The notes under the pieces were generated by a model. It was not told the DNA's origin. It was given only the letters and a program-made list of their open reading frames with translations, and did not search any database. From contig NZ_WIND01000004.1 of the NCBI RefSeq assembly GCF_009697225.1, forward strand, positions 1-64,000: 64,000 bases of DNA. The letters are read 5' to 3'. This document shows, one piece after another, positions 1 through 64,000 of the stretch (position 1 is its first letter; each line of letters starts with the position of its first letter). A program made the translations under genes and the position numbers. The DNA comes from Halovulum marinum. GTDB lineage: Bacteria > Pseudomonadota > Alphaproteobacteria > Rhodobacterales > Rhodobacteraceae.

Positions 1-83
1 ATGTCCGGCCGGAAGGCAAGTCAATGTATTTGCTTGGAAACGAGATTGTTGACTTCACTACGCCCATTACGGAAGCGAACGTC

Positions 84-440
84 ATGAAATCCATCTCGAT
101 AGGTCTGCGCGCTCTATTGTCCCTCGCTTTCGTCGGAGCCGGCGGAGCCAAACTTGCCGGCGTCGACATGATGGTCGCAACCTACGACGCAACCGGGCTG
201 GGCCAGTGGTTCCGGTATCTCACCGGGATCGGCGAAATCGCAGGTGCGGTTCTGCTCTGGCTGCCCGGCCGGCAGGTCGTGGGCGCGGGCCTGCTGGGTG
301 CCACGATGGTTGGCGCGGTGCTGGCTCACTGGCTCGTGATTGGTCCGTCAGCCGTCCCTTCCATCGTCCTCGGCCTGCTCTGCGCCAGTGTCCTCTACAT
401 CCATCGCGCCCAGATTCCCGCCTACCTCGGCCGCGCCTGA
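84..440 (+). CDS. DoxX-like small membrane protein
   Basis: About 118 residues with four hydrophobic stretches. The N-terminal part (LRALLSLAFVGAGGAKLAG) matches the DoxX/DoxX-like family, whose members sit in the inner membrane and often accompany redox enzymes. I start at ATG 84 because it gives the typical family N-terminus and has a GGAAG ribosome site about ten bases upstream. An in-frame ATG at 24 would add a non-family 20-residue leader. The gene is followed by a flavin reductase and a pyridine-nucleotide-disulfide oxidoreductase on the same strand, suggesting a small redox operon. The family is recognised from the hydrophobic pattern, so the precise role is unknown. Confidence 0.75.
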   Translation: MKSISIGLRALLSLAFVGAGGAKLAGVDMMVATYDATGLGQWFRYLTGIGEIAGAVLLWLPGRQVVGAGLLGATMVGAVLAHWLVIGPSAVPSIVLGLLCASVLYIHRAQIPAYLGRA

Positions 441-490
441 TTGGCGTTCAGTCATCCTGCCCCGGTTCAAGATCAGAACGGAGTGAGTCC

Positions 491-1060
491 ATGAAAATCC
501 TCGCTTTCGCGGCTACAAACAGCAGCAATTCCATCAACCGCGCCCTGGTCGAATTCGCGGCCGAGCGCCTTGGGTCCGTGATGTCGCCGAAGGCGGAGGT
601 CGCCTTCGTTGATCTGAACGACTTCGAAATGCCGATCTATTCCATTGATCGCGAGCGCGCGTCCGGTATTCCGCAGGCGGCCAAGAGCTTCTTCGACCGG
701 ATCGGCGAAGCGGACGCCGTGCTGGTCTCCTTCGCGGAGCACAACGGCTCGGTCACGTCCGCCTGGAAGAACCTTTTCGACTGGATGAGCCGGATCGACA
801 TGAAGCTCTGGCAGGACAAACCGGTCGTCTTCCTCGCCGCCACCCCGGGGCCGCGCGCCGGCGCGGGCGTGCTGGGCCATCAAGCGCAGCTGGCGCCGTT
901 CTTCGGGGCCGACCTGCGTGGCGTGCGCGGGATCGGTACATGGGGCGAAGCCTGGGACGCCGGGACCGGATCACTGGCGCGGGCCGAGGACATCGCGGCG
1001 CTGGACGCCGCCCTCTCGGGACTGGTTGCGGAAAAGGCGCAAAGGGGAGAGGCCGCATGA
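491..1060 (+). CDS. NADPH-dependent FMN reductase (flavodoxin-like)
   Basis: 189 residues. The N-terminus MKILAFAATNSSNSINRALV is the beta-strand and phosphate-binding loop of the NADPH-dependent FMN reductase family (WrbA/chromate-reductase-like fold). Further on, EHNGSVTSAWKNLFDW matches the E(Y/H)NGS..P..KN..DW flavin-binding signature. The expected activity is two-electron reduction of flavin, quinones or similar acceptors in the cytoplasm. ATG 491 follows a GGAG-like site. Its stop overlaps the ATG of the next oxidoreductase by four bases, so the two are probably translationally coupled. Physiological substrate cannot be assigned. Confidence 0.85.
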   Translation: MKILAFAATNSSNSINRALVEFAAERLGSVMSPKAEVAFVDLNDFEMPIYSIDRERASGIPQAAKSFFDRIGEADAVLVSFAEHNGSVTSAWKNLFDWMSRIDMKLWQDKPVVFLAATPGPRAGAGVLGHQAQLAPFFGADLRGVRGIGTWGEAWDAGTGSLARAEDIAALDAALSGLVAEKAQRGEAA

Positions 1061-2154
1061 GCCTAGAGCCAAGCCAACCGAAGCTCGTCATCGTCGGTGG
1101 CGGCTACCTGGGCAGCGATCTGGCAAAGTCGCTGGACGCGGTGATGGATGTCACCCTTATCGAGCGCGCCAGCCATTTCACCCACGCCCCTGCGATGATC
1201 CGCGCCATGGTCGACCCGGCGCTGCTGGACCGGGCGTTGATCCCCTACGACGGGCTGCTCGAGCGCGGGCGGGTGATCCGGGGCGAGGCGACCTCGGTCG
1301 ACGGCACCGGGGTGACGCTGGCCGACGGCACGCGGATTGCGGGCGACACCATCGTTCTGGCGACCGGCTCGACGAATGCCGCGCCGTTCAAATCCGCGAC
1401 CGGCGAGATCGAGGACCTGCGGGCCGACAATGCGCGCTGGAACGCCGCCCTGCGCGAGGCGTCCCGGGTTCTGATCATCGGCGCAGGGGCGGTCGGCACC
1501 GAACTGGCCGGCGAGATCGCCCATGCGCACCCCGAAAAGAAGGTCACACTGGTTGCCAGCGACCCGGCGCTCTTCCCCGGCTTTCCCTCAAAGCTCGGCG
1601 CCTCGCTGGCTGCCAAGCTCGCGGCGATGGGAGTGGAGGTCATCACCGGCGCCCGGGCCCAGACCTTGCCGGGCCGGAACCGGCCGGAGGGCGGCACCGT
1701 CGCCCTGTCGAACGGCCGCGAGATCGAGGCCGACCTGATCGTGCCGGCCGTGGGTTCGCGCGCGCTGACCTCCGTGGCCGCCACTCTGCCGGACGTGGAC
1801 CGCGCCGCCGATGGCCGCATCAAGGTCGACGGCTATCTCCGTCCGTCCACTCTGCCGAATGTCTTCGCCGCCGGAGACATCGCTGCCGCAGGCGATGCCA
1901 TGACCATCGTCGGCATATCTCGCCAGAAACCGTGGTTGGAGAAAACCCTGAAATCCCTCGCCTCCGGCAAACGGATCGACGACCTCAAACCCTATGCGCC
2001 CTGGGGCGACAAGGCCCCGATCCTCGTGCCGCTGGGGCCGGAACGCGGCAACTCCTTCATGATGGTCGCAACGCTCGGTGACTGGGTCACGCGGATGATG
2101 AAGGGCCGCGACCTCTTCCTGACCAAATACAACAAGCTTCTGGGGCGCGCCTGA
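1057..2154 (+). CDS. NAD(P)/FAD-dependent oxidoreductase (AIF/FSP1-NDH2-like)
   Basis: 365 residues. An FAD-binding GGGYLG Rossmann motif lies near residue 13 and a second NAD(P)-binding GAGAVG motif lies near residue 147. A C-terminal NVFAAGDIAA motif completes the FAD site. This arrangement and the length fit the AIFM2/FSP1-like and type II NADH dehydrogenase-like group, which reduces quinones without pumping protons. The ATG overlaps the FMN reductase stop (ATGA). The neighbouring DoxX-like protein and FMN reductase support a quinone or redox-maintenance role, but the substrate is inferred. Confidence 0.82.
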   Translation: MSLEPSQPKLVIVGGGYLGSDLAKSLDAVMDVTLIERASHFTHAPAMIRAMVDPALLDRALIPYDGLLERGRVIRGEATSVDGTGVTLADGTRIAGDTIVLATGSTNAAPFKSATGEIEDLRADNARWNAALREASRVLIIGAGAVGTELAGEIAHAHPEKKVTLVASDPALFPGFPSKLGASLAAKLAAMGVEVITGARAQTLPGRNRPEGGTVALSNGREIEADLIVPAVGSRALTSVAATLPDVDRAADGRIKVDGYLRPSTLPNVFAAGDIAAAGDAMTIVGISRQKPWLEKTLKSLASGKRIDDLKPYAPWGDKAPILVPLGPERGNSFMMVATLGDWVTRMMKGRDLFLTKYNKLLGRA

Positions 2155-2222
2155 CGGCGCTGGAAGACCGCCTCCTGCATCGGAAGACGCGGTGCCGTGA
2201 CCCTGAACCAAAGGCAACCAAG

Positions 2223-2663
2223 ATGACCGACACGCAAAGGACAGCCCTGAAAATCGCCACCGTCCTGTGGGTGATCTGGGGCCTGGTTCATGCATTCGCC
2301 GGCGTGGTCGTCCTGAGTTCCGACGCGTCCTCCGGCTTTGCCGCCATTGCCGACGCAGTCGACCCCGCAGCGCTCGCGGCCGAGTATCACCCGGCTGCCG
2401 GCGGCATTCTCAACCAGCACGGATGGAACCTGCTGTGGTTCGGTGTTGCGACCGTCATCGGCGGCGTGCTGATCTGGCGCGGCAACGTGACGGCGATCTG
2501 GGTGACCGGCATGGTCGGCGGCCTGGCCGATCTGGGCTACCTGCTGTTCGTCGATTTCCCCGGCTATGTGAACTTCTTCCCCGGCACGGTGATGACCTTC
2601 ATCTCCGGCGCTGCGATCCTGCTGAGTTTCCGGGTCTGGTTCACCGCCCGTAGGGCCCGCTGA
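2223..2663 (+). CDS. four-helix integral membrane protein, unknown function
   Basis: 146 residues with about four transmembrane helices (roughly residues 10-32, 62-85, 90-112 and 115-138) and a periplasmic or cytoplasmic loop after helix 1. I do not recognise a defined family. It follows the redox cluster on the same strand with a 68-base gap, so it may belong to the same transcript. ATG 2223 is the only sensible start: it is preceded by an A-rich stretch (CCAAAGGCAACCAAG) containing a weak AGG site. No catalytic motif is visible. Confidence 0.7.
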   Translation: MTDTQRTALKIATVLWVIWGLVHAFAGVVVLSSDASSGFAAIADAVDPAALAAEYHPAAGGILNQHGWNLLWFGVATVIGGVLIWRGNVTAIWVTGMVGGLADLGYLLFVDFPGYVNFFPGTVMTFISGAAILLSFRVWFTARRAR

Positions 2664-3183
2664 AGAACAGTCTCCGGGTTCACGGCCAACGATGCCGGGG
2701 CCCGACCCTCGAGCCGCCAGCAGCGCACCGGGGGCGAAGCAGCGCATTCGATCAAGTAGGCTGTCAAGACCCGGCTATCGTTGCCGGCGACAACGGAGCG
2801 CGCATAGCGGGCGTACTTCGATCCCGCAGCGAACCACCGCTTTCCGCCCACTGTGTCGGATCAAGCTTTTTGCACGAAAGTGCGAAATGTTATCGAAGCG
2901 GTCCTATAGCAAGGAATGGATAAACGTCCGCAACGGCCCGCCACCTGAACGCTAGGAAAGGCCCCGTCCCGAGGGCTCAGGGCCACTTACAACGCGTAAA
3001 TATGCAGCCGCCTCGCCGCCATGAGTGCGGGAGCATGACATCCACGAAGAATCCTCAGCCCGAATAGATAAACGCTTCGAGCGTTCTGCCAGAGCATGAC
3101 AGCTGCGCCTGTGGGGCCATCTGTGGGGCCCATAGGATCATCTACAATCAGTTTTTAATTTTCAGCCACTTAATGCAATATCG
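2664..3183. other. gene-free stretch between the redox cluster and tRNA-Leu
   Basis: About 520 bases with no convincing gene. Parts (2860-2930 and 3130-3180) are noticeably richer in A and T than the rest of the window. A short direct repeat, CTGTGGGGCC, occurs twice close to 3110-3130. GAGCATGACA occurs near 3030 and again near 3093. The stretch abuts the 3' end of a tRNA gene, a common integration target, but I see no integrase remnant. Confidence 0.5.
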
Positions 3184-3270
3184 TGGTGCGGGCGGCCGGA
3201 CTCGAACCGGCACGGCCTGTCGGCCCAGGCATTTTAAGTGCCATATGTCTACCAATTCCATCACGCCCGC
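3184..3270 (-). tRNA. tRNA-Leu (UAA anticodon)
   Basis: Read on the minus strand. The acceptor arms GCGGGCG (3264-3270) and CGCCCGC (3188-3194) pair perfectly. The discriminator is A and CCA is encoded at 3184-3186. The D-loop region GGAATTGGTAGAC, the anticodon loop CTTAAAA (anticodon TAA), a long variable arm GGGCCGACAGGCC-like, and the T arm GGTTCGAGTCC are all present. The long variable arm and anticodon identify leucine. The 3' end points toward the gene-free stretch at 2664-3183. Confidence 0.95.
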
Positions 3271-3329
3271 AGCGGTGCGACGGCAGGCATTTCTGCCCCC
3301 GCGGCGCGCCGGTTGCAAGCGCCGAGCGG

Positions 3330-4064
3330 CTATTCCGCCAGCGCCCGGACGTCGTTGGTGGCCGCGTCCAGCGCCGCCCGGTCGGCCGAGCGCAGCACGA
3401 TGTTGACCAGGAAGCGGCCGTCGCGCTGCACCGGATAGCTGCCGATCGCGACCTGCGGGAAGCGCGCGTCGATCTCGGCCAGCGGCCCGGCGATGTCGCC
3501 CTCGCCGCGGTCGATGCGCACGTTCTCGGTCAGCAGCGGCGCGCCGCCGGTCAGCGTCGGCAGCAGGCTCTCGACCATCACCTCGAACACCGAGGGCACG
3601 CCGGCCATCACGTGCACGTTGTCCATGCTGAACCCGGGCGCCTTCGACACCGGGTTCTCGATCAGCACGGCGCCGTCGGGGATCCGCGCCATGCGCAGCC
3701 GCGCCGGGTTCAGGTCGGCCGCGCCGCCCGGATAGTGGCTGGCCAGGATCGCGCGGGCGTCGGCGCGCACGTCGATGCCGACGCCGAAGGCGCGCGCCAC
3801 GCAGTCCGCGGTGATGTCGTCGTGGGTCGGGCCGATGCCGCCGCTGGTGAACACGTGGTCATAGGCCGCGCGCAGCTCGTTCAGCGCCGAGACGATGGTG
3901 TCGGCGACATCGGGCACCATCCGCACCTCGCGCAGGTCGATCCCCTTCGCCGCCAGCTTGCCGGCAAGGTGATACATGTTCGAATCGCGGGTCCGGCCCG
4001 AAAGGATCTCGTCGCCGATCACCAGCATCGCGGCGGTCGGGTTCGGCAGGGGTGTGCTGGGCAT
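3330..4064 (-). CDS. CinA-like molybdopterin-binding (MoCF) domain protein
   Basis: 244 residues comprising only the competence/damage-inducible CinA N-terminal (MoaB/MogA-like) domain. Visible family signatures are LVIGDEILSGRTRDSN near the N-terminus, FTSGGIGPTHDDIT near residue 90, and an ENPVSKAPGF segment. The C-terminal nicotinamide-nucleotide deamidase domain (PncC) of full CinA is absent, as in many alphaproteobacteria where the two are separate genes. The ATG at 4064 is 47 bases from the divergent sfsA start. Biochemical role of the stand-alone domain is uncertain; pyrophosphatase activity is possible by homology. Confidence 0.85.
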   Translation of the reverse strand: MPSTPLPNPTAAMLVIGDEILSGRTRDSNMYHLAGKLAAKGIDLREVRMVPDVADTIVSALNELRAAYDHVFTSGGIGPTHDDITADCVARAFGVGIDVRADARAILASHYPGGAADLNPARLRMARIPDGAVLIENPVSKAPGFSMDNVHVMAGVPSVFEVMVESLLPTLTGGAPLLTENVRIDRGEGDIAGPLAEIDARFPQVAIGSYPVQRDGRFLVNIVLRSADRAALDAATNDVRALAE

Positions 4065-4111
4065 CGCGGCCTCGTGCTTGTCCTTCGCGGCGCGGCACGG
4101 TAGCCGGGGGA

Positions 4112-4822
4112 ATGCAGTTCGACCGGCCCCTGATCCGCGCGACGCTCCTGCGCAGGTATAAACGCTTTCTGGCCGACGTCACCCTGGAAGACGGGCGCCA
4201 GGTCACCGCGCACTGCGCCAACCCCGGCGCGATGACCGGGCTGGCGCAGCCGGGCGCCGCCGTCTGGCTGCGGCCGGCGGCGAACCCGAAGCGCAAGCTG
4301 CAGTGGTCGTGGACGCTGGTCGAGCTGCCCGGCGGGCACTTCGCCAGCGTCGACACCGGCCTCGCCAACCGGCTGGTGGCCGAGGCGCTGGCGGCGGACG
4401 CGGTGCCGGCGCTGGCGGGCTATGCCAGCGTCCGCCCCGAGGTCCGCTACGGCGCCGGCAGCCGCGTCGACTTCCTGCTGCGCGGCCCGGACCGCGCCGA
4501 CGCCTATGTCGAGGTGAAAAGCGTCACCCTGCGCCGCGCCGGCCGGCTGGCCGAGTTCCCCGACACCGTCACCGCCCGCGGCGCCCGCCACCTGGCGGCG
4601 CTGACCGAGATGGCGGCGCAGGGGCACCGGGCGGTGCTGCTGTACCTGGCGCAGCGCGACGACTGCGACGCCGTGGCGCTGGCCGCCGACATCGATCCGG
4701 CCTATGCCGCCGCGGCGCGGGCGGCGCACGCCGCGGGGGTCGAGGCGCTCGCCCACGGCACGCGGATCACACCGGACGGGCTGCGGCTGGACCGCGCCTT
4801 GCCGGTCCGGCCCCCGGGTTGA
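4112..4822 (+). CDS. sfsA: SfsA, sugar fermentation stimulation protein homologue
   Basis: 236 residues, the usual size of SfsA. The sequence shows the OB-like N-terminal segment (RRYKRFLADV..., ANPGAMTGL) and the nuclease-like core RVDFLLRG...AYVEVKSVTL, in which D and ExK resemble a PD-(D/E)XK site. SfsA is a DNA-binding, possibly nucleolytic protein of poorly defined function. ATG 4112 is preceded by a GGGGG-rich stretch. It is divergent from the cinA-like gene and is followed by map on the same strand after 65 bases, so co-transcription is likely. Confidence 0.93.
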   Translation: MQFDRPLIRATLLRRYKRFLADVTLEDGRQVTAHCANPGAMTGLAQPGAAVWLRPAANPKRKLQWSWTLVELPGGHFASVDTGLANRLVAEALAADAVPALAGYASVRPEVRYGAGSRVDFLLRGPDRADAYVEVKSVTLRRAGRLAEFPDTVTARGARHLAALTEMAAQGHRAVLLYLAQRDDCDAVALAADIDPAYAAAARAAHAAGVEALAHGTRITPDGLRLDRALPVRPPG

Positions 4823-4887
4823 TAAACAAGCCCCACCAGACCACATTGCTGGCAGCGCCCCCGCCGCAAAACCGCAAGGAGCCCGTG

Positions 4888-5700
4888 TTGGAAGGCATGA
4901 ATCTCGGCCGTCTGAACCGCGACGGCATCCGCATCCACGACCCCGAGCACTTCGCGGGCATGCACAGGGCCGGCCGGCTGGCGGCCGAGATCCTCGACGC
5001 GATCGCCCCGCACGTCGTGCCGGGCGTCGAGACGGGCGAGCTGGACCGCCTCATCCACCAGCAGATCAGGGACGCGGGCGCGGTCTCGGCCACGGTCGGC
5101 TACAAGGGCTACCAGCACGCCAGCTGCATCTCGATCAACCACGTGGTCTGCCACGGCATCCCGTCGGACAAGAAGCTGCGCGACGGCGACATCCTGAACA
5201 TCGACGTCACCGTGATCGTCGACGGCTGGTACGGCGACACCAGCCGCATGTACGTCGCCGGCAAGCTGGCCCGCAAGGCCGAGCGGCTGATCGACATCAC
5301 CCACGAAAGCCTGATGCGCGGCATCGCCGCGGTGAAGCCGGGCAACACCTTCGGCGACATCGGCCACGCGATCCAGACCTACGCGGAAAGCCGGCGCTGC
5401 TCGGTGGTGCGGGATTTCTGTGGCCACGGGCTGGGGCGGGTGTTCCACTCCGCCCCCAACGTGCTGCACTACGGCCGGCCCGGCTCTGGGCCGAAGCTGG
5501 AGCCCGGGATGTTCTTCACCATCGAGCCGATGATCAACCTCGGCCGCCCGGAAACCAAGGTGCTGGCCGACGACTGGACCGCGGTGACCAAGGACAAGTC
5601 GCTGTCGGCGCAGTTCGAGCATTCGATCGGCGTGACCGGCGACGGCTGCGAGATCTTCACCCTTTCGCCGGCCGGGAAATTCCACCCGACCTGGGGCTGA
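4888..5700 (+). CDS. map: type I methionine aminopeptidase
   Basis: Removes the N-terminal methionine from nascent proteins. All five metal ligands of the family are visible: two Asp in NIDVTVIVDGWYGDTS, His in CGHGLG, Glu in FTIEPM and Glu in QFEHSIG. An AAGGAG ribosome site at 4876-4881 is best spaced for TTG 4888. GTG 4885 is only three bases from it and ATG 4897 is fifteen away, so the start is uncertain by a few codons. The 3' end overlaps the convergent sulfotransferase-like gene by 44 bases. The protein has no N-terminal zinc-finger extension. Confidence 0.93.
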   Translation: MEGMNLGRLNRDGIRIHDPEHFAGMHRAGRLAAEILDAIAPHVVPGVETGELDRLIHQQIRDAGAVSATVGYKGYQHASCISINHVVCHGIPSDKKLRDGDILNIDVTVIVDGWYGDTSRMYVAGKLARKAERLIDITHESLMRGIAAVKPGNTFGDIGHAIQTYAESRRCSVVRDFCGHGLGRVFHSAPNVLHYGRPGSGPKLEPGMFFTIEPMINLGRPETKVLADDWTAVTKDKSLSAQFEHSIGVTGDGCEIFTLSPAGKFHPTWG

Positions 5701-6475
5701 TCCTTCGGCGCAGCCCGCGCGCCACGCTGCGCACCGAGCGGATGTCCCAGCCCGGGAGCCCGTCGAACCGCGGCACCGCCTCCAGGCTGTAGCCGATCCG
5801 CGCCTCCTGCTCCAGGTCCAGCTCGCGGGCGATGAACGCCAGATCGTCCGCGTCGATGCGCGGCAGCTGCTTCGGGACATAGGGGCTGGTGGTGATGCCC
5901 TTGAACGTCTGGACCGGCGCATAGGGCTTCAGCCGCAGATCGAACCCCGCGGCCAGCGCCGCCAGCGTCGCCTTCGGGTCGCGGTTCACGTCCTCGTAGC
6001 GCAGGAAGGCGACGCGCGCCGGCATTCCGGCCAGCTCCTCGAAATAGCCGATCTTGGCGCTGCGCAGCTTCAGCGCGTTGGCATAGTTGACCTTGGCCTT
6101 CGGCTCCATGTCGGCGGTCGAGGCCTCCTCGCCGCCGTCCTTGCGGAACGCGCCCTGCCATTCGTGGCGGATGAACCCGGAAAAGTTCAGCCCCTGCATC
6201 GCCCGGCTCAGGTCCAGCGGGCGGGCGTGCAGGCTTTGCAGCCAGCGCAGCGGGTGGCGGTAGACCAGCACCGTCAGCAGCCCCGCGGTCGGCGCCACGC
6301 GGCGGTCGACGAAGCCGTGCTTCCAGCCGTAGACCGGGGTGCGCGCCGCACCGTCCAGGTTGCGCAGCAGCAGTTGCGTGACGAAGTTGGTGCCCGAGCT
6401 GCGCTCGCCCAGCACCTGGAAGCCGGTGATCGGATCGTCAAGATTGCGCGCCATGCGCGGGGGCTGCCACTTCAT
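5657..6475 (-). CDS. sulfotransferase-like P-loop protein
   Basis: 272 residues. The N-terminal GERSSGTNFVTQLLLRNL resembles the 5'-phosphosulfate-binding loop of PAPS-dependent sulfotransferases. The later VYRHPLRWLQSLH looks like the R..P....S 3'-phosphate-binding segment, and FLRYEDVNRDPKATL is the common C-terminal YE(D) segment of sulfotransferases. It is probably cytoplasmic and could sulfate a surface glycan or lipid. The 3' end runs 44 bases into map on the opposite strand. The start at ATG 6475 is 109 bases from the divergent radC start. Family assignment is moderate; the substrate is unknown. Confidence 0.65.
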   Translation of the reverse strand: MKWQPPRMARNLDDPITGFQVLGERSSGTNFVTQLLLRNLDGAARTPVYGWKHGFVDRRVAPTAGLLTVLVYRHPLRWLQSLHARPLDLSRAMQGLNFSGFIRHEWQGAFRKDGGEEASTADMEPKAKVNYANALKLRSAKIGYFEELAGMPARVAFLRYEDVNRDPKATLAALAAGFDLRLKPYAPVQTFKGITTSPYVPKQLPRIDADDLAFIARELDLEQEARIGYSLEAVPRFDGLPGWDIRSVRSVARGLRRRISPRSGGISRPAKG

Positions 6476-6546
6476 GCGCCGAGCCTATGTCACGGAACGC
6501 GGCGGATTCCACGCCTTTTTGCGGCCCCCGGGTTCGCACGGCAGGG

Positions 6547-6561
6547 TTAAGCGCGCATTAA
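6547..6561. promoter_or_regulatory. CtrA-like site upstream of radC
   Basis: A perfect TTAA-N7-TTAA (6547-6550 and 6558-6561, followed by CC), the full consensus of the alphaproteobacterial response regulator CtrA. It lies 23 bases before the radC ATG and 71 bases upstream of the divergent sulfotransferase-like start. The short distance to the radC ATG implies either a leaderless message or use of a downstream start such as GTG 6678. Confidence 0.6.
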
Positions 6562-6584
6562 CCGGCGCCGCGCCAAATGGCGGC

Positions 6585-7382
<798 letters not shown>

Positions 7383-7418
7383 CGGTCGGCGCGGACGTCG
7401 GCGGCGGCGGTTTTGTCG

Positions 7419-7466
7419 GTGCCCGTGCCAGTGCCAGTGCCAGTGCCAGTGCCGGTGCCGGTGCCG
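7419..7466 (+). repeat. hexamer tandem repeat (GTGCCN)8
   Basis: Eight uninterrupted copies of GTGCCN: GTGCCC once, GTGCCA four times, then GTGCCG three times. It starts 37 bases after the radC stop, between the convergent ends of radC and the large minus-strand gene. The ordered block of A variants and then G variants points to recent slippage-type expansion. Confidence 0.95.
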
Positions 7467-7499
7467 GAATTCGCCGTTAACGAAGTTTCAACAAACGAT

Positions 7500-7531
7500 C
7501 CCCCAGAGATTTCATGGGCTTGAGGGGGTTT
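7500..7531 (+). terminator. possible radC transcription terminator
   Basis: Five C (7500-7504) and five G (7524-7528) can pair across a 19-base loop, and TTTT follows at 7529-7532. The stem is short and the loop long, so this is a weak candidate. Confidence 0.3.
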
Positions 7532-7570
7532 TCACGGTGAGATCGCCGGTTTACGGCTACGCAGGCCGGG

Positions 7571-10234
7571 TCAGTAGGCGTCGACGATCCTGACCCGCGC
7601 CAGCCCGAAGTCGGCGCCGGCGACCCGCCCGCCGCTGCAGATCCCGGTGTCCAGCGCCAGGTCGGCGGTGTCGACCAGGTGCGCCTGCTCGGAACGCAGC
7701 ACCCGGACCACCGGCTGCCGGGCGCAGGCGTCGGAATAGGCGTTCATCTCCAGCGCGAACTCGATGTCGCCCGGATCCGTGCGCAGCGTCTCGAAGATGG
7801 TGTAGACCTCGGCCCGCGCGCCCGGTCCCTTGAACGGCCCCAGCAGCGTGACATAGCCGCCGCCCGAGCGCCGCGCGGTGCGGTAGTCGCGGGCGTTGCC
7901 CTCCCAGATGTCGCCGTCGCTGCCGGGCCGCGCGCCGAACTCGCGCGCGTGCAGGTCGAAATCCAGCTCGTCGGTCCAGATCACCGCGATCCGCGTCATC
8001 CGCGACATGCCCTCGACCGTGGCCCGGTCGACCGCGCTGCCGCCGTCGGGGAAGGTCACGCGCACGATGGCGTTGGACTGCATCGCCGGCACGATGAAAT
8101 TGGCGACGCCGTCGGCATCGGTCTCGGCCGAGAACACCAGCCCGGCGTGCTCGACCAGGAAGGTCTGCTCGGGGCGGCAGGGCGAGGACAGCGAGGCCAC
8201 CAGTTCGGCCCCCACCTGCACCTGCATCGACAGGTCGATGTCGCACCGCGGCGCCGCGCCCAGCGCCGGCGTCGCGCGCGGCATCTCGAGCACCGGATCG
8301 GCGGCCGCCGGCGGCAGCGCCGCCACCTCGGTCTCCGCGGTCGCGGGCGCGGGCGCGGGCAATCCCGCGGCGGCCGGCCCGGTGCCCGCCTCGGGCAGTG
8401 CCGGCCCGGTACCGGCGCCGGACAGCGCGGCGACCTCGGGGCCCGGCGCGGCGGCGGGTGCCGTCGCGGTTTCCTCGCCGCCGAGCAGCAACTGCAGCGG
8501 CGTCAGCGCCTCCTCGGTGCGGCGCTTGTACGGCCGGCGGTCCTGCTGCGGGTCAAGCGACGCCATCTCCACCGGCTTGCCGGCGGTGTCGGGGCGGATG
8601 TCGGCCGTGCCGGCGGTCAGCGTGCCGGCGGCCTCCTCGATGCCGCCGGCGTCCAGATCCAGCGTGGCAACCTCGACCGGTCCCTTCGGTCGGGGCGCCG
8701 GGGCCGACTCGACCACCGCCGCCGCGGGGGCCGGCTCGCCCGGGCCGAACAGCGCCTTGGCCGCCGAGACGGTGGCGCCCAGCACAGTGTTGCTGCGCGC
8801 AAGGCTGGCGATCAGGCTGCGCTCCTCGGGCTGCGGCGCCGGGGCCTGCGCGGGCTGGGTGATCTGCGCGTCCGGCGCCAGCGCGACCTCGGCGGCGGCG
8901 GGCGCTGCGGGCGCCGCCGTGGGCGCCCGCGCGACGTCGGCCGCAGGCAGCGGGGTCTGCGGCGCGGGCACGGCGGCAAGCTGCTGCAACGCCGGCTGCG
9001 ACGGGGCGGTCGCGCCGCCGGCCGCGACGCGCGCCACATCGGCCTGCACCGCAGGCGCGGACTGCACGTCGGCGGACGCCGGCATGTCCAGCGCGGCGAC
9101 GCCGGTCGCGGCGGCGGGGCCGGTCGGCGAGGCCGGCACGGGCAGCGCGTCTTCGGTCGCGGGAACGTTCAGGGCGGCGATCTCGGTGGCGACCGCGGGC
9201 CCGGTCTGCGGCGCCGGCGTCGGCGCCGCGACCTGAGCGGCTGCCGGGGCGGCTGCCGGGGCAACGGCCGATGCGGTGACCGGCGGAATGATGCCAGGCT
9301 CGGCCGCACGCAGCGACCCGGCGGCGGCTGGCGCGGCGGCGGTTTCGGGCAGCGGCATCGTCGGCAGGGCCGGCACGCTGGCCATCACCTGCGGGGTCGC
9401 GGCGACCGGCGGCGCCGGGGGCCGGAAGGCGGGCGGCCGGAACGCCGGCGCGGTGCGCGGCGCGGCCGAGGCCACGGCCAGCCCCATCGGCGCCGGCGCG
9501 CGGCGCGGGTCGCGGTCGCCCGGCCCGGCGACGGCGATGCCGGCGGTTTCGGTGGCCGGCGCCGGGGCGGCCATCTCGGCCCCCGCGACCGAGACTGCGC
9601 CGCTGCGCGCCGAGGTCCGCGACACGGTGACGTTGGCGTCGTGGCCCGCATCCGCGGCCTGCGCCACCGCCGGCGCGGCCTCGCGCATGCGCCGCACCTC
9701 GGCGGTCGCCTCGGACGGGGTGATCACCTCGGCGGCGTCGGGCAGCGTCAGCCGCATCGGCTGCCGCAGCGCGACCCGGTCCTGGTCCGGCGCGGCGACC
9801 ACGGGGGCGCCCGGCCCCTGCGGCAGCGCGGTGTCGACGCTGGCCACCTGCAGCGACGAGAGCACCTTCAGCGTCACCGGCACCGCCTTGCACTTGCCGT
9901 CGTAGGGCAGGCAGTACGAGATCTCGATGGTCCCGGCGCAGTCGGCCGGGCTGGAATACTGCACCGCGCCGTCGACCACGCTGGCGACGCCGCATTCCGG
10001 CGCCCGCAGGATCTGCATCGCCGAGACATCGGCGCGGTCGGCGTTGGCGTCGTTCAGCAGCACGTCGAGCGTCTGCACGCGGCCGGCCCGCAGGGTGAAA
10101 CTGTCGGCACGGGGCTCGAAACTGCCGCCCCCGATCAGCGATTCGCCATCCTCGCCGCGCTGGATCACAGCGCCGACGCCGACGATGAGGAACATCGCCG
10201 TGATGATGGTCATGAACCGCTCGTCAACCTTCAC
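7571..10234 (-). CDS. large Ala/Pro-rich membrane-anchored protein with Ig-like and YfaP-like ends
   Basis: 887 residues, apparently an envelope protein. An N-terminal hydrophobic segment (residues about 8-22, IITAMFLIVGVGAVIQ) would act as a signal anchor. Residues about 40-125 resemble a bacterial Ig/cadherin-like domain (RVQTLDVLLNDANAD, ...GTIEISYCLPYDGKC). A low-complexity linker of several hundred residues rich in Ala and Pro follows. The C-terminal about 190 residues contain IAVIWTDELDFDLHAREFGA, similar to the YfaP/DUF2135-type W-D-x-D-L-H motif. The start is GTG 10234 with a GGAGG eight bases away. It is convergent with radC and lies downstream of secA on the same strand. The architecture is inferred by eye; no function can be given. 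Confidence 0.75.
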   Translation of the reverse strand: MKVDERFMTIITAMFLIVGVGAVIQRGEDGESLIGGGSFEPRADSFTLRAGRVQTLDVLLNDANADRADVSAMQILRAPECGVASVVDGAVQYSSPADCAGTIEISYCLPYDGKCKAVPVTLKVLSSLQVASVDTALPQGPGAPVVAAPDQDRVALRQPMRLTLPDAAEVITPSEATAEVRRMREAAPAVAQAADAGHDANVTVSRTSARSGAVSVAGAEMAAPAPATETAGIAVAGPGDRDPRRAPAPMGLAVASAAPRTAPAFRPPAFRPPAPPVAATPQVMASVPALPTMPLPETAAAPAAAGSLRAAEPGIIPPVTASAVAPAAAPAAAQVAAPTPAPQTGPAVATEIAALNVPATEDALPVPASPTGPAAATGVAALDMPASADVQSAPAVQADVARVAAGGATAPSQPALQQLAAVPAPQTPLPAADVARAPTAAPAAPAAAEVALAPDAQITQPAQAPAPQPEERSLIASLARSNTVLGATVSAAKALFGPGEPAPAAAVVESAPAPRPKGPVEVATLDLDAGGIEEAAGTLTAGTADIRPDTAGKPVEMASLDPQQDRRPYKRRTEEALTPLQLLLGGEETATAPAAAPGPEVAALSGAGTGPALPEAGTGPAAAGLPAPAPATAETEVAALPPAAADPVLEMPRATPALGAAPRCDIDLSMQVQVGAELVASLSSPCRPEQTFLVEHAGLVFSAETDADGVANFIVPAMQSNAIVRVTFPDGGSAVDRATVEGMSRMTRIAVIWTDELDFDLHAREFGARPGSDGDIWEGNARDYRTARRSGGGYVTLLGPFKGPGARAEVYTIFETLRTDPGDIEFALEMNAYSDACARQPVVRVLRSEQAHLVDTADLALDTGICSGGRVAGADFGLARVRIVDAY

Positions 10235-10500
10235 GCCTCACCCCTCCGACAGCAGGTGGACCCGTTTCCACCAACTATTCGCGAAACCCGGCCCGCTTGC
10301 ACCCTTTTCCTTCGGACTACCGCCCGATCGGCCGCAATTGCGGCCTTGCAGCCGCACCCGACCCCCTAGGGCTAGAGTCCGACTCCGGCGACAATATGAT
10401 TACTGCCGCCTGAATGTGGCGTATCGGACACAAACTACGAAATACCCGGGAACTGTCAGCAGGATACGCGAAGCAGGCGCGCCACGCAATCCGGCCGGCG

Positions 10501-13293
<2,793 letters not shown>

Positions 13294-13580
13294 CTGAACT
13301 CCGTTCATTTCTGTCGGCCGCGCGCCGGCGCCGAGCGTGATTTGCGCTTCGCCGCGCGGTTCGTTCCACCGACTGCGACCGGCCTTGCCCGTGCGGATGC
13401 GAGTGTCTAGGTAGGGCGGAAGGCGCGCGCGTCGCTCGATCGAGGTCGCAAGCCATGTAAGCGGCGTGCGCTGGGCTGTCAACGTTACCCTCCGGCAGCC
13501 GCCGGCAGGGCATCTTCGGTCCGGCCGGCATCGACGCAACACCGGTGCGCGGCGCAGCGCACAACAGGAGAGAGCCTTTC

Positions 13581-14510
13581 ATGAAACACCGCATTCCGTT
13601 CACCGCCGTGCTGGCGGGTTCTCTGGCGCTGGCCGCGCCGGGTTTCGCCCAGGACCAGCAGGCCGAGGGCCAGGACGCCGGCACCAGCGAAACCGTGGCC
13701 GAAACCGCGGCCGAAACCGCGACCCAGGACACCGCGGCCGAGGTCGGCGCGGACACCGTGGTCGCCCGTGTCGGCGACATCGAGATCACGATGGGCCATG
13801 TCATCGCCGTGCGCCGCCAGCTGCCCGAGCAGTATCAGCAGCTGCCCGACGAGACCCTGTTCAACGGCATCGTCGACCAGCTGGTCGACCAGTACCTGTT
13901 GTCCGAGGAGCTGACCGAGGTTCCGGTCGAGCTGGAATACCGGCTGGAGAACGAGCGCCGGGCGATCCTCGCCCAGGAGGTGATCGAGCAGGCGCTGGCC
14001 GGCGAGGTCACCGACGAGGCGCTGCAGGCGCTCTATGACGAGACCTACGGCGACGTCGCGCCGTCGACCGAGTACAACGCCAGCCACATCCTGGTCGAGA
14101 CCGAGGAAGAGGCGCAGGCGATCGTCACCGAACTGGAGGGCGGCGCCGATTTCGCCGCGCTGGCGGCCGAGAAGTCCACCGGCCCGTCCGGTCCGAGCGG
14201 CGGCGAGCTGGGCTGGTTCGGCCCCGGCGCGATGGTGCCCGAGTTCGAGCAGGCGGTGGTCGGGCTGGAGCCGGGCACGGTCTCGGACCCGGTGCAGACC
14301 CAGTTCGGCTGGCATGTGGTGCGCCTGAACGAGACCCGCGAGGTGCCGCCGCCGTCGCTGGAAGAGACCCGCGCCGAGCTGGCCGACCAGGTCCGGCAGC
14401 AGGCGATCCAGGAGCGGATCGAGGGGCTGCGCGCCGACGCCGAGGTCGAGAGGTTGACCGGCGACGTGCCCGCGGACGCGTTCCGCGACGATTCGCTGCT
14501 GCCGGAGTGA
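13581..14510 (+). CDS. exported parvulin-type peptidyl-prolyl isomerase
   Basis: 309 residues with a signal peptide ending after AAPGFA|QDQ. An acidic Ala/Glu/Thr-rich linker follows. The parvulin domain starts near NASHILVETEEEAQAIV and continues with GPSGGELGWFGPGAMVPEFEQAV and FGWHVVRL, all signatures of PpiC/SurA rotamases. The role is folding of periplasmic or outer-membrane proteins. The ATG has AGGAG upstream. It precedes argJ by six bases, and diverges from secA, a fitting pair for the export pathway. Confidence 0.93.
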   Translation: MKHRIPFTAVLAGSLALAAPGFAQDQQAEGQDAGTSETVAETAAETATQDTAAEVGADTVVARVGDIEITMGHVIAVRRQLPEQYQQLPDETLFNGIVDQLVDQYLLSEELTEVPVELEYRLENERRAILAQEVIEQALAGEVTDEALQALYDETYGDVAPSTEYNASHILVETEEEAQAIVTELEGGADFAALAAEKSTGPSGPSGGELGWFGPGAMVPEFEQAVVGLEPGTVSDPVQTQFGWHVVRLNETREVPPPSLEETRAELADQVRQQAIQERIEGLRADAEVERLTGDVPADAFRDDSLLPE

Positions 14511-14516
14511 GCTGAC

Positions 14517-15770
14517 ATGGCCGGTCCGCTTTCCCGGTCGCCGCTCGCCCCGGCGGGCGGCTTTCCCGCCCTGCCCCGGATCGCCGGCGTGCGCTTCGCC
14601 GCCGCCGAGGCCGGGGTGCGCTACAGGAACCGCAAGGACGTGATGCTGGCCGAGATCGCCGCCGGCAGCGCGGTGGCGGGCGTTTTCACCCGCTCGGCCA
14701 CCCGCTCGGCCCCGGTGCTGTGGTGCGAGGAGAAGATCGCCGCGCCCCACGATCCGGCACAGGGGTTCGCGATCCTGGTGAACTCGGGCAATTCCAACGC
14801 CTTCACCGGAAAGAACGGCCACGAGGCGGTGGAGCGGACCGCGCGCGGCGCGGCAGACGCGCTGGGCGTGCCGCTGGAGCATGTGTTCGTCGCCTCGACC
14901 GGGGTGATCGGCGAGCCGCTGCCCGCCGAGCGCATCACCGCCAGGCTGGCGGAACTGGCCGCGAGCCTGGACGAGGGCCAGGCCGAGGCCGCCGCACAGG
15001 CGATCATGACCACCGACACCTTTCCCAAGGGCGCGGCCGCGACGGCCGCGGTCGGCGGGAAAACCGTGACCATCTCCGGCTTCGCCAAGGGCTCGGGGAT
15101 GATCGAGCCGAACATGGGCACGATGCTGGCCTATGTCTTCACCGACGCCGCCGTGGCGCAGCCGGTGCTGCAGCAGATGCTGCGCGAGCTGTGCGACGTG
15201 ACCTTCAACGCGATCACCGTGGACAGCGACACCTCGACCTCGGACACGCTGATGGTGGCGGCGACCGGCAAGGCCGGGAACCCGGTGATCGACAGCCTGG
15301 ACGGGACCGACGCGCAGGCGTTCCGGCAGGCACTGCACGGCGTGCTGCTGGACCTGGCGCAGCAGATCGTGCGGGACGGCGAGGGCGCCACCAAGTTCGT
15401 TTCGATCACCGTCGAGGGCGCGGCGAGCGACGCCTCGGCGCGGATCGTCGGCAAGGCGATCGGGAACTCGCCGCTGGTCAAGACGGCGCTGGCGGGCGAG
15501 GACCCGAACTGGGGCCGCATCGTCGCCGCCATCGGCAAGGCCGGCGAGCCGGCCGACCGCGACCGGATCGGGATCCGCTTCGGCGACATCCTGGTGGCCG
15601 AGAACGGCTGGGTCGCGCAAAGCTACAAGGAAGCCGACGGCGCCGCCTACATGAAGCGCCCCGAGATCGCGATCACCGTGCAGATGGGCGTCGGCGAGGG
15701 CCGCGCCACGGTCTGGACCTGCGATCTGACCCACCAGTACATCTCGATCAACGCGGATTACCGGTCGTGA
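14517..15770 (+). CDS. argJ: bifunctional ornithine/glutamate N-acetyltransferase ArgJ
   Basis: 417 residues. ArgJ transfers acetyl from N-acetylornithine to glutamate (cyclic arginine pathway) and can use acetyl-CoA. The self-cleavage site is visible as NMGTMLAY, where the Thr becomes the catalytic N-terminal nucleophile. GEDPNWGRI and NSGNSNAFTG are other family signatures. The start lies six bases after the parvulin stop, and the stop overlaps the mutT GTG start (GTGA), making an argJ-mutT coupled pair. Confidence 0.97.
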   Translation: MAGPLSRSPLAPAGGFPALPRIAGVRFAAAEAGVRYRNRKDVMLAEIAAGSAVAGVFTRSATRSAPVLWCEEKIAAPHDPAQGFAILVNSGNSNAFTGKNGHEAVERTARGAADALGVPLEHVFVASTGVIGEPLPAERITARLAELAASLDEGQAEAAAQAIMTTDTFPKGAAATAAVGGKTVTISGFAKGSGMIEPNMGTMLAYVFTDAAVAQPVLQQMLRELCDVTFNAITVDSDTSTSDTLMVAATGKAGNPVIDSLDGTDAQAFRQALHGVLLDLAQQIVRDGEGATKFVSITVEGAASDASARIVGKAIGNSPLVKTALAGEDPNWGRIVAAIGKAGEPADRDRIGIRFGDILVAENGWVAQSYKEADGAAYMKRPEIAITVQMGVGEGRATVWTCDLTHQYISINADYRS

Positions 15771-16165
15771 AGACGGTCCTGGTCTCGGCCGTCGCGCTCA
15801 TCGACCGCGACGGCCGGGTGCTGCTGACGCAACGCCCCGAGGGCAAGTCGATGGCCGGCCTGTGGGAGTTTCCCGGCGGCAAGGTCGAGCCGGGCGAGAC
15901 GCCCGAGGCCGCGCTGATCCGCGAGCTGCACGAGGAACTGGGCATCGACACCTGGGAAAGCTGCCTGGCGCCGCTGAGCTTCGCCTCGCACAGCTATGAC
16001 GACTTCCACCTGCTGATGCCGCTGTTCGCCTGCCGCAAGTGGCAGGGCGAGGCGCACGGCCGCGAGGGGCAGGCGCTGGCCTGGGCGCGGCCGCAGCGGC
16101 TGCGCGACTATCCGATGCCGCCGGCCGATCTGCCACTGATCCCGGTGCTGCGCGACTGGCTGTGA
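15767..16165 (+). CDS. mutT: 8-oxo-dGTP diphosphatase (MutT, Nudix)
   Basis: 132 residues with a complete Nudix box, GGKVEPGETPEAALIRELHE followed by ELGI (Gx5Ex7REUxEExGU). It hydrolyses oxidised purine nucleotides to avoid mutation. The start is GTG 15767, overlapping the argJ stop by four bases; no ATG is available at the N-terminus. The last codons overlap a small palindrome at 16161-16172. Confidence 0.93.
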   Translation: MKTVLVSAVALIDRDGRVLLTQRPEGKSMAGLWEFPGGKVEPGETPEAALIRELHEELGIDTWESCLAPLSFASHSYDDFHLLMPLFACRKWQGEAHGREGQALAWARPQRLRDYPMPPADLPLIPVLRDWL

Positions 16166-16172
16166 TGTCACA
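16161..16172. promoter_or_regulatory. 12-base palindrome at the end of mutT
   Basis: TGTGATGTCACA, perfectly symmetrical (TGTGA-TG-TCACA), overlapping the mutT stop. The half-sites look like CRP/FNR half-sites but the spacer is two bases instead of six. It is the first of four palindromes in 86 bases. Confidence 0.4.
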
Positions 16173-16185
16173 AAAGGGCACGGCT

Positions 16186-16201
16186 TGTCGCATTTGCGAC
16201 A
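16186..16201. promoter_or_regulatory. 16-base perfect palindrome TGTCGCA-TT-TGCGACA
   Basis: Arms at 16186-16192 and 16195-16201 with a two-base centre. It is operator-like and lies 81 bases upstream of the 54-residue ORF. I do not recognise the cognate regulator. Confidence 0.5.
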
Positions 16202-16219
16202 CCCGCCCTTGTATTCCGA

Positions 16220-16246
16220 GTGAAAAACTTCACACTTTTCGAAAAG
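16220..16246. promoter_or_regulatory. two adjacent palindromes GTGAA-N4-TTCAC and CTTTTCGAAAAG
   Basis: 16220-16233 is an inverted repeat with five-base arms and a four-base centre. 16235-16246 is a perfect 12-base palindrome. Both sit 35-60 bases before the start of the small ORF at 16282, where a regulator or the promoter would be expected. Confidence 0.45.
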
Positions 16247-16281
16247 GCCCAGTCAAGCGGCCGACAGGAAAGGGGACGTCA

Positions 16282-16446
16282 ATGCTGCAGACGATCGTGA
16301 CGGCCAGTCACATATTCGTTCAGGGCGAACTCGTGAAGAAGCTGGCGGATGGTCGGGTGATGGTGCGCGTCGGCACGATGAAATACATCGGCAAGCCGGT
16401 GCAGGCGCTTCGAAGGCGCGCCCGGCCGACCATCGTATCGGCCTGA
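16282..16446 (+). CDS. conserved-looking 54-residue protein, unknown function
   Basis: 54 residues, basic at the C-terminus (ALRRRARP), with a compact segment VQGELVKKLADGRVMVRVG that looks like a small beta-barrel strand pair. No family is recognised. ATG 16282 follows GGAAAGGGG eight to ten bases upstream, a good ribosome site; an upstream in-frame start near 16165 has none. The dense set of palindromes upstream suggests specific regulation. It ends 19 bases before the convergent hemH stop. Coding status is supported by the ribosome site and context only. Confidence 0.6.
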   Translation: MLQTIVTASHIFVQGELVKKLADGRVMVRVGTMKYIGKPVQALRRRARPTIVSA

Positions 16447-16465
16447 ACGGCCCGCGCCGGCGGCG

Positions 16466-17566
16466 TCAGCCTTCGACCCAGCCGGACAGCTCGCGCCCGA
16501 TGATCGCCATCATCATGGCGATATGCGCCGCATCGTCGTTGAGGCAGGGGATGTAGGTGAAGCTCTCGCCGCCCGCCGCCTCGAAACTCTCCCTGATCTC
16601 CTCGTTGATCTCTTCTAGCGTCTCGACGCAGTCCGACGAGAATGCCGGCGCCATGATCGCGATGTTCCTGATGCCGTCCTCGCGCGCCAGCCGGGCGACC
16701 TCGTCGACGGTATAGGGCTTCAGCCATTCCTCGGGGCCGAAGCGCGACTGGAAGGTGACGCGCAGCGCGTCCCCGTCCCAGCCCAGCCGCTCGCGCAGCA
16801 GGCGCGAGGTCTTCTGGCACTGGCAATGGTACGGGTCGCCCTCCAGCAGATAGCGCTCGGGCACACCGTGGTACGAGGTCACCAGCAGGTCGGGACGGCG
16901 GTCGAGCCCGGCATAGGCGCGCTCGACCGACTGCGCCAGCGCCTCGATGTAGAGCGGGTCGTCGTAATAGGCGGGCACCGTGCGGATCGACGGCTGCCAG
17001 TTCATCTTCATCAGCGTACGGAACACCTGGTCGCAGGCCGTCGCCGTGGTCGCCGCCGCGTATTGCGGATACAGCGGGAAGAACAGGATCCGCTCGCAGC
17101 CCTCGGCGCGCAGCCGGCGGATCGCCGCGTCGGTCGAGGGGTTGCCGTAGCGCATGCCGAAGTCGACCAGCACGTCCTCGCCCCAGCGCGCCGCGACCTG
17201 CGCGGCCACCGCCTGCGCCTGCTTCCGGGTCCAGGTCAGCAGCGGCCCTTCGTCCAGCTCGTCGTTCCAGATGCCGCGATAGGCCGCCCCCGAGGTGAAC
17301 GGCCGCTTGCTGAGGATCACCAGCTGCAGCAGCGGCTGCCATTTCCACGGCGCGTAGTCGATCACCCGGCGGTCCGACAGGAACTCGTTCAGATAGCGCC
17401 GCATCGAGCGGTAGTCGGTGCCGTCGGGCGTGCCGAGGTTGGCCAGGATCACGCCGATGCGCGCCCGGGGCACCGGCGGGTGGTCGGGCTGCGCATGGGT
17501 CAGGCGGCCTTCGCCGGGCTGCACGCGCGGGTGTGTGGGCGAGTGTGTGGTCTGGCCGCCATCCAT
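16466..17566 (-). CDS. hemH: ferrochelatase
   Basis: 366 residues. Inserts ferrous iron into protoporphyrin IX in the last step of haem synthesis. Signatures: ILANLGTPD near the N-terminus, the catalytic His in TSYHGVPERY, and the Glu in SSDCVETLEEI. An N-terminal about 35-residue His/Pro-rich extension precedes the core. ATG 17566 has GGGAG eight bases upstream; an alternative start after the extension would also yield a complete enzyme. It lies downstream of a methyltransferase gene on the same strand. Confidence 0.96.
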   Translation of the reverse strand: MDGGQTTHSPTHPRVQPGEGRLTHAQPDHPPVPRARIGVILANLGTPDGTDYRSMRRYLNEFLSDRRVIDYAPWKWQPLLQLVILSKRPFTSGAAYRGIWNDELDEGPLLTWTRKQAQAVAAQVAARWGEDVLVDFGMRYGNPSTDAAIRRLRAEGCERILFFPLYPQYAAATTATACDQVFRTLMKMNWQPSIRTVPAYYDDPLYIEALAQSVERAYAGLDRRPDLLVTSYHGVPERYLLEGDPYHCQCQKTSRLLRERLGWDGDALRVTFQSRFGPEEWLKPYTVDEVARLAREDGIRNIAIMAPAFSSDCVETLEEINEEIRESFEAAGGESFTYIPCLNDDAAHIAMMMAIIGRELSGWVEG

Positions 17567-17643
17567 CGGTGTCGCTCCCTCTGTGCCTGGGCCCGATTCT
17601 CTGCCTGGGTCGGTCGCGAAGCCTAGCCTACCCGGTCCGGGCT

Positions 17644-18528
17644 TCAATTGCCGTCGTTGTCGCGGTCCCCGGTGCCGGCCACGGTCTCGCCGGCGGGGAT
17701 CTCGGCGGTGCCCAGCGCGTCGGCCAGCCGGGCGCGGGCTGAGCCCGGACGCAGCGGCTGCGGCTGACCCGGCGCCGGTTTCCAGCCGGTCAGCAGCACG
17801 ATCTCGGCGGTGGCCAGGATCCGGCCGGGGTCGTCCGGCGCGGGGAAGTTGCGGGCGTAAAGCGCCGCCGCCCGCGCGAACAGCGCCCGCGGCGGCGGGC
17901 GGCGGTCGCGGGCGGCCAGCGCGTTGCTCTCGCCCATCGCGCGCAGATCGCGCATCAGCGCCAGCGCGTCGGGATAGGTCACCGGCAGCACCAGCGCATC
18001 GGCCACCGGCAGCGCGAAGCCGGCCCGCTGCAGCAGCCCGCCAAGGTCGCGGATCTCGCCCATCGGGGCGATGCGCGGGCTGAGCCCGCCGCGCAGCGCC
18101 AGCTCGGCCTCGGACAGGCTGGCGCGCAGTTCCTGCAGCGAACGGCTGCCGAACTGCGCCGCGATCATCAGCCCGTCGGGGGCCAGCGCGTGGCGCATCT
18201 GCACCAGCTGGCCCACCGGATCGTCCGCCCAGTGCAGCGCCAGCGCGTGGATCAGCAGGTCGTGCGCCTCCGGCACCAGGTCCAGCACCTCGGCGTCCTC
18301 GGCCAGCGCCGCGCCGCCGATCACCCCGTCCGCCACCAGCAGCTCGCGCCACAGCGCCGCCATCGGCCCGACGATCGCCGGCCGCGTAAAGCGCCTGTTA
18401 ACCTCGGCCAGCCTATCCGAGACCTCGGCGGCGGCGGCGCGGTGCAGGAAATCCGCCGGATCGCGGGCGGCGCGGGCGCGGCGCAGGGCCAGCGCGGCGC
18501 GGTCCGTCAGTCTGGGCGGCGTGGTCAC
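17644..18528 (-). CDS. SAM-dependent methyltransferase (BioC/NDUFAF5-like)
   Basis: 294 residues of the class I methyltransferase fold resembling NDUFAF5/BioC-type proteins: N-terminal RAALALRRARA, then EAHDLLIHALALHWADDPVGQLVQ and LAPDGLMIAAQFG. The usual GxGxG SAM loop is not clear, which is also the case for the NDUFAF5-like alphaproteobacterial group. The start is GTG 18528 with GGAG six bases upstream. It is divergent from comF. The methylated substrate is unknown; a respiratory complex I link is only by homology. Confidence 0.75.
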   Translation of the reverse strand: MTTPPRLTDRAALALRRARAARDPADFLHRAAAAEVSDRLAEVNRRFTRPAIVGPMAALWRELLVADGVIGGAALAEDAEVLDLVPEAHDLLIHALALHWADDPVGQLVQMRHALAPDGLMIAAQFGSRSLQELRASLSEAELALRGGLSPRIAPMGEIRDLGGLLQRAGFALPVADALVLPVTYPDALALMRDLRAMGESNALAARDRRPPPRALFARAAALYARNFPAPDDPGRILATAEIVLLTGWKPAPGQPQPLRPGSARARLADALGTAEIPAGETVAGTGDRDNDGN

Positions 18529-18611
18529 GGGCGTCTCCGTCCTTCGCGGCCGTCGCTCGGCGGCCGTGCCGCTGACTTAGGCGCGCGGGCGCGGGAAGGA
18601 AAGGCCGGGCG

Positions 18612-19352
18612 ATGGGGCTGCTGCCGGGATCGCTGCTGAACATGCTCTACCCGCCGGAATGCGCCCGCTGCCGGGAACAGACCGATTCCGTCTACGGCCT
18701 GTGCCCCGCCTGCTGGCGCGAGACCGCGTTCATCACCGGCGGCGCCTGCGGCTGCTGCGGCATGCCGGTGCCCACCGCGCGGCCCGGCGACGCGGTGCGC
18801 TGCGAGGGCTGCACCGCGCACCCGCCGGCCTGGGACGCGGGCCGCGCGGCGGTGCTGTACCAGGGCGCGGCGCGCGAGGTGATCCTGAAGTTCAAGCATG
18901 CCGACCGGCTGGACCTGGCGCCGGTGCTGGCGCGCTGGATGGCGCGCGCCGGCGCGCCGCTGCTGGCGCGGGCGGACATCGTCGCGCCGGTGCCGCTGCA
19001 CTGGACCCGGCTGCTGCGCCGGCGCGCGAACCAGGCCGCCGAACTGGCCCGGCGGCGCGAGCTGGCGCCGGCGGGCCGGGTGCTGCCGGACCTGCTGCGC
19101 CGGCACCGCGCCACCGCGCAGCTGAAGGGCGCCACCCGCGACGAGCGCCACGCGATCCTGCGCGGCGCGATCAGCGTCACGCCGCGCCGCGCCGGGCTGC
19201 TGCCGGGCGCGCGGGTGCTGCTGGTCGACGACGTGATGACCACCGGCGCCACGCTGTCCGCCTGCGCCGAGGCCTGCCGCAGCGCCGGCGCCGCAGCCGT
19301 CGACGTGCTGGTCGTGGCCCGCGTTGCAAGAGAGGATTTCGTGCCTACCTGA
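18612..19352 (+). CDS. comF: ComF family phosphoribosyltransferase-like protein
   Basis: 246 residues. An N-terminal double zinc-ribbon (CARCREQTDSVYGLCPACW, then CGCCG...CEGC) is followed by a phosphoribosyltransferase-type domain with the PRPP loop VLLVDDVMTTGAT. ComF proteins are needed for DNA uptake in competent bacteria. It starts a plus-strand group followed by grxC after 30 bases. No CtrA-like site was found in the 83-base gap to the divergent methyltransferase. Confidence 0.92.
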   Translation: MGLLPGSLLNMLYPPECARCREQTDSVYGLCPACWRETAFITGGACGCCGMPVPTARPGDAVRCEGCTAHPPAWDAGRAAVLYQGAAREVILKFKHADRLDLAPVLARWMARAGAPLLARADIVAPVPLHWTRLLRRRANQAAELARRRELAPAGRVLPDLLRRHRATAQLKGATRDERHAILRGAISVTPRRAGLLPGARVLLVDDVMTTGATLSACAEACRSAGAAAVDVLVVARVAREDFVPT

Positions 19353-19382
19353 TAGCACCGAAAACACGACGGAGGCTGGGCA

Positions 19383-19640
19383 GTGAAACCGGTAACCCTT
19401 TATACCACCCCGATCTGCGGCTACTGTGCGGCCGCAAAGCACCTGCTGAAGGGCAAGGGCGTGAGCTATACCGAGATCGACGTGATGGCCAGGCCCGAGC
19501 GCCGGGCCGAGATGACCCAGCGTGCCATGGGCGGCCGCACCGTGCCGCAGATCTTCGTCGGCGACATCCACGTCGGCGGGTTCGACGACATCGCGGCGCT
19601 GGACCGGGCCGGCAAGCTCGATCCGCTGCTGGCCGACTGA
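19383..19640 (+). CDS. grxC: glutaredoxin 3
   Basis: 85 residues with the dithiol active site CGYC (Cys12, Cys15), the cis-Pro segment TVPQIF and the glutathione-binding GGFDD. It reduces protein disulfides or mixed disulfides with glutathione. The ribosome site is GGAGG twelve bases upstream of ATG 19383. The stop is followed after four bases by the amidase gene ATG, so the two are probably one transcript. Confidence 0.96.
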   Translation: MKPVTLYTTPICGYCAAAKHLLKGKGVSYTEIDVMARPERRAEMTQRAMGGRTVPQIFVGDIHVGGFDDIAALDRAGKLDPLLAD

Positions 19641-19644
19641 GGCG

Positions 19645-20484
19645 ATGCGGGCCGGGCTGGTACAGCTGACCTCCTCGGACGAGCCGACCGAGAACCTGGC
19701 CGCCGCCACCGCGACAATCCGCCGCGCCGCCGCCGACGGCGCGCGGCTGGTGCTTACCCCCGAGGTGACGAACTGCGTCTCGGCCTCGCGCCGCCGCCAG
19801 AACGAGGTGCTGCGCGCCGAGGCCGAGGATCCGGTGCTGGACGGGCTGCGCGATCTGGCCGCCGAGCTTGGCATCCACCTGCTGATCGGCTCGCTGGCGC
19901 TGAAGACCGAGGGCGCGCGGTTCGCCAACCGCTCGCTGCTGGTCGCGCCCGATGGCGCGATCGCCGCGCGCTACGACAAGATCCACATGTTCGACGTCGA
20001 CCTGGGCGGCGGCGAGGCGTATCGCGAATCCGACGGCTTCCGCCCCGGTGCGCGCGCGGTCACCGCGGCGCTGCCCGGCGGGCCGGTGCTGGGGCTGTCG
20101 ATCTGCTACGATCTGCGCTTCGCGGCGCTGTACCGGACCCTGGCGCAGGCCGGCGCGCAGGTGCTGACGGTGCCCTCCGCCTTCACCCGCCCCACCGGCC
20201 GCGCGCACTGGGAGCCGCTGCTGCGCGCCCGCGCGATCGAGACCGGCTGCTATGTGCTGGCCCCGGCGCAGACCGGCGACCACCCGGCCCGCGCCGGACG
20301 CAGTCGCAGCACCTGGGGGCACTCGATGGCGGTGTCTCCCTGGGGCGAGGTGCTGCTGGACATGGGCGACGCGCCGGGCGCCGCCGTCGTCGATCTGGAT
20401 CTGGACACGGTGGCCGAGGCCCGGCGCCGGATCCCCAGCCTGGCCCACGACCGGCCGTTCCGCCCGCCGGTGTCCGATGACTGA
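19645..20484 (+). CDS. carbon-nitrogen hydrolase (nitrilase superfamily, Nit1/Nit2-like)
   Basis: 279 residues. The catalytic triad is visible: Glu40 (TPEVTN), Lys112 (YDKIHMFD) and Cys154 (SICYDLRF). The pattern and length fit the deaminated glutathione amidase/omega-amidase group. The neighbouring glutaredoxin makes glutathione repair (hydrolysis of deaminated glutathione) a reasonable inference. The gene overlaps the MarR regulator start by eight bases. Confidence 0.9.
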   Translation: MRAGLVQLTSSDEPTENLAAATATIRRAAADGARLVLTPEVTNCVSASRRRQNEVLRAEAEDPVLDGLRDLAAELGIHLLIGSLALKTEGARFANRSLLVAPDGAIAARYDKIHMFDVDLGGGEAYRESDGFRPGARAVTAALPGGPVLGLSICYDLRFAALYRTLAQAGAQVLTVPSAFTRPTGRAHWEPLLRARAIETGCYVLAPAQTGDHPARAGRSRSTWGHSMAVSPWGEVLLDMGDAPGAAVVDLDLDTVAEARRRIPSLAHDRPFRPPVSDD

Positions 20485-20926
20485 CCAGGTGACCACCGAC
20501 CCGCTGGCCATCGGCCTGTTCTCCGAGATCGCCACGGTCGACCAGCTGATGCGCGCGCGGCTGGGCAAGGCGCTGCCGCGCGGCATGGCACTGTCGCATT
20601 TCAGCGTGCTGAACTACCTGGCCGGGATCCACGCCGAGCGCACCCCGGCGCAGCTGGCGCGGGTGTTCCACGTCACCCGCGCGGCGATGACCAACACCCT
20701 GACGCGTCTGGACCGCGCCGGCTATGTCCACATCCGCCCGGACTGGGACGACGCGCGGCAGAAGTTCGTGGCGATCAGCCCGGCGGGGATGCGCGCGCGC
20801 GACCAGGCGGTCAGCGCCATGACGCCGGTGCTGGAGGGCGCGATGCGCGAGCTGGGCGCCGACAACATCCGCGCCGCGCTGCCGGTGCTGCGGCGGCTGC
20901 GCACGCTGCTGTCCACCGACGAGTAG
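20477..20926 (+). CDS. MarR family transcriptional regulator
   Basis: 149 residues with a winged helix-turn-helix: SVLNYLAGIHAERTPAQLA, then HVTRAAMTNTLTRLDRAGYV as recognition helix and the wing RPDWDDARQKFVAISPAG. It probably binds a palindrome as a dimer and responds to small ligands. The ATG overlaps the end of the amidase gene by eight bases, so it is likely co-translated and may regulate the comF-grxC-amidase group. Confidence 0.92.
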   Translation: MTDQVTTDPLAIGLFSEIATVDQLMRARLGKALPRGMALSHFSVLNYLAGIHAERTPAQLARVFHVTRAAMTNTLTRLDRAGYVHIRPDWDDARQKFVAISPAGMRARDQAVSAMTPVLEGAMRELGADNIRAALPVLRRLRTLLSTDE

Positions 20927-20942
20927 ACACCCCGGACGCCGG

Positions 20943-21050
20943 TCAGTCCTCGACCCCGACGGCGCGCCAGAAGGCGGCGTCACGGGCGTCCTGCCACGGA
21001 CCGCGCAGCGCGATCCACAGGCAGAGGGCAAGCACGGCCAGGCTCAGCAT
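20943..21050 (-). CDS. small membrane protein candidate (35 residues)
   Basis: A 35-codon minus-strand ORF: MLSLAVLALCLWIALRG-, then an acidic/aromatic tail ending AVGVED. One transmembrane helix is followed by an amphipathic segment. It lies 40 bases downstream of ubiG on the same strand, where it could be co-transcribed. There is no strong ribosome site, so support is limited to composition and position. Confidence 0.35.
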   Translation of the reverse strand: MLSLAVLALCLWIALRGPWQDARDAAFWRAVGVED

Positions 21051-21090
21051 GTGCGGATGATGGCGCGAAACCGGGCGCGGCGCCAGCGGC

Positions 21091-21867
21091 TCAGTCGACC
21101 GGTTTCACGCTGGTGGTGACGTAGTTCACGCTGAGGTCGCGGTCCGACAGCGACCAGCTCCACGCCAGCGGGCTGAACACGAAGCCCTTGCGGTCGACCG
21201 GCTCCAGCCCGGCCCCGCGCAGCAGGGCGAACAGCTCGTCCGGGGTGATGAACTTGCGCCAGTCGTGGGTGCCCTTCGGCAGCCAGCGCATCACCTGCTC
21301 GGCGCCGACGATCGCCACCATGTAGCTTTTCGGATTGCGGTTCAGGGTCGAGCACACCATCAGCCCGCCGGGCCGCAGCAGGCGGCGGCAGGCGGTCAGG
21401 TACGCCAGCGGGTCGGCGACATGCTCGACCACCTCCATGTTCACGACCACGTCGAACTGCTCGCCGGCGTCGGCCAGCGCCTCGGCGGTGGCGTGGCGGT
21501 AGTCGATGTCCAGCCCGGACTGGCTGGCATGCACCGCCGCCACCGGGATGTTGCCGGCGGCGGCGTCGGCGCCGGTGACGATCGCGCCCAGCCGCGCCAT
21601 CGGCTCGCACAGCAGGCCGCCGCCGCAGCCGATGTCGAGCAGGCGCAGGCCCTCGAACGGGCGCGGCTGGTCCGGGTCGCGGCCGAACTCGGCGGCGACC
21701 TGCGCGATGATGTAGTCCAGCCGGCACGGGTTGAGCATGTGCAGCGGCCGGAACTTGCCCTTCGGGTCCCACCACTCGGCGGCCATCGCCTCGAACTTGG
21801 CGATCTCGCCGGCGTCCACCGTCCCCGTCGCCGGGGCGTCGGACGCGGTCTGGGTCGTTGCACTCAT
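21091..21867 (-). CDS. ubiG: 3-demethylubiquinone/2-polyprenyl-6-hydroxyphenol O-methyltransferase
   Basis: 258 residues. It carries out the O-methylation steps of ubiquinone synthesis. The class I SAM motif [19 protein letters not shown] and the family segment [19 protein letters not shown] (continuing MLNP) are diagnostic. ATG 21867 gives a normal N-terminus; an upstream ATG at 21900 would add eleven residues. It is divergent from pip by 48 bases. Confidence 0.96.
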
Positions 21868-21915
21868 GTTTCCAACCTGCGATGCTGCGCTCAGCCACAT
21901 TTAGCACGAAGGTCC

Positions 21916-22926
21916 ATGCCGGAAACCCAGTCCCCGAGCGGCGCGGCGCCACGGCGCACCCTGTACCCCCCGCGTGAACCGTTCCGCCAGCAGGTCATGG
22001 ACATGCCGGGCGGCCATCGCGTCTATGTCGAGGAATGCGGCATCCGCAACGGGCAGCCGGTGATCGTGCTGCACGGCGGCCCCGGCGGCGGCTGCTCGCC
22101 GGGCATGCGGCGGTTCTTCGATCCGACCCATTACCGCGCGGTGCTGTTCGACCAGCGCGGCTGCGGTCGCTCGACGCCGCACGCCAGCGTCGAGAACAAC
22201 ACCACCTGGGATCTGGTCGAGGACATCGAGCGCATCCGCAGGGCGCTGGGCATCCGCAAGTGGATCGTGTTCGGCGGCTCGTGGGGGGCGACGCTGGCGC
22301 TGGTCTACGCCCAGACCCACCCCGAGCGGGTCGAGGCGCTGGTGCTGCGCGGCATCTTCACCATGACCCGGAGCGAGCTGGACTGGTTCTACGGCGGCGG
22401 CGCCGGCACGTTCTGGCCCGAGCAGTGGCGCGCGTTCGCGCACATGGTGCCCAAGGCCGAGCGCGGCGACCTGATCGGCGCCTATCACCAGCGCTTGTTC
22501 GGCGACGACGTGGCCGAGCAGACCCGCTTCGCCCGCGCCTGGGCGGGCTGGGAAAGCGCGCTGGCGGTGCTGGCGCCCACCGGCCCGCGGGGCCTGCCCT
22601 CGGGCGCCTACGCCCGCGCCTTCGCCCGGCTCGAGAACCACTATTTCATCAACGACGGCTTTCTGGACGCGGACGGGAAGATCCACCGCGACATGCCGGT
22701 GCTGCAGGACATCCCCGGCTACATCGTGCAGGGCCGCTACGACATGGTATGCCCGCCCGCCACCGCGCAGCGCGTGCACGAGGCCTGGCCGGGCTCGCGG
22801 ATGACGATGGTGCCCGACGCCGGGCACGCGCTGTCCGAGCCCGGCATCTCGGAGGAGCTGGTCGGCACCATGGACCGGCTGCGCGACAGCGCCCGCGCGG
22901 CGCGGCTGCGGCGGCACCTGGGCTGA
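21916..22926 (+). CDS. pip: prolyl aminopeptidase
   Basis: 336 residues of the alpha/beta-hydrolase S33 family. The oxyanion HGGPGGG at about 53-59, the nucleophile in GGSWG (Ser122), and the C-terminal DAGHA (catalytic His) are visible. It releases N-terminal proline from peptides in the cytoplasm. ATG 21916 follows GAAGG at eight bases. The 3' end is followed by an AT-rich gap with a CtrA-like site belonging to the next gene. Confidence 0.95.
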   Translation: MPETQSPSGAAPRRTLYPPREPFRQQVMDMPGGHRVYVEECGIRNGQPVIVLHGGPGGGCSPGMRRFFDPTHYRAVLFDQRGCGRSTPHASVENNTTWDLVEDIERIRRALGIRKWIVFGGSWGATLALVYAQTHPERVEALVLRGIFTMTRSELDWFYGGGAGTFWPEQWRAFAHMVPKAERGDLIGAYHQRLFGDDVAEQTRFARAWAGWESALAVLAPTGPRGLPSGAYARAFARLENHYFINDGFLDADGKIHRDMPVLQDIPGYIVQGRYDMVCPPATAQRVHEAWPGSRMTMVPDAGHALSEPGISEELVGTMDRLRDSARAARLRRHLG

Positions 22927-22948
22927 GGGCGGCGCGCCCGTCCCGTCG

Positions 22949-22974
22949 TTAACCCTTCCTTAATCTTTCCTAAT
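22949..22974. promoter_or_regulatory. CtrA-like double site upstream of the secreted nuclease
   Basis: A perfect TTAA-N7-TTAA at 22949-22963, whose second half-site begins a further TTAA-N7-TAAT (22960-22974). The full site lies 73 bases before the nuclease ATG, ideal for a CtrA-activated promoter. Confidence 0.6.
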
Positions 22975-23036
22975 TTCCGACGTACTCTCCGCCTCCGCCC
23001 GTGGTCTGATGGCCACGGGATCGGAAGGGGCGAGAC

Positions 23037-23690
23037 ATGCGGAAATTTGTCCTGGCCTGCGCGCTGGCGCTGGCCACCGCGCTGCCGGCGGCGGCGCAGC
23101 AGGTGCGGGTGATCGACGGCGACACGTTCGAGATGGACGGCCGCCGGATCCGGCTGCTGAACATCGACGCGCCCGAGATCGGGCAGACCTGCCGCGACGC
23201 CGCCGGGCAGGCGTGGCGCTGCGGCGAGGCCGCCGCGAACGCGCTGCGCGCGCTGGTGGCCCGCGGCCCGGTGCGCTGCGCCGCCGACGACGTGGATCTC
23301 TACGGCCGCGATCTGGCGCACTGCACCGCCGGCGGCGCGGACATCGGCGGCGCGCTGGTGGCGCAGGGTCTGGCGGTGGCCTTCGTGCGCTACAGCGACG
23401 AGTACCTGGACGCCGAGATCGCCGCCTTCAAGTCCGGCAAGGGCATGTGGGCGGGCAGCTTCGTGCGGCCCGAGGTGCATCGCCGCACCGCCTGGTCGAC
23501 AAGCGCCGGCGAGGCGCCGCGCGCCGACTGCCCGATCAAGGGCAACATCAATTCCAAGGGCGAGCGGATCTACCACACGCCCTATTCGCGGCACTACGGC
23601 CGCACCAAGATCGACGAAGCGCGCGGCGAGCGCTGGTTCTGCACCGAGACCGAGGCGCTGGAGGCCGGCTGGCGCGCGCCCTACTGGTGA
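23037..23690 (+). CDS. exported thermonuclease-family nuclease
   Basis: 217 residues with a cleavable signal peptide (ending LPAAAA|QQ). The staphylococcal-nuclease core shows VIDGDTF, RIRLLNIDAPE and LYGRDL, which carry the Asp, Arg and Glu residues of the active site. A C-terminal domain beginning CPIKGNINSKGERIYH and ending in a WFC-type motif is the usual extension of this group in alphaproteobacteria. It probably degrades extracellular or periplasmic DNA or RNA. AAGGGGCGA precedes ATG 23037. A CtrA-like site sits upstream. Confidence 0.9.
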   Translation: MRKFVLACALALATALPAAAQQVRVIDGDTFEMDGRRIRLLNIDAPEIGQTCRDAAGQAWRCGEAAANALRALVARGPVRCAADDVDLYGRDLAHCTAGGADIGGALVAQGLAVAFVRYSDEYLDAEIAAFKSGKGMWAGSFVRPEVHRRTAWSTSAGEAPRADCPIKGNINSKGERIYHTPYSRHYGRTKIDEARGERWFCTETEALEAGWRAPYW

Positions 23691-23694
23691 CGCG

Positions 23695-25746
<2,052 letters not shown>

Positions 25747-26406
25747 TTAGCCCGGCGCGGCGCCCCCTGTCACCGGCGACGCGGCGGCAGGTGCCGCCAC
25801 GGCATTCGCGCCGAGCGTGCGCACCACCAGCTCGCTGAGCACCCGCTGCGCCTGCGCGTCGCTGAGCGCGGCGTCCGAGAACCCGGTCAGCGAGGCGCTG
25901 ACCAGCCGCGGGCCGGCGTCGAAGAACACGCGCCAGAACTCGGGCGCGGCGCCGGGCACCGGCTGCGGACCGGTGTCGCGGATCTTGACGAACAGCGCCT
26001 CGGGCGTGCGGCTGCGGGCGCGGATGCTGACCGCCTCGGGCCGGCCGCTCTTGCCCAGGGTCAGCAGGCCGGGGCCGGTGACGAAGGCCTCGAGGTCGGC
26101 CAGCGTGCCGGGCAGATCGCCGGTGGTCACGCTGACCGTCAGCACGCCGGGCAGGCCGGGGCCGGTCGCGGCGACCTCGCCGATCACGGCGCAGTCGGTG
26201 ATCAGCATGAAGCCCCCGGCGCGGCCGACGTCCAGCGAGGCCGGGTCGACGCACAGACCCTGCGGCGCGACGATGGTGACGGTTTCGCCCAGCACGCGCA
26301 CGTCGGCGCGGTCGGGCGCCGGCAGACTGGTGGCGCAGGCCGCCAGCAGGGCGACCAGCCCCGCCAGCGCGCCGCGCCGCAGCGGATCACAGATCGGCGT
26401 AGACAT
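25747..26406 (-). CDS. putative lipoprotein, unknown function
   Basis: 219 residues. The N-terminus [20 protein letters not shown] followed by LAAC forms a lipoprotein signal with a LAAC lipobox, so it is likely lipidated in the inner or outer membrane. The mature part is Ala/Gly/Leu/Thr-rich with no recognised domain. The start overlaps the end of ilvD by 20 bases, so translation is probably coupled to ilvD and it is unlikely to be independently expressed. Confidence 0.7.
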
Positions 26407-28120
26407 GCGCCTCGTGCGCGCCACCCGGATGGGTGACCGCGCCCTTGTGGGTCGCGCCGACCAGCTGCGCGTACTTCCACAGCGCGCCCGAGGTGTAGAT
26501 CGTCTGGCGCGGGCCCTTCCAGTCGGCCTTGCGCTGCTCCAGCTCGGCATCGCTCAGATCGACGCTGATCGTGCCCTTGACCGCGTCCAGGGTGATCACG
26601 TCGCCGTCCTTCAGCAGCGCGATCGGCCCGCAATGCGCCGCCTCGGGGCCGACGTGGCCGACGCAGAAGCCGCGGGTCGCGCCCGAGAACCGGCCGTCGG
26701 TGATCAGCGCCACCTTCTTGCCCATGCCCTGGCCGGACAGCGCCGCTGTGGTGGCCAGCATCTCGCGCATGCCGGGGCCGCCCGAGGGGCCCTCGTTGCG
26801 GATCACGATGACCTCGCCTTCCTCGTACTCGCGCGCCTGCACGGCGGAAAAGGCGTCTTCCTCGCACTCGAAGACGCGGGCCGGGCCGGTGAACACCATC
26901 TGCTCCTCGGTCATGCCGGCGACCTTCACGATCGCGCCTTCCGGCGCCAGGTTGCCCTTCAGCCCCACGACGCCGCCCCATTTCGAGATCGGCGTCTCGA
27001 CCGGGTAGATCACCCGGCCGTCGGCCTCGCGCTCGACCTTGTCGATCTCCTCGCCGATGGTGTTGCCGGTGACGGTCATGCAGTCCTCGTGGATCAGGCC
27101 CGCCTTGCGCAGCTCCTTCATCACCACCGGCACGCCGCCGGCCTCGTACAGGTCCTTGGCGACGTAGGCGCCGCCGGGCTTGAGATCGACGAAATAGGGG
27201 GTGTCGCGGAAGATGTCGCAGACGTCGTCGAGGAAGAAGTCGATCCCGGCCTCGTGCGCGATAGCGGGCAGGTGCAGGCCGGCGTTGGTCGAGCCGCCGG
27301 TGCAGGCGACGACGCGGGCCGCATTCTCCAGCGCCTTGCGGGTGACGATGTCGCGGGCGCGGATGTTCTTCTCGATCAGGTGCATCACCGCGGCGCCCGA
27401 GGCCTCGGCGTACTGGTCGCGGCTTTCGTAGGGCGCCGGTGCGCCCGAGGAATTGGGCAGCGCCAGGCCGATCGCCTCGGACACGCAGGCCATGGTGTTG
27501 GCGGTGAACTGGCCGCCGCAGGCCCCGGCCGAGGGGCAGGCGACCGCTTCCAGCTTTTCCAGCTCGCAGGTCGACATGTTGCCGGCCTGGTGCTGGCCCA
27601 CGGCCTCGAACACGTCCTGCACGGTGACGTCCCTGCCGTTCAGCCGCCCCGGCAGGATCGAGCCGCCGTAGATGAACACCGACGGCACGTTTAGCCGCAC
27701 CATCGCCATCATCATCCCCGGCAGCGACTTGTCGCAGCCGGCCAGCCCGACGATGGCGTCGTAGGCGTGGCCGCGCATCGTCAGCTCGACCGTGTCGGCG
27801 ATCGCCTCGCGGCTGGCGAGCGACGAGCGCATGCCCTCGTGGCCCATGGCGATGCCGTCGGTGACGGTGATGGTGGTGAACTCGCGCGGGGTGCCGGCCA
27901 TCGACTTGACGCCCAGCTTGACCGCCTGCGCCTGGCGGCTGAGCGCGATGTTGCACGGCGCGGCTTCGTTCCAGCAGGTCGCGACGCCGACGAAGGGCTG
28001 GTGGATCTCGTGCTCGGACAGCCCCATCGCGTAGTAGTAGGACCGGTGCGGCGCGCGGGCCGGACCCTCGGTCACGTGACGGCTGGGCAATTTTGACTTG
28101 TCGTAGCGGCTGGCGTCCAT
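26387..28120 (-). CDS. ilvD: dihydroxy-acid dehydratase
   Basis: 577 residues. Catalyses the third step of valine, isoleucine and leucine synthesis with an Fe-S cluster. Cluster cysteines are seen in [24 protein letters not shown] and [11 protein letters not shown]. It ends before and overlaps the lipoprotein gene. The 5' side faces a 424-base gene-free gap with a strong hairpin at 28214-28243, but no leader peptide rich in branched amino acids is visible. Confidence 0.97.
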
Positions 28121-28544
28121 CGGGCGGCCTCCCTAAGGCGAAATGCGATGCGCGTCAGGATTAGGTGAGCGACAGGGAAAGCACAAGCGGCGGTCAGGCG
28201 CGGCAGGACGGCTGCGGGTCCCCGTTGGGGGTCGGGGACCCGCGCCTGATACCCTGAACCCGCTCGGCGTGAACAGGGCCCAGCTTAGCGCCACAACGAA
28301 AATGCGGTGCACAAGCAATTGCTCGACAGGCCTGCCGCGCGGCTGCCCGCGACGGGGCAACGGCCAGAAGCAAACCCGCAGCCGGCCGGTTTGGGGAGGT
28401 GGCCGGGCGACGGGTCCGACGTGTCTAGCGAAGCGGGCGCACGGGTGAAATACACGCAGGCGGTGCCGCGCGATCGCGTGTCATCCGGGGCTGTGTCGGA
28501 ATTCAAGGCCGGTTGCGGCCCCGCAACGGCGGCTCGGCGCGGGT
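28121..28544. other. gene-free region between ilvD and the luxR-type gene
   Basis: About 424 bases with no convincing gene. It should contain the ilvD promoter (minus strand). The only marked structure is the hairpin at 28214-28243. Confidence 0.55.
28214..28243. repeat. strong hairpin upstream of ilvD
   Basis: Perfect inverted repeat with 11-base arms, GCGGGTCCCCG and CGGGGACCCGC, and an eight-base loop. No T-run follows on either strand, so it is not a classical terminator. It is 94 bases from the ilvD start and could be a 5'-leader structure or a protein-binding site. Confidence 0.6.
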
Positions 28545-29294
28545 TCAGTAGCCGCGGATCAGCCCGCTGCCGATCGCCTTGACCACCGCCGAGATCCGGT
28601 CGGTGGTGCCGAGCTTGTAGAACACGCGCCGCAGGTAGGCATCGACCGTGTGCGGCGAGATCTGCATGATCTCGGCGATCACGTTGTTGCTTTTGCCGCG
28701 CGCGACCCAGCCCAGCAGTTCGCGCTCGCGCGTCGACAGCAGCGGCATCTCGGGCAGGTTCTGGCGCAGCAGCCGGCAGTAGCGCAGGTGCGCCGCCTGG
28801 CAGGCCAGCTGGTGGCGCGACATCTCCGCCCGCCCGATCGAGCGTTCCGGGTCGGACAGCCCCAGCCCGAAATAGCCGTTGCGCCCGCCCGGCCCGAACG
28901 CCGGGATCGCCAGCCCGTCGCCGCCGCGGGATTCGAGCAGTTCGAGGATCCGCAGTTCGGGCTTGGTCATCTCGCGCAGCTTGCGGATGTCGCCCCAGCG
29001 GAACGGCTCCTCGGCGCTGACCGCCTGCGCCGGGATCGGGTCGGTGCGGTACATCTTCTCGGCGATGTAGCGGCGGCTCCAGGCCTCGTCGTAGCCGGAC
29101 GCGGCGACGCGGATCTTGTCCTCGTCCGGCGCCCCCAGCGGCGGCAGGTGCTGGTAGCAGATGCTGGTAAAGCCCTGGCTGCGGAAAAACTCGATCGCCG
29201 CGTACCACAGCGGTTCGGTCCATGTCGCTTTCGCACATGACTCGAGGAACCCGTCCAGCCGACAGCTGGTTCCGACACCGATACTCTGGCTCAC
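28545..29294 (-). CDS. LuxR-family autoinducer-binding regulator (solo)
   Basis: 249 residues with an N-terminal autoinducer-binding domain and a C-terminal LuxR helix-turn-helix (LLSTRERELLGWVARGKSNN then EIMQISPHTVDAYLRRVF). The residues that contact acyl-homoserine lactones in TraR/LuxR are present: Trp72, Tyr76, Asp85, Pro86, Trp100 and Gly127. No luxI-type synthase is in the window. The start is GTG 29294, with no strong ribosome site. It is divergent from the CPBP protease. It likely responds to AHLs made elsewhere in the genome or by neighbours. Confidence 0.88.
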   Translation of the reverse strand: MSQSIGVGTSCRLDGFLESCAKATWTEPLWYAAIEFFRSQGFTSICYQHLPPLGAPDEDKIRVAASGYDEAWSRRYIAEKMYRTDPIPAQAVSAEEPFRWGDIRKLREMTKPELRILELLESRGGDGLAIPAFGPGGRNGYFGLGLSDPERSIGRAEMSRHQLACQAAHLRYCRLLRQNLPEMPLLSTRERELLGWVARGKSNNVIAEIMQISPHTVDAYLRRVFYKLGTTDRISAVVKAIGSGLIRGY

Positions 29295-29401
29295 ATTTCG
29301 TCCAGGCAGTCGAATTTGCTGATCCGGATTATTTTAGCACGGGAGCTTATCGTTTGATATGGCTACCCGCGCCGATTGTACCAGCCAACCCGGAGCAACG
29401 C

Positions 29402-30343
29402 ATGACCACGCCGCTCGACAACTACCGTACCGAGGTGGCGCCGCTGCGCGACCGCGCCCAGATCTGGCGCCTGCTGGTGGGCCTCGGCTTCGCCGCCGGC
29501 GGCCAGGTCGCGGCGACGCTGGTGATCTTCGCCGCCTTCGCCGGCATCGTCGCGCTGGGCGGAGTCCCGTTCGGCCAGGCGCTCGACCAGGCCGGCGCGC
29601 TGCGCTCGCCCGGCTCGCTGATCGCGGTGCTGGCGACCTTCGCCGGCGTCACCGCGGGGCTGTGGCTGGCGATGCGCCTGCTGCACCGGGCGCCGCTGGG
29701 CGCGGTCACCGGCACCGGCGGGCGCCTGGACGGCAACGGCTTCGCCGTCGCCGCGGCGCTGTTCCTGGCGCTGGGCCTGGTGGCGGTCCTGCTGACGCTG
29801 CCGTTCCAGGGGCTGCAGCGGAACCTGGATCTCGGGCGCTGGGTGATCTGGGTCGGGCCGGCGCTGCTGGTGACGTTCATCCAGGTCCACGCCGAGGAAC
29901 TGGTGTTCCGCGGCTACCTGCAGGCGCATCTGGCGTCCCGGTTCCGCAGCCCGGCGGTGTTCATCGGGGTGCCGGCGCTGATCTTCGCATCGGCGCACCT
30001 GCCCAATGCCGCGGCGTTCGGCGCCAATGCCTGGCTGGTGCTGCTGGCGCCGCTGATGATCGGCCTGATGACCGGGCACCTGACCGTCCGCACCGGCAAT
30101 CTGGGCGCGGCGGTGGGACTGCATTTCGCCAACAACACGCTGGGGCTGCTGCTGGTCGCGGTGCCCGGACCGTTCGGGCAACTGGGGCTGTTCCAGCACC
30201 CGTTCGATCCGGCCGACGTGGCCACGGTGCGCCCGTTCATCCTGGGAAACCTCGGCTTCCTGCTGCTGGCCTACGGCGCCTTCCTGGTGCTGGTCCCGCC
30301 GCGCCGCGCCGGATTGCAACACTCCGCCGAGGTGTTTAAGTAA
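29402..30343 (+). CDS. CPBP family intramembrane metalloprotease
   Basis: 313 residues with about eight transmembrane segments. The CPBP/Abi motif EELVFRG and the later FASAHLPN and HFANNT motifs carry the Glu, Arg, His and Asn residues of the active site. CPBP members cleave membrane proteins or act in bacteriocin immunity; the substrate is unknown. GGAG precedes ATG 29402. It is followed by accD after 42 bases. Confidence 0.88.
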   Translation: MTTPLDNYRTEVAPLRDRAQIWRLLVGLGFAAGGQVAATLVIFAAFAGIVALGGVPFGQALDQAGALRSPGSLIAVLATFAGVTAGLWLAMRLLHRAPLGAVTGTGGRLDGNGFAVAAALFLALGLVAVLLTLPFQGLQRNLDLGRWVIWVGPALLVTFIQVHAEELVFRGYLQAHLASRFRSPAVFIGVPALIFASAHLPNAAAFGANAWLVLLAPLMIGLMTGHLTVRTGNLGAAVGLHFANNTLGLLLVAVPGPFGQLGLFQHPFDPADVATVRPFILGNLGFLLLAYGAFLVLVPPRRAGLQHSAEVFK

Positions 30344-30385
30344 CCGCCAGCCCACGGCCCGGAACGACAACGGAGGCAGCCGGGA

Positions 30386-31402
30386 ATGAACTGGATATCG
30401 AATTACGTCCGGCCCAAGATCAACTCGCTGTTCTCGCGCCGCGAGGTGCCCGAGAACCTGTGGACCAAGTGTCCCGACTGCGGGCAGATGCTGTTCCACC
30501 GCGAGCTGGCCGACGCGCTGAACGTCTGCCCGAACTGCAACAGCCACATGTACATCTCGCCCCGGCGGCGATTCGAGGCGCTGTTCGACGGCGGGCTCTA
30601 CATGGACGTGGCGGTGCCCGAGCCGCTGGCCGACCCGCTGCACTTCCGCGACAAGAAGCGTTACGCCGACCGGCTCAAGGACGCCCGGCGCGAGTCCGAG
30701 GCGCCCGACGCGATGCTGGTCGCCGAGGGCGAGATCGGCCGCATGAAGACGGTCGTGGCGATCCAGGACTACAAGTTCATGTCCGGCTCGATGGGCATGT
30801 ACGTCGGCAACGCGTTCATCGCCGCGGCCGAACGCGCCGTCGCGCTGAAGTGCCCGCTGGTGGTGTTCACCGCCGCCGGCGGCGCGCGCATGCAGGAGGG
30901 CATCCTGTCGCTGATGCAGATGCCCCGCACCACCGTCGCGGTGCAGATGCTGAAAGAGGCCGGGCTGCCGTACATCGTCGTGCTGACCCATGCCACCACC
31001 GGCGGCGTCACCGCCAGCTACGCGATGCTGGGCGACGTGCAGATCGCCGAGCCGAACGCGCTGATCTGCTTCGCCGGCCCCCGCGTCATCGAACAGACCA
31101 TCCGCGAGACCCTGCCCGAGGGCTTCCAGCGGGCGGAATACCTGCTGGATCACGGCATGCTGGACATGGTGGTCGACCGCAAGAGCCTGCGCCGGGAACT
31201 GGGCCGCGTGCTGCACCTGCTGATGAAGGCGCCGCCGATGGTGGCCGGCGATCTGCCGCCGCCGTCCGAGCCGGCGCTGCCGCCCGCCGAGCCCGCCGCC
31301 GAGCCCGCCGCCGCCGGGCCTGCCGCCGCCGGGCCTGCCGCCGACACCGCCGCCAAGGCCCCGGACGCGCCCGCCCGGGCTGAAGGGGCCGAAAAGCCGT
31401 GA
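30386..31402 (+). CDS. accD: acetyl-CoA carboxylase carboxyltransferase subunit beta
   Basis: 338 residues. It forms, with AccA, the carboxyltransferase that makes malonyl-CoA. The N-terminal zinc ribbon [10 protein letters not shown]...CPNCNSHM and core motifs GSMGMYVG and GGARMQEG are clear. A low-complexity C-terminal tail of about 45 residues is rich in Ala and Pro with AAAGP units, unlike the compact end of the enzyme in other groups. GGAGG precedes ATG 30386. Its stop overlaps the folC GTG start. Confidence 0.96.
31286..31336 (+). repeat. short tandem repeats in the accD 3' end
   Basis: Two copies of the 12-mer GCCGAGCCCGCC (31286-31309), followed by two copies of the 15-mer GCCGCCGCCGGGCCT (31307-31336). 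They encode the Ala/Pro-rich tail of AccD. Confidence 0.85.
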
Positions 31403-32667
31403 GCCCGGACTCCAGCGACACCCTGCTGTCGCGGATGATGCAGCTGCATCCCAAGGTGATCGACCTGTCCCTGGGGCGCATGAGCCGCATCCTGCGGGCG
31501 CTGGGCAACCCCGAACAGCGGATCCCGCCGTCGGTGCTGATCGCGGGCACCAACGGCAAGGGCTCGACGCTGGCGATGATCCGCGCCGGGCTCGAGGGCG
31601 CGGGCAAGACCGTGCACACCTACACCTCGCCGCATCTGGCGCGGTTCCACGAGCGCATCACCGTCTCCGGCCAGATCATCGGCGAGCAGGAACTGACCGA
31701 GATCCTGGCCGAGTGCGAGGTGGCGAACGAGGGCCGGCCGATCACCTATTTCGAGATCACCACCGCCGCCGCCTTCCTGGCGTTCTCGCGCGCCGAGGCG
31801 GACTACACCCTGCTCGAGGTCGGGCTCGGCGGGCGGCTGGACGCGACCAACATGGTGGTGCCGAGGGTGTCGGTGATCACCCCGGTCTCGGCCGACCACC
31901 AGGCGTTCCTGGGCGACACCGTGGCGCAGATCGCCGGCGAGAAGGCCGGCATCCTGAAATCCGGCGTGCCCGCCGTGATCGCGCCGCAGGTGCCCGAGGC
32001 CGAGGGCGTGATCCTGGCCGCCGCCGAGCGCCGCGGCGCGCCGCTGTCGCTGGCCGGGCGCGACTGGCAGATCTGGGAGGAGCACGGCCGCGTCGCCTTC
32101 CAGGACGAGCGCGGGCTGCTGGACCTGCCGCTGCCCCGGCTGATCGGCGCGCACCAGGTGACCAACGCCGGCACCGCGCTGGCCACCCTGCGGCTGCTGG
32201 ACGAGGGCGACCCGGAACGGGCGCTGACCGAAGCGGTCTGGCCGGCGCGCCTGCAGCGGCTGAAACGCGGGCCGCTGATCGACATGGCGGGACCGGCCGA
32301 GCTGTGGCTGGACGGCGGCCACAACCCGGCCGCGGGCCACGCGCTGGCCGAAGCGGTCACGCGGCTGAGCCCGCGGCCGCTGCATCTGGTGTGCGGAATG
32401 CTGAAGACCAAGGACGTGCGCGGCTACCTGACGCCGCTGGCGCGGGTCGCCGAAAGCCTGCACGCGGTCACCATCCCCGGCGAGACCGCGACGCTGCAGG
32501 CCGAACAGACCGCCGCCTTCGCGCGCGAGGCCGGGTTCACCGAGGTCCGCACCGCGCTTGGCGTCGAGCGCGCGGTCGCCGACATCGTCGCTGCGGACCC
32601 CAGCGCGCGGGTGCTGATCTGCGGCTCGCTCTACCTCGCCGGCACGGTCCTGCGGCAGAACGGCTGA
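31399..32667 (+). CDS. folC: bifunctional folylpolyglutamate/dihydrofolate synthase
   Basis: 422 residues of the Mur-ligase-like family. The ATP-binding loop [12 protein letters not shown] (near residue 51) and the [14 protein letters not shown] folate motif are visible. It adds glutamate to dihydropteroate and to folates. The start is GTG 31399, overlapping the accD stop (GTGA). A gene-free stretch with hairpins follows. Confidence 0.95.
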
Positions 32668-33213
32668 GCCGGATCAGGGCCCCGAAAAAGCAGCGGACCG
32701 CCGGAAACAGGTAACCGGCGGCCCGTACACGCGGCTTGGTCTCAAATCACACGTCCGCTCACGCCGCGCTGGCGGACACCACTCTACACAAAAACGCGTT
32801 CCGCCGATGCGTCGCGCCCCCACGCGATGCAGCCCGCTTACGGGCCTGACGGCACTCGTTACTCACCGACCCTTGGCGAAGCGCCGGTCCCAAACTCCGG
32901 GTCCGCTCAGGGATCACGTTCTCAAACGTCGCCGGCAGCGGATTGTTCCTGTTAAAGGTGCGAAAAATTTATCGACAGTTAACTTAGAGCGGAATGAACC
33001 GACTGCGCCGCAACCGATGTGCGATTTCGGGCACCCGAGGCTCGGGCCGCGCGCCGGCCGCTGGAAGCCAGGTATCTGAAAATAGATGTAAATTTTTGGC
33101 GCGACGCGGATCCCATGTGCCCGCCGGGCGCGCTGGCGGAATTCCGCCGCCGCGGCCGGCCGGACGCTGGTGCAGCGATGCCGCGCCCGCCCGCTGCCCG
33201 GCCGCGGCGGCGC
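32668..33213. other. gene-free region with clustered hairpins
   Basis: About 546 bases with no gene I can support. It contains several perfect stems: CCGCCGG/CCGGCGG close to 32699-32723, GTCCGC/GCGGAC close to 32751-32777, and GCCCG/CGGGC close to 32830-32845. The part at 32940-33010 is AT-rich. On the minus strand, the first stem is followed by CTGCTTTTT, resembling a terminator. It may hold a non-coding RNA, but I recognise no known class. Confidence 0.45.
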
Positions 33214-33246
33214 AAAAAAACGCCTGCCGGGCGTCACCCGGCAGGC
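33214..33246 (-). terminator. rho-independent terminator of trxA
   Basis: On the minus strand a ten-base stem (GCCTGCCGGG and CCCGGCAGGC, five-base loop) is followed by seven T. It lies 43 bases after the trxA stop and probably closes the minus-strand operon tsaE-amgK-murU-addB-addA-trxA. Confidence 0.92.
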
Positions 33247-33288
33247 GCGGCTGTCGATCCGGATACCGCGCCAGAGGCGCGGTTCGGT

Positions 33289-33609
33289 TCAGATCGAATC
33301 CTCGATCCAGCCCTGCAGCGCGGCCTTGGGCGCGGCGCCGGTCTTGTTCGACACCACCTGGCCGTCCTTGAACAGGAACAGCGCCGGGATGCCGCGAACG
33401 CCAAGCTGGCTGGGCGAGGCCGGGTTCTCGTCGACGTTGACCTTGGCGATCTTCACCTTGCCCTCGTACTGCACCGCCAGTTCCTCGAGCGCCGGGCCGA
33501 TCTGCTTGCACGGGCCGCACCATTCGGCCCAGAAATCCACCACGACGGGGATATCGGAATTCACCACCTCGGCCTCGAAGGTGCCGTCGGTCACTTTCAC
33601 AGTCGCCAT
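33289..33609 (-). CDS. trxA: thioredoxin
   Basis: 106 residues with active site WCGPC (Cys31 and Cys34) and the cis-Pro [12 protein letters not shown]. It reduces cytoplasmic protein disulfides. It is the last gene of the minus-strand run, 65 bases after addA, with a strong terminator immediately downstream. AddA-trxA adjacency is common in Rhodobacterales. Confidence 0.97.
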
Positions 33610-33674
33610 TGCTGGCCTCCAAACTCTTTGCGTCTCGCGTCAGGCACAGAAGCTATGGTCGCGCCCCCCGAGGG

Positions 33675-36600
33675 TCAATAAGCCGCGTGCGTCCTTCGTA
33701 TCGCGGTCACGGCATCGTGGTCCAGCTCGGTCAGCCGGCGGGCGCCGGTCCACAGCACCGCCGCGCGCACCGGGCGGCCGGGATAGATCTCGGCCAGCGC
33801 CAGCGCATAGAGCGCCAGCTGACCGGCGTAGGCCGGCGGCAACGGCGCGCCCGGCGGCGGCGGGCTGGCGTCGGTCTTGAAGTCGATCGCCCACACCGTC
33901 TCGGGGGTGACGATCAGCCGGTCGATCTGGCCGCGCAACTTCCGTCCGCCCAGGCTGGCCAGCCGGCCCGTCAGCGGCACCTCGGCCAGCGCCCCGGGCG
34001 CGAAGATCCACGCCAACGCGGGGTCGGCCAGCAGCGCCTCGGCCTCGGCCAGCAGCGCGGCGCGCGCCGGCGCGTCCAGATCCGGCAGCAGCGCCGCCGC
34101 GCGCGCGGCGCGGGCCTCGGGCGCGGCATGCGGCAGATGCTCCAGCAGCAGGTGCAGGTGCAGGCCGCGAGCGCGCGCCTCGTCGGCGGTCAGGGCGCCT
34201 GCGGGCAGGTCCGGGTCCGCTTCGTGCTCGCCGCCGTCGCGCGACGGGGCGAGCGGCGTCTCGGGCGCGGGCGGCGGCGCGGCGGCGATGGTGGCCCAGG
34301 CCGGCAGCGGTTCGGCGGCCGGCGCGTCCGCCACCGCAGCGACCGCCGCCGACGGACCCTCGTCCCAGTGCTCGGCCAGCACCCGCGCGCCGTCGGCGGT
34401 CTCGCCCGCGCCAAGCCGGTCCATCGCCTGCGCCACCGCCGCGTACCACGCCTTGTCCGGATCGTCGGGCTGCTTCGGTCCCGCCCCGGCGACGATCAGC
34501 CAGCGCTCGGCGCGGGTCAGCGCGACATAGAGCAGACGCCAGCGCTCCTCGGCCTCCTGTGCGGCGCGCACGTCCTCGGCGGCCTGCAGCGCCGGCGGGC
34601 GCTCGGCCCTGGTTCCGGCCAGCGCGGCGACGCCGGGGCCCAGCGCACGCAGCGGCGCGCCACCGGCGCGGTTGCCGCGCGGCACGTCGGTCTCGGGCAG
34701 GATCACCACCGGCGCCTCCAGCCCCTTGGCGCCGTGCACGGTCATCACCCGCACCTCGCCCGCGCGGCTGTCCAGCTGGCGCTTCACCTCCGGATCGCCG
34801 CTGCCCATCCAGTCGAGAAACCCGGTCAGCGTCGGCGGCTCGACCCGCTCGTAGTCGAGCGCCAGGTCGAGCAGCGCGGCGACCGCCTCGTCGGCCTCGG
34901 CGCCCATCCGGGCGCGGATCCGGGCACGGCCGCCGTGGCGCACCAGGATGCGCTGCAGCATCTCGTAGGGGCGCAGGAAGTCGGCCCGATTGCGCAGATC
35001 CTCCCACAGCGCCCAGGCCTGCGGGAAATCCGCGCGCCGGGCGCGCAGCGCGCGCGCCAGGGTGCCGGTGCGGCCGTGCGCCAGACGGAAGAGATCGGCC
35101 TCGGACAGCGCCATCAGCGGCGAGCGCATCGCCTCGGCCAGCGCCAGATCGTCGGCATCGGTGGCCACCGCGCGCAGCAGCGACAGCAGGTCCCGGACCG
35201 CCAGCACCTCGGCGATCTTCAGCCGGTCGGCGCCCGCCACCGGCACGCCGGCGGCCTTCAGCTCCGAGATCAGCGCGCCGAACAGGGTGCCGCGGCCGCG
35301 CACCAGGAACAGGATGTCGCCGGCGGCGACCGGCCGGCCGGTGCCGGGCAGCGGACGGCCCGCCGCCAGCAGATCGCGCACCCGCAGCGCCAGCTGCCGC
35401 GCCAGCGCCAGCCGCGGATCGGCGGCCTTGGGCTGGTCCACCGGCAGGTACCAGGGCTCGGGCGCGCCGGGTTCGTCCGGGGTCAGGAACGGCAGCAGCT
35501 CGACCCGGCCGGGGCGCGCGTCGTGGAACGGCACGTGTTCGGCCGCGCCGCCCTGCGCCGGCGCGCGGCCGTCGAACACCGCGTCCACCAGCCGCAGGAT
35601 CGGCGGCGCCGAGCGGAAGGAATGCAGCAGCGCGCACTCCTGCAGTTCCAGTTCGACGTCGTGCAGCGCGTCGGCATAGCGCTTGCGCTGCAGGCCGAAT
35701 TCCCGCGGTTCGGCGCCCTGGAAGGAATAGATCGACTGCTTCTCGTCGCCGACGACGAACACCGTGCGCGCCCGCTGGTGCGCGCCCTCGCCGGCGAAGA
35801 ACTCGCGGGTCAGCGCGTCGATCACCGCCCATTGCGTCCGGCTGGTATCCTGCGCCTCGTCGACCAGCACGTGCTCGATGCCGCCGTCGAGCCGGTAGCG
35901 GATCCACTCGGCCGCGTCCGAGCGGGTCAGCAGCGCCAGCGCCTTCTCGATCAGGTCGTCGAAATCCAGCGCGCCCAGCGCCTGCTTGCGGGCGTCGTGC
36001 GCGGCGATGTAGGCACGGGCAAAGCGGGTCAGCGCGCGGGCGCAGTCCACCGCGCGGACGGTGCGGGCGTGGTCGCGCAGCGCCACAAGGGCGTCGGCGA
36101 TCCGGGCCAGCAGCGCCGGCGCCTCGGCCAGCGCCTTGCTGGTGGCGGCGGTGCACATCGTCTTGAGCGGCGTGCCGTCCTTCTTCAGGAAACCGGCGCA
36201 GACCAGATCGCCGGCCGGGTCCTCGCCCTTGCGCAGCGCGACCAGCGCGGCATGGGCGTTCCGGTCCGACTTGCCGCCCGCCGCCGACAGCGCCGACAGC
36301 AGCGCCTCGAGCCGCGCCGCGGCGATGCCGTGCAGCGGCGCCGGCGGCGGGTCGCCCAGCCCGAAGGCGGCGGCGATCGCCGGCGAGGCCGGCTGGTGGG
36401 CGAACCGCCGGCGGTGCTTCAGGATGTCCCGCAGCAGGCCGTCGATGGCAAACTCCAGCGACAGGATGTGCGGGGCCAGCGCGGCGAACCCGCTGGCCGG
36501 GTCCTCGGCCAGCTCCTCCAGCAGGGTCTGGCGCAGCTGCAGGCCGCGCCGGTCCTCGAGCACCTCGAACTGCGGCGAGACCCCGGCCTCGAGCGGAAAG

Positions 36601-37004
36601 CGCCGCAGCAGCGCCTCGCAGAACGCGTGGATGGTCTGGATCTTCAGCCCGCCGGGGGTTTCCAGCGCGCGGGCGAACAGCGTCCGCGCCGCCGCCAGGT
36701 CGCGGTCCGAGATGCCGCGGGCACTTTCGTCAAGCTGGTGCAACTCGGCGCGCAGCGCGGCGTCGTCCAGCATCGCCCACTTGCCCAGGCGGGCGAACAG
36801 GCGGTTCTGCATCTCGCCCGCCGCCGCCTTGGTGAAGGTCAGACACAGGATCCGGCGCGGGTCGGTGCCGCGCAGCAGCAGCCGCGCCACCCGGTCGGTC
36901 AGCACCCGCGTCTTGCCCGAGCCGGCGTTCGCCGCCACCCAGGACGAGGCGTCGGGCCGGGCGGCGCGCACCTGCGCCTCGGTCGCGGCGTCGCGCCCGC
37001 TCAT
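33675..37004 (-). CDS. addA: double-strand break repair helicase AddA
   Basis: 1109 residues. UvrD/RecB-type helicase subunit of AddAB, which resects double-strand breaks until Chi-like sites. The Walker A ANAGSGKTRVLTDRVA (GSGKT 28-32), the VDEAQDTSRTQW DEAQD motif, and a C-terminal nuclease-like AIDFKTD segment are visible. The start ATG 37004 overlaps the addB stop by four bases (ATGA). No stop interrupts this frame upstream because of the high GC content; the start is fixed by the conserved N-terminus and the overlap. Confidence 0.95.
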   Translation of the reverse strand: MSGRDAATEAQVRAARPDASSWVAANAGSGKTRVLTDRVARLLLRGTDPRRILCLTFTKAAAGEMQNRLFARLGKWAMLDDAALRAELHQLDESARGISDRDLAAARTLFARALETPGGLKIQTIHAFCEALLRRFPLEAGVSPQFEVLEDRRGLQLRQTLLEELAEDPASGFAALAPHILSLEFAIDGLLRDILKHRRRFAHQPASPAIAAAFGLGDPPPAPLHGIAAARLEALLSALSAAGGKSDRNAHAALVALRKGEDPAGDLVCAGFLKKDGTPLKTMCTAATSKALAEAPALLARIADALVALRDHARTVRAVDCARALTRFARAYIAAHDARKQALGALDFDDLIEKALALLTRSDAAEWIRYRLDGGIEHVLVDEAQDTSRTQWAVIDALTREFFAGEGAHQRARTVFVVGDEKQSIYSFQGAEPREFGLQRKRYADALHDVELELQECALLHSFRSAPPILRLVDAVFDGRAPAQGGAAEHVPFHDARPGRVELLPFLTPDEPGAPEPWYLPVDQPKAADPRLALARQLALRVRDLLAAGRPLPGTGRPVAAGDILFLVRGRGTLFGALISELKAAGVPVAGADRLKIAEVLAVRDLLSLLRAVATDADDLALAEAMRSPLMALSEADLFRLAHGRTGTLARALRARRADFPQAWALWEDLRNRADFLRPYEMLQRILVRHGGRARIRARMGAEADEAVAALLDLALDYERVEPPTLTGFLDWMGSGDPEVKRQLDSRAGEVRVMTVHGAKGLEAPVVILPETDVPRGNRAGGAPLRALGPGVAALAGTRAERPPALQAAEDVRAAQEAEERWRLLYVALTRAERWLIVAGAGPKQPDDPDKAWYAAVAQAMDRLGAGETADGARVLAEHWDEGPSAAVAAVADAPAAEPLPAWATIAAAPPPAPETPLAPSRDGGEHEADPDLPAGALTADEARARGLHLHLLLEHLPHAAPEARAARAAALLPDLDAPARAALLAEAEALLADPALAWIFAPGALAEVPLTGRLASLGGRKLRGQIDRLIVTPETVWAIDFKTDASPPPPGAPLPPAYAGQLALYALALAEIYPGRPVRAAVLWTGARRLTELDHDAVTAIRRTHAAY

Positions 37005-39928
37005 GCCACGTCCTCCGCGGTCCAGGGATCGCCGTCCGCCCACTCGCCCCGGCGGGCGAGCTGGTCGTAATCGCCGCTGTCGCGCAGCAGCCTGGGCCGC
37101 AGCCGGGCGGGGTACGGCAACTCGCCCGACTGGTAGGCGGCGACCATCTCGCGGAACCGGTCCCAGGTTTCGTTCAGCGAGTCGGTGTCGCAGGCGAAAT
37201 CCAGCTCCTGCCCCTTCAGCCCGATCAGCTGCAGCGCCGCGACCGCCCGCGGCAGGTGCCCCCGGAACCCGCCGCGCAGGGCGATCCCGGCTTCCAGCGG
37301 CAGTTGCTGGTTGAACTGCGCCGCCTCGTTCCGCGATGGCAGGTTGCCGGTCTTGTAGTCGTAGATCGCCACCGCGCCGCTTTCGTCCCGGTCCACCCGG
37401 TCGGCCTGCGCGCGCAGGCGGAACGGGCGCGGCAGCGGCGTGACCGCCACCTCGCCCAGTTCCTCGTGCAGCCACGGGCTGGCGACGGCGCGCCGCGCGG
37501 TTTCGGTTTCGGCCAGCCAGGGCGCGATGCCGGCCAAGCGCTGCCGCCAGATCACCCGCGAGGCGGGCCAGGGCACCGCGGCGGCCATCTCCTGCGCCGC
37601 CAGCCGGGTCAGCAGCGCCGCGGCGTCCGCGGGCAGCGCCGCGCGGGTCTCGTCGAGGAAGCGCGCCATCACCGCGTGCAGGCTGATGCCGCGCAGCAGC
37701 GCGTCGGCGGCGCGGGCCAGCGGCGGCAAAGGCTTCAGGCGCAGGATGTTGGCGGCATAAAGCGCGTAGGGGTCGCGCACCAGCGTCTCGATCCGCGTCA
37801 CCGACAGCGATTCGGGGAACGCCTGCCCCGGCGGGCGTGGCGCCGGCCGGGGCGCGGGCGGCAGGCGCGGCGCGTCGTCCAGCCGCGCGGCGATGTCGAG
37901 GTAGCGCGCGCCGCGCGCACGCATCGCCGGCACCGCGCCGCCGGGATCCAGCCCCTCGGCCAGGTTGGTCAGGCGCAGCAGCCAGCGCGCCGGCACGGTC
38001 GGTGCCTCGCCGTCGCGCAGCGCGCGCGACAGCACCACGCGCGGCCGGCCCACCGCCTGCTGGAAATCGTGCGCCGACAGCCCGATCTGACGCTCGGGCA
38101 GCGGCAGCCCGGAAGCGGCGCGCATGTCGCGCGACAGCCACGGGTCGGGCCGCGGCAGGCGCGGCCAGATGCCCTCGTTCAGTCCGCCGAGGATGGTCAG
38201 CGGCGCGGACTGGGTGCGCGCCTCGAGCGTGCCCCAGATCGCCACGCCAGGGTGCGAGCGGTACGGCGCGGGCGGCACCGACACCCCGGCCAGCACGCCG
38301 CGCAGCAGCGCCGGGTACTCGCCCGGCTCCAGCGCGCCGCCGGCCTCGGCATGTTCCAGCAGGTCGGCCATCGCCGCCTCGGCCTTGCGGCCGGCGTCCT
38401 GCTGCCACAACGGGCCGGGATCGGCGCCGCCGGGGCCGGCCGCCAGCGCGGTCGCCAGCGCCAGGTGGCGTTCGACCAGGGTCCGCAGCGGCGCCGGATC
38501 GCGCAGCGGCGGCGCCAGCAGCGGCGCCAGCCAGTCGATCCAGGCGCGGCGCGCCGCGTCGCCCCTGTCGGCCCAGGCGCGCAGCACCTGCGGCGTGACC
38601 ACCGGGCCGCCGTCGCGCAGCACCTTCAGCTCCAGCGGGCCGACCTGCTCCAGGTGCGCGCCGCGCGCCCCCTGCCCGGCGGCGCACAGCGGATGCTTCA
38701 GCAGCGCCGCCAGCGTCACCGGGTCGGGCGGTGCGGTCAGCAACTGCGCGCAAAGCCGCAGGAACGTGCCCGGCGGCGTCAGGTCCAGCGGCCGCCCGGC
38801 GCTGTCGTCGGGCACGATGCCCCAGCGGTCGAGCGCCGCCGTCACCCGCCGGGCCAGCGTGCGGTCGGGGGTGACCAGCGCCGCCGGCACCCCGTCCGCG
38901 ACCGCCTCGCGCAGGATCAGCGCGACCGCCTGCGCCTCGGCCTGCGGATCGGCCGCCTCCAGCAGGGTCAGCCCCGCGGTCGCCGCGCCCAGCGTCGGCG
39001 TCAGGCCAGGCCCCTCGGCCAGCCACTGGTCGGTGACCGGCGCCGGGCGCAGCGCCAGCGAGAGCAGCGCCGCGCGCGGCGGGCTGGGCGGCGGCGTGTC
39101 GGTCCAGCGCGGCAGCGCCCAGGGTTCCAGCCCGCTGTCGCGGCAGAAGGCGGCCAGCCCGAACTGCGGATGGTCGGCGGCGTGGCGCGGATCGTCCAGC
39201 CGCTGCCACACCTGCCGCGGCAGATCGACATCCAGGCCCGGCAGGATCACCGCGCCCTGCGGCAGCGCCGCCACCGTGCGCATGAACCCGGCCGTCGCCC
39301 CGCGCGAGCCGGTCGAGCCCGCCACCAGCACCGGGTGCCGCGGCGGCGCGGCCGCCCAGCGCGCGGCGCGGGCGGCCATCGCCAGCACCATGCGCCGGTC
39401 GGGATCGGCGCCGGCGGCCTCGGGGGCCTCGAGCACGTCGCGGATCAGCCGCAGGAACGACAGTGCCCGCTGCCAGTGCCCGGCGTCGTCGGGCGCGTCC
39501 AGCCCGGCGACGGCACCGAACGCGACGCCCTCGATGTGCATTTCGGACAACAGCTCCGCCAGCCCCTCGGCCAGCGGGTAGGCGGCGGCGCGGCCGGCGG
39601 TGTCGGGCGCGGCGGCGATCAGCGCGCGCACCAGCCGGGCCAGCTCCAGCCGGCGCTTCAGCGGCGGCATCACCGGCGGCAGGCCGGCGGCGTCGTCGAC
39701 CAGTTCGGACAGCGCGCGGATCCGCGGCGGCAGGCCGACCGGGCGATCCTCGAGCAGCGCCAGCAGCCGCCGCCGGGCACGCTCGGTGTTCACCCACAGC
39801 TCGATCCTGGCGCAATCCTCGGCCGGCAGGCCGGCGGTACGGGCGCGCAGCCCCGCCAGCACCTCGGCGGCGAAGTCGACGCCGGGGGGCAGGCCGTAGA
39901 CGCCGGGGGTCAGCAGCGGCTCAGGCAT
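37001..39928 (-). CDS. addB: double-strand break repair protein AddB
   Basis: 975 residues, partner of AddA. N-terminal inactivated-helicase half (GVYGLPPGVDFAAEVL, then VLVAGSTGSRGAT) and a C-terminal PD-(D/E)XK nuclease with AIYDYKTGNLPS are visible. Its first codons overlap the murU stop by eight bases and its stop overlaps addA by four, so the three are tightly coupled. Confidence 0.93.
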   Translation of the reverse strand: MPEPLLTPGVYGLPPGVDFAAEVLAGLRARTAGLPAEDCARIELWVNTERARRRLLALLEDRPVGLPPRIRALSELVDDAAGLPPVMPPLKRRLELARLVRALIAAAPDTAGRAAAYPLAEGLAELLSEMHIEGVAFGAVAGLDAPDDAGHWQRALSFLRLIRDVLEAPEAAGADPDRRMVLAMAARAARWAAAPPRHPVLVAGSTGSRGATAGFMRTVAALPQGAVILPGLDVDLPRQVWQRLDDPRHAADHPQFGLAAFCRDSGLEPWALPRWTDTPPPSPPRAALLSLALRPAPVTDQWLAEGPGLTPTLGAATAGLTLLEAADPQAEAQAVALILREAVADGVPAALVTPDRTLARRVTAALDRWGIVPDDSAGRPLDLTPPGTFLRLCAQLLTAPPDPVTLAALLKHPLCAAGQGARGAHLEQVGPLELKVLRDGGPVVTPQVLRAWADRGDAARRAWIDWLAPLLAPPLRDPAPLRTLVERHLALATALAAGPGGADPGPLWQQDAGRKAEAAMADLLEHAEAGGALEPGEYPALLRGVLAGVSVPPAPYRSHPGVAIWGTLEARTQSAPLTILGGLNEGIWPRLPRPDPWLSRDMRAASGLPLPERQIGLSAHDFQQAVGRPRVVLSRALRDGEAPTVPARWLLRLTNLAEGLDPGGAVPAMRARGARYLDIAARLDDAPRLPPAPRPAPRPPGQAFPESLSVTRIETLVRDPYALYAANILRLKPLPPLARAADALLRGISLHAVMARFLDETRAALPADAAALLTRLAAQEMAAAVPWPASRVIWRQRLAGIAPWLAETETARRAVASPWLHEELGEVAVTPLPRPFRLRAQADRVDRDESGAVAIYDYKTGNLPSRNEAAQFNQQLPLEAGIALRGGFRGHLPRAVAALQLIGLKGQELDFACDTDSLNETWDRFREMVAAYQSGELPYPARLRPRLLRDSGDYDQLARRGEWADGDPWTAEDVA

Positions 39929-40616
39929 CGGCCAGCAGGCCCTCGGCCAGAGGAATGCTCTCGGGCCGGCCGACGTCGCACCAGTCGCCGTCGTAGACCG
40001 CGCCGAACAGCCGCCCCTCGGCCAGCATCGCGTCCCACGCCAGGTTCAGCGAGAACGCCTGCGCGTCGAGCGCCGCCACCGGCGCGGGGTCGATGATCTG
40101 CAGTCCGGTATAGACGTATGGCGCGGCGTCGGCGCCGCCGCGCCGCCGCAGCCGGCCGTCGGGCATCAGGAAGAAATCGCCGACGCCGCGGTGGCCCAGC
40201 GCGCGCCCGCGCGGCACCAGCAGCAGGCGCGCGCCGCCGGGCACCCCGCCGGGCAGGGCGCGCAGCGGGTTCGGGCCGCGCCAGATCGCGTCCGGGTTCA
40301 GCGTCCACACCGGCCCCGCGCCCAGCAGCGGCGCGGCGTGGCGCAGCCCGCCGCCGGTGTCCAGCAATGCGCCGTCCTCGGGCGAGAGCGCGATCCGCAG
40401 CCGCCGCTCGGCCGCCAGATGCGCCGCGATCTGCGCGCCCAGGTAGTGCGTGTTGACCACCACCCGGCGCACGCCGCCGGCGACCAGCAGGTCGAGCGCG
40501 TGGTCGATCAGCGGCCGGCCGGCGACCGGCACCAGCGGCTTCGGCCGGCCCTCGGTCAGGTGGCGCATCCGGGTGCCGCGCCCGGCGGCGAACAGCATGG
40601 CGGTATCGGGGATCAC
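39921..40616 (-). CDS. murU: N-acetylmuramate-1-phosphate uridylyltransferase (MurU-like)
   Basis: 231 residues, nucleotidyltransferase fold. The signature GRGTRMRHLTEGRPKPLVPV and the NPDAIW and GLQIID segments match MurU-type sugar-1-phosphate uridylyltransferases. Together with the AmgK kinase upstream it forms the cell-wall recycling bypass to UDP-MurNAc. The start is GTG 40616, just eight bases after the amgK stop; ATG 40598 is an alternative. It overlaps addB at the 3' end. Confidence 0.85.
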   Translation of the reverse strand: MIPDTAMLFAAGRGTRMRHLTEGRPKPLVPVAGRPLIDHALDLLVAGGVRRVVVNTHYLGAQIAAHLAAERRLRIALSPEDGALLDTGGGLRHAAPLLGAGPVWTLNPDAIWRGPNPLRALPGGVPGGARLLLVPRGRALGHRGVGDFFLMPDGRLRRRGGADAAPYVYTGLQIIDPAPVAALDAQAFSLNLAWDAMLAEGRLFGAVYDGDWCDVGRPESIPLAEGLLADA

Positions 40617-40623
40617 GCCGGCC

Positions 40624-41664
40624 TCACCCGGACCGCGCGGCGCGCAGCCGGGCCAGCACCTCGGCGGTGGGCGGCGGCAGGTGCGCGGCGACGAAGGCGC
40701 GCAGCGCCGCCAGGTCCGGATGGCCCAGGTCGCGCTGCACGTGCGCCCAGACGCGCGGGATCAGCGACAGGTACTGCGGCTTGCCGTCGCGCAGCCACAG
40801 CCGGGCGAAGATGCCCACGATCTTCAGGTTGCGTTGCGCGCCCAGCGCGGCGTAGGCGGCGCGGAACGCCTCCGGCGCGGTGTCCGAAGCGGCCAGGTAG
40901 CGCGCGATCATCGCCTGCCGCAGCGCCTCGGAGGTGTCACGCCGGGCGTCCTCCAGCAGCGAGACGAGGTCGTAGGCCGGGTGCCCGGCCAGCGCGTCCT
41001 GGTAGTCCAGCAGGCCGACCCGTGCGTCGCCCGCGCGCTCCGGCAGCCAGACCAGGTTCTCGGCGTGGTAGTCGCGCAGCACGCAGACCGGCGGCCGCAC
41101 CGCGTGTGGCGCGCAGGCGGCCTCGATCAGGTCCAGATACGCGGCGCGCAGCGGCGCGGCGGTGGCGCGCCCGGTGGCGGCGGGCAGGTACCAGTCGGTG
41201 GCCAGCGCCGACTCGCGCCGGTAGACCGCCGCGTCGTAGGGCGGCAGCCCCTCGGCCGCCTGCGGCAAGCGGTGCAGCGCGGCCAGCAGATCGACCGCGG
41301 CGGCGTAGAGCATGGCCTCGTCGTCCGGCCGCCCCTCGAGCACGCGGGCGTAGAGCGCGTCACCCAGATCCTCGAGCAGCAGCAGCCCGGCGCGCGGGTC
41401 CTGCGCGCGGATCTCGGGGGCCGACAGGCCGATCCGGCGCAGGCGGGCGGTGACGTCGACGAACGGGCGCACGTCCTCGCCCTTCTCGGGCGGCGCGTCC
41501 ATCAGCACCAGCGGCGCCGCGCCTTCGGGCAGCAGCCGCTCGTAACGGCGGTTCGAGGCGTCGCCGGCCAGGTGCGCCCGCCGCGCGCCGGCGCCGGGTC
41601 CGCCGGCCAGGAAGGCGTCGATCAGCGCGGCGCGCAGGCCTGCTTCGGCGGCGCCCGGCATCAT
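40624..41664 (-). CDS. amgK: N-acetylmuramate/N-acetylglucosamine kinase (AmgK-like)
   Basis: 346 residues of the aminoglycoside phosphotransferase/AmgK fold. Catalytic segments RDYHAENLVW (catalytic loop) and LLDYQDALAG (metal site) are visible. AmgK phosphorylates MurNAc at C1 for recycling by MurU. The ATG 41664 overlaps the tsaE stop by four bases. Assignment as AmgK rather than another small-molecule kinase rests on adjacency to murU. Confidence 0.85.
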   Translation of the reverse strand: MMPGAAEAGLRAALIDAFLAGGPGAGARRAHLAGDASNRRYERLLPEGAAPLVLMDAPPEKGEDVRPFVDVTARLRRIGLSAPEIRAQDPRAGLLLLEDLGDALYARVLEGRPDDEAMLYAAAVDLLAALHRLPQAAEGLPPYDAAVYRRESALATDWYLPAATGRATAAPLRAAYLDLIEAACAPHAVRPPVCVLRDYHAENLVWLPERAGDARVGLLDYQDALAGHPAYDLVSLLEDARRDTSEALRQAMIARYLAASDTAPEAFRAAYAALGAQRNLKIVGIFARLWLRDGKPQYLSLIPRVWAHVQRDLGHPDLAALRAFVAAHLPPPTAEVLARLRAARSG

Positions 41665-42173
41665 GCGGCGTCGGCCATCGCCAGCGCCGCCAGCGCGGCG
41701 TCCCAGCCGCCGCCCGCGGCGCGCACCCGCAACTGGCGCACGTCGTCGGCGGCGGGGTCGGGGCGCAGGTCCAGGCGCAGTGCGCGCGCCGGCGCCGCCT
41801 CGCCCAGGCGCTCGGGCCATTCCAGGAACACGATGGCGCGGGTGAACGCCTCGTCGAGGCCCAGCTCGACCAGCTCGTCCGGATCCGAAAGACGGTAGAG
41901 GTCGGCGTGCCAGATCTCGACCCCGCCCGCGTCGTAGGCCTGCACCAGCGTGTAGCTGGGCGACGGCACTTCCTCGGGCGTCAGCCCGGTCGACGCCTGA
42001 CGCGCGCGGATCGCGGCGCGCGCGAAGGCGCTCTTGCCCGCGCCCACCGGGCCGGACAGCAGCACCGCGTCGCCGGGCGCAAGCGCCAGCGCCAGCGCTG
42101 CCGCCAGCGACTCGGTCTCGGCCTGCGAGCGCAAGGTTCGGGTTCGGTCCACGCCTGTTCGCCTGTGTGTCAT
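41661..42173 (-). CDS. tsaE: tRNA threonylcarbamoyladenosine biosynthesis protein TsaE
   Basis: 170 residues. P-loop ATPase required for t6A37 modification of tRNA. Walker A GPVGAGKSAFARA, the PSPSYTLVQAY switch and HADLYRL are diagnostic. An N-terminal extension of about 20 residues precedes the core. ATG 42173 is the start of the coupled tsaE-amgK-murU-addB-addA run. Confidence 0.93.
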   Translation of the reverse strand: MTHRRTGVDRTRTLRSQAETESLAAALALALAPGDAVLLSGPVGAGKSAFARAAIRARQASTGLTPEEVPSPSYTLVQAYDAGGVEIWHADLYRLSDPDELVELGLDEAFTRAIVFLEWPERLGEAAPARALRLDLRPDPAADDVRQLRVRAAGGGWDAALAALAMADAA

Positions 42174-42232
42174 GCCTCGGCGCGGATTCTGACCGGGCGC
42201 GGCGCGGGTTTCAAGCGCCTTCGACGCGCCGG

Positions 42233-43741
42233 TCAGCCGCAGCCGATGCGGCGCAGGGGCTGGGCCAGATCCGGCGTCGGTGCCGCCGCGGCGGGGTCCG
42301 GATCGAGCAGCCCCAGCAGTGTCGAGCCGTCGGGCATGGCACTGGCCCGCAACAGCAGGCGGCCGTCGCCGGTCTCGGCCACCGCGGCCCAGTGCTCCTG
42401 CCGCTCGGCGGCCAGCGCGAACGCCTTGAACGCCAGCCAGGTCTCGGGATCGGCGCTGGCGGTGCGGGCCGCCTCGGTCAGCCCGTCCAGCCCCGCCGAC
42501 AGCAGATCGTCCAGCGATTCCCGCCGCATGGCGCGTTCGAACACGTCATTGGTGAACAGCACCCGGCCCGAGCGGTCGAACAGTGCCACGCCCTCGTCCA
42601 GCCGCTCCAGCATGGCGTGGCCCAGCTCGATCTCGGCGCGGTAGCGGCGTTCGAGCGTGACGTAGTCCGAGATGTCGTCGAACACGAAGGCGACCGCGCC
42701 GCGCGGGTGCGGCCGCGCGGTGACGCGCAGGACCTGCCCCGAGGGCAGCGACCAGTCCTCGTGGTACGGCACCTCCGAGACGGTGGTGGCGGCGGCGGTG
42801 ATCCGCTGCCGCCAGGCACTGAAATCGGTCTGCTCGGGCACCATCCGCCGTTGCCGCAGCGCCTCGAGGAACTCGCGCAGGCTGGGCCGCATCGCCAGGC
42901 CCACCGGGTCGAGGCCGAACAGATCGTGCAGCGCCGGGTTGAACAGGCTCAGCCGGCGCTCGCGGTCGAACACCGCCAGCGCGGTGTCGATATGGGCGAA
43001 GGTGTCGGTCAGCGTCGAGGTGAAGCTGTCCAGCGCCTCCTCGGCGCGGATCTGGGCGTCGATGTCCTCGACGAAGATCAGCTGGCCGCCGATGTCCGAC
43101 GGCACCGTGGTGATCCGGCCCCAGCCCAGCCGGGTGCCGTCCGAGGTGCACAGCTGCGAGGTGCCGTCGCCGCTGGCGATCAGACCCGGGATCGCGCCCA
43201 GCCCGCCGGCCATCCGCGCCAGCGGCCCGGCGGCGCGGTTGTGCCAGAGAATGCGGCCGGTCGCGTCGCTTTCGAAGGTCGGCACCGGCGACAGCTCGGA
43301 CCGGCGCGCGACGGCCTGCAGTTCGTCGACGGTGGCGGCCGCCGCCGTCAGCCGGTCGTGCAGCGCCGCCTCGGCCGGGGTGGCCGGTTCCAGCGCCAGG
43401 CAGGCGGTCAGCCCTTCGGTCCGGCCGGTCAGCCGCCACAGGCGCCGGTCCGCCAGTCGGTGATGCTCGACAAAGCCGGTGCCCTCGCCGACCAGCGCGT
43501 CGAGCGCGGCGCGCAGTGCGGCGTCCAGCCCCAGCCGGTCGGCCAGGTCCAGCACCCGCATCCCGGACAGCGGCGCCGGATCGACCGCCGCCCCGCCCAC
43601 CGCCGGCACCCGGCCGCGGGCGCGGTCGACGCGATCGCCGGCGAAGGTCAGCCGGCAGCCGTGCGGGTGCGGCAGCGCCGACCGCCGGTCGCGATCGCGC
43701 GGCAGCCGCATCACCGTGCGCAGCAAAGACGATAAAGGCAC
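42233..43741 (-). CDS. PAS-domain protein without a kinase domain
   Basis: 502 residues with at least two PAS-type domains: one near residues 155-220 (PTFESDATGRILWHNRAAG) and one near 235-330 (LAVFDRERRLSLFNPALHDL), plus a possible third (GVALFDRSGRVLFTNDVFER). No histidine-kinase or GGDEF domain follows; the C-terminus ends in a short Ala/Pro-rich tail. GTG 43741 has AGGAG eight bases upstream; GTG 43750 would add three residues but has no spacing to a ribosome site. It may be a sensor partner of a kinase such as the divergent-group regB, but its signal is unknown. A near-CtrA site lies upstream. Confidence 0.8.
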   Translation of the reverse strand: MPLSSLLRTVMRLPRDRDRRSALPHPHGCRLTFAGDRVDRARGRVPAVGGAAVDPAPLSGMRVLDLADRLGLDAALRAALDALVGEGTGFVEHHRLADRRLWRLTGRTEGLTACLALEPATPAEAALHDRLTAAAATVDELQAVARRSELSPVPTFESDATGRILWHNRAAGPLARMAGGLGAIPGLIASGDGTSQLCTSDGTRLGWGRITTVPSDIGGQLIFVEDIDAQIRAEEALDSFTSTLTDTFAHIDTALAVFDRERRLSLFNPALHDLFGLDPVGLAMRPSLREFLEALRQRRMVPEQTDFSAWRQRITAAATTVSEVPYHEDWSLPSGQVLRVTARPHPRGAVAFVFDDISDYVTLERRYRAEIELGHAMLERLDEGVALFDRSGRVLFTNDVFERAMRRESLDDLLSAGLDGLTEAARTASADPETWLAFKAFALAAERQEHWAAVAETGDGRLLLRASAMPDGSTLLGLLDPDPAAAAPTPDLAQPLRRIGCG

Positions 43742-43798
43742 CGACGGCACTCCTGTACCCGGGTCGGGGGGTTCGTTCCGACGATGCGTCGCGCAGGG

Positions 43799-43813
43799 TT
43801 AACGAACCGTAAA
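43799..43813. promoter_or_regulatory. CtrA-like site (one mismatch) upstream of the PAS protein
   Basis: TTAA-N7-TAAA at 43799-43813; on the minus strand it reads TTTA-N7-TTAACC. It sits 58 bases upstream of the GTG 43741 start, in the gap after regB, and is the only such site in this interval. Confidence 0.4.
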
Positions 43814-43826
43814 CCTGAACAGGAAA

Positions 43827-45266
43827 TTAACTCGGCATTTGCACGGGAAGGTTGTTTCCCAGGGCGCCGCGCGCCGCGTCGGGGGCGACCTCCAGCGCGC
43901 CGCGCGGCCAGACCACCTCGACGATCGCGCCACTGGGCCGAGCCCGGTCCGCGGCCGCGCCGCCGGCATCCGGCGGCGCGTCGGCGCCGGTGCCGGTGCC
44001 GGTGCCGTTGGTGAAGGTCAGCCGCGCCCCGGTGCGCTCCAGCAGGGTCTTGGCGATGAACAGGCCAAGCCCCATGCCGGCATAGCCGGGCCGTTCGGCG
44101 TCGCTCGGGCCGCGCCCGCCGCGGCGGCGCAGGAACGGATCGCCGATCCGGCCCAGCAGGTCGGGCGGATAGCCGCGGCCGTCGTCGCCGACACGCAGGA
44201 TCAGCTGCTCGTCGCTCCAGTCCAGATCGATCCACACCGTCGCGCGGGCGAAATCCACCGCGTTCTGCACCAGGTTGCGCACCCCGTGCAGCACCTCGGA
44301 ACGGCGCGCCAGCACCGGTTGCGCGGCCGGCGGCGGCCCCGGCTCGCCGCGCACCCGCAGGATCACCCGCTTGCCGCGCTCGACATGCGGCTCGGCCGCC
44401 TCCTCGACCAGCGCCGAGAACGGCGCGTGACGCACATGCAGGTCGTCCTTCCCCGAGCGCCCCATCGCCGCCAGGATGTCGCGGCAGCGTACCGCCTGCG
44501 CGCGGATCAGCGCCACGTCCTCGGCCAGTTCCGGGCGGTCCTCAAGCTCGTCGGCCAGCTCGGTCGATACCAGCATGATCGTCGCCAGCGGCGTGCCCAG
44601 CTCGTGCGCCGCGGCGGCGACCATGCCGCCCAGCGCGGTCAGCTTCTGCTCGCGCTCCAGCGCCAGCTGGGTCGCGGTCAGCGCCTCGGACATCGAATAG
44701 GTCTCGGTCGACACCAGCCGGGCATAGACGCCGATGAAGATGATCGACAGCGACAGCGCCGCCCAGGAGCCGACCAGCAGCAGCGGCGGCACCTGCAGCG
44801 CCTGCCCGTCGGCCAGCGTCAGCGGCAGGTGGAACACCGACAGGAACGCCACCGCCGCCAGGCTGAGCGCGCCCAGGATCAGCGTCGCGCCCAGCGTGAG
44901 CACGGTGGCCGAGATGATCGTCTGCGCCAGGATCAGCGTCGCGAACGGGTTCGAGATGCCCCCGGTCAGGTACAGCAGCGCGGTCAGCTGCGCCAGATCG
45001 TACAGCAGCGTCAGCAGCGCCGCGCGCTGGTTCAGCCGCGCGTTCGCCGGCTGCACCAGACTGGCGCCGACGTTGAACGCCGCCGACAGCCCGATCAGCA
45101 GCAGGCACCGGTCCAGCGGCAGCGCGATGTCCAGGTGCCAGGCCGCCACCAGCACCGCCGTCGCCTGCCCGGCCACCGCCAGCCAGCGCAGGTAGATCAG
45201 CGTCCGCAGCCGCACCCAGTTGGTGCGCGCGGGGCCGCCGCCCAGCAACCTGTCGAGATACTCCAT
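43827..45266 (-). CDS. regB: redox-sensing histidine kinase RegB/PrrB/ActS
   Basis: 479 residues. Six transmembrane segments (about 25-185) with the quinone-sensing GGISNPF at 102-108. The H-box AAAHELGTPLATI places the phosphorylated His at 221. Cys261 in VRCRDIL corresponds to the redox-active Cys of the family. N, G1 and G2 boxes (NLVQNAVDFARA, VGDDGRG, GMGLGLFIAKT) follow. It should control respiratory and carbon/nitrogen metabolism genes through RegA. It is divergent from a degraded senC, and regA is missing from the locus. A GTGTGTG stretch near the C-terminus is encoded by a hexamer repeat. Confidence 0.95.
   Translation of the reverse strand: MEYLDRLLGGGPARTNWVRLRTLIYLRWLAVAGQATAVLVAAWHLDIALPLDRCLLLIGLSAAFNVGASLVQPANARLNQRAALLTLLYDLAQLTALLYLTGGISNPFATLILAQTIISATVLTLGATLILGALSLAAVAFLSVFHLPLTLADGQALQVPPLLLVGSWAALSLSIIFIGVYARLVSTETYSMSEALTATQLALEREQKLTALGGMVAAAAHELGTPLATIMLVSTELADELEDRPELAEDVALIRAQAVRCRDILAAMGRSGKDDLHVRHAPFSALVEEAAEPHVERGKRVILRVRGEPGPPPAAQPVLARRSEVLHGVRNLVQNAVDFARATVWIDLDWSDEQLILRVGDDGRGYPPDLLGRIGDPFLRRRGGRGPSDAERPGYAGMGLGLFIAKTLLERTGARLTFTNGTGTGTGADAPPDAGGAAADRARPSGAIVEVVWPRGALEVAPDAARGALGNNLPVQMPS
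43989..44006 (-). repeat. GGTGCC hexamer triplet inside regB
   Basis: Three tandem copies of GGTGCC encode a Gly-Thr dipeptide repeat in RegB (NGTGTGTGAD). It is the same hexamer family as the array at 7419-7466. Confidence 0.85.
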
Positions 45267-45360
45267 GCCCCGGTCTTATCCCGGCCCCGAGCGTGACAAA
45301 ACAGCAATCTTTCCCCTGCGCCGGCGCCCGCGCGATACCACCACGCAAGGGAGGACGCGC

Positions 45361-45941
45361 ATGACGCGCACATTGGCTCTGGCCGCCGGCGCCGCGCTGG
45401 CGGCGCTGCTGGCCGGGACCGCGGCGGTGATCTGGCTGCTGCCGCCGAGCGCGCGCTTCGCCGGATGCGGCGGCGGCCGGGCGGCCGGCGGCAGCGCCAC
45501 CGTCGGCGGCCCGTTCACCCTGCTGGACCAGACCGGCACGCAGGTCATCGACGCCGACGCGATCCAGGGCCTGACGCCGATCTGTTTCGGCTACACCTTC
45601 TGCCCCGACATCCGCCCGTTCGACGTCGCCCGCAACGCCGCGGCGACCGACCTGCTGGAGCGGCGCGGCATCGAGGTCACCCCGGTGATGATCACCGTCG
45701 ATCCCGAACGCGACACGCCGCAGGTGATGGCCCGGCACACCGGGTACATGCACCCGCCGATGATCGGCCTGACCGGCCCGGACGGGCAGGTCGGGGCCGG
45801 CAGGTCCGCGTATCGCACGATCACACCACGCCGGCCTGCCCGGTCGCGCCGGACGAGGGCGTGCCGAGCTTCGTCCGCCGCGACATGCCGGCCGAGGAGA
45901 TGGCCGACGCGGTCGCCCGCTGCGCGCGCAACCTCCGACGG
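45361..45941 (+). pseudogene. senC: degraded senC/prrC (SCO family), frameshifted
   Basis: The frame starting at ATG 45361 shows a signal anchor, then GYTFCPDI and DVARNAAATDLLERRGIEV and TVDPERDTPQVMA, typical of SenC/PrrC copper chaperones. At about 45818 homology switches to another frame, where DHTTPACPVAPDEGV and RRDMPAEEMADAVA continue the protein; roughly a dozen residues between them are missing. The second Cys of the copper-binding CPDxC motif is Arg (codon at 45613-45615). The second frame runs without a stop into the convergent SDR gene, so the normal 3' end is gone. Divergent from regB as in Rhodobacterales. Confidence 0.85.
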
Positions 45942-46703
45942 TCAGGCGCTCAGCCCGATCCGCTGCCGGATCGCCGCATCGCGCAGCGACACGTCGGTGC
46001 CGGCGAATTCGGCGGCGTCGTCGGTGGCCAGCCAGACCAGCGCCCGCGCCGGCCACTCGGCGGGAATGTGCACCGACGGGTCCAGCTGGCTGACCGGATT
46101 GATCCCCGAGGCGCGGATCTTCACCTGCATGTCGGTCGCCACGGTGCCGGGCGACAGGCCGACCACGCGCACGTCGCCCTGCGCCTCGCGGTCGGCGCAC
46201 TGCGTCAGCATCGCCGCCGCCGCCTTGGCCGCGCAATAGTGGCTCCAGCCCTCCAGCGGGCTGTTCGCAGCGCCGGACGACAGGTTGATCACCACGCCGG
46301 ACCCCTGCGTCTGCATCACCGGCAGGGCGGCGCGCAGCCCGTGGTAGGTGCCCTTGAAGTTGATGTCGGTGGCATGGGTCCAGGCGGCGGGATCGGAGCG
46401 GCCGAGCGGGCCGATCGGCTCGATCACGCCGGCGTTGTTCACGAACACGTCCAGCCGGCCCCATTCGCGGCGCGCGGTCTCGACCAGGGCCCGGACATCG
46501 GCCCAGACCGCGACGTCGGCGGCCTGGGCAATGGCGCTGCCGCCGGCCTTGCGGATCTCGCCGGCGATGGTCTCGATCGCCGCGGCGCTGCGCGCGGACA
46601 GCAGGACGTGCGCGCCTGCCTTGGCGAACGCCCGCGCGGCCGCGGCGCCGATGCCGCGGCTGGCGCCGGTGATGATGACGGCCTTGCCGGCGAGTTCTGA
46701 CAT
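45942..46703 (-). CDS. short-chain dehydrogenase/reductase
   Basis: 253 residues. The NAD(P)-binding TGASRGIG, NNAGV and the catalytic Ser...YCAAK (SSGAAN...YxxxK) are visible. The substrate is unknown. It runs convergently against the broken senC, occupying the place where regA would normally lie. The stop is at 45942-45944. Confidence 0.92.
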   Translation of the reverse strand: MSELAGKAVIITGASRGIGAAAARAFAKAGAHVLLSARSAAAIETIAGEIRKAGGSAIAQAADVAVWADVRALVETARREWGRLDVFVNNAGVIEPIGPLGRSDPAAWTHATDINFKGTYHGLRAALPVMQTQGSGVVINLSSGAANSPLEGWSHYCAAKAAAAMLTQCADREAQGDVRVVGLSPGTVATDMQVKIRASGINPVSQLDPSVHIPAEWPARALVWLATDDAAEFAGTDVSLRDAAIRQRIGLSA

Positions 46704-46779
46704 ATGCGGTTCCCCTTGCGTTTCCCCCTGCGGCGCCGCGCGCCCCCTGGCCCGAGTAAAGGGGATCGCCCGCGCGGCT

Positions 46780-47277
46780 TCAAGCGCGGTCAGGCCCGGT
46801 CTTCTCGGCCACGACGGGCAGCGGCAGCGCGGTGGTGTTCTTCATCTCCTCCATCGACAGGGTCGAGGTGACGTTGAAGATGCTGACCTCCTTGATCAGC
46901 GCCCGGTAGAAGTCGTCATAGGCGCGCGGGTTCGTCACCCGCACCTTCAGGATGTAGTCGATGTCGCCGGCCAGCCGGTGCGCCTCCAGCACCTCGGGGC
47001 GGTTCAGGATCGCCTGCTGGAACCGCGCCAGCCAGCCGGCGTCGTGCTCGGCGGTGCGGATCAGCACGAAGAAGCAGGCCTCCAGCCCCAGCGCGTCGGG
47101 GTCCAGCACGACCACCTCGCGGCGGATCACCCCGGCCGCCTTCAGCTTGCGGATCCGGTTCCACACCGGGGTCTTCGACGCGCCCACCGCGCGCGCCAGT
47201 TCCTCAAGCGAGCGTGAGGCGTCCTGTTGCAGCGCATCAAGAATTTTCCGGTCAAGCGCATCCAGCGCGGCAGCCAT
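46780..47277 (-). CDS. Lrp/AsnC family transcriptional regulator
   Basis: 165 residues with N-terminal helix-turn-helix (LDRKILDALQQDASRSLEEL, then VGASKTPVWNRIRKLKAAGV) and C-terminal RAM-type ligand-binding domain (LEACFFVLIRTAEHDAGWL). ATG 47277 has GGAGG eight bases upstream, so I prefer it to ATG 47322. It is divergent from cysG; in alphaproteobacteria such Lrp genes often sit beside and regulate sulfur-assimilation operons. An inverted repeat lies in the shared gap. Confidence 0.9.
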   Translation of the reverse strand: MAAALDALDRKILDALQQDASRSLEELARAVGASKTPVWNRIRKLKAAGVIRREVVVLDPDALGLEACFFVLIRTAEHDAGWLARFQQAILNRPEVLEAHRLAGDIDYILKVRVTNPRAYDDFYRALIKEVSIFNVTSTLSMEEMKNTTALPLPVVAEKTGPDRA

Positions 47278-47369
47278 TCCACGGCCCTCCAGCAAATCGA
47301 ACGGACGTTCCTTGATGGCCATGATTGCAGGACAATTTCCTTATCTTCAAGCGCATATCGCATGTTTCA

Positions 47370-47389
47370 GGAATATTTGACTATATTCC
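47370..47389. promoter_or_regulatory. inverted repeat GGAATAT-N6-ATATTCC, candidate Lrp operator
   Basis: A perfect seven-base inverted repeat with a six-base spacer in the gap between the Lrp-type gene and cysG, 27 bases before the cysG ATG. The centre contains TTGACT, which could be part of the promoter, so binding there would affect both genes. Confidence 0.5.
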
Positions 47390-47415
47390 CTACTGAACGA
47401 GAAGGGATTCCCACC

Positions 47416-48813
47416 ATGCGGCACTTTCCGGTTTTCCTGAACCTTCGCGGTCGGCGCGTCGTCGTGTCCGGTGCGGGGGCGTGTGCCGTCGCCAAGCTGC
47501 GCCTGCTGCTGAAGACCGAGGCGGCGCTGGCGGTCTATGGCGCCGACGCCGACCCGCTGGTGCGCCAGTGGGCCGGGCAAGGGCGCCTGACCCTGACCGA
47601 GCGCGCGATTTTGCAGGGTGACGCGGACGGCGCGGCGCTGGTCTACGGCGCGAACGAGGATGCCGCCGAGGATGCCCGCGCCGTCGCCATCGGCAAGGCC
47701 GCCGGCGCGCTGACCAACATCGTCGATAACCTCGACGACAGCGAGTTCATCACTCCGACCATCGTCGACCGCGACCCGGTGACCGTCGCCATCGGCACCG
47801 AGGGCGCGGCGCCGGTGCTGGCCCGCCGGATCAAGGCCGACCTGGAGGAACGCCTGCCCGCCGCGCTGGGCCAGCTGACCCGCATCGGCCAGGCCTTCCG
47901 CCCGCGTGCCGAGGCGCTGCCGATGGGCCGCAAGCGCCGCAACTTCTGGTCCCGCTTCTACTTCGACCGCGGCCCCGAGGCGCTGACGCAGGGCGAGGAC
48001 GCCGCCCGGCTGGCGCTGGAGGACCTGCTGTCCGAGGAACTCGCCGCCCGCCCCGAGGTGGGCCATGTCTGGCTGGTCGGCACCGGCCCCGGCGATCCCG
48101 AGCTGCTGACGCTCAAGGCCCGCCGCCTGCTGCACGAGGCCGACGTGGTGATCCACGACCGGCTGGTGCCGCAGCCGATCCTGGAACTCGCCCGCCGCGA
48201 GGCCGCGGTGATCGAGGTCGGCAAGATCCCCTACGGCAAGTCCTGGAAGCAGGAGGACATCAACGACCTGCTGGTCGCGCACGGCCGCACGTCGCAGGTG
48301 GTCCGCCTGAAATCCGGCGATCCGGGCATCTTCGGCCGGCTGGACGAGGAAATGGACGCGCTGGACCGCGCCAATGTCGCCTTCGACATCGTGCCGGGCG
48401 TGACCTCGGCCTCGGCCGCCGCCGCCTCGATCAAGGTCAGCCTGACCAAGCGCGGCCGCAACGGCAGCCTGCGGATCCTGACCGGCCACGACGTGAAGGG
48501 CTTCGCCGAGCATGACTGGCGCGACCTGGCCAAGCCGGGCGCGGTCGCCGCGATCTACATGGGCGTGCGCGCCTCGGCCTTCCTGCGCGGGCGGCTGATG
48601 ATCCACGGCGCCGCCGAGGATACGCCGATCACCGCGATCGAGAACGCCAGCCGCCCCGATCAGCGCGTCTTCGCCAGCACCCTGATCGACCTGCCGGACA
48701 CCCTGGAAGCCGCCGCGCCGCAGGGCCCGGTGATGCTGTTCCTGGGCCTGACACCCCGCGCCGCGGAAATCGCCGCGCGCGAACCCGAATTCCAACTGAG
48801 TGAGGCACTCTGA
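47416..48813 (+). CDS. cysG: siroheme synthase CysG
   Basis: 465 residues, trifunctional. An N-terminal precorrin-2 dehydrogenase/ferrochelatase domain (RRVVVSGAGACAVAKLRLLL) is followed by a uroporphyrinogen-III methyltransferase domain (WLVGTGPGDPELLTLKARR, then VVRLKSGDPGIFGRLDEE). It makes siroheme for the sulfite reductase encoded downstream. ATG 47416 is preceded by GAAGGG. It overlaps the DUF2849 gene by one base (TGATG). Confidence 0.96.
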   Translation: MRHFPVFLNLRGRRVVVSGAGACAVAKLRLLLKTEAALAVYGADADPLVRQWAGQGRLTLTERAILQGDADGAALVYGANEDAAEDARAVAIGKAAGALTNIVDNLDDSEFITPTIVDRDPVTVAIGTEGAAPVLARRIKADLEERLPAALGQLTRIGQAFRPRAEALPMGRKRRNFWSRFYFDRGPEALTQGEDAARLALEDLLSEELAARPEVGHVWLVGTGPGDPELLTLKARRLLHEADVVIHDRLVPQPILELARREAAVIEVGKIPYGKSWKQEDINDLLVAHGRTSQVVRLKSGDPGIFGRLDEEMDALDRANVAFDIVPGVTSASAAAASIKVSLTKRGRNGSLRILTGHDVKGFAEHDWRDLAKPGAVAAIYMGVRASAFLRGRLMIHGAAEDTPITAIENASRPDQRVFASTLIDLPDTLEAAAPQGPVMLFLGLTPRAAEIAAREPEFQLSEAL

Positions 48814-49121
48814 TGGCCCGCAAGTTCCTGCCCCAGGTGGCCACCGCCAACGACCTGTTCGAGGGCGACGTGATCTACCTGACCGCCGACAACACCTGGA
48901 CCCGAGAGCACGCCGAAGCGGCGGTCGCCGAAACGCCCGAGGCGGCCGAGGCCCTGCTGAAGGCCGCCGAGGCGTTCCCGCTGCAGGTCGTCGGCCCCTA
49001 CCTCGCCGATGCGCAGATCGTCGACGGCCGCCCCGCGCCGGTCCACTTCCGCGAGGACTTCCGCACCCGCGGCCCGTCCAACTACTTCCACGGCAAGCAG
49101 GCCGAAAAGACCGAGGCTTGA
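48813..49121 (+). CDS. DUF2849 protein
   Basis: 102 residues. The N-terminus MARKFLPQVATANDLFEGDVIYL matches in two parts the DUF2849 family, which is always found between cysG and sulfite reductase in alphaproteobacteria. Function is unknown; position suggests a role in sulfite reduction. It starts at the overlapping TGATG with cysG. Confidence 0.85.
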   Translation: MARKFLPQVATANDLFEGDVIYLTADNTWTREHAEAAVAETPEAAEALLKAAEAFPLQVVGPYLADAQIVDGRPAPVHFREDFRTRGPSNYFHGKQAEKTEA

Positions 49122-49123
49122 GC

Positions 49124-50785
49124 ATGTACAGCTACACCAATTTCGACGCCGCCTTCGTCCGCGACCGGGTGAAGGAGTTCCGCTCCCAGGTCGAGCGCCG
49201 CCTGGACGGCAGCCTGACCGAGGACGAGTTCAAGCCGCTGCGCCTGATGAACGGGCTGTACCTGCAGCTGCACGCCTACATGCTGCGGGTCGCGGTGCCC
49301 TACGGCACGCTCAACAGCCGCCAGATGCGGCAGCTGGCCCATATCGCCGACACCTGGGACAAGGGCTACGGCCACTTCACCACGCGGCAGAACATCCAGT
49401 TCAACTGGCCGAAGCTGAAGGACGTGCCGGACATCCTGGACGCGCTGGCCGACGTCGGCATGCACGCGATCCAGACCAGCGGCAACTGCATCCGCAACGT
49501 CACCGCGGACCATTTCGCCGGCGCCGCCGCCGACGAGATCGAGGACCCGCGCCCGACCGCCGAACTGATCCGCCAGTGGTCCACCGACCATCCGGAGTTC
49601 GCCTACCTGCCGCGCAAGTTCAAGGTCGGCGTCACCGGCTCGCCCAACGACCGCGCCGTGACCAAGGCGCACGACATCGGCCTGCGCATGGTCCGGGGCG
49701 AGGCGGGCGAGCCGGGCTACGAGGTGATCGTCGGCGGCGGCCTGGGCCGGACCCCGATGATCGGCAAGGTGGTGCGGGACTTCCTGCCCAAGCGGGACCT
49801 GCTGGCCTATCTGGAAGCGATCCTGCAGGTCTACAACCTGTCCGGCCGCCGCGACAACAAGTACAAGGCGCGGATCAAGATCCTGGTCCACGAGACCGGC
49901 ATCGACGAGCTGCGCGCGCGGATCGAGGAGACGTTCCGGCGCAACCGCCGGCTGCTGCCCGACGTCGACCCGGCCATCGTCGCCCGGATCGAGGCCGCGT
50001 TCGCCGCGCCCGCATGGGCCGACCGCCCGGTGCCCGACGCGCCGCGACTGGACGCCGGCCTGGCCTCGTTCATCGACACCAACGTGGTCGCGCACAAGCG
50101 GCCCGACCACGCCATCGTCTCGGTCTCGCTGAAGCCCACCGGCGGCACGCCGGGCGACGCCACCTCGGCGCAGATGCGGGTGCTGGCCGACCTGGCCGAG
50201 CGTTATTCCCACGACGAGCTGCGCATCAGCCACGAGCAGAACGTGATCCTGCCGCATGTCCACCGCGCCGACCTGCCGGCGGTCTACGCCGCGCTGCGCG
50301 AGGCGGGGCTGGCGACCGCCAACATCGGCCTCGTGGGCGACATCATCGCCTGCCCCGGCATGGACTACTGCGCGCTGGCCACGGCCCGCTCGATCCCGAT
50401 CGCCCAGCAGATATCGGAAATGTTCGCCGATCTCGACGCGCAGCGGGACATCGGCCCGCTGAAGATCAAGATCTCGGGTTGCATCAACGCGTGCGGCCAT
50501 CACCACGTGGGCCATATCGGCATCCTGGGTCTGGATCGCGCCGGCGTCGAGAACTACCAGCTGACGCTGGGCGGCGACGGCACCGAGACCGCGACCATCG
50601 GCACCCGCACCGGCCACGGCTTCGCCTACGACGAGATCGTGCCGGCGGTCGGGCGGCTGATCGGCGCCTATCTCGACGCGCGCGAAACCCCCGAGGAGAC
50701 CTTCCTCGAAACCTATCGCCGGCTGGGCATGGATCCGTTCAAGGCGGCGCTCTACGGGCAGGAGGAACAGGCGGATGCTGCTTGA
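49124..50785 (+). CDS. cysI: nitrite/sulfite reductase hemoprotein
   Basis: 553 residues. Ferredoxin-type sulfite reductase with two siroheme/[4Fe-4S] motifs visible as CPGMDYC and CINAC...HHHVGH. It converts sulfite to sulfide. Ribosome binding is within the DUF2849 end; the ATG is three bases after its stop. The end overlaps the cysH ATG by eleven bases. Because CysG makes siroheme and FNR is encoded downstream, the operon is self-contained for electron supply. Confidence 0.94.
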   Translation: MYSYTNFDAAFVRDRVKEFRSQVERRLDGSLTEDEFKPLRLMNGLYLQLHAYMLRVAVPYGTLNSRQMRQLAHIADTWDKGYGHFTTRQNIQFNWPKLKDVPDILDALADVGMHAIQTSGNCIRNVTADHFAGAAADEIEDPRPTAELIRQWSTDHPEFAYLPRKFKVGVTGSPNDRAVTKAHDIGLRMVRGEAGEPGYEVIVGGGLGRTPMIGKVVRDFLPKRDLLAYLEAILQVYNLSGRRDNKYKARIKILVHETGIDELRARIEETFRRNRRLLPDVDPAIVARIEAAFAAPAWADRPVPDAPRLDAGLASFIDTNVVAHKRPDHAIVSVSLKPTGGTPGDATSAQMRVLADLAERYSHDELRISHEQNVILPHVHRADLPAVYAALREAGLATANIGLVGDIIACPGMDYCALATARSIPIAQQISEMFADLDAQRDIGPLKIKISGCINACGHHHVGHIGILGLDRAGVENYQLTLGGDGTETATIGTRTGHGFAYDEIVPAVGRLIGAYLDARETPEETFLETYRRLGMDPFKAALYGQEEQADAA

Positions 50786-51515
50786 ACCCGCCTTCCGGTT
50801 CGCGCCCGACAAGGGCGTGGGCGTTCTGAACGAACGCTACGGGGAAGCGCCGGCCGAGGATGCGCTGCACGCGGCGCTGCGCCTTTATGCCGGGCAGATC
50901 GCCGTGGTCTCGTCCTTCGGCGCCGAGTCGGCGGTGCTGCTGCACATGGTCAGCCAGATCAACCCGCACACGCCGGTGCTGATGATCGACACGCAGATGC
51001 TGTTCCCGCAGACGCTCGACTACCAGCTGGAGCTGACCGGACTCTTCGGCCTGACCGACGTGCGTCGCATCGGCCATACGCGTGACGAACTGAAGCGCCG
51101 CGACCCCTATGGCGCGCTGCACCTGGCCAATCCCGACGCCTGCTGCCACCTGCGCAAGGTCGAGCCGCTGGAGAACGCGCTGCGCGGGTTCTCGGCGCAC
51201 ATCTCGGGGCGCAAGCGGTTCCAGACCGGCCGTCGCGCCGTGATGCCGGTGTTCGAGCCCGACGCCGCCGGGCGCGTGAAGGTGAACCCGCTGGCGGCGT
51301 GGAAGCCGGCCGATCTGGGCGCCTACATGGACCGGCACGACCTGCCCCGGCACCCGCTGGTGGCGCAAGGCTACCCGTCGATCGGCTGCGTGCCCTGCAC
51401 CAGCAAGGTCGGCGCAGGCGAAGACCCCCGCGCCGGGCGCTGGCGCGGCACCGACAAGGACGAATGCGGCATCCATTTCGGACCGGATGGCCGCGTGGAA
51501 AGGATCGCATCATGA
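50775..51515 (+). CDS. cysH: phosphoadenylyl/adenylyl-sulfate reductase
   Basis: 246 residues. The CC pair (DACCHLRK) and CVPC motif bind a [4Fe-4S] cluster, marking the APS-reductase type that uses thioredoxin or glutaredoxin as donor. The SSFGAESAVLLHM loop binds the adenylyl sulfate. It overlaps cysI by 11 bases and DUF934 by four, tightly coupled. Confidence 0.95.
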   Translation: MLLEPAFRFAPDKGVGVLNERYGEAPAEDALHAALRLYAGQIAVVSSFGAESAVLLHMVSQINPHTPVLMIDTQMLFPQTLDYQLELTGLFGLTDVRRIGHTRDELKRRDPYGALHLANPDACCHLRKVEPLENALRGFSAHISGRKRFQTGRRAVMPVFEPDAAGRVKVNPLAAWKPADLGAYMDRHDLPRHPLVAQGYPSIGCVPCTSKVGAGEDPRAGRWRGTDKDECGIHFGPDGRVERIAS

Positions 51516-51946
51516 CCCAGATCGTGACCCGCCAGGGCTTCGCGCGCGAAACCTGGCCCGAGGCCGGGGTGATCGTGACCTTCGAGTCGCTGTGGAACGG
51601 CCAGGACCTGCCGATCGAACGCCCGATCGGCGTGCGGCTGGCGCCGGACAGCAACGCCGCCGACCTAGAGCCGTGGTTCGACACCATGGCGATGGTGATC
51701 GTGCCGTTCGGCAAAAGCGCCGACGGCCGCGGTTTCAGCCTGGCCCGCCAGTTGCGCCAGCTGGGCTATGCCGGCATCATCCGCGCCGAGGGTCACGTGC
51801 TGGTCGACCAGTTCCGCGCCGCGCTGCGCGTCGGCATCGACCAGGTCGCGATCTCGGACGAACAGGCCGCCCGCAACCCCGAAGACCAATGGCTTGCCGT
51901 GCCGCATTTCGACGGCTACCAGTCCCGGCTCTTCGCCGCCGAATAA
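51512..51946 (+). CDS. DUF934 protein
   Basis: 144 residues of the DUF934 family, usually encoded with cysI or cysH in alphaproteobacteria. PIGVRLAPDSNAADLEPWF and FSLARQLRQLGYAG are family segments. No catalytic residue is recognisable; it probably assists the reductases. The ATG overlaps the cysH stop (ATGA). Confidence 0.85.
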   Translation: MTQIVTRQGFARETWPEAGVIVTFESLWNGQDLPIERPIGVRLAPDSNAADLEPWFDTMAMVIVPFGKSADGRGFSLARQLRQLGYAGIIRAEGHVLVDQFRAALRVGIDQVAISDEQAARNPEDQWLAVPHFDGYQSRLFAAE

Positions 51947-51962
51947 GCAAGGAACACCCCGC

Positions 51963-52769
51963 ATGAACATCCAGACCGCGGCGACGGCCGCCGCCCCCGT
52001 GTTGCCCGACGCGCAGACCGTGACCGAGGTCCGCCACTGGACCGACCGGCTGTTCAGCTTCCGCCTGACCCGGCCGCAGTCGCTGCGCTTCCGCTCGGGC
52101 GAATTCGTGATGATCGGCCTGCCCGGCGACAACGGCAAGCCGCTGCTGCGCGCCTATTCCATCGCCTCGCCCTCCTGGGACGAGACGCTGGAGTTCTACT
52201 CGATCAAGGTGCCCGACGGCCCGCTGACCTCGAGATTGCAGAAGATCGCGGTCGGCGACCAGGTGATCCTGCGGCCCAAGCCGGTCGGCACGCTGGTGGT
52301 CGACGCGCTGCTGCCGGGCAAACGGCTCTACATGATCGCCACCGGCACCGGCATCGCGCCGTTCGCCTCGCTGATGCGCGATCCCGAGGTGTACGGGAAG
52401 TTCGACGAGGTGATCGTCACCCACACCTGCCGCGAACGCGCCGAGCTGCAGTACGGCGCCCGCCTGGTCGGCGCGCTGCCGACCGACCCGCTGATCGGCG
52501 AGTTCGTCGGCAACAAGCTGAAGTACCTGCCGACCACCACCCAGCAGGACAGCGCCAACACCGGCCGGATCACCGAGTGGATCGAAAGCGGCAGGCTGTT
52601 CGAGCATTTTCGCCTGCCGGCGCTCGATAAGGCCACCGACCGGGTGATGATCTGCGGCTCGATGGGCCTGAACACCGACGTCAAGGCGCTGCTCGAGCAG
52701 GCCGGGCTGACCGAGGGCTCGAACTCGGCCCCCGGCGAATACGTGCTGGAAAAGGCGTTCGTCGGCTGA
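51963..52769 (+). CDS. fpr: ferredoxin--NADP+ reductase
   Basis: 268 residues. FAD-binding RAYSIASP and NADP-binding GTGIAPFASLMRD plus the C-terminal YVLEKAFVG are diagnostic of the Fpr/FNR subclass. It reduces ferredoxin for CysI. A 16-base gap separates it from DUF934 in the cys operon. The hairpin at 52783-52812 follows. Confidence 0.94.
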   Translation: MNIQTAATAAAPVLPDAQTVTEVRHWTDRLFSFRLTRPQSLRFRSGEFVMIGLPGDNGKPLLRAYSIASPSWDETLEFYSIKVPDGPLTSRLQKIAVGDQVILRPKPVGTLVVDALLPGKRLYMIATGTGIAPFASLMRDPEVYGKFDEVIVTHTCRERAELQYGARLVGALPTDPLIGEFVGNKLKYLPTTTQQDSANTGRITEWIESGRLFEHFRLPALDKATDRVMICGSMGLNTDVKALLEQAGLTEGSNSAPGEYVLEKAFVG

Positions 52770-52782
52770 ACCGCCCCGACCG

Positions 52783-52812
52783 CCCCGGAACCCGCCGCAG
52801 GCGGGGCCGGGG
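52783..52812 (+). terminator. GC-rich hairpin at the end of the cys operon
   Basis: CCCCGG-AA-CCCGCC-GCA-GGCGGG-G-CCGGGG, a long imperfect stem 13 bases after the fpr stop. No T-run follows, so termination would be Rho-assisted. Confidence 0.4.
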
Positions 52813-52930
52813 CTGAAACGACCTGGCGCGCCAGCGCCTCCGCATCGCGGCCGGCTCAAGCGGCTGTGACTTCCCAGCGCCGGTCCGGCATGGCAAGCCT
52901 GTGCCGAACCAACCGGACCGGAGACCGCCG

Positions 52931-53719
52931 ATGCGCTGGATTCTCGCCCTCGTCCTCGTTCTCGGCGCGCAGCAGGCCCAGGCCTGCGGCCGCGCCACGG
53001 ATTGCCAGACGCCGTCGGGCAGCTACCGCATCGCCCTGCCGGACGGCGCGCCCGAGGGCGTGGTGCTGTTCTTCCACGGCTACCGGGGCACCGCCGCCGC
53101 GGCGGTGCGCCCGGGCGGCCTCGCCGAGGGGCCGCTGGCCGAGGGGCTGGCGTTCGTCGCCCCCCAGGGGCTCGGCGGAAGCTGGGCGTTCGGCGGCGCG
53201 CCGCGCGACGGCCGCGACGAGATGGCATTCCTCGACGAGGTGCTGGCCGATCTCGACGCGCGCTTCGATCTGCCGATGGACCGGATCATGGTCACCGGCT
53301 TCTCGATCGGCGGCACCATGGCGTGGGAGGCCGCCTGCTACCGCGGCGCCGCCTTCGCCGGCTTCGCGCCGATCGCCGGCGCCTACTGGCGGCCGCAGCC
53401 GGACAGCTGCCCGTCGCCGCCACCGGTCCTGCTGCACATCCACGGCACCGCCGACCGCACCGTGCCGATGCAGGGCCGCCCCATCGGCCCGAACGCGCAC
53501 CAGGGCGACGTGCGCGAAAGCATCGCGCAATGGACCGAGCAGGCCGGATGCGGCGCGCCGGTGCGCCGCACCGACGCCGTGTTCAGCTGCGAACGCTGGA
53601 GCGATTGCGAGGAGGGTGTTATCCAGTTGTGCCTGCACGACGGCGGCCACTCGATCCGCGCCGAATGGTTGCTGCGGGGCTGGAACGAACTGGCAGAGAT
53701 CAAGGGCTGGACCGAATGA
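52931..53719 (+). CDS. exported PHB-depolymerase/feruloyl-esterase-like hydrolase
   Basis: 262 residues. Signal peptide MRWILALVLVLGAQQAQA ends before a Cys pair. Alpha/beta-hydrolase core: oxyanion FFHGYRG, nucleophile GFSIGG (Ser125), acid in GTADRTVP and His in DGGHSI. This is the LpqC/polyhydroxybutyrate-depolymerase-like family, active on polyesters or feruloyl esters outside the cytoplasm. GGAG precedes ATG 52931. It precedes the CoA-transferase by 22 bases. Confidence 0.85.
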   Translation: MRWILALVLVLGAQQAQACGRATDCQTPSGSYRIALPDGAPEGVVLFFHGYRGTAAAAVRPGGLAEGPLAEGLAFVAPQGLGGSWAFGGAPRDGRDEMAFLDEVLADLDARFDLPMDRIMVTGFSIGGTMAWEAACYRGAAFAGFAPIAGAYWRPQPDSCPSPPPVLLHIHGTADRTVPMQGRPIGPNAHQGDVRESIAQWTEQAGCGAPVRRTDAVFSCERWSDCEEGVIQLCLHDGGHSIRAEWLLRGWNELAEIKGWTE

Positions 53720-53741
53720 CCACGACACCGGCGAACACCGC

Positions 53742-54977
53742 ATGAGCGCACCGCTGAGCGGGCTGCGCGTCCTCGACCTCAGCCGCATCCTCGCCGGGCC
53801 GACGGCGACGCAGCTGCTGGCCGACCTGGGCGCCGAGGTGATCAAGATCGAGCGTCCCGGCAGCGGCGACGACACCCGCGGCTGGGGCCCGCCGTTCCTG
53901 CAGGACGCGGACGGCCGCGACACCCGCGAAAGCGCCTACTACCTCTGCGCCAACCGCGGCAAGAAATCCGTCGCCGTGGACATCGCCGCCCCCGAGGGCC
54001 AGGCGATCATCCGCGACCTCGCCGGGACCGCAGACATCCTGATCGAGAACTTCAAGGTCGGCGGCCTGGCGAAATACGGCCTCGACCACGACAGCCTGAA
54101 GGCGCTGAACCCGCGGCTGATCTACTGCTCGATCACCGGCTTCGGGCAGACCGGGCCGCTGAAGCACCGCGCCGGCTACGACTTCCTGATCCAGGGCATG
54201 GGCGGGATCATGTCTCTCACCGGCAGCGCCGACGGCGCGCCGATGAAGGTCGGCGTCGGCATCGCCGACGTGATGTGCGGCATGTACGCGGTCTCGGCGA
54301 TCCTGGCGGCGGTCCACGCGCGTCATACCACGGGCCGCGGGCAGTACATCGACATCGCGCTGCTCGACAGCCAGCTCGCCTGGCTGATCAACCAGGGCGC
54401 GGCCTACCTGATGAACGGCAAGGTGCCGCCCCGGCGCGGCAACGAGCATCCGACCATCGTGCCCTACGGCACCTTCCCCGGCGCCGACAAGCCGTTCATC
54501 CTGGCGGTCGGCAACGATGGCCAGTTCGCCCGCTTCTGCGCCATCGCCGCCCGGCCCGAGCTGGCCGAGGACCCGCGCTTCGCCCGCAATGTCGACCGGG
54601 TGCGCAACCGCGAGACGCTGATCCCGATCCTGAACGAGATCACCGCCACCCGCCCCGCCGCCGACTGGATCGCCGCGCTCGACGACCAGGCGGTGCCCTG
54701 CGGGCCGATCAACGACCTGGCCGAGGCCCTGGACCAGCCGCAGGCGCAGGTGCGCCAGATGAAGATCACCCTGCCTCACCCGGTCTCGGGCAGCGTGGAT
54801 CTGATCGGCAACCCGATCCGGATGAGCGAGACGCCGGTGGCATACGGCAACGCGCCGCCAACGCTGGGCCAGCACACCGCGCAGGTGCTGACCGATCTGC
54901 TGGGCGCGGACCCGGCGCAGCTGCGGGCCTGGGCCGCCGCCGGCGTGATCGGCACCGCCGAAGAGGACATCGCATGA
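53742..54977 (+). CDS. CaiB/BaiF-type CoA-transferase
   Basis: 411 residues of class III CoA-transferases. LAGPTATQLLADLGAEVIKI and the catalytic Asp in GVGIADVMCGM are visible. It transfers CoA between carboxylic acids; the substrate is unknown. The stop overlaps the ATG of the ThDP enzyme (ATGA), so both act together, perhaps on a hydroxyacyl- or oxalyl-type CoA. Confidence 0.9.
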   Translation: MSAPLSGLRVLDLSRILAGPTATQLLADLGAEVIKIERPGSGDDTRGWGPPFLQDADGRDTRESAYYLCANRGKKSVAVDIAAPEGQAIIRDLAGTADILIENFKVGGLAKYGLDHDSLKALNPRLIYCSITGFGQTGPLKHRAGYDFLIQGMGGIMSLTGSADGAPMKVGVGIADVMCGMYAVSAILAAVHARHTTGRGQYIDIALLDSQLAWLINQGAAYLMNGKVPPRRGNEHPTIVPYGTFPGADKPFILAVGNDGQFARFCAIAARPELAEDPRFARNVDRVRNRETLIPILNEITATRPAADWIAALDDQAVPCGPINDLAEALDQPQAQVRQMKITLPHPVSGSVDLIGNPIRMSETPVAYGNAPPTLGQHTAQVLTDLLGADPAQLRAWAAAGVIGTAEEDIA

Positions 54978-56569
54978 GCCGGACCACAGGCGCCGACATC
55001 ATCGCCCGCGCGCTCGCCGCCGCCGGCGCCAGCCGCGCCTTCGGCATTCCCGGCGGCGAGGTGCTGGCGCTGATGCAGGCGCTCGACCGGGCCGGGATCG
55101 GCTTCACCCTGACCAGGCACGAGAACGCCGCCGGCTTCATCGCCGAGGGCCACTGGCACGCCACCGGCGCGCTGCCGGTGCTGCTCGCCACGCTCGGCCC
55201 CGGCGTCGCCAACGCGGTCAACGTGGTGGCCAACGCGCACCAGGACCGGGTGCCGCTGATCTTCCTGACCGGCTGCGTCGAGGCGGACGTGGCCGAGACC
55301 TACACCCACCAGGTGTTCGACCACCGGGCGCTGCTGGCGCCGGTGACCAAGGCCAGCTTCCGCGCCACGCCCGGCGCGCTGGGGCCGATGATGGCCAAGG
55401 CGATCGGCATCGCCACCGCGTGCCAGCCCGGGCCGGTGCACATCGACGTGCCGATCGCCGTCGCCGAGGGCGCGGCCGACGAGCCCGGCGCCGCGGCGCA
55501 GCCCCGCACCGCCGCCGCCGCGCCCACAGGCGACACGCTGCACGCCGCGCGCGCCGCGCTGGCGGCGGCGAAGCGGCCCATCGCCATCGCCGGGCTCGAC
55601 GCGGTGAACGAGGGCGCGGGCGCGGCCGTCGCCAGCTTCTGCCGCACCCGCGCGGTGCCGCTGATCACCAGCTACAAGGGCAAGGGCCTGCTGGACGAGG
55701 GCGACCCGCTGAGCCTGGGCGGCGCGGGCCTGTCGCCGAAGGCGGACGCGATCCTGCTGCCGCTGCTGCAGCAGTCCGACTGCATCCTGCTGCTGGGCTA
55801 CGATCCGATCGAGATGCGCGCGAACTGGCGCAACCCCTGGCCCGCGGACGCCACCGTGATCGAGATCGCGTCCGCGCCGCGCAGCCACGGCATGCACACC
55901 GTCAGCCACCTGCTGACCGGCACGCTGGCCGGCACGCTGCCGCTGCTGGCGCCGGCGCTGACCAACGCGCCGAACTGGGCCGCCGAGGCGCGCCGGGCGC
56001 TGGCCGAGGCCTTCGCGCCCGGCGACTGGGGGCCGGCGGCGGTGTTCGACACGCTGCGCGACATCGTCCCCGCGGACACGGTGATCACCGCCGACAGCGG
56101 CGCGCACCGGATCCTGCTCAGCCAGATCTGGCGCTGCGCCGGACCGCGCACGATGCTGCAGTCGACCGCGCTGTGCACCATGGCCTGCGCGGTGCCGCTG
56201 GCGGCCGGCTACGCGCTGGGCGCGCCCGGGCGGCCGGTGATCGCCTTCGTCGGCGACGCCGGGCTGGAGATGGGGCTGGGCGAGCTGGCGACGCTCCGCG
56301 ACCTGCGCCTGCCGGTGGTGATCGTGGTGCTGGTCGACGAGAGCCTGGCGCTGATCGAGCTGAAGCAGCGCGGCGCGCAGCGACCCAATCTCGGCGTCGA
56401 CTTCGGCGGCACCGATTTCCCCGCCGTCGCCGCGGCGCTGGGCGGGCACGGCGTCTGGGTCGACGACGCGGACACGCTGCGCACCGAGGCCGGGGCAGCC
56501 CTGGCGCGGGAGGGCTTCACCATCCTCGCCTGCCGCATCGGGCGCCGCGCCTACGACGGGGCGTTCTGA
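54974..56569 (+). CDS. thiamine-diphosphate-dependent enzyme (acetolactate-synthase-like)
   Basis: 531 residues with the three-domain ThDP architecture. The catalytic Glu is in RHENAAGFIAEG (near residue 52). The diphosphate and metal motif begins GDAGLEMG, but the usual Asn ligand at its end reads as Asp in VLVDESLALIE. Central FAD-type domain not clearly conserved. It resembles the acetolactate synthase group but also the oxalyl-CoA decarboxylase or 2-hydroxyacyl-CoA lyase groups, whose genes also neighbour CoA-transferases. Coupled with the preceding CoA-transferase. Confidence 0.8.
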   Translation: MSRTTGADIIARALAAAGASRAFGIPGGEVLALMQALDRAGIGFTLTRHENAAGFIAEGHWHATGALPVLLATLGPGVANAVNVVANAHQDRVPLIFLTGCVEADVAETYTHQVFDHRALLAPVTKASFRATPGALGPMMAKAIGIATACQPGPVHIDVPIAVAEGAADEPGAAAQPRTAAAAPTGDTLHAARAALAAAKRPIAIAGLDAVNEGAGAAVASFCRTRAVPLITSYKGKGLLDEGDPLSLGGAGLSPKADAILLPLLQQSDCILLLGYDPIEMRANWRNPWPADATVIEIASAPRSHGMHTVSHLLTGTLAGTLPLLAPALTNAPNWAAEARRALAEAFAPGDWGPAAVFDTLRDIVPADTVITADSGAHRILLSQIWRCAGPRTMLQSTALCTMACAVPLAAGYALGAPGRPVIAFVGDAGLEMGLGELATLRDLRLPVVIVVLVDESLALIELKQRGAQRPNLGVDFGGTDFPAVAAALGGHGVWVDDADTLRTEAGAALAREGFTILACRIGRRAYDGAF

Positions 56570-56633
56570 GGTCCGGCCCGTGCGGGCCGGAGCCTCCGGC
56601 GGGGATACTTGAAGACATTGGAAGACGGGCGCG

Positions 56634-57779
56634 TCAGGCCCGCGCCGCGCGCGGGATCGGCGGGCGCGGCATCCGCAGCCAGGCGACCATGCTGGAGCCG
56701 GCGAAGGCCGCCGCCCCCCAGACCCAGCCGTGCAGCGACCCCGAGGCCAGCCCGCCGAGATAGCCGCCGATGTTGCAGCCATAGGCCAGGCGCGCGCCAT
56801 AGCCCATCATCAACCCGCCCAGCACCGCGGTCCAGACCTGCTCGAAGCTGAGCCGCCAGACCGGGGCGAAGCGCCCGGCCAGCCCGGCCGCGCCGAGTGC
56901 GCCCAGCACGATGCCGAAGTCCATCACCGAGGTGCTGTCGGCGAACACCGAACGGGCCAGCGTCTGGTCGGACCACGGCGCCATGATCCAGCTTTCGCGC
57001 GGCACGCCGACGGCGTCGCCGATCTTGGCGCCCCACAGCCCGAATGCCTGGGTGATGCCCCAGGGCCGGTTCAGCACCACGAAGGTCAGCGCCCCCACCA
57101 CCGCCAGCGATACCGCGCCCAGCCACGGCGACCACGGCCCCGAGACGATCGAGCCGGTGCGCCGCGCCGGCTCGAGGCCGCCGTGCCTGCGCCGCTCGTA
57201 CCAGACGGTGGCCCAGGCCAGCGCCGCCAGCACCGCCAGCATGATCGCCAGCGCCGGGAACACGCCCAGGCTCTCGACCAGCGAATAGCGCCCGGCCGAG
57301 GGCAGGCTGCGCCAGAACGGCAGGTGCGCCACGCCGATCATCGTGCCGATGATGAAGAAGATCAGCGTGATCACCATGCGGGTGCTGCCGCCGCCGACGG
57401 TGAACAGCGTGCCCGAGCCGCAGCCGCCGCCGAACTGCATGCCGGCGCCGAACATGAACGCGCCGACCAGCATGCCGACGTTCATCGGCTGCACCCAGGC
57501 ATAGGCGCCGTTCCAGGCGATCAGCGGATAGGACACCAGGATGGTCAGCGCGATCAGCAGGAACTGCGCCCGCAGCCCGGTGCCGCGCCCCTCGGTCACG
57601 ATCCGCCGCCAAGCGGCGGTGAAGCCGAACGCGGCGTGGTACAGGCCGATGCCCGCCAGCCCGCCGACCAGCGTGGCCAGGGCCAGCTTGATCCCGGCGG
57701 CGTTCCAGGCCAGTCCGGCGACGGCGATCAGCCCCGCCGCGGAGGCCAGGACCGGAAGCGATTGACGTGCGAGGGTCAT
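56634..57779 (-). CDS. YeeE/YedE (TsuA) family sulfur transporter
   Basis: 381 residues with about ten transmembrane segments. Conserved Cys motifs GGGCGSGTL and GCNIGGYLGG of the YeeE/YedE family are visible; in TsuA they relay thiosulfate through the membrane. ATG 57779 follows a GGAG ten bases upstream; an ATG at 57803 would add eight residues including two Cys. The gene is convergent with the ThDP enzyme and divergent from the TPR gene. It may import sulfur compounds for the nearby cys operon. Confidence 0.88.
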   Translation of the reverse strand: MTLARQSLPVLASAAGLIAVAGLAWNAAGIKLALATLVGGLAGIGLYHAAFGFTAAWRRIVTEGRGTGLRAQFLLIALTILVSYPLIAWNGAYAWVQPMNVGMLVGAFMFGAGMQFGGGCGSGTLFTVGGGSTRMVITLIFFIIGTMIGVAHLPFWRSLPSAGRYSLVESLGVFPALAIMLAVLAALAWATVWYERRRHGGLEPARRTGSIVSGPWSPWLGAVSLAVVGALTFVVLNRPWGITQAFGLWGAKIGDAVGVPRESWIMAPWSDQTLARSVFADSTSVMDFGIVLGALGAAGLAGRFAPVWRLSFEQVWTAVLGGLMMGYGARLAYGCNIGGYLGGLASGSLHGWVWGAAAFAGSSMVAWLRMPRPPIPRAARA

Positions 57780-57920
57780 GGCGCACTTTCTCCAACAAAG
57801 CATGTCGAACCTCGAATAACAGCTTCGTGACCTGACGGCCATGTGAGTTGCCCGGATGACGGTCGAAAAGGATGTGTGGACCACCCACCCCGAGGGATCG
57901 TTTCGCAGCAGGAGCATGGC

Positions 57921-59297
57921 ATGGCGCACACGACGGACTTTTGCGGTTGCGAGACGACGGTGCCCGCGGCGGCCATCGGACCGTGGAACGACACCATCCG
58001 CGCGTTCCTGGCACACGGTGCATCGACCCCGGATCATCTGGCGCGCGCGCTGGCCGCGGCGCCGGAGTTCGCGCAGGGTCATGCCGTGAAGGGCCTGTTC
58101 TGCCTGCTGCTGGGCCGGCGCGAGATGTTCGACACCGCCCGCCAGTGCCGCACCACGGCGCGGCAGGCGGCCGCGGGCGCACCGCCCACCGCCCGCGAGG
58201 CCTCCTACCTGGCGGCGCTGGACGCCTGGCTGGGCGGACAGCCGAGCCAGGCGGCGGCGACGCTGGAGACGGTGCTGGCGACCGAGCCGCGCGACGCGCT
58301 GGCGATGAAGCTGATCCAGGCGATTCGCTTCGTGCTGGGCCAGCCCGAGGCGATGCGCCGCTCGATCGAGGGCGTGCTGTCGGCCTGGGACGATCATCCG
58401 GCGCTGGGTTACCTGAAGGGCTGCTACGCCTTCGCGCTGGAGGAGACCGGCGAGTACGCCGCCGGCGAGACCGCCGGGCGCGAGGGCCTGCTGCTGGCGC
58501 CGGACGACGCCTGGGGGCTGCACGCGGTGGCGCATGTCTACGACATGACCGCGCGCGCCGGCGACGGGCTGTTCTGGCTGTCGGGGCAAACCCACGCCTG
58601 GGCGCACTGCAACAACTTCCGCTACCACGTCTGGTGGCACATCGCACTGATGCACCTGGACCAGGGCCAGTACGACGCCGCGCTGGACCTCTACGACACC
58701 GAGATCCGCGCCGATCGCACCGACGACTACCGCGACATCGCCAACGCCACCTCGCTGCTGTCGCGGCTCGAGATCGAGGGCATCGACGTCGGCCCGCGCT
58801 GGGACGAGCTGGCCGAGCTGGCCGCCAGACGCACCGGCGACGGCAGCCTGGTGTTCGCCGACCTGCACTACATGCTTGCGCTGATCGGCGGCCGGCGCGC
58901 CGACGCGGCGACCGAGCTGCTGCGCCGGATGAGCCGCGACGCCGCGCGCCGCGACACCGAGGTCGCGCGGCTGATGGCGCGTCCGGGCCTATCCGCCGCC
59001 ACCGGGCTGGAAGCGTTCGGCGAGGGCCAGTACGCCGAGGCGTTCCTGAACCTCAACGCCGCCCGGCGCGACATGCAGTCGGTCGGCGGCAGCCACGCCC
59101 AGCGCGACGTGTTCGAGCGGCTGACGATCGAGGCGGCGCTGCGCGGCGGCTTCCTCAACGCCGCTGAGCGGATGCTTGCCGACCGGACGCAGCGCCGCGG
59201 CGGCGCCGTGGACGGCTATACGAGCAGGCGTATGGACTTGATTGCTGCGGCGCGGCAAGATCCGCTGCAGCGCAACGTAACCGGGGCGCGCGCCTGA
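57921..59297 (+). CDS. tetratricopeptide repeat protein (TTC38-like)
   Basis: 458 residues. The helical repeats and segments WGLHAVAHVYDMTARAGDG and FRYHVWWHIALMHLDQG match the TTC38 family, a conserved TPR group of unknown role. ATG 57921 has GGAG ten bases upstream. It stands 23 bases before opgC and may belong to the same transcript as the glucan operon, but the link is only positional. Confidence 0.85.
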   Translation: MAHTTDFCGCETTVPAAAIGPWNDTIRAFLAHGASTPDHLARALAAAPEFAQGHAVKGLFCLLLGRREMFDTARQCRTTARQAAAGAPPTAREASYLAALDAWLGGQPSQAAATLETVLATEPRDALAMKLIQAIRFVLGQPEAMRRSIEGVLSAWDDHPALGYLKGCYAFALEETGEYAAGETAGREGLLLAPDDAWGLHAVAHVYDMTARAGDGLFWLSGQTHAWAHCNNFRYHVWWHIALMHLDQGQYDAALDLYDTEIRADRTDDYRDIANATSLLSRLEIEGIDVGPRWDELAELAARRTGDGSLVFADLHYMLALIGGRRADAATELLRRMSRDAARRDTEVARLMARPGLSAATGLEAFGEGQYAEAFLNLNAARRDMQSVGGSHAQRDVFERLTIEAALRGGFLNAAERMLADRTQRRGGAVDGYTSRRMDLIAAARQDPLQRNVTGARA

Positions 59298-59320
59298 CGT
59301 GGAACCTGACCGAAGGTACA

Positions 59321-60610
59321 ATGACGATTGCAAGCTCCAGGCCACGCGACCCACGGCTCGACTTCTTTCGGGGCCTGGCGATGTTCATCATCCTGCTGGC
59401 GCACACGCCGGGAAATCCCTGGACGCTGTGGATCCCGGCGCGGTTCGGCTTTTCTGACGCGACGGAGATCTTCGTGTTCAGCTCGGGCATGGCCTCGGCG
59501 CTGGCCTTCGGCGGCGTGTTCGAGCGGCAGGGCTGGGGGCTGGGCACGGCGCGGATCGGGTTCCGGGTCTGGCAGGTGTACTGGGCGCACATCGCCACCT
59601 TCTTCGTGATCGCGATGGCGATGGTCGCGGTGAACGCCGCCGGGATCGGCACCCGCGACTACGTCGGGCAGCTGAACCTGTGGCCGTTCTTCAACAATCC
59701 GACCGAGAACCTGCTGGGGCTGATGACGCTGTCCTACGTGCCGAACTATTTCGACATCCTGCCGATGTACCTGGTGATCCTGGCCATGGTGCCGCTGGTG
59801 ATGGCGCTGGCGCGGGTCTCGGTGGCGGCGATGGTTGCGGCGGTGCTGACGCTGTGGGCGGCGACCAACCTGGCCGGCGCGGTCGAGGCCGGGGCGACTG
59901 CGCTGCAGCCGCTGGCCGACGCGCTGTGGTTCCTGCACCTGCCGGCGCAGTATTTCTTCGAGCCGCCGCACGACACCCGCGAGTGGTTCTTCAACCCGTT
60001 CGCGTGGCAGCTGGTGTTCTTCACCGGGTTCGCCTTCATGCGCGGCTGGATCGCGCCGCCGCCGGTGCGCTGGTGGCTGGTGGCGCTGGCGCTGGCGGCG
60101 GTGCTGATCACCGTGCCCTTCGCCTGGTACCGGGTGATCCGCGAGGTGGCCTGGATCGACGCCTGGCGCGACGACTGGGGCGTTCTGTTCAGCAAGACCA
60201 ACTTCGGCGTGCTGCGCTATGTCCACTTCCTGGCGCTGGCCTATGTCGCCTGGGTCTGCGCCGGGCCGCACGGCGCCTGGCTGTCGCTGGGCCGGGTCTG
60301 GACCGCGGTGGTGGGCGTGGTCCGCAAGGTCGGCCAGCAGTCGCTGGCGGTGTTCGTCACCTCGCTGGTGGTGGCGCGCTTCCTCGGCCTGGCCTTCGAC
60401 GTCTGGGGCAAGGGATTCTGGAGCGTGATCCTGATCAACGCCGTCGGCTTCGCGGTGCTGATCGCCACCGCCTACACCGTCGCCTGGTTCAAGGGCAGCC
60501 CGTGGCGGCTGCCGCCGAAGCCGGCGCCCGCGCCGCCGGGCGCGCCCTCCGCATCGCCGGCCAAGGCGGCCGATCCCGCGGCGCGGATGCCGGAAGGACG
60601 TACCGCTTGA
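59321..60610 (+). CDS. opgC: OpgC, glucan succinyltransferase
   Basis: 429 residues with about ten transmembrane helices. RDPRLDFFRGLAMFIILLAH is the N-terminal signature of OpgC, which adds succinyl to osmoregulated periplasmic glucans. A GAAGG site precedes ATG 59321. The C-terminal about 40 residues are Pro/Ala-rich. It overlaps opgG start at its stop (TTGA). Confidence 0.93.
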   Translation: MTIASSRPRDPRLDFFRGLAMFIILLAHTPGNPWTLWIPARFGFSDATEIFVFSSGMASALAFGGVFERQGWGLGTARIGFRVWQVYWAHIATFFVIAMAMVAVNAAGIGTRDYVGQLNLWPFFNNPTENLLGLMTLSYVPNYFDILPMYLVILAMVPLVMALARVSVAAMVAAVLTLWAATNLAGAVEAGATALQPLADALWFLHLPAQYFFEPPHDTREWFFNPFAWQLVFFTGFAFMRGWIAPPPVRWWLVALALAAVLITVPFAWYRVIREVAWIDAWRDDWGVLFSKTNFGVLRYVHFLALAYVAWVCAGPHGAWLSLGRVWTAVVGVVRKVGQQSLAVFVTSLVVARFLGLAFDVWGKGFWSVILINAVGFAVLIATAYTVAWFKGSPWRLPPKPAPAPPGAPSASPAKAADPAARMPEGRTA

Positions 60611-62148
60611 CGGTGCTCAGCCGCCGCCAGAGCCTCGCGCTCGCCGCCGCCTTCGCGGCGCTGCCGGCGTTCGGCCGCGCCAACGGCGGGTCCGAACCGG
60701 GCATCACCCTGGGCGCGCCGTCGAGCTTCGGCCCGGACCACGTGCGCGACCGCGCGCGGTCGCTTGCGGCCACGGCCTTCCGCCGCCCGAAACAGGTGCC
60801 GCAGGCGTGGCAGGACCTCAGCTACGACCAGTACCGGGCGATCTGGTTCGACACCCGCAACGCGCTGTGGCGCGACGAGGGGCTGCCGGCGCAGGTCGAG
60901 TTCTTCGCGCCGGGGCTGTACTTTCCGACGCCGATCCGGGTGAACGCGGTCGATCCGGCGCAGCGGCAGGCCCGTCCGGTGCTGTTCGACCTGCGGGTGT
61001 TCGACCGCACCGACCAGGTTCCCGACCTGCCGGTGGACGAGACGCTGGGCTATTCCGGCCTGCGCCTGCACGGCGAGCTGGAGAAGGCCGGCGTGTTCCA
61101 GGAATACGCCGTGTTCCAGGGCGCCAGCTATTTCCGGGCCATCGGCAAGGGCCAGACCTACGGCCTGTCGGCGCGCGGGCTGGCGCTGGACACCGCCGCC
61201 CCCGAGGGCGAGGAGTTCCCCGAGTTCCGCGAGTTCTGGATCGAGACGCCCGAGCCGGGGCAGCAGGACGTGGTGGTGTACGCGCTGCTCGACGGTCCCT
61301 CGACCACCGGCGCGTACCGGTTCCGGATCCGGCACGGCGAGACCACGGTGATGGACGTCGCCGCCAGCCTGTTCCCGCGCCGCGCGCTGGACCACGTCGG
61401 CATCGCGCCGCAGACCTCGATGTTCTTCTTCGACCAGACCAACCGGGACCGGCACGCCGACTTCCGCCCGGCGGTGCACGACAGCGACGGGCTGCTGGTC
61501 TGGAACGGCGCCGGCGAACGGCTGTGGCGGGCGCTGGCGAACCCGCGCGAGTTGCAGGTGTCGTCCTTCGTCGACGACAGCCCGCGCGGCTTCGGGCTGA
61601 TGCAGCGCGCCCGGCGGTTCTCGGATTTCGCCGACTTCGCGGCGAATTACCACCGGCGGCCCGGCCTCTGGGTCGAGCCGGCCGAGGGCTGGGGCCCCGG
61701 CGCGGTGACGCTGGTCGAGATCCCGACCGACAAGGAGATCTACGACAACATCGTCGCCTACTGGCGGCCGCGCGCGCCGCTGGTGGCAAGGGCCGAGCAC
61801 CGCTTCGCCTACCGGCTGCACTGGGGCAGCGCCGCGCCGGTCGCCGCCGACCGTGCGCATGTGCTGGAAACCCGCATCGGCCCCAGCTTCTCGGGCCGGC
61901 GGCTGGCGGCGATCGACTTCGCGCCGCACCCGCGGCTTCCCGACGATCCGGCCCGGGTCATGGCGCATGCCTCGAGCAACCGCGGCAGCGTCAGCGCGCC
62001 GATCCTGCAACGCAACCCGGAGACCGGCGGCATGCGCCTGGACTTCGGTTTCGATCCCGACGCCGACCGGGCGATGGAGCTGCGCGCCCAGCTGCTGGTC
62101 GACGGCGCGCCGGTGTCCGAGGTCTGGCTGTACAGGTGGACGCCGTGA
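60607..62148 (+). CDS. opgG: glucan biosynthesis protein OpgG/OpgD family
   Basis: 513 residues. An N-terminal twin-arginine SRRQSLALAAAF suggests Tat export, typical of OpgD, though the protein family is shared with OpgG. The mature part begins with the family segment SLAATAFRRPKQVPQAWQDL and later FFDQTNRDRHADFRPAVHDS and GEIP-like motifs. It acts on the glucan backbone in the periplasm. The start is TTG 60607, coupled to the opgC stop and preceded by GGAAGGA at eight bases; GTG 60613 is a second possibility. The stop overlaps the opgH start. Confidence 0.9.
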   Translation: MTVLSRRQSLALAAAFAALPAFGRANGGSEPGITLGAPSSFGPDHVRDRARSLAATAFRRPKQVPQAWQDLSYDQYRAIWFDTRNALWRDEGLPAQVEFFAPGLYFPTPIRVNAVDPAQRQARPVLFDLRVFDRTDQVPDLPVDETLGYSGLRLHGELEKAGVFQEYAVFQGASYFRAIGKGQTYGLSARGLALDTAAPEGEEFPEFREFWIETPEPGQQDVVVYALLDGPSTTGAYRFRIRHGETTVMDVAASLFPRRALDHVGIAPQTSMFFFDQTNRDRHADFRPAVHDSDGLLVWNGAGERLWRALANPRELQVSSFVDDSPRGFGLMQRARRFSDFADFAANYHRRPGLWVEPAEGWGPGAVTLVEIPTDKEIYDNIVAYWRPRAPLVARAEHRFAYRLHWGSAAPVAADRAHVLETRIGPSFSGRRLAAIDFAPHPRLPDDPARVMAHASSNRGSVSAPILQRNPETGGMRLDFGFDPDADRAMELRAQLLVDGAPVSEVWLYRWTP

Positions 62149-63950
62149 TCCACGCGCCGCAGATCCTGATGCCGCCGCCCGAGGCGCCGCTGGCGATGCC
62201 GCCGCAGGCGCTGCACCGCGCCCCGGCGGCGCCGCGCCTGGCGGCCGACGGCCGCGGCGTGCAGGCCGCCCGGCTGTTCGTGTTCGGCTTCGCCGGCGCG
62301 ACCACCACCGCGCTGGGCGCGGTCATGCACGACTGGTTCAACGCCGGCGGCCTGGGCTGGGTCGAGCTGGCGATCCTGATCTGCGGCGTCGCCGCGGCGT
62401 TCTGGATCGCTTTGTCGGTGGCAACGGCGGTGCTGGGCTGCCTGCCGCGGCGGTCCCGGCCCGCCGCGCCCCCGGCGCGGCCGCTCGACGTCGCGGTGCT
62501 GTTGCCGCTCCATGGCGAGGACGCGCACGCCGTCGCCGCCAATCTGCGGGCGCTGATGGCGGGGCTTTCAGCCGCTGGCCCACGGCACCGCTTCGCGCTC
62601 TACGTGCTGTCGGACACCCGCGACCCGGCCGCGGCGCTGGCCGAGCAGCGGGTGATGGTGCATCTGGGCGCGACGCTGCCGGGCAGCCGCGTGCACTACC
62701 GCCGCCGGCCCGAGAACCTGCGGTTCAAGGCCGGCAACCTCCAGGACTGGGTGCAGCGCTGGGGCGGCGCGCACGACGCCATGCTGGTGCTGGACGCCGA
62801 CAGCGTGATGACGCCCGACACCGTCCTGCGCCTGGCCGACGCGCTGGCGGCCGAGCCCCGGCTGGGCCTGGTGCAGACGGTGCCGCGCCTGATCGGCGGG
62901 CAGACCCCGTGGGCGCGGGCGCAGCAGTTCTCGAACACGATCTACGGCGCGACGCTGGGCCGGGGCCTGGCGCTGTGGGCGGGCTCGGCGGCGAACTACT
63001 GGGGCCACAACGCGATGATCCGCACCCGCGCCTTCGCCGCCGCCGCCGGCCTGCCCGACCTGCCCGGGCGCCGGCCGTTCGGCGGGCTGATCCTCAGCCA
63101 CGATTTCGTCGAGGCGGCGCTTCTGCGCCGCGCCGGCTGGCGCGTGCGCTTCCTGCCCGAGGCCGAGGGCAGCTTCGAGGAAACTCCGCCGACGCCGATC
63201 GCCCACATCCTGCGCGACCGGCGCTGGTGCCAGGGCAATCTGCAGCACCTGCGCCTGCTGGGCGCGGCCGGCCTGCACCCGCTCAGCCGGATGCACATGC
63301 TGCAGGGCGCGGTCGGCTACCTGTCGTCGATCCTGTGGCTGGTGCTGATGATCTGCTGGGTGCTGGTCGGAAACGGCCAGGGCGACGGGCCGATCCGCTA
63401 TTTCTCGGACACCAATCCGCTGTTCCCGGCCTGGCCGGACATGGACCTCGTCAGCCGGATCCTGATCCTGGGACTGATCTACGGCATGCTGGTGGCGCCG
63501 AAGATCCTCGGCGCGCTGCGCTACTGGGCGGGCGATCCGGCGCTGCGCGGGGTCGGCGGGCCGCTGTGCTTCCTGGGCTCGATCCTGGCCGAGATGCTGC
63601 TGTCGATCCTGCTGGCGCCGATGCTGATGATCCAGCATGTGATCGCGGTGATGCGCAGCCTGGCCGGCATCGACGCCGGCTGGACGCCGCCGCGGCGCGA
63701 TGCCCCCGACCTGCGCGCCTGCCTGCGGTTCCACGCCGCCGAACTGGTCCTGGGTGTCGGCATGTGCATGCTGTTCGCCCTTGGCGAGTTGACGCTGTGG
63801 CTGCTGCCGGTCGGCGTCTCGCTGGCGGCCGCGCCGGTGCTGAGCCGGGCGCTGTCGGCGCGCCCCGGCTGGGCGCGGCACCTGTTCCGGACCCCGCAGG
63901 AAACCGGCCTGGGGCCGGAAGCCACCGCCGCCAGCCTCGCCACCGCCTGA
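62145..63950 (+). CDS. opgH: glucan glucosyltransferase OpgH
   Basis: 601 residues. Inner-membrane beta-1,2-glucan synthase with flanking transmembrane helices and a GT2 domain: DVAVLLPLHGED, VLSDTRDP, LDADSVMTPDT and RDRRWCQGNLQH. It makes the glucan that OpgG processes and OpgC decorates. The start is GTG 62145 overlapping the opgG stop; GTG 62136 is also possible. The gene is shorter than the enterobacterial OpgH, lacking most of the long N-terminal cytoplasmic region. Confidence 0.93.
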   Translation: MIHAPQILMPPPEAPLAMPPQALHRAPAAPRLAADGRGVQAARLFVFGFAGATTTALGAVMHDWFNAGGLGWVELAILICGVAAAFWIALSVATAVLGCLPRRSRPAAPPARPLDVAVLLPLHGEDAHAVAANLRALMAGLSAAGPRHRFALYVLSDTRDPAAALAEQRVMVHLGATLPGSRVHYRRRPENLRFKAGNLQDWVQRWGGAHDAMLVLDADSVMTPDTVLRLADALAAEPRLGLVQTVPRLIGGQTPWARAQQFSNTIYGATLGRGLALWAGSAANYWGHNAMIRTRAFAAAAGLPDLPGRRPFGGLILSHDFVEAALLRRAGWRVRFLPEAEGSFEETPPTPIAHILRDRRWCQGNLQHLRLLGAAGLHPLSRMHMLQGAVGYLSSILWLVLMICWVLVGNGQGDGPIRYFSDTNPLFPAWPDMDLVSRILILGLIYGMLVAPKILGALRYWAGDPALRGVGGPLCFLGSILAEMLLSILLAPMLMIQHVIAVMRSLAGIDAGWTPPRRDAPDLRACLRFHAAELVLGVGMCMLFALGELTLWLLPVGVSLAAAPVLSRALSARPGWARHLFRTPQETGLGPEATAASLATA

Positions 63951-64000
63951 GCGCGCGGCGGGCGGGCAGCCCCGGCGCGGGTGCCGCAGGCGCCGCGCCG

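What the first reader, a model, noticed from the sequence alone, without database searches (positions are those of the whole stretch)
45361..46703. Degraded senC beside an intact regB, with regA missing
In Rhodobacterales regB is normally divergent from senC-regA. Here regB looks complete with all redox residues, but senC has a frame switch at about 45818, an internal loss of about a dozen residues, Cys-to-Arg in the copper motif, and no proper 3' end. An SDR gene on the opposite strand lies where regA should be. The RegBA system may be rewired or its regulator may have moved. This may bear on respiratory control in this lineage.
Basis: partly seen in the sequence, partly recalled or inferred. 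Interest (0 to 1): 0.7.

Follow-up and report, generated by a model that had tools for sequence, protein, structure and literature searches.

The report
Decayed senC, intact RegB, relocated RegA
A copper-delivery gene (senC) beside an intact redox-sensor gene has decayed in this bacterium, the gene for its known partner copper carrier is missing too, and the sensor's regulator is not lost but sits elsewhere in the genome, as in close relatives.

Summary
The sequence observation holds; 'regA missing' does not. RegB (43827-45266, -) is intact. senC (45361 to about 45935, +) is a pseudogene: its copper motif reads CPDIR, it is 40 nt shorter than in G061 at 45817/45818 (one event gives both the frame switch and the lost residues), and it has no stop where relatives stop. 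Four relatives carry intact senC. RegA is intact on contig C3 (91239-91757; 322 bits, cut-off 250). regA is also apart from regB-senC in both same-genus genomes and in G001, and the SDR is beside an intact senC in G061 and Oceanibium, so both features predate the decay. Beyond the finding: this genome lacks PCuAC (PccA), SenC's partner copper chaperone, found in 61 of 63 family genomes searched; the other one lacking it also lacks RegA and RegB. The matching site lies inside a contig with the gene gone. Three other SCO genes remain (two of a type not found in three relatives), with five heme-copper oxidases against two. Most likely the SenC-PccA relay was abandoned while RegB-RegA still works in trans. 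Function is untested.

The parts
43827..45266 (-). regB, redox-responsive sensor histidine kinase, 479 aa, intact
   Evidence: NF045988 624.2 bits (cut-off 570), NF033792 542 bits (cut-off 350); conserved motifs present
45267..45360 (.). divergent regB/senC intergenic region, 94 bp
   Evidence: between the two start codons
45361..45816 (+). senC pseudogene, 5' part in the original frame; second Cys of the CxxxC copper motif is Arg (CGC at 45613)
   Evidence: PF02630 95 bits, positions 1-106 of 134; alignment with four intact relatives
45817..45818 (+). deletion junction: 2 nt here where G061 and Oceanibium have 42; frameshift
   Evidence: nucleotide alignment, coordinates, lengths in relatives
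45819..45935 (+). senC pseudogene, 3' part in another frame (DHTTPACPVAPDEG...ARCARNL); the codon at the place of the relatives' stop (45936) reads CGA
45942..46703 (-). intact SDR-family oxidoreductase, 253 aa; also beside senC in G061 (79% identity) and in Oceanibium sediminis (67%)
   Evidence: PF00106 180.6 bits

Best explanation
senC here is a real pseudogene under relaxed constraint, in a lineage whose regA was already apart from regB-senC. RegB and RegA remain a normal redox two-component pair, encoded at two sites and acting in trans (inferred; both proteins are intact, pairing untested). SenC is a periplasmic copper chaperone that works with PccA (PCuAC) to load cytochrome oxidases, and both arms of that relay are gone in this genome: senC by point changes and a 40-nt deletion, pccA by absence of its gene and two neighbours from the matching site (shown). 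The oxidases most likely get copper through the other SCO proteins, of which two (C4, C33) are of a type not found in three relatives, or the organism lives where copper is plentiful enough that SenC and PccA are dispensable (inferred).
For: Several separate lesions in senC. Codon-position-2 GC is 0.58 against 0.44-0.46 in four relatives; 21 of 70 columns invariant in those four are changed or deleted in the window; dN/dS to G061, G062 and Oceanibium is 0.65, 0.52 and 0.54 against 0.32-0.37 among those three. Other regB-linked senC genes are intact: of 112 regB loci, 98 pass the motif and length test and 4 more (read by eye from the same output) are full length with a variant letter at the His motif. 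Intact RegA, with the same divergent HI0933-like neighbour in G061, G062 and G001; in the window's genome that gene is 3.7 kb further off. PCuAC in 61 of 63 family genomes, not in the window's genome. A direct search with G061's PCuAC protein gave only one weak match, E 0.026, and that open frame is a D-lyxose isomerase (326 bits). The matching site on C15 lacks the PCuAC gene inside a contig. Three other SCO genes with CxxxC and a later His. SenC-PccA cooperation, failure of a CcoI-SenC fusion with SenC's two Cys changed, and rescue by added copper are reported in passages of PMC8475189.
Against: No reads were available, so the 40-nt difference rests on one assembly. The first 152 codons are still open and keep much SCO sequence, so decay is recent or a residual non-copper role is possible. 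G001, the most distant relative, has changed as many conserved senC columns as the window (35 against 32 of 105) with an intact gene, and the G061-G001 dN/dS is also 0.64. The pccA loss took two neighbour genes from that site, so it could be incidental. It is one genome: the joint loss is a single case. Whether ccoI, ccoA, cox11 and copZ are present was not tested.
Confidence: 0.75

Rival explanations
1. Sequencing or assembly error: senC is intact in the organism and the frame switch is an artefact.
For: Only one assembly of 74 contigs, no reads available.
Against: A net loss of 40 nt is not a typical indel error; a separate Cys-to-Arg change, loss of the stop position and a raised codon-position-2 GC (0.58 against 0.44-0.46) spread over the gene cannot come from one error. 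regB and the SDR on either side are uninterrupted.
Confidence: 0.05
2. The first-frame product (292 codons, 45361-46236) is a repurposed membrane-anchored protein without copper binding, still used, for example as a thiol or signalling partner of RegB.
For: The frame stays open for 292 codons, and the N-terminal segment and FGYTFCPD are kept.
Against: One Cys of the CxxxC pair is gone, the His region is out of frame, the tail is read antisense through the SDR gene, and constraint looks reduced.
Confidence: 0.08
3. RegBA has been rewired: RegB works with another regulator because regA was lost from its place.
For: regA is unlinked in this genus and in G001.
Against: An intact RegA over the curated cut-off exists, about 91-92% identical to the RegA of the two same-genus genomes, with the conserved Cys and the HTH segment unchanged. 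Unlinked pairs also occur in G054 (regA apart) and G015 (regB apart).
Confidence: 0.05
4. senC decay and PCuAC loss are two unrelated accidents tolerated because SCO genes are redundant.
For: Three other SCO genes; the DUF3833 and DUF305 genes beside PCuAC in G061 are missing from the same site.
Against: PCuAC is otherwise nearly universal in the family sample (61 of 63), and a broken regB-linked senC was seen only here among the 103 assessable loci.
Confidence: 0.3

Closest known systems
regB / senC-regA locus of Rhodobacter capsulatus (prrB / prrC-prrA of R. sphaeroides; gene order recalled and as seen in most loci)
   Same: regB divergent from senC, intact RegB of the curated RegB family, intact RegA of the ActR/PrrA family
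   Different: regA lies on another contig and senC is a pseudogene; [quoted passage not shown]
SenC-PccA copper relay for cbb3 oxidase of R. capsulatus (passages of PMC8475189)
   Same: the organism keeps cbb3 oxidases (two ccoN) and carries a senC remnant
   Different: senC broken and no PCuAC gene found; other SCO proteins remain
Bacteria with several Sco proteins (Paracoccus ScoA/ScoB, Caulobacter Sco1/Sco2; passages of PMC12617631)
   Same: several SCO proteins with possibly divided tasks
   Different: here the RegB-linked copy is lost and no PCuAC remains, while both of those have PCuAC proteins

Membership tests
SCO1/SenC copper chaperone (functional member) | CxxxC copper motif | tested here: not met
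   CPDIR, CGC at 45613
SCO1/SenC copper chaperone (functional member) | conserved His (D-H) in the same reading frame | tested here: not met
   DHT is present only in another frame, after the deletion
SCO1/SenC copper chaperone (functional member) | SCO1-SenC domain by sequence | tested here: met
   PF02630 95 bits but only positions 1-106 of 134: a remnant of the family, not a working member
RegB/PrrB/ActS histidine kinase | score over the curated cut-off | tested here: met
   NF045988 624.2 against 570; NF033792 542 against 350
RegB/PrrB/ActS histidine kinase | H-box, quinone-site-like GGxxNPF, redox Cys (roles of these motifs recalled) | tested here: met
   of 80 named loci 74 gave a RegB frame by a selection that itself used HELGTP and GGxxNP (6 dropped), so the counts GGxxNPF 73 and AHELGTP 74 of 74 are partly built in; the Cys pattern RC[RK].IL is in 66 of 74
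RegB/PrrB/ActS histidine kinase | redox-controlled phosphorylation of RegA | not testable with these tools
   needs protein work
RegA/PrrA/ActR response regulator (G000:C3) | score over the curated cut-off, receiver domain, HTH, conserved Cys | tested here: met
   NF033791 322.3 against 250; PF00072 71.2 bits; ELCDRN and HTH segment (the Cys is named in PMC9147068)
PCuAC (PccA) present in the genome | PF04314 match | tested here: not met
   0 matches from 2 candidates; protein search best E 0.026, which is a D-lyxose isomerase; matching site without the gene

The most novel reading that the evidence does not exclude
This lineage has naturally replaced the SenC-PccA copper relay: SCO proteins of a type not found in three relatives (C4, C33), gained along with extra heme-copper oxidases, took over copper loading of the oxidases, so the RegB-linked senC decayed and PCuAC was dropped. 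Together with the clade-wide split of regA from regB-senC, copper delivery has become uncoupled from the redox regulator locus.
Probability: 0.35. Interest if true: 0.55.

Novelty: new variant of a known kind. Interest (0 to 1): 0.4.

Why it matters
It offers a natural test of what SenC and PccA are for. If an organism with two cbb3-type and three CtaD-like oxidases can lose both chaperones, then other SCO proteins or a bypass can load copper; PMC8475189 (passage) calls the high-copper bypass of SenC unknown. It also shows RegB and RegA staying intact when unlinked from each other and from senC, against the printed rule that one of them is always cotranscribed with senC (PMC9147068, passage).

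Tried and rejected
Rejected: regA lost (intact copy found); the SDR as a recent replacement of regA (it is beside an intact senC in G061 and Oceanibium); frame switch and residue loss as separate lesions (one 40-nt difference); the weak PCuAC match at C33:186581 as a divergent PCuAC (the open frame is a D-lyxose isomerase, 326.3 bits); a recent duplicate of senC as backup (the closest paralogue is about 41% identical over 148 residues).

Led nowhere: a paper search for senC with pseudogene and regA gave 251 papers, of which the 10 listed were off topic by title; a search on Prr names and synteny gave 10 papers, none a gene-order survey by title; the 2004 RegB/RegA review is not held. NCBIfam gave no family for the first-frame read-through of senC at E 0.001 or for the C4 and C33 SCO proteins at E 1e-60. 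The regular expression missed five of the eleven SCO proteins intended (senC of G061, G062, G001 and Oceanibium, and a weak G061 match), so that comparison holds six; the relatives' senC proteins were compared. The weak second SCO match of G061 (22.5 bits, under the cut-off of 22.8) was not examined.

Full report
What is at the site. The window is part of a 4.63-Mb genome in 74 contigs (G000, contig C44). regB (43827-45266, -) is intact and scores 624.2 bits with the curated RegB model, cut-off 570. After a 94-bp gap senC starts at 45361 on the + strand. Its first frame matches the SCO1-SenC domain only over positions 1-106 of 134. The copper motif reads CPDIR, with CGC (Arg) at 45613 where all four relatives compared have Cys. 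Between TATCGC (45811) and GATCAC (45819) there are 2 nt where G061 and Oceanibium have 42, a net difference of 40 nt. The remainder, with the D-H that carries the third copper ligand in intact SCO proteins (role recalled), continues in another frame. At the place of the relatives' stop the window has CGA (45936), and the first frame runs on to a stop at 46237. The SDR gene at 45942-46703 (-) is intact.

Is it decay rather than error? senC of G061, G062, G001 and Oceanibium sediminis is intact. Of 70 columns invariant in these four, 21 are changed or deleted in the window. Codon-position-2 GC is 0.581 in the window and 0.439-0.464 in the four; dN/dS of the window to G061, G062 and Oceanibium is 0.646, 0.523 and 0.535 (to G001 0.592), against 0.315-0.370 among the first three. 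For regB the window's values to those three are 0.404, 0.270 and 0.460, and among them 0.169-0.409. Against this: G001, the most distant, changed 35 of 105 columns conserved in the other three while the window changed 32 of the same 105, and G061-G001 senC has dN/dS 0.639, so the rate alone would not prove decay. The lesions do. As a control, of 112 regB loci (some genomes counted twice through two collections), 98 have a senC that passes a motif and length test. Four more (L024, L070, L072, L078) are full length with a variant letter at the His motif, read by eye from the same output. One (L108) is cut by a contig end, the window's is broken, and eight have no senC hit. Of those eight, L073, L074 and L101 hold too little sequence upstream; L008 is G015, which has senC beside regA elsewhere; L051, L053, L091 and L118 show none. 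So the window's is the only broken copy among 103 assessable ones.

Where regA is. A whole-genome search with the curated RegA model found one match over its cut-off: C3:91239-91757, 322.3 bits against 250; the other 24 matches were under it. The protein is about 91-92% identical to RegA of G061 and G062 and 84% to that of G001. It keeps ELCDRN and the HTH segment unchanged; the Cys there is the one reported to form a copper-stimulated disulfide in R. capsulatus (PMC9147068, passages seen). In G061, G062 and G001 regA is divergent from a gene whose G000 copy is HI0933-like (Pfam); in G000 the same gene lies 3.7 kb from regA with other DNA between. This fits one move before these lineages parted. 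No regA lies in the 13.4-kb Oceanibium locus. In a sample of 60 other genomes of the family, 55 have both genes (at E 1e-40); 51 have them within about 3 kb on one contig. Of the other four, G001 and G054 have regA apart, G015 has regB apart, and G019 is cut by contig ends (coordinates compared by eye). Separation is therefore uncommon but not unique to this clade. The SDR is beside senC in G061 and in Oceanibium, so it did not take regA's place in this species; it has no match in the stretches held for G062 and G001, so its history within the clade is not simple and no tree was made.

A second missing part. SenC works with PccA, a PCuAC protein, in bringing copper to cbb3 oxidase at low copper; loss of senC nearly abolishes and loss of pccA reduces the activity, and added copper rescues both (PMC8475189, passages; also PMC5829832 and PMC12617631, passages). 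The PCuAC family is found in 61 of 63 genomes searched. The two without are the window's genome and G059, which also has no RegA or RegB match; four others without RegA and RegB do have PCuAC. A search of the window's genome with G061's PCuAC protein gave one weak match, E 0.026, in an open frame that is a D-lyxose isomerase (326.3 bits). In G061 the order is yidC, a PP-loop gene (ttcA by eye), DUF3833, PCuAC, DUF305, then the rnpA region; G062 has DUF3833-like and PCuAC-like matches at the matching place. In G000 the same outer neighbours lie on C15 with the PP-loop gene and the rnpA region about 430 bp apart and those three genes absent, inside a contig. This is not an assembly gap at that site.

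What might stand in. The genome has three other SCO genes, each with CxxxC and a later His. The C7 copy is most like the single extra copies in G062 and G001 (57% and 54% identity). The C4 and C33 copies have no such counterpart among the SCO matches of G061, G062 and G001, where the only unexamined one is a 22.5-bit match in G061, under the cut-off. C4 lies among a DUF411 protein, a cytochrome c and a redoxin; C33 beside a MerR regulator and near a cation efflux gene. The genome has five COX1 genes against two in each of the three relatives: two ccoN, two CtaD over the cut-off, and one just under it (664.4 against 670.75). The extra SCO and oxidase genes are not adjacent in the stretches seen.

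Interpretation. Shown: senC is broken in this assembly, no PCuAC gene was found, and RegB and RegA are intact and unlinked. By parsimony: the unlinking is older than the decay. Inferred: RegB-RegA still work as a pair; the copper relay was given up because other SCO proteins or ample copper made it unnecessary. With one genome, joint loss is a single case and could be coincidence. [quoted passage not shown] In this clade regB is divergent from senC and regA is elsewhere, so that rule does not hold on gene order. The paper searches (15 of 27 rows listed; 3 of 3; 12 of 55; 10 of 251; 10 of 10) listed no paper that by title or abstract start describes this loss; most listed papers were not opened.

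Noticed in passing
G000:C15, L183:7669-8099: The DUF3833, PCuAC and DUF305 genes present at this place in G061 are absent between the rnpA region and the PP-loop (ttcA-like) gene.
   Followed up: yes
G000:C33, L152:1291-3894: An 868-aa open frame whose residues 62-564 match CtaD, long enough for a subunit I-III fusion; a second CtaD-like gene lies about 5 kb away in the opposite orientation.
   Followed up: partly
G000:C20, L160:6970-10403: A second ccoN-ccoO-ccoP set, apart from the ccoN on C44 at about 226 kb; three relatives have only two COX1 matches each in all.
   Followed up: partly
G013:C1:1156594-1157936 and G023:C18:52173-53522: regB matches in two pieces in G013 and with one TGA inside in G023: possible broken regB genes in other genera, near RegA matches without stops.
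   Followed up: no
G000:C3, L125:8055-8900: A 282-aa open frame with no Pfam match sits between regA and its conserved neighbour gene in the window's genome, with no match in the stretches of three relatives.
   Followed up: partly
L051, L053, L091, L118: regB loci with 6 kb upstream but no senC hit; L053 and L118 have regA directly beside regB, L051 and L091 have neither.
   Followed up: no
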